From: Actinomycetes bacterium
GTDB lineage: Bacteria > Actinomycetota > Actinomycetes > S36-B12 > UBA10799
Length of the DNA stretch: 10,526 bases
Assembly: GCA_029779995.1 (NCBI GenBank)
Contig: JAKOZM010000347.1
Location: 1 to 10,526 of the forward strand
Direction of reading: 5' to 3'
Position numbers and translations under genes: made by a program. The notes beneath the pieces are model-generated. The model did not search any database and was not told where the DNA came from. It was given only the letters and a program-made list of their open reading frames with translations. Of this stretch, positions 1 to 10,526 are shown one piece after another. Position 1 is the stretch's first letter. The number at the start of each line of letters is the position of its first letter.

Positions 1-656
1 GGAACGTAGACCAGGCGAACACCGACCGCGCCGAGCGTCTTCGGCAAATCGGCGAAATCCGCAGGGGTCTTGAGTGCCTGCGGTAGGGCGGCACCGACCG
101 CTTCGAGTGCCTCACGCGAGTAATTGCCCGTCATCGATGTCCGGCGCGAGGCGTGTCGAACCATGTACAGCCAAGAGATCTGCAGGGACGAGAGGGACTC
201 GCCGTGGTTGGAGCGCTTCGCGGCAGCCGCCAAGCTTGGTTCGTCATCGAGTGATTTCAACTCGAAGAACTGGCGGACTTCATCCTCCAGCTCGTCAAGC
301 GACGTGGCAGCGAGCACTCCTGCCTTCTTGAGCAGCGAGATGGGGCCCTTCTCGTTCAGCCGCGCACGACGACGCACGTCGTCTAGGTCGCTCTGCGACT
401 TGGCGTCCTGCTTCTGCAGCCACAGGAGGTACTGATCTTGAAGGCTGAGCCACATCTCGGCGCTGGTCCCGAGGGCAGCGCCAATCTGCGCAGCGGACTC
501 TCGAGTGATCTCCTTCTTTCCGGAGATGATCTCGGAGACGAACTGCGCTGGGCGGTCGAGGATGGCGGCGAACTCGGCCTGAGTCCAGCCACGAGCCTCA
601 AGCTCCTCAGCGAGGAACTCTCCTGCCGGAAACACCTCGGCCAGTGCAGCGTTCAT
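1..656 (-). CDS. higA: HigA-type antitoxin with XRE helix-turn-helix, long form (partial, runs off left edge)
   Basis: The frame opens with ATG at 656-654 and stays open to the window edge, giving 218 visible codons. Residues about 15-65 look like an XRE/HigA helix-turn-helix: FLAEELEARGWTQAEFA, then LDRPAQFVSEIISGKKEIT, then a closing helix ending in SAEMWLSLQ. This is the pattern of HigA/VapI-type antitoxins. It should bind its own operator and neutralise the toxin encoded just upstream. The protein is longer than the roughly 100-aa minimal HigA. After a helical linker, residues about 200-218 (LPKTLGAVGVRLVYV) resemble the entry into the ImmA/IrrE-like (COG2856) domain of long antitoxins; the metallopeptidase motif, if present, lies outside the window. 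A GGAGAG ribosome site lies about 8 nt before the start, and the gene begins 20 bp after the toxin stop, so the two are co-transcribed. The family call is strong, but the C-terminal domain is inferred. Confidence 0.85.
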   Translation of the reverse strand, partial: MNAALAEVFPAGEFLAEELEARGWTQAEFAAILDRPAQFVSEIISGKKEITRESAAQIGAALGTSAEMWLSLQDQYLLWLQKQDAKSQSDLDDVRRRARLNEKGPISLLKKAGVLAATSLDELEDEVRQFFELKSLDDEPSLAAAAKRSNHGESLSSLQISWLYMVRHASRRTSMTGNYSREALEAVGAALPQALKTPADFADLPKTLGAVGVRLVYV

Positions 657-676
657 CTCGGTCTCTCCATCGATGT

Positions 677-976
677 TCAGTGATAGTCGACAACCTCAAG
701 GAGAACCGCCACTCGGTCCCTGTCGGTCTTGAACGTGAGGATCAGCCGGAACTGATCGTTGAGGCGCATCGACGTCTGTCCCAGGCGATCACCCTTCAAC
801 TTCTCCATCCGTAGACCTCGCATCGCGTAGAGGTCACGCTCGTCTCGCGCTGCGGCGATGACCTGGACCTTCTTCCGGTACGACCTGATGACCGTCGGAT
901 CCCAGCCCTTCGGTGCGAAGCTCAACTCCTCGGCCAGCCTGCGCAGCACCTCGTCGTGGTACTCGACGCGCAACAT
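677..976 (-). CDS. higB: HigB-type (RelE superfamily) toxin
   Basis: This 99-aa protein has the standard length and motif order of HigB toxins. It shows a central YAMRGLRMEKLKGDRLGQTSMRLN-like stretch (residues about 50-73, quoted here by its key elements KGDR at 61-64 and RLNDQFR at 71-77) and a C-terminal VVDYH (95-99). These are the hallmarks of PF05015/HigB, a RelE-fold endoribonuclease that cleaves mRNA on the ribosome. Catalytic assignment rests on family knowledge: basic residues around 61-77 and the terminal Tyr/His would form the active site. The ATG at 976-974 is preceded by a GAACGAGG ribosome site. The toxin-first order followed by an XRE antitoxin 20 bp downstream is typical of higBA and unlike relBE. 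Its likely role is a stabilisation or abortive-infection module of the island. Regulation is probably by HigA binding in the 977-1170 region. Confidence 0.88.
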   Translation of the reverse strand: MLRVEYHDEVLRRLAEELSFAPKGWDPTVIRSYRKKVQVIAAARDERDLYAMRGLRMEKLKGDRLGQTSMRLNDQFRLILTFKTDRDRVAVLLEVVDYH

Positions 977-1078
977 GACCTCGTTCCATCACCCCAGAGA
1001 TGAAGACCCGCACGTGCCAGATCCTAGGCGGACCATGTTGCCATGTGGCCCAGACACGCCCCCATCCCGCTAACTCAC

Positions 1079-1111
1079 TACTGGTCTTCACCTCTTAGGT
1101 GAAGACCAGTA
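1079..1111. repeat. Perfect 15-bp inverted repeat with 3-nt centre, probable operator
   Basis: The arms are TACTGGTCTTCACCT (1079-1093) and AGGTGAAGACCAGTA (1097-1111), perfect reverse complements around CTT. It ends one base before the extended -10 of the rightward promoter, so a protein bound here would cover the -35 region and block RNA polymerase. A dimeric helix-turn-helix regulator fits; the nearest candidate in view is the XRE antitoxin HigA. As RNA it would form a hairpin, but it lacks a T-tract and lies upstream of the predicted start site, so a terminator role is less likely. The dyad itself is certain; the operator role is inferred. Confidence 0.75.
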
Positions 1112-1120
1112 TGCTATATT
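1112..1120 (+). promoter_or_regulatory. Extended -10 promoter for the Ubl operon
   Basis: TGC followed by TATATT (1115-1120) matches the extended -10 consensus TGnTATAAT at all but one position and is strikingly AT-rich for this high-GC region. No convincing -35 is seen, which is normal for extended -10 promoters; the position is occupied by the palindrome. The start of transcription would be near 1127, giving a leader of about 44 nt before the ATG at 1171. Confidence 0.55.
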
Positions 1121-1170
1121 TGTCCTCGCCGGACAACCGCCGGCCAGCAACCTCGACGAACGGAGCCAAC

Positions 1171-1440
1171 ATGTCCGACAGCACCAGCAGCCCGGCACAC
1201 GACAAGACCTTCACGGTGGTCATCAACGGCACACCGCACACCCTCGAGCGAGAGCTCGTCAGCTACGAGATCCTCGGCGGGCTCGCCTTCCCCGGGCATG
1301 ACCCAGCCGCCATCTTCACCGTCGCCTACAAGAACGCGATCACTGGACATGGAGGCAGCGGGACGCTCGTGGCGGGCGAGTCCGTGAAGGTCAAGAAGAA
1401 GGGGACGAGCTTCGATGTCCGACTCACGACTCGTTCGTAA
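1171..1440 (+). CDS. Ubiquitin-like beta-grasp protein (multiubiquitin family, single domain)
   Basis: This 89-aa protein fits the multiubiquitin (PF14452) beta-grasp pattern. It has a disordered Ser-rich start (residues 1-12), a first strand FTVVINGTPHTL, a helix ERELVSYEILGGLAF, an exposed strand FTVAYKNAITGHGGSGTL, the loop VAGESVKVKKKG and a last strand SFDVRLTTRS. In such operons this protein is adenylated at its C-terminus by the E1 and attached to targets. The C-terminus here is TTRS, not diglycine, as expected for this family, where the conjugation-competent tail differs from ubiquitin. Many relatives carry several tandem domains; this one has only one. I chose ATG 1171 over the GTG at 1099 because GGAG lies at 1162-1165 and the homology begins after it. 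The last 26 nt overlap the next gene, which implies translational coupling. Function is inferred from family and neighbours. Confidence 0.8.
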   Translation: MSDSTSSPAHDKTFTVVINGTPHTLERELVSYEILGGLAFPGHDPAAIFTVAYKNAITGHGGSGTLVAGESVKVKKKGTSFDVRLTTRS

Positions 1441-2659
1441 CAGCCCCGACCTCCAGCGGCTCGTCAGCGACGGTTACACCGTCCGCCTCGTCAACGGCTA
1501 CCTCGTCGTGGACGACATCCCCTACGTCGATTCCACGGCAACGATTCGGTGGGGCTCCTTCATCTGCCCCCTGGACCTTGCTGGCGACCGGACCACCAAG
1601 CCCAACACCCACGTCATGGCCTTTGTCGGATCATCACCGTGCAACCGCGACGGCAGCGAGATCTCGCCCGGCTTCGCCAACCCAGGCCTCACGTCCGGCT
1701 GGACCGCCGGACCCGAGTTGACGCCCTCGGTGGGCTTCTCGCAGAAGCCCAACCCGGACGGGTACATCGACTTCCACGAGAAAGTGACCACGTACGCGGC
1801 CATCCTCGTGGGCCCCGCCCAGGCGATCGACTCAGCAGTCACTCCCCTTCAGGGCAAACCCTTCACAACCGATGAGGACGACGGGGTGTTCGTCTACCTC
1901 GACACCTCCTCCAGCCGCGCAGGCATCACCAGTCGTACGAGCCTGCTCGAGTTGTCGAAGGTTGTGATCATCGGCCTCGGCGGCACCGGCGCCTACCTGC
2001 TCGACCTCCTCGCCAAGACGCCCATCGGGAACATCCACCTGTACGACGCCGACACGTTCAGCACTCACAACGCCTTCCGGGCGCCCGGCGCCGCCTCGAT
2101 CGACGACCTGGTCGCTCGGACGACGAAGGTTGAGTACTACGCGGTCATGTACGCCCGGATGCGCCGCAACATTCACCCTCACACAGTCCATGTCACCGCT
2201 GCCAATGTCGCCGAGGTGACAGACGCTTGCTTCGTGTTCCTCGCGATGGATTCGAGCCCGGACAAGCTCGCGATCATCGAAGCGCTCATCGCCGCCAACG
2301 TTCCGTTCATCGACACCGGTGTGGGAGTTGACGACGACACGGGCGGGATCGCTGGCCAGGTTCGGGTCACGACGGCTCTCCCGGGCGCATCCGAACATGT
2401 AACCCGCGGCGAACTCATCTCAGGGGAGGCGGGAGACGCAGGCCTCTACGACACGAACCTTCAGGTTGCAGAGCTCAACATGGCTGCGGCCGTGATGGCC
2501 GTCATCCGCTTCAAGAAGTGGCTGGGGTTTTACGCCGACGCCGAAGGTGAGCTGCACAGCAGCTACCGGATCGACACCAACGAGATCCTCAACAAGTACG
2601 GTCGGATCCTCGAGGACACGGAAGCCGAAGAAGGGCCCCATGAGGCTATGCAAACTTGA
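1415..2659 (+). CDS. E1-like ThiF-family adenylyltransferase with N-terminal DUF6791/E2-like region
   Basis: This 414-aa protein has two parts. Residues about 15-165 match the DUF6791/E2-like module found fused to bacterial E1s, including GYLVVDDIPYV (28-38), THVMAFVGSSPC (65-76) and a tail before FVYLD (159-163). Residues about 175-370 are a ThiF/E1 Rossmann domain. The nucleotide loop is VVIIGLGGTG (183-192), followed by HLYDADTFSTHNAFR (208-222), which supplies the acidic and Asn/Arg residues of E1s, and by FLAMDSS (275-281). It should bind ATP and adenylate the C-terminus of the upstream Ubl. Only three cysteines are present: C51, C76 and C272. C76 in the E2-like part and C272 in the E1 part are candidates for transfer chemistry, but a Ser/oxyester route cannot be excluded. 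No CxxC zinc pair, common in ThiF/MoeB, is seen. ATG 1415 lies within the Ubl gene, with AGGGG upstream. Its stop overlaps the next start. Confidence 0.85.
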   Translation: MSDSRLVRNSPDLQRLVSDGYTVRLVNGYLVVDDIPYVDSTATIRWGSFICPLDLAGDRTTKPNTHVMAFVGSSPCNRDGSEISPGFANPGLTSGWTAGPELTPSVGFSQKPNPDGYIDFHEKVTTYAAILVGPAQAIDSAVTPLQGKPFTTDEDDGVFVYLDTSSSRAGITSRTSLLELSKVVIIGLGGTGAYLLDLLAKTPIGNIHLYDADTFSTHNAFRAPGAASIDDLVARTTKVEYYAVMYARMRRNIHPHTVHVTAANVAEVTDACFVFLAMDSSPDKLAIIEALIAANVPFIDTGVGVDDDTGGIAGQVRVTTALPGASEHVTRGELISGEAGDAGLYDTNLQVAELNMAAAVMAVIRFKKWLGFYADAEGELHSSYRIDTNEILNKYGRILEDTEAEEGPHEAMQT

Positions 2660-3029
2660 GCCGGCGTTCGTCACGTACGTGCCGGGCGACCTGGAGCAAG
2701 GAACGCTATACGTGTCGATGGAGTACTCGACCGCCGTACACCTGTGCGCATGCGGCTGCAGAACCAAGACCGTGACTCCGCTTGCCACTGACGGTTGGAC
2801 ACTCAAGTTCGATAGCACCGTGACGTTGCGGCCGTCCATTGGTAACGGCCAGTCGCCCTGCCGCTCGCACTACCTGATCACCAGGGACGCGATCGAGTGG
2901 CTACCCGCAATCGGCGTGGCAGCTACCCGAAGGGCCGTTGCGCGAGATCAGGAAGCGGCAGCGGCGGTTCGTCGCCCGCGGGGGACCTGGTGGGCGCGGA
3001 CAGTGACTAGGTTGCGGCGTGGTCGGTGA
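2640..3029 (+). CDS. DUF6527-type Cys/His-rich protein, third gene of the Ubl operon
   Basis: This 129-aa protein carries the recognisable DUF6527 signature: HLCACGC (34-40), GWTLKFDSTVTLRPSIGN (52-69) and PCRSHYLI (73-80). The clustered C36, C38, C40, C74 and H34, H77 suggest a metal site or a catalytic centre. DUF6527 genes sit beside multiubiquitin and DUF6791-E1 genes, so a role as peptidase or processing factor for the Ubl is plausible, taking the place of the JAB/DUB enzyme of Bil operons; this is inference. The C-terminal 35 residues are Arg/Ala-rich and look like a positively charged tail. The start is ATG 2640, overlapping the E1 stop by 20 nt, with GAAGAAGG upstream. A longer reading from 2547 lies wholly inside the E1 gene and has no DUF6527 similarity, so it was dropped. 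No terminator was seen after the stop. Confidence 0.75.
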   Translation: MRLCKLEPAFVTYVPGDLEQGTLYVSMEYSTAVHLCACGCRTKTVTPLATDGWTLKFDSTVTLRPSIGNGQSPCRSHYLITRDAIEWLPAIGVAATRRAVARDQEAAAAVRRPRGTWWARTVTRLRRGR

Positions 3030-3048
3030 CAACGCTTCGGCTCTACCT

Positions 3049-3146
3049 TCACTCACGCTTGTGGAGGGCGTACGCGAGTTCGAACTGCTGCCGCTCGTCG
3101 AGGGAGTCTGCGAACTGGCGATAGCGGGCGCGGGCCTTCGACGTTG
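3049..3146 (-). pseudogene. Orphan C-terminal coding tail, unidentified
   Basis: One minus-strand frame ending with TGA at 3051-3049 reads TSKARARYRQFADSLDERQQ and continues FELAYALHKRE to the stop, a well-behaved protein-like sequence with good codon bias. It begins exactly where similarity to tniQ stops (about 3146) and is in a different frame from it. It therefore looks like the surviving 3' end of another gene, joined to the tniQ remnant by a deletion or insertion. I do not recognise the family. Confidence 0.3.
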
Positions 3147-3762
3147 TTGTCGAGGTGGTGGGTCGGGCGCCGGTACGGGGCGCGGGCGGCGATGACGAGA
3201 CGGGTCAGGGTCGGGGTCGTTACTGTGCGGTCGGCCAGCCACCCAAGCGGCCCTCGTTGGTGGTCGGGGTGAGCGCGGTCCACGGCGTTAGGCGGGCAGA
3301 GGCCGTGTCGACGTCGGGGGCGGTGAGTATGCCGTCGGCCGTCGCCAATACTGCAGCGCGGAGTACGGCGTTTTCGGGTGGGCGTCGACCCCAGCGCGGT
3401 CCGCGATCACGGCTGCGCGCCGAGATCCCTCGGCCAGGTCGGCCACCCAGGGAGGCCCCTGCGTGGCGCGGGTTGCCGTGCGAGGTGGAGCAGGAGCGTG
3501 GTGAGGTGGCGCAGGTCGCTCAGGTATGCCGCGCGCCCTTGACCTGCCGCCCGAGGACGGGCACCGCATGCCCGGCGAGGGCCGCGTCGGCGCGGCGCTG
3601 CAGGGCGGGGACGCGCTCGTCGGAAGGCTCGGTGGGGATGGCGGTGAGGTCGTGCTGGCACTGCTTCGTGGGGCCGACGCCGAGTGGGTTCCCGCACACG
3701 GTGGCGGCGCCGACCCGGCGGAGGTGGCGTTCGAGGACACGGTCCGACGCGGGCGTGCATCC
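3147..3762 (-). pseudogene. tniQ: Decayed tniQ copy (middle part only, frameshifted)
   Basis: Fragments in several minus-strand frames match the intact tniQ at 6043-7734 in order: CGNPLGVGPTKQCQHDLT (intact: CGNPLGAGPAKKCRQELT), then YLSDLRHLTTLLLHLA (intact: YLHDLRHLATLLLHLA), then GPLGWLADRTVTTPTLTRLV (intact: DHTVM in place of DRTVT). The DNA is collinear with the intact gene at an offset of about 3480 bp, for example identical 15-mers at 3325-3339 and 6805-6819 and identical 13-mers at 3229-3241 and 6708-6720. Small indels break the frame. Both the N-terminal zinc-ribbon part and the C-terminal third are missing, covering only residues about 163-365 of 563. The copy is diverged and not a recent duplicate, so it probably comes from a related transposon. 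No product is expected. Confidence 0.8.
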
Positions 3763-3935
3763 GGCCTTTGATGCGGTCTTCCAGGAACGCCCGTCGGTGA
3801 CCGCCCGGGCGGCGTACCAGACACGCACGTCGGGTCGTCGAGGCGGTCGAGCAGGACCATGACGTGGCCCCACGTCAGTTGCGCAACAGCTGCTGCGCAA
3901 TTGGGGTCCGGCCACTCTCGGGCGAGGGTGCACAT
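3763..3935 (-). pseudogene. DUF1016/YhcG-type N-terminal fragment, frameshifted
   Basis: From about 3935 the minus strand reads NCAAAVAQLTWGHVMVLLDR followed by LDDP. After a one-base deletion near 3835 it continues DVRVWYAARAVTDGRSW. This is the conserved N-terminal motif of DUF1016 proteins (typically AVAQIPWGHN.VLLD, then R.WYA..A...GWSR), which precede a PD-(D/E)XK nuclease domain in the YhcG family. The fragment ends about 55 codons in and runs directly into the tniQ remnant in the same frame. The His of WGH is kept, but the rest of the protein, including the nuclease domain, is absent. It is dead and marks a recombination joint. Confidence 0.65.
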
Positions 3936-4179
3936 GTATGGCAGGCTCGATCCTCAGCGATCCGAGGTCGGTCCTCCATGCGTCCATGGGTGCCTTGGGT
4001 TTCGGGATCACACTCGGATGAACACCTCACGCATTGGACCGCCGTCGGTCCTAGGAGGGTAGCCCCGAGCTATGCCTGCGGACCAGAACTCCGGCACCCT
4101 CGATGCCCGGGAGGCGCCCGCTTGGTCGCCGGCAAGAGCATGTGGGCCGTTAAGGCCAGATAGAGAAGGCCTCGGCGAG
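3936..4179. other. Gene-free stretch between the debris and the 564-aa gene
   Basis: No open frame here has recognisable similarity or a ribosome site. A minus-strand frame continues upstream of the DUF1016 fragment to an ATG at 4011, but its residues show no family pattern. A short GGCC-GTTAA-GGCC stem at about 4144-4156 lies just past the stop of the 564-aa gene and is too weak to call a terminator. The stretch may hold the former 5' region of the DUF1016 gene or a transposon edge. Confidence 0.4.
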
Positions 4180-5874
4180 TCAGTGGTAGCCGTGGGGGCT
4201 CCAGCCCTTCATGTGCGGCTGTAGCTCGTCGGGGGTTGCTTGGATCTTGCTGATGATGTTGAGGTCGCCGTTGAGCGGGTCGACGCGGTCGGCATGGTCG
4301 CGAAGCCACTTGGCCCATTCCCCGGCGGCGACAGTGGCCTCCCCGTCGAGTTGGCCGGCTCGCAAGTCGACCTCGTTGGCGTAGTCGCGGAGCCACGTCG
4401 CCGTCTGCCGGTCCTTGAGCTGGCGGACGGCTTGTTTGGCGTTGCGTTCGTACCGGACCTTCTCAAACGCGGCTGCACGGATTTCTTCGCCGCGCTCCTG
4501 ACGGATCTTCTGGCGACGCTTCCGTTCCTGCCACTCCCACTTCTCCTCCGCGACGCGCAGCTCGAGCTTGCGGATTAGGACGGCCAGTTGGTCTTCCAAG
4601 GGCGCCCCGGGCTCGTCGCTGAGCCGAAACAAGTCCGTCGCACCCCAACCCGTCGTTACCGTCACGGTCAATCGGCCAGAGGGCTCGAAAGCCTTGTTGG
4701 CGACGGTCTTGGAGGTGTGGCCGCGGTAGTAGTCCCATTCCTGGACGTACGGTGAGGGCGATCGCCGCCGATTTCCCGCTGCGGCTTCTCTGATCGCTAG
4801 TTCGTACGTGGTTGACCCGATGCGGAACTCCAGATCCGTGGCTGAGTGGATGTCGTTCCCGCCGAACGAGCGGCTCACTTTGTCGGTGACCTTCCAGCCC
4901 ACGATGTCACAGGCGTCCACCACCCCTTGGAGGAAGCGGCCGGCCCTGGGGATGCTGCCTTTCGAGACGTTCGCGCGGCGCTCGAGAAAGCGTTCCACGG
5001 CCGGGTGCTTGGTCTTGGGCATCCGCCCGGGTGCCTTCAAGGTGCGAACCGGGATGCGCTGCTCGTAGTCGGGTCGCAGATAGAGAGTGAACCCGAGGTC
5101 GGGATCCATGCGGATGTGCTCGTGAGCGAGCTTCTCACCCTCAGGGAGTGTCCCGAGGCGGCGCGCCTCGCGTTCGATCCGGAGGAGTTCGCTCTCGGTG
5201 TAGTCGTGGGCGACGTCGACACGGCCCGCGCTGAGGAGACGATCCATGAGGTCCGCGGCTCGCTGCTGCGCAAGGGCGGCCTCGCGGGCTTGGCGTTCCT
5301 TCTCGGCTGCCTCGGCCGCTTCGCGTGCGGCCTTTTCGCGCAGACGCCGGGCCTCTTGGTCGACGCGTCGCTGTCCGTCTGGGGTGATCGTGGCGGCCCA
5401 ACCTGACCGGCTACCTGTCAGGCGAATGAGTCCGCGGTCCCGCAACGCAAGCAGGGTGCGGCGGTTCGCGATCTCAGAAGTGCGTCCAGCCTCGGCGTTC
5501 TCCGCGATCGCCGTGAGGATCGCGAACTGAGCCGGTGTCAGGTGGCTGTTGGGCGACTTGCCCGAGCGGGCGGGCGGGACGGCATTCACCGGCTGAGTCG
5601 TGGTTCGATCCTTGTTCGTCTTGCGCACTCGGGACGCACCCCTCGCGACGGCGTCGAAGGCCTCGACGGGGTAGGCATCGTTGGCTGCGTAGTAGCGGCC
5701 GGCCTCGGTCAGCGTGGCGGTCCAGACGCCTCTGCGTCGAGTGACGGTGGCGAGCCCGCGGTTGGCCAACGCGCGGGCAGAAGTCTTGAACTCCTCGCGC
5801 GGCGGGTGAGTGCTGCCCCCGTCGGCGAGCCATTGAAGGACTTCGCGCTGGGCGGCGTTCAGGTCCCTGTTCAT
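4180..5874 (-). CDS. Uncharacterised 564-aa protein with duplicated winged-helix-like repeats and charged helices
   Basis: I do not recognise a named function. Residues about 5-63 and 112-172 are two copies of one winged-helix-like unit; both keep the pattern AL-x-x-RGL, then a W-x-A-T-[LI]-T hairpin (ALANRGLATVTRRRGVWTAT and ALRDRGLIRLTGSRSGWAAT). An Ala/Glu/Arg-rich helix, probably a coiled coil, spans 173-210. A mixed domain with TDLEFRIGSTTYELAIRE (346-363), WDYYRG and SGRLTVTV (399-406) follows. A second charged helix (436-490) comes next, then a short repeat WLRDYANEVD / WLRDHADRVD (494-503, 523-532). The 346-532 layout resembles a widespread unnamed bacterial family with a Y-RGH-like then SGRL motif and WLR-repeat tail. 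No catalytic motif or membrane segment is visible. ATG 5874 has only a weak GGACC ribosome site. The gene lies 168 bp after tniQ in the same direction, so it is probably cargo or a transposon-linked regulator. Confidence 0.7.
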   Translation of the reverse strand: MNRDLNAAQREVLQWLADGGSTHPPREEFKTSARALANRGLATVTRRRGVWTATLTEAGRYYAANDAYPVEAFDAVARGASRVRKTNKDRTTTQPVNAVPPARSGKSPNSHLTPAQFAILTAIAENAEAGRTSEIANRRTLLALRDRGLIRLTGSRSGWAATITPDGQRRVDQEARRLREKAAREAAEAAEKERQAREAALAQQRAADLMDRLLSAGRVDVAHDYTESELLRIEREARRLGTLPEGEKLAHEHIRMDPDLGFTLYLRPDYEQRIPVRTLKAPGRMPKTKHPAVERFLERRANVSKGSIPRAGRFLQGVVDACDIVGWKVTDKVSRSFGGNDIHSATDLEFRIGSTTYELAIREAAAGNRRRSPSPYVQEWDYYRGHTSKTVANKAFEPSGRLTVTVTTGWGATDLFRLSDEPGAPLEDQLAVLIRKLELRVAEEKWEWQERKRRQKIRQERGEEIRAAAFEKVRYERNAKQAVRQLKDRQTATWLRDYANEVDLRAGQLDGEATVAAGEWAKWLRDHADRVDPLNGDLNIISKIQATPDELQPHMKGWSPHGYH

Positions 5875-6042
5875 GTCCGGTCCAAGGTCATGTCGTCAGG
5901 ATCCCTATCGCTTCCGACAGGGGCAAGGTGAACCTGGTCGCCAAGAGCCAGATTGCGGCTGGCCTCACCCGGGGGCGTCCACTCCTGAGCCTAGGTAGGG
6001 GCGCCGCATTCGTCCCAACACTGTTGGGACGATTGCCTTTGA
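5875..6042. promoter_or_regulatory. Intergenic region between tniQ and the 564-aa gene
   Basis: This 168-bp gap likely holds the promoter for the 564-aa gene. On the minus strand, TTGGGA (inside the palindrome, 6027-6022) and TAGGCT (about 5992-5997) could serve as -35 and -10, but the 19-bp spacing is long. A second candidate -10, TAGGGA, is near 5902-5907 with no good -35. The calls are weak; only the palindrome is certain. Confidence 0.3.
6010..6032. repeat. Perfect 11-bp inverted repeat with 1-nt centre
   Basis: The arms TCGTCCCAACA (6010-6020) and TGTTGGGACGA (6022-6032) are perfect reverse complements about C6021. The dyad starts 10 bp past the tniQ stop codon. The near-zero loop and the lack of a T-tract on either side argue for a dimeric protein-binding site rather than an intrinsic terminator, although an 8-bp stem with a 7-nt loop could still form in the RNA. 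It overlaps a possible -35 of the 564-aa gene. I found no second copy in the window. Confidence 0.6.
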
Positions 6043-7734
6043 TCAGGTTCGATCTGATTCCCGATCACCGCCGCTGATGCTGGCGAGGCGCGCCCTGTCG
6101 CCCTCGGACAGGCTGCGGTTGAACTTTCGGAACCCGGCCCGCTCCGCCGACGTCGGTGCGTGCGGCCACCCAGGGCTGGTGCTGAGGTGTCCACTGGCGA
6201 GTTGCGTCCACACCCACGCCACGGCATACGGTCGCGACGACGCGCGGGTCCCCGGTCGTGCGGCAGCGAAGGCGTTGAACCACGTGTCGTCGCAGAGAGC
6301 CCGAATGTCGCGCTCACACTCTCGCCAGTCGACGTGGGGTAGATCGGCGGCGACGGACCGCAGCCGAGCGAGAAGGACGGGGATGGGGAGCCGGAGCCTG
6401 GCGCTGCAGGCGCGAGCCGTGCGCACGGTCAGGTCGTCGGGAAGCCCGAGGAGGTGACCGGTGGCGCTCCAGGTGCTCGCGCGTGGGTCGGTTCGGGCCA
6501 GGCACATCGTGGTGAAGAGCCGGACGGTCTCCGCGCCAGAGTCGAAGGCGTCCGCCAGATGGCGCTCAAACAGCTCGGTGGGCAGCATCTGTGGGATGTG
6601 GCGAAGCGGAGCGAGGCGTTCGGTGTGATCGAGCAGCGTGGACAGGCGGCGGTGCGGGGCTCGCGCCGCGAGGACCAGCCGAGTGAGGGTTGGTGTCATG
6701 ACGGTGTGGTCGGCCAGCCAGCCCAAGGGCCCGTCCGGGGTCGTGGGGGTGAGTTCGGTCCAGGTGGCCAGCGCGGCTGTCGCGTCGTCCAGGTCGGCAG
6801 CGGCGAGTATGCCGTCGGCGGCCGCCAACGCTGCCGATCGGACGCCCGGGTCGTCCGGCGGGCGCAGACCCCACCGGGGGCCGCGCGCACGAGTGCGCGT
6901 GACCGCGTCACTCGTCAAGCCGGTCACCCATGAGGCGAGCCGTTCGGCCCCGGTTTGTCCGGCCAGATGGAGAAGGAGGGTGGCCAGGTGTCGCAGGTCG
7001 TGCAGGTAGGAGGCGGCTGACACCGGCTCTCCCAGAACGATCATCTGCGCGCCGTTGAGCGCTGCGTCGATGCGCGCCTGCGTGGCCAGTACGTCATCCG
7101 TGGCTGGGACTGCACGGATGTCGGTGAGCTCTTGGCGGCACTTTTTGGCCGGTCCAGCCCCGAGCGGGTTGCCGCAACGGGTGCTGGCGCCGACGACGCG
7201 CAAGTGGGAGTGGCGCTGATCTCGGAACGGCCGTTGACACGACGGGCAGACCGCGCACAGCAGGTTCTGGTGGCGACGACAGCTGGTGACGATGGGCAAA
7301 CGCCAACTGCTCTGCCAGACTCCCTTTTCAGAAAGGCAACGCGGACAGATCTGGGTTCCACGATGGGGCGCCCATCCCGGAGCCGCGATCTGCCGGTAAG
7401 AATCTCGGTTGTTCGGGTTGAGATTGGTCAGGTCGAGGGCGGTGCCGTCGAAGGTGGCCATCGTTGCGGCATACACCTCGCTCTCGCTGACTCGGGCGAT
7501 GGCCGCCACTGTGGCGACCGTCTCCGGTGCCGGCGCGATGGTGAGGAAGCGCGTGTGGGCACCGGATTCTCGGATCATGGTGAGGACGGCAGCGGTGCTG
7601 AGACCGTTGAGTTCAGCGAGGTGTTCCAGCCAGGACTCGATCGACTCCCCGGGTCTGGGCGTCAGCGTCGCCGGCAACACGTGTGTCGCACGGCTGGTGG
7701 CCCCTGCCGGCATGGAGCCTGATGGTTCGGTCAC
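6043..7734 (-). CDS. tniQ: TniQ-family transposition protein (second, 563 aa)
   Basis: TniQ proteins link the target site to the TniA-TniB (TnsB-TnsC) transposition machinery. The N-terminus has the family pattern LTPRPGESIESWLEHLAELN (residues 24-43). Zinc-binding pairs follow: C130/C133 (ICPRC), C152/H155 (SCRRH), and C160/C163/C166 (LCAVCPSC). A further pair may be C187 (RCGNPLG) with C199. The rest is helical, ending in the family-typical YAVAWVWTQLASG and FRKFNRSLSEGDRARL. The start is GTG 7734, sharing 4 nt (GTGA) with the stop of the preceding gene, which indicates coupled translation. An internal ATG at 7713 is an alternative. At 563 aa it is longer than the roughly 400-aa Tn5053 TniQ, closer to TnsD-like members. 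A decayed relative lies at 3147-3762. Confidence 0.88.
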   Translation of the reverse strand: MTEPSGSMPAGATSRATHVLPATLTPRPGESIESWLEHLAELNGLSTAAVLTMIRESGAHTRFLTIAPAPETVATVAAIARVSESEVYAATMATFDGTALDLTNLNPNNRDSYRQIAAPGWAPHRGTQICPRCLSEKGVWQSSWRLPIVTSCRRHQNLLCAVCPSCQRPFRDQRHSHLRVVGASTRCGNPLGAGPAKKCRQELTDIRAVPATDDVLATQARIDAALNGAQMIVLGEPVSAASYLHDLRHLATLLLHLAGQTGAERLASWVTGLTSDAVTRTRARGPRWGLRPPDDPGVRSAALAAADGILAAADLDDATAALATWTELTPTTPDGPLGWLADHTVMTPTLTRLVLAARAPHRRLSTLLDHTERLAPLRHIPQMLPTELFERHLADAFDSGAETVRLFTTMCLARTDPRASTWSATGHLLGLPDDLTVRTARACSARLRLPIPVLLARLRSVAADLPHVDWRECERDIRALCDDTWFNAFAAARPGTRASSRPYAVAWVWTQLASGHLSTSPGWPHAPTSAERAGFRKFNRSLSEGDRARLASISGGDRESDRT

Positions 7735-9104
7735 GCCAAAGCACCCACCCTTGTGTCGGCGCCTTGACCGAGGACGGTGTCCAGCGTCAGGTCAGAGGCG
7801 AGAAGAGTTGCCCCATAGTCGGCGAGGACGAGCCTGCCCTCCGCGGTGAGCGATTCGTTGAACTCGCGAAGACTGCGCTGTTTGAGCGGGTGGGGACCGC
7901 CGCGCGGAGTTCCCCGGGTGTGGTGGATCCAAATCCATGCGGCAGCCAACTTTGCAGTCTCGGCGTCGATCCGCAGGCCCGGGACACTGCGGAGGATTGA
8001 CGTGGGGGCGCGCCGCAGACCCGCCAGTACGGCGCGGGCGTGATGGAAGTCGGTCAGCCCTTCTTGGTTGAGCCGGTGCACATGGTGGGTCAGGTAGGTC
8101 AGGCCGGCGACGCTGTTGCCTAAGTCGGTGGCGAGGGCGGTGGAGTCCTTCCTCGGCAGACCGAGGATGGACCAGAGCGATTCCATCCGTGGCCGTCGAC
8201 TCTCCCCGCCAGGACCACCGCGAACCAGCACCAACTCCCTCAGGAGCGCCAATGCCGCATTACGACTGGCCTCCTGCTCCTGCTGACCCTCAAGGAAGAC
8301 CTCGGGCGTGCGCGAGAGCGCTGCAGGGACATGCTGCTGGCCCAGGCCGACCTCGGCGATGGCCCGCCACAGTTCTGCCCGGGCCACGGCGACCTCGAGA
8401 GCATCGAGCAATGTTTGTTCGTCGCGATCGTTCGCGGCCCGATCGACCAGTTCGGTATCGAGGGCTACTGTCAGCCGTGCCGCGCGGAAGAGCGCGGGGC
8501 TCTGACTCGACTGCCACGACGCGACCAGGACCCGAGCCTGCGTCGCCAGGTCCTCGTCGGGCACGACGGCCATGCCATAAGCCCTCGTGAGTCTGCGGAA
8601 CCGCTGCAGGCGCGGGTCCTCGCGATCACGAGTGCGGGCGAGCAAGGCCAAGAGCTCGCTTTGGGCGATCCAGAGGTCGCCCAGTTCGAGCGGGGTGAAG
8701 TCAGGCGCAGAATCGGTTCGGCGACGTAGAGGCGATCCACAGTCGGGGCAGACCAAGACCCATGCCACCCGCGTCCACAGGTGGCCGCTGCGTCGGCAGC
8801 AGCTGCACACCATCGTCATCGGGTCACGCCGCGGCAACTGCAACGCTCCGGGCAGGCGACAGCCGAGGGTCTGGGCGCTTAGCGTGTTTCGGCCAATCCC
8901 GACCGCATGGGAGAGGGACCGCACGGTCTCGACGGAGGGGTCGTCATAGAGCCCCTGAAGGCTGGTCGGCGCTTCCGGCCAGAGTTGCTTGACTGTCAGC
9001 CCTAGCCGCTCTGCCACCCGATGGACCATCGCCGGCAATGACTCCCCGGGCAGGAGCTGGACATAGACCGGCAGGCGATCTGGCCGCCGCTTCGCCCTGG
9101 TCAC
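7731..9104 (-). CDS. TniQ-family transposition protein (first, 457 aa)
   Basis: The N-terminus LPVYVQLLPGESLPAMVHRV (residues 11-30) is the TniQ signature. A zinc ribbon follows: C100/C103 (CSCC) and C119/C122 (CPDC). The end shares AWIWIHHTRG and LREFNESLTAEGRLVLADYG with the other TniQ (AWVWTQLASG, FRKFNRSLSEGDRARL), so the two are distant paralogues. The open frame extends to 9515, but the first 137 codons lie antiparallel-free inside tniB in another frame and are not protein-like. GTG 9104 starts 1 bp after the tniB stop and immediately before the TniQ homology, so I chose it; with TniB's GCCAGTGGGCAG just upstream, AGTGGG may serve as ribosome site. Two TniQ-type proteins in one element usually mean two target pathways or a complex of both. 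That role is inferred. Confidence 0.8.
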   Translation of the reverse strand: MTRAKRRPDRLPVYVQLLPGESLPAMVHRVAERLGLTVKQLWPEAPTSLQGLYDDPSVETVRSLSHAVGIGRNTLSAQTLGCRLPGALQLPRRDPMTMVCSCCRRSGHLWTRVAWVLVCPDCGSPLRRRTDSAPDFTPLELGDLWIAQSELLALLARTRDREDPRLQRFRRLTRAYGMAVVPDEDLATQARVLVASWQSSQSPALFRAARLTVALDTELVDRAANDRDEQTLLDALEVAVARAELWRAIAEVGLGQQHVPAALSRTPEVFLEGQQEQEASRNAALALLRELVLVRGGPGGESRRPRMESLWSILGLPRKDSTALATDLGNSVAGLTYLTHHVHRLNQEGLTDFHHARAVLAGLRRAPTSILRSVPGLRIDAETAKLAAAWIWIHHTRGTPRGGPHPLKQRSLREFNESLTAEGRLVLADYGATLLASDLTLDTVLGQGADTRVGALA

Positions 9105-9105
9105 C

Positions 9106-10152
9106 TCACTGCCCACTGGCCGTGGCCATCGCCTCAGCCCGCGCGGTCTGGTCCTGGGCGCGGCCGCTGAGCCGGACAGCGTCGAAGTGGGCACGGCCCA
9201 GCGGCTCGCCCGTGGCGAGGGCCGCGGTAGCGGCGTCGATGACGACAGTGGCCGTGTCCCCAACGAAGCCTTGGGTGCGGGACCAGAGGTATGCCGCGTG
9301 ATGGCGGGCGAGGTAGCCGGGCGGTTCGCCGGGTAGATAGGGCGACAGCATCTCCTCCAAGCCACGCAGGAGGCGCTGCCAGTCACGTCGACCGGCTGGG
9401 GTATCGATCGCGTAGGGAGCGACCGTGTGTTCGGAGAGACGACCGCGGATCTGCGGGTCGGACAATGCCTCTCCACCAGAGATGTGGGCGCCAACCAGGA
9501 CAAGGACGCCGCCATGCTCCCCCAGTGTCGTGTTCAGATGCTTGACCGCATTGAGGGTGGCGCGGCCAGTGATGCTGCTGGTACGCAGCATGTGGGCGTC
9601 ATCGATGATGAGCAGCCGAATCTGGTGCAAGCCGAACGATTTCGTGGTTTGCAGCGCCATCCGGGTCTCGGTGCTCTCGGCGGCTTTGATGTTGCCGATG
9701 AACCCCAGGATCTGGGCATAGAGATCCCGGCTGCGCGACTCGGACTGCAGCGACAGATAGACCACCGGCACCCAATCGGCCATCAGCCCCGGCTCCGGAG
9801 CCCAGCGCGGACACGAATCAGAGGCGACGTCGCCCAGCCAATGACGGTGCAACGACTGGGCCCACGCCTTGACGAGCGTGGACTTGCCCGCCGTGAACGG
9901 CGCGGACACAGCAATCACGGTTCGTGCGCCGGCCGGCGCCAGCATCGCCGACTCCAACGCGAACGTGAGATCGGCACTGACTCGCTCGTGAACCGGAGAA
10001 GGGACAGGTCGACCTCGCAAGGCGATCCTGACCGAGTCGGCATACGCGGTCCGCGCCTCAGGTGACGAAGCGGCCAACTGTGCAGGTGGCAGGGGCGCCG
10101 GCAACGCTGGCGGCGGACTGGTCGCTTGGGCGTGCCAGAGTTGCGCATCCAT
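9106..10152 (-). CDS. tniB: TniB-like AAA+ ATPase of a Tn7/Tn5053-type transposon
   Basis: This 348-aa protein is the ATP-dependent regulator (TnsC/TniB type) that bridges TniQ at the target and the TniA transposase. The Walker A is IAVSAPFTAGKSTLVKAW (80-97), with K90 and S91. The first glycine of GxxxxGK[ST] is replaced by A84, unusual but compatible with an AAA+ fold. The Walker B is RLLIIDDAHML (179-189) with D184/D185. Sensor 1 is probably GVLVLVGAH (215-223), and IRGRLSEH follows as the expected Arg finger/sensor region. The Pro/Ala-rich first 30 residues are a flexible tail that may contact TniA. The length is close to that of TnsC-like proteins. ATG 10152 overlaps the tniA stop by one base (TGATG). 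Confidence 0.88.
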   Translation of the reverse strand: MDAQLWHAQATSPPPALPAPLPPAQLAASSPEARTAYADSVRIALRGRPVPSPVHERVSADLTFALESAMLAPAGARTVIAVSAPFTAGKSTLVKAWAQSLHRHWLGDVASDSCPRWAPEPGLMADWVPVVYLSLQSESRSRDLYAQILGFIGNIKAAESTETRMALQTTKSFGLHQIRLLIIDDAHMLRTSSITGRATLNAVKHLNTTLGEHGGVLVLVGAHISGGEALSDPQIRGRLSEHTVAPYAIDTPAGRRDWQRLLRGLEEMLSPYLPGEPPGYLARHHAAYLWSRTQGFVGDTATVVIDAATAALATGEPLGRAHFDAVRLSGRAQDQTARAEAMATASGQ

Positions 10153-10526
10153 CAGTCGCCCACGTCGTCATAGTCCGGCCAGACCTCATCGACATCGACA
10201 ACGGTTGCCGATTCGCGGATCCGTGCCCGTGCTGGACGGAGGGGGACCACGTTGCTGTCCGGCTGACCATCGACCAAGACCCGAGCCTCTGCAGCCTCGC
10301 AGTGGTCGATCAGCGCCTGTTGGTGACGGAGCGCGGCTGCGCCGAGTTGGGTGCGCCATTCCTCGACCGACGGTGGCGTGGTGAGTTCGCCGATTGCGTC
10401 GATGATCTCGTGCATGGTGCCGCGCCGGGACAGGACGTTGTTGCCGCCGCGGGCCTTGATCAACTGCCGGGCGCGCTGGACCACGACATCCGTGAGCGGC
10501 GCATCGACGAGGCCCGCGTGGCGCCA
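10152..10526 (-). CDS. tniA: TniA/TnsB-like transposase, C-terminal end (partial, runs off right edge)
   Basis: The frame is open from the right edge to the TGA at 10154-10152, giving 124 visible residues. An internal GTG at 10484 is not a real start, because the coding frame continues to the edge. What is visible is the basic/helical C-terminal tail (VVQRARQLIKARGGNNVL, then an acidic end DVDEVWPDYDDVGD). The catalytic DDE core and the Mu C-terminal beta-barrel would lie outside. Identification rests mostly on position directly ahead of tniB and tniQ, with a TGATG overlap to tniB, as in Tn5053/Tn7-like operons. The acidic tail resembles TnsB tails that bind the ATPase; this is inference. Confidence 0.65.
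   Translation of the reverse strand, partial: WRHAGLVDAPLTDVVVQRARQLIKARGGNNVLSRRGTMHEIIDAIGELTTPPSVEEWRTQLGAAALRHQQALIDHCEAAEARVLVDGQPDSNVVPLRPARARIRESATVVDVDEVWPDYDDVGD

Follow-up and report, generated by a model that had tools for sequence, protein, structure and literature searches.

The closest described relatives of the locus presented here are the type 6e polyUbl operons, which, in the 2006 passages of PMC1779556 devoted to them, carry one to three ubiquitin-like (Ubl) domains and a metal-binding finger of the form C-x3-C-x(35-38)-H-x2-C, with an inactive E2/RWD-like domain listed for the type and not for every member. A subset described there, which includes the actinobacterium Frankia, has an E1 with a 'domain X' instead of JAB. 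The window, that is, the whole 10,526-nt stretch of DNA analysed here, holds three plus-strand open reading frames at 1171-3029 encoding a Ubl, a DUF6791-ThiF fusion (X-E1) and DUF6527 (Table 1). The operon resembles the X-E1 form of type 6e in its PF14452 Ubl, its ThiF protein with a non-JAB N-terminus and its C-x3-C finger partner, but no E2/RWD-like domain is present in the window or was found in the X-E1 loci, and the second ligand pair is C-x2-H rather than the published H-x2-C. From position and motif, we infer that domains X and Y correspond to DUF6791 and DUF6527. The operon fits type 6e, X-E1 form, and is not a new kind, because Iyer, Burroughs and Aravind had already listed this gene set in 2006 (PMC1779556, passages on type 6e).

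Other systems share parts of this organization. As far as the relevant parts of PMC4963859 describe it, the Synechocystis pSYSX cassette likewise combines Multi_ubiq, ThiF and DUF6527 with an adjoining HTH/ImmA-IrrE pair, but its E2 (Prok-E2_E) is a gene of its own, its E1 is a JAB-ThiF protein and its Ubl ends in TTTEG. The best solved relative of the ThiF part by profile is BubCD (9ea5, 2.5e-9), and the regulator kinds are those reported in passages of PMC13373217 for Bub operons, whose protection against phage is given there as not demonstrated; DUF6791, in contrast, has no match to the BubCD N-terminus. Bil operons (BilABCD; sections of PMC11354881) also pair a Ubl with an E1, but have separate E2 and JAB genes, neither of which is found here. 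CBASS Cap2/Cap3, in the portions of PMC10097602 concerned, offers an E1 joined to another domain and a modifier ending in a single small residue; the modifier there is cGAS, whereas here it is a Ubl with a C-terminal Ser. According to the same portions, Cap2 no longer conjugates cGAS once its C-terminal Gly is changed to Ser, so the Ser end of this Ubl may mean a different reaction.

Table 1. Features of the window (nt positions; + and - denote strand).
Feature	Position	Strand	Evidence or remark
N-terminal part (218 aa, HTH) of a HigA-like regulator, truncated at the window edge	3..656	-	HTH_3 1.2e-6
HigB-like toxin, 99 aa	677..976	-	Pfam PF05015 8.5e-9
Second dyad copy, one mismatch, near HigB start	989..1003	+	
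Perfect 15-bp palindrome with a 3-nt centre, including TCACC-N5-GGTGA (1088-1102)	1079..1111	.	proposed shared operator
Single-domain ubiquitin-like protein, 89 aa	1171..1440	+	PF14452 3.1e-12; 171 relatives
X-E1, 414 aa: DUF6791 fused to ThiF/E1 adenylation domain	1415..2659	+	Pfam, NCBIfam
Ubl C-terminal tail TTRS, within overlap with E1 gene	1426..1437	+	tail counts, 79 loci
DUF6791 part of X-E1, residues 11-164	about 1445-1906	+	PF20590 2.3e-45
ThiF part of X-E1, residues 178-325	about 1946-2389	+	PF00899 9e-14
DUF6527, predicted zinc-binding protein, 129 aa	2640..3029	+	PF20137 4.4e-20
tniQ-like stretch, degenerate, with 69% identity to 6645-7207	3166..3727	-	
TniQ, TniQ-like, TniB and end of further transposon gene	6043..10526	-	Pfam

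Conservation and mobile setting of the three genes

The three overlapping plus-strand genes of the preliminary description were recovered, with overlaps of 26 nt between Ubl and E1 and 20 nt between E1 and DUF6527, and searches with the proteins matched all four expected families (PF14452, DUF6791, ThiF and DUF6527); the window ORFs and Pfam also agree that the operon holds neither a separate E2 nor a JAB gene. At E<=1e-3 there are 2659 relatives of the E1 among 7998 scored candidates, 171 of the Ubl and 263 of DUF6527. Locus counts out of 80 or 79 given below refer to the best 80 of 431 loci, fetched from other genomes. Ubl, X-E1 and DUF6527 stand in the same order in 78/80 of these, so that, together with the many relatives of each protein, the gene set is more than chance, and the earlier view of a complete three-gene unit holds. 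The Ubl is detected by profile in 79/80 loci, the 26-nt Ubl/E1 overlap is kept in 79/79, and no gene lies between Ubl and E1 in these 79. Individual loci vary: in L052 the Ubl tail alone is visible and was missed by the profile, L053 is without DUF6527, and in L043 DUF6527 sits 1,953 nt off.

A mobile, regulated setting, with the transposon and toxin-antitoxin neighbours noted earlier, is likewise borne out by TniQ/TniB, HigBA and the plasmid records. The operon is present in 115/72,556 plasmid records and in 0/50,697 phage records, and was found in 0/58 kin genomes (positive control 7/7); the stretch 3605-10526 occurs at 95% identity in another genome, G001, without the operon. No thiamine, molybdopterin, sulfur or cofactor genes are found among the neighbours read. 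Our leading interpretation, held tentatively, is of a mobile, stress-regulated Ubl-conjugation module of the type 6e X-E1 form, with a serine-ended Ubl and no separate E2.

The serine-ended Ubl, X-E1 and the proposed transfer step

The Ubl scores 46.9 bits against PF14452 Multi_ubiq (cut-off 24.5), and its profile gives a weak, non-significant match (E 0.089) covering most of the domain in 9cd2, a solved multi-ubiquitin-domain protein; from these two matches a beta-grasp fold is predicted. Its terminus is VRLTTRS-stop, as the TTRS ending first noted implied. Across 79 loci the tail follows T/S-x-[KRQ]-S/A, with Thr in 77 and Ser in 2 at -4, K/R/Q at -2, a final Ser in 77 or Ala in 2, and Gly-Gly in 0/79. 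The last Ubl codon varies among TCG, TCA, TCT, TCC, AGC and GCG and gives R, H, L, P or A in the overlapping E1 frame, so that conservation of the terminal Ser serves the Ubl rather than the E1.

The ThiF part of X-E1 retains G187, G189, G190, G192, D211, D213, R222, K238 and D279 in 80/80 loci and N219 in 79/80, which we take, by analogy with MoeB, to be the adenylation residues, but has no conserved cysteine, the commonest Cys column (277) being occupied in 29/80. X-E1 passes the cut-off of the NCBIfam PRK06153 family (PRK06153.1-4, 409.8 bits vs 352) and does not reach that of the MoeB/ThiF equivalog TIGR02356 (35.4 bits, cut-off 275), so that, with BubCD as best solved relative of the ThiF part, its matches extend beyond MoeB/ThiF cofactor enzymes. 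Matches to the PADLOC E1-E2 (Cap2) model are confined to residues 164-289 (best 3.5e-8), leaving the E2 part uncovered. In the first step of the mechanism we propose, the ThiF domain would bind ATP and adenylate the C-terminal Ser of a Ubl that would be ready-made, with no Gly-Gly and no extension to trim.

Modification of the Ubl C-terminus need not lead to conjugation, and the E1 could instead carry out a sulfur-carrier or MccB/TcdA-like reaction for some other use. TcdA (4.2e-8) and MccB (7.9e-5) are further matches of the ThiF-part profile, and the lack of Gly-Gly in the tail is consistent with such chemistry; even so, we consider it improbable, given the absence of sulfur and cofactor genes among the neighbours read, the conservation of a partner finger and of a (poly)Ubl with one to three domains, and regulator kinds that, in passages of PMC13373217, are those of immune operons.

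If conjugation is the outcome, the activated Ubl would reach its target without a separate E2 and without a conserved ThiF cysteine, and the likeliest transfer site would be DUF6791, with its Cys/Ser/Thr51, invariant His66, Cys76 in many members and Ser109-x-Lys111; alternatively, the target may attack the adenylate directly. Position 51 is S in 50, C in 21 and T in 8 of 80 loci, and Cys51 is found in 120/120 close homologues. A Cys stands at position 51 or 76 in 75/80 loci, so that calling X-E1 'cysteine-free' is too strong; the same count lowers the cysteine-free reading, raises that of an E2-like domain and leaves DUF6791 a possible transfer role. The other 5/80 loci have neither Cys, and thus no single transfer residue other than His66 is common to all.

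The E2-like reading takes DUF6791 to be a diverged E2-like domain and X-E1 to combine the E1 and E2 activities through a Cys thioester relay. In the E2 H-P-N...C motif, the His lies ten residues before the Cys, which is the spacing between the invariant His66 and C76. This spacing and the frequency of Cys51 or Cys76 speak for a relay, as do the E2-E1 fusions known, such as Cap2 in portions of PMC10097602. Yet position 76 holds R, H, A or F in 66/120 close homologues and 21/80 loci, and some loci have neither Cys; moreover, hhalign gave 1.4% for DUF6791 against Prok-E2_E and 0.1% against JAB, compared with 99.2% for a ThiF-ThiF control. That comparison took in Prok-E2_E and JAB; other E2 families (A- to D-type E2s) yielded too few sequences over the cut-off for profiles (PF14461 in 3/150 genomes, PF14457 in 2/150, PF14462 in 5/398). 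In a Pfam scan, 45 members matched DUF6791 alone, and a PDB search found no solved relative. Profile-profile comparison with these two families and the Pfam and PDB searches were negative for kinship with E2 or JAB; of the N-terminal 'DUF6791/E2-like' part in the preliminary description, the DUF6791 assignment (PF20590) stands, the E2 likeness finds no support at sequence level, and we regard a thioester relay as unlikely.

DUF6527 and the JAB-E1 form

The Cys/His-rich character noted for DUF6527 is confirmed by its family match and conserved Cys/His columns, with C36, C40, C74 and H77 (C-x3-C...C-x2-H) as predicted zinc ligands common to the X-E1 and JAB-E1 forms; H34 and C38 are additional residues of the X form. 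The JAB-form set comprised 15 loci, made up of 14 chosen plasmid regions (from 119 and 98 records) and pSYSX. DUF6527 stands alongside the JAB-E1 in 15/15 of the loci read, one unannotated, and E2_E is present in 15/15, separate in 8 and fused in 7. The E1s of all 15 carry a JAMM-like pattern, and Pfam Prok-JAB was found in 10/11 of those scanned (L108 was missed).

The earlier proposal that DUF6527 replaces the deconjugase has in its favour that this is the sole other gene of the operon and is predicted to bind metal. It was not borne out: the co-presence of DUF6527 with a JAMM-like JAB-E1 in all 15 loci read led to its rejection as a JAB replacement, the JAB place in the E1 is occupied by DUF6791 and not by DUF6527, and a deconjugase role in place of JAB is highly improbable. 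In the third step of our mechanism, the finger would instead be an adaptor or a target-selecting, E3-like partner.

DUF6527 might also bear the transfer residue, the X-form finger having gained an invariant H34 and C38 between the zinc ligands and C38 taking the Ubl from the E1. H34 and C38 are present in 47/47 X-form DUF6527 proteins, against 0/15 for H34 and 3/15 for C38 in the JAB form, whose E1 differs from X-E1 in its cysteines. However, H34 or C38 may simply add to the metal ligands or stand in for one of them, DUF6527 has no known enzyme homologue (E 1.4 for its best PDB match), and one X-E1 locus, L053, lacks DUF6527, which together make this reading rather improbable.

A proposed shared operator and function

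HigB and the HTH antitoxin form, by their Pfam domains, a type II toxin-antitoxin pair (HigBA) with a predicted toxin role. Full-length HigA relatives, 358-448 aa as called, have an ImmA/IrrE (Peptidase_M78) part with HExxH; the motif is present in 18/18, and relative L003 matches HTH_3 and Peptidase_M78 (5.1e-5, 23.5 bits, cut-off 22). HigBA is divergent to the operon in 18/79 loci, which are all 18 close-clade loci, and the dyad TCACC-N5-GGTGA recurs exactly in 14/19 regions and with <=1 mismatch in 19/19, compared with shuffle means of 0 and 0.11. The preliminary description thus noted the toxin-antitoxin neighbour correctly but understated it; judged from sequence, the pair belongs with the operon and is not a chance neighbour. 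A simple scan also lists the palindrome as a terminator-like hairpin, a minor alternative because the dyad core recurs in all 19 regions.

Upstream of the operon, 76/80 loci had room for a scan, and the 58 outside the HigBA clade were scanned. Minus-strand ORFs matched Peptidase_M78 (13/88), WYL (3/88) and STAS-like DUF4325 (2/88) and plus-strand ORFs LexA (2/40), counts that come from related, non-independent loci with no random-locus control; most of the 128 scanned ORFs match none of these regulators, whose kinds are those that passages of PMC13373217 describe at Bub and CBASS operons. The site being observed, divergent HigB/HigA would repress itself and the operon from the shared operator, and stress would lift the repression, a mode of control described for CapH+CapP in CBASS and Bub systems. 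A likeness to a CapH+CapP-type regulator would lie in the HTH and Peptidase_M78 seen in relatives (the window cuts HigA) and in the promoter dyad; binding and cleavage are predicted. We infer conjugation and defence, and the purpose of the module is probably defence or stress response.

A more specific version of this scheme has an E1 without catalytic Cys passing a serine-ended Ubl to a Ser, Thr or Cys of DUF6791 or to C38 of DUF6527, switched by an operator-sharing metallopeptidase-antitoxin. We hold it to be doubtful, but, if true, passing the Ubl on through an ester or a zinc finger would be a transfer chemistry new to an E1 pathway. The proposed shared operator offers a direct test of how a Ubl operon comes under the control of a toxin-antitoxin-like pair. 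Comparison of the X-E1 and JAB-E1 forms suggests that JAB plus E2_E may be swapped for DUF6791 while Ubl, ThiF and DUF6527 are always kept. If the operon conjugates, it would be a Ubl pathway of three short genes, bearing on which parts of the E1-E2-E3 cascade are indispensable and on how ubiquitin-like tagging began.

Conservation of the three-gene unit

The Ubl, X-E1 (DUF6791–ThiF fusion) and DUF6527 genes overlap one another on the plus strand, and 3' of them, on the minus strand, come first a degenerate tniQ-like stretch, then a 564-aa ORF, then TniQ/TniB genes. An E1 alignment run against the genome collection confirmed 431 relatives, and the best 80 of these were used as loci. Their host titles comprise Actinobacteria, Proteobacteria, Bacteroidetes, Elusimicrobia, Acidobacteria and Chloroflexi, with further titles for a Kiritimatiellae MAG, an Akkermansiaceae MAG and one MAG labelled Nitrosopumilus. 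Profiles built from the three protein sets recovered the order Ubl, E1, DUF6527 in 78/80 of these best-matching loci, which upholds the earlier proposal of a complete three-gene unit. An exception is L052, whose Ubl was uncalled by profile although its tail is visible; at L053 (Sphingobium naphthae) no DUF6527 was detected by profile after the E1, and at L043 1,953 nt separate DUF6527 from the rest of the operon. The E1 start codon (ATG in 77, GTG in 1, TTG in 1) lies 26 nt before the Ubl gene end in all 79 loci with a called Ubl. Given this fixed overlap and gene order, the operon is a tight unit, its translation almost surely coupled.

Features of the operon and its flanks in the window
Feature	Coordinates	Strand	Basis	Remarks
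HigA-like gene	3-656	-	Pfam	truncated by window edge
HigB-like gene	677-976	-	Pfam	upstream, divergent
Ubl, single-domain, PF14452	1171-1440	+	ORF call, Pfam	
X-E1, DUF6791 fused to ThiF	1415-2659	+	ORF call, Pfam	
DUF6527 protein	2640-3029	+	ORF call, Pfam	
Degenerate tniQ-like stretch	3166-3727			69% identity to 6645-7207
564-aa ORF	4180-5874	-		weak match to NF050184 (phage protein family), 35 of 65 bits, two stretches

The fifth operon type described by Iyer et al. 2006 (PMC1779556) has between one and three Ubl domains, a finger protein and an E2-like domain that is inactive; its E1 is joined to JAB, except in a subset, an actinobacterium among them, where a different domain takes that place. 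Membership of the window operon in their polyUbl type 6e, in its X-E1 form, is well supported, although the E2-like part listed for that type is absent from it. The comparison form with a JAB–ThiF E1 is carried by the Synechocystis plasmid pSYSX (Multi_ubiq, Prok-E2_E, JAB-ThiF, DUF6527), and E2_E and a JAMM-like motif were each found in 15/15 JAB-form loci. E2_E is a separate gene in eight of them; TTEG is the very end of the Ubl in four of the eight (L081, L099, L100, L101), a short extension follows it in three (L104, L105, L110), and the Ubl of L108 has another ending. The preliminary description had DUF6527 replacing the deconjugase. This was not borne out, as DUF6527 stands beside the JAB-E1 in all 15 loci and, being common to both forms, cannot be a substitute for JAB. 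By domain content, DUF6791 stands for JAB, and perhaps for E2_E along with it.

Residue patterns in E1, DUF6527 and the Ubl tail

The ThiF part retains the residues that we take, by MoeB, to be expected for adenylation: G187, G189, G190, G192, D211, D213, R222, K238 and D279 in 80/80 loci and N219 in 79/80. The best solved relatives of the E1 profile were BubCD (2.5e-9), TcdA (4.2e-8) and UBA5 (1.8e-6), all matching through the ThiF part. A conserved cysteine sought in this part across the 80 loci was not found (best column 277, 29/80); the JAB-form E1 has a cysteine at column 300 in 15/15 and four further conserved cysteines at columns 354, 357, 450 and 453 (13-14 of 15).

The N-terminal part, previously described as E2-like, was confirmed as DUF6791 (45/45 members scanned; best other match E 0.066, not significant), but hhalign found no kinship to E2_E (1.4%) or JAB (0.1%) while its ThiF–ThiF positive control scored 99.2%, and no solved relative appeared below E 0.57. 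H66 and P75 are invariant (80/80), and S109 (79/80), K111 (76/80), Y117 (79/80), K123 (75/80) and Y127 (79/80) are nearly so. Position 51 is S in 50, C in 21, T in 8 and Y in 1 of the 80 loci, and position 76 is C in 59, R in 10, H in 10 and F in 1, such that cysteine occupies one or the other in 75/80 and neither in five (L020, L026, L032, L053, L074). Among 120 close homologues Cys51 is universal (120/120), with R 61, C 54, H 3, A 1 and F 1 at position 76. This pattern fits a putative nucleophile place that can hold Cys, Ser or Thr, or else a pair of cysteines standing in for each other; shared descent by itself may also have produced it.

DUF6527 shares likely ligands across both forms (C36 28/28, C40 26/28, C74 26/28, H77 28/28). 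Proteins of the X form, with its DUF6791–ThiF E1, all have H34 and C38 (13/13 in the joint set, 47/47 in a larger one), against 0/15 and 3/15 JAB-form proteins, respectively. C38 is possibly catalytic, or the metal site may be altered.

Of the 79 Ubl tails, 77 terminate in Ser and 2 in Ala, position -2 is K in 44, R in 28 and Q in 7, and position -4 is T in 77 and S in 2; a Gly-Gly end occurs in 0/79. Because the last residue is encoded by varied codons (TCG, TCA, TCT, TCC, AGC, GCG) and the E1 residue overlapping it also varies (R 39, H 25, L 12, P 2, A 1), its conservation, judged from these codons, does not stem from the overlapping E1 start. In CBASS, the relevant passages of PMC10097602 report that changing the C-terminal Gly of cGAS to Ser abolished conjugation and that Ala was tolerated; by this analogy, a Ser-ended Ubl would imply unusual chemistry or a differing enzyme pocket.

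The upstream HigBA pair and a candidate operator

In 18/79 loci, namely all 18 with E1 identity of at least 51%, the Ubl is preceded by relatives of HigB and HigA in divergent orientation; two more loci have a HigA relative without HigB. HExxH is present in 18/18 HigA relatives, and the full-length one in L003 combines HTH_3 with Peptidase_M78. Between HigB and Ubl (977-1170 in the window), the dyad TCACC-N5-GGTGA occurs exactly in 14 of 19 regions (window, L001-L017 and L082, with L073 left out) and with at most one mismatch in 19/19, against means of 0 and 0.11 regions and maxima of 0 and 2 in 200 single-base shuffles; looser spacing gave 14/19 against 0.02. The window dyad sits inside a perfect 15-bp palindrome, and close to where HigB starts there is a copy with one mismatch. 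Window-wide there are 4 matches where 0.59 would be expected; two of the four lie at other places. The dyad is an operator-like, conserved candidate site.

In raw tallies, without a random baseline, from the 58 other loci with upstream room, 88 minus-strand upstream ORFs included Peptidase_M78 (13), WYL (3), DUF4325 (2), HATPase_c (1) and RES (1), and 40 plus-strand ones LexA (2) and Peptidase_M78 (1). Small DUF2188 genes turn up repeatedly next to Ubl operons, in the X-E1 form as in the JAB form (7 of these 40 plus-strand ORFs; L084, L101, L105). The portions of PMC13373217 on Bub and CBASS operons name the DNA-damage-responsive regulators CapW (WYL), CapH with CapP (HTH and peptidase) and CapK with CapS (STAS), and state that phage protection by Bub operons has not been shown so far.

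Accessory and mobile setting

DUF6791 was detected in 0/58 genomes related to G001, the nearest genome, by a search whose 14 standard controls gave no signal but which detected it in 7/7 known carriers. G001 matches window 3605-10526 at 95% identity (C1:340406-347349), including the 564-aa ORF, and lacks 1-3604, in place of which a 299-aa and a 779-aa ORF, both on the minus strand, lie beyond the junction; its matched Tni region (L118, L122) stands without the Ubl operon. Tni genes also lie 3' of the operon in L001 and L003. The E1 is carried by 115 of 72,556 plasmid records, 83 of them typed conjugative or mobilizable, and by 0 of 50,697 phage records; in viral contigs three relatives were confirmed, one matching across most of the protein.

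On a Klebsiella plasmid (L087), an X-form operon adjoins TnsD-like, ATP-binding and DDE transposition genes. At six other loci (L100, L103, L111, L082, L110, L084), the gene annotations nearby name a SAVED protein, SIR2, dCTP deaminase, restriction or methylase genes and DUF4433 with a macro domain; these have the look of a defence island, as raw annotations without a control set. In the literature searched, whose scope excluded the main Bub papers, no mention of DUF6527, DUF6791, PF20590 or PF20137 was found, and PMC4963859 was the sole match to 'multiubiquitin domain' and 'bacterial multiubiquitin'.

The Ubl operon is an accessory, mobile unit. Its best reading, which we hold at slightly less than even confidence, is a reduced pathway, lacking a separate E2, by which the Ubl would be conjugated.
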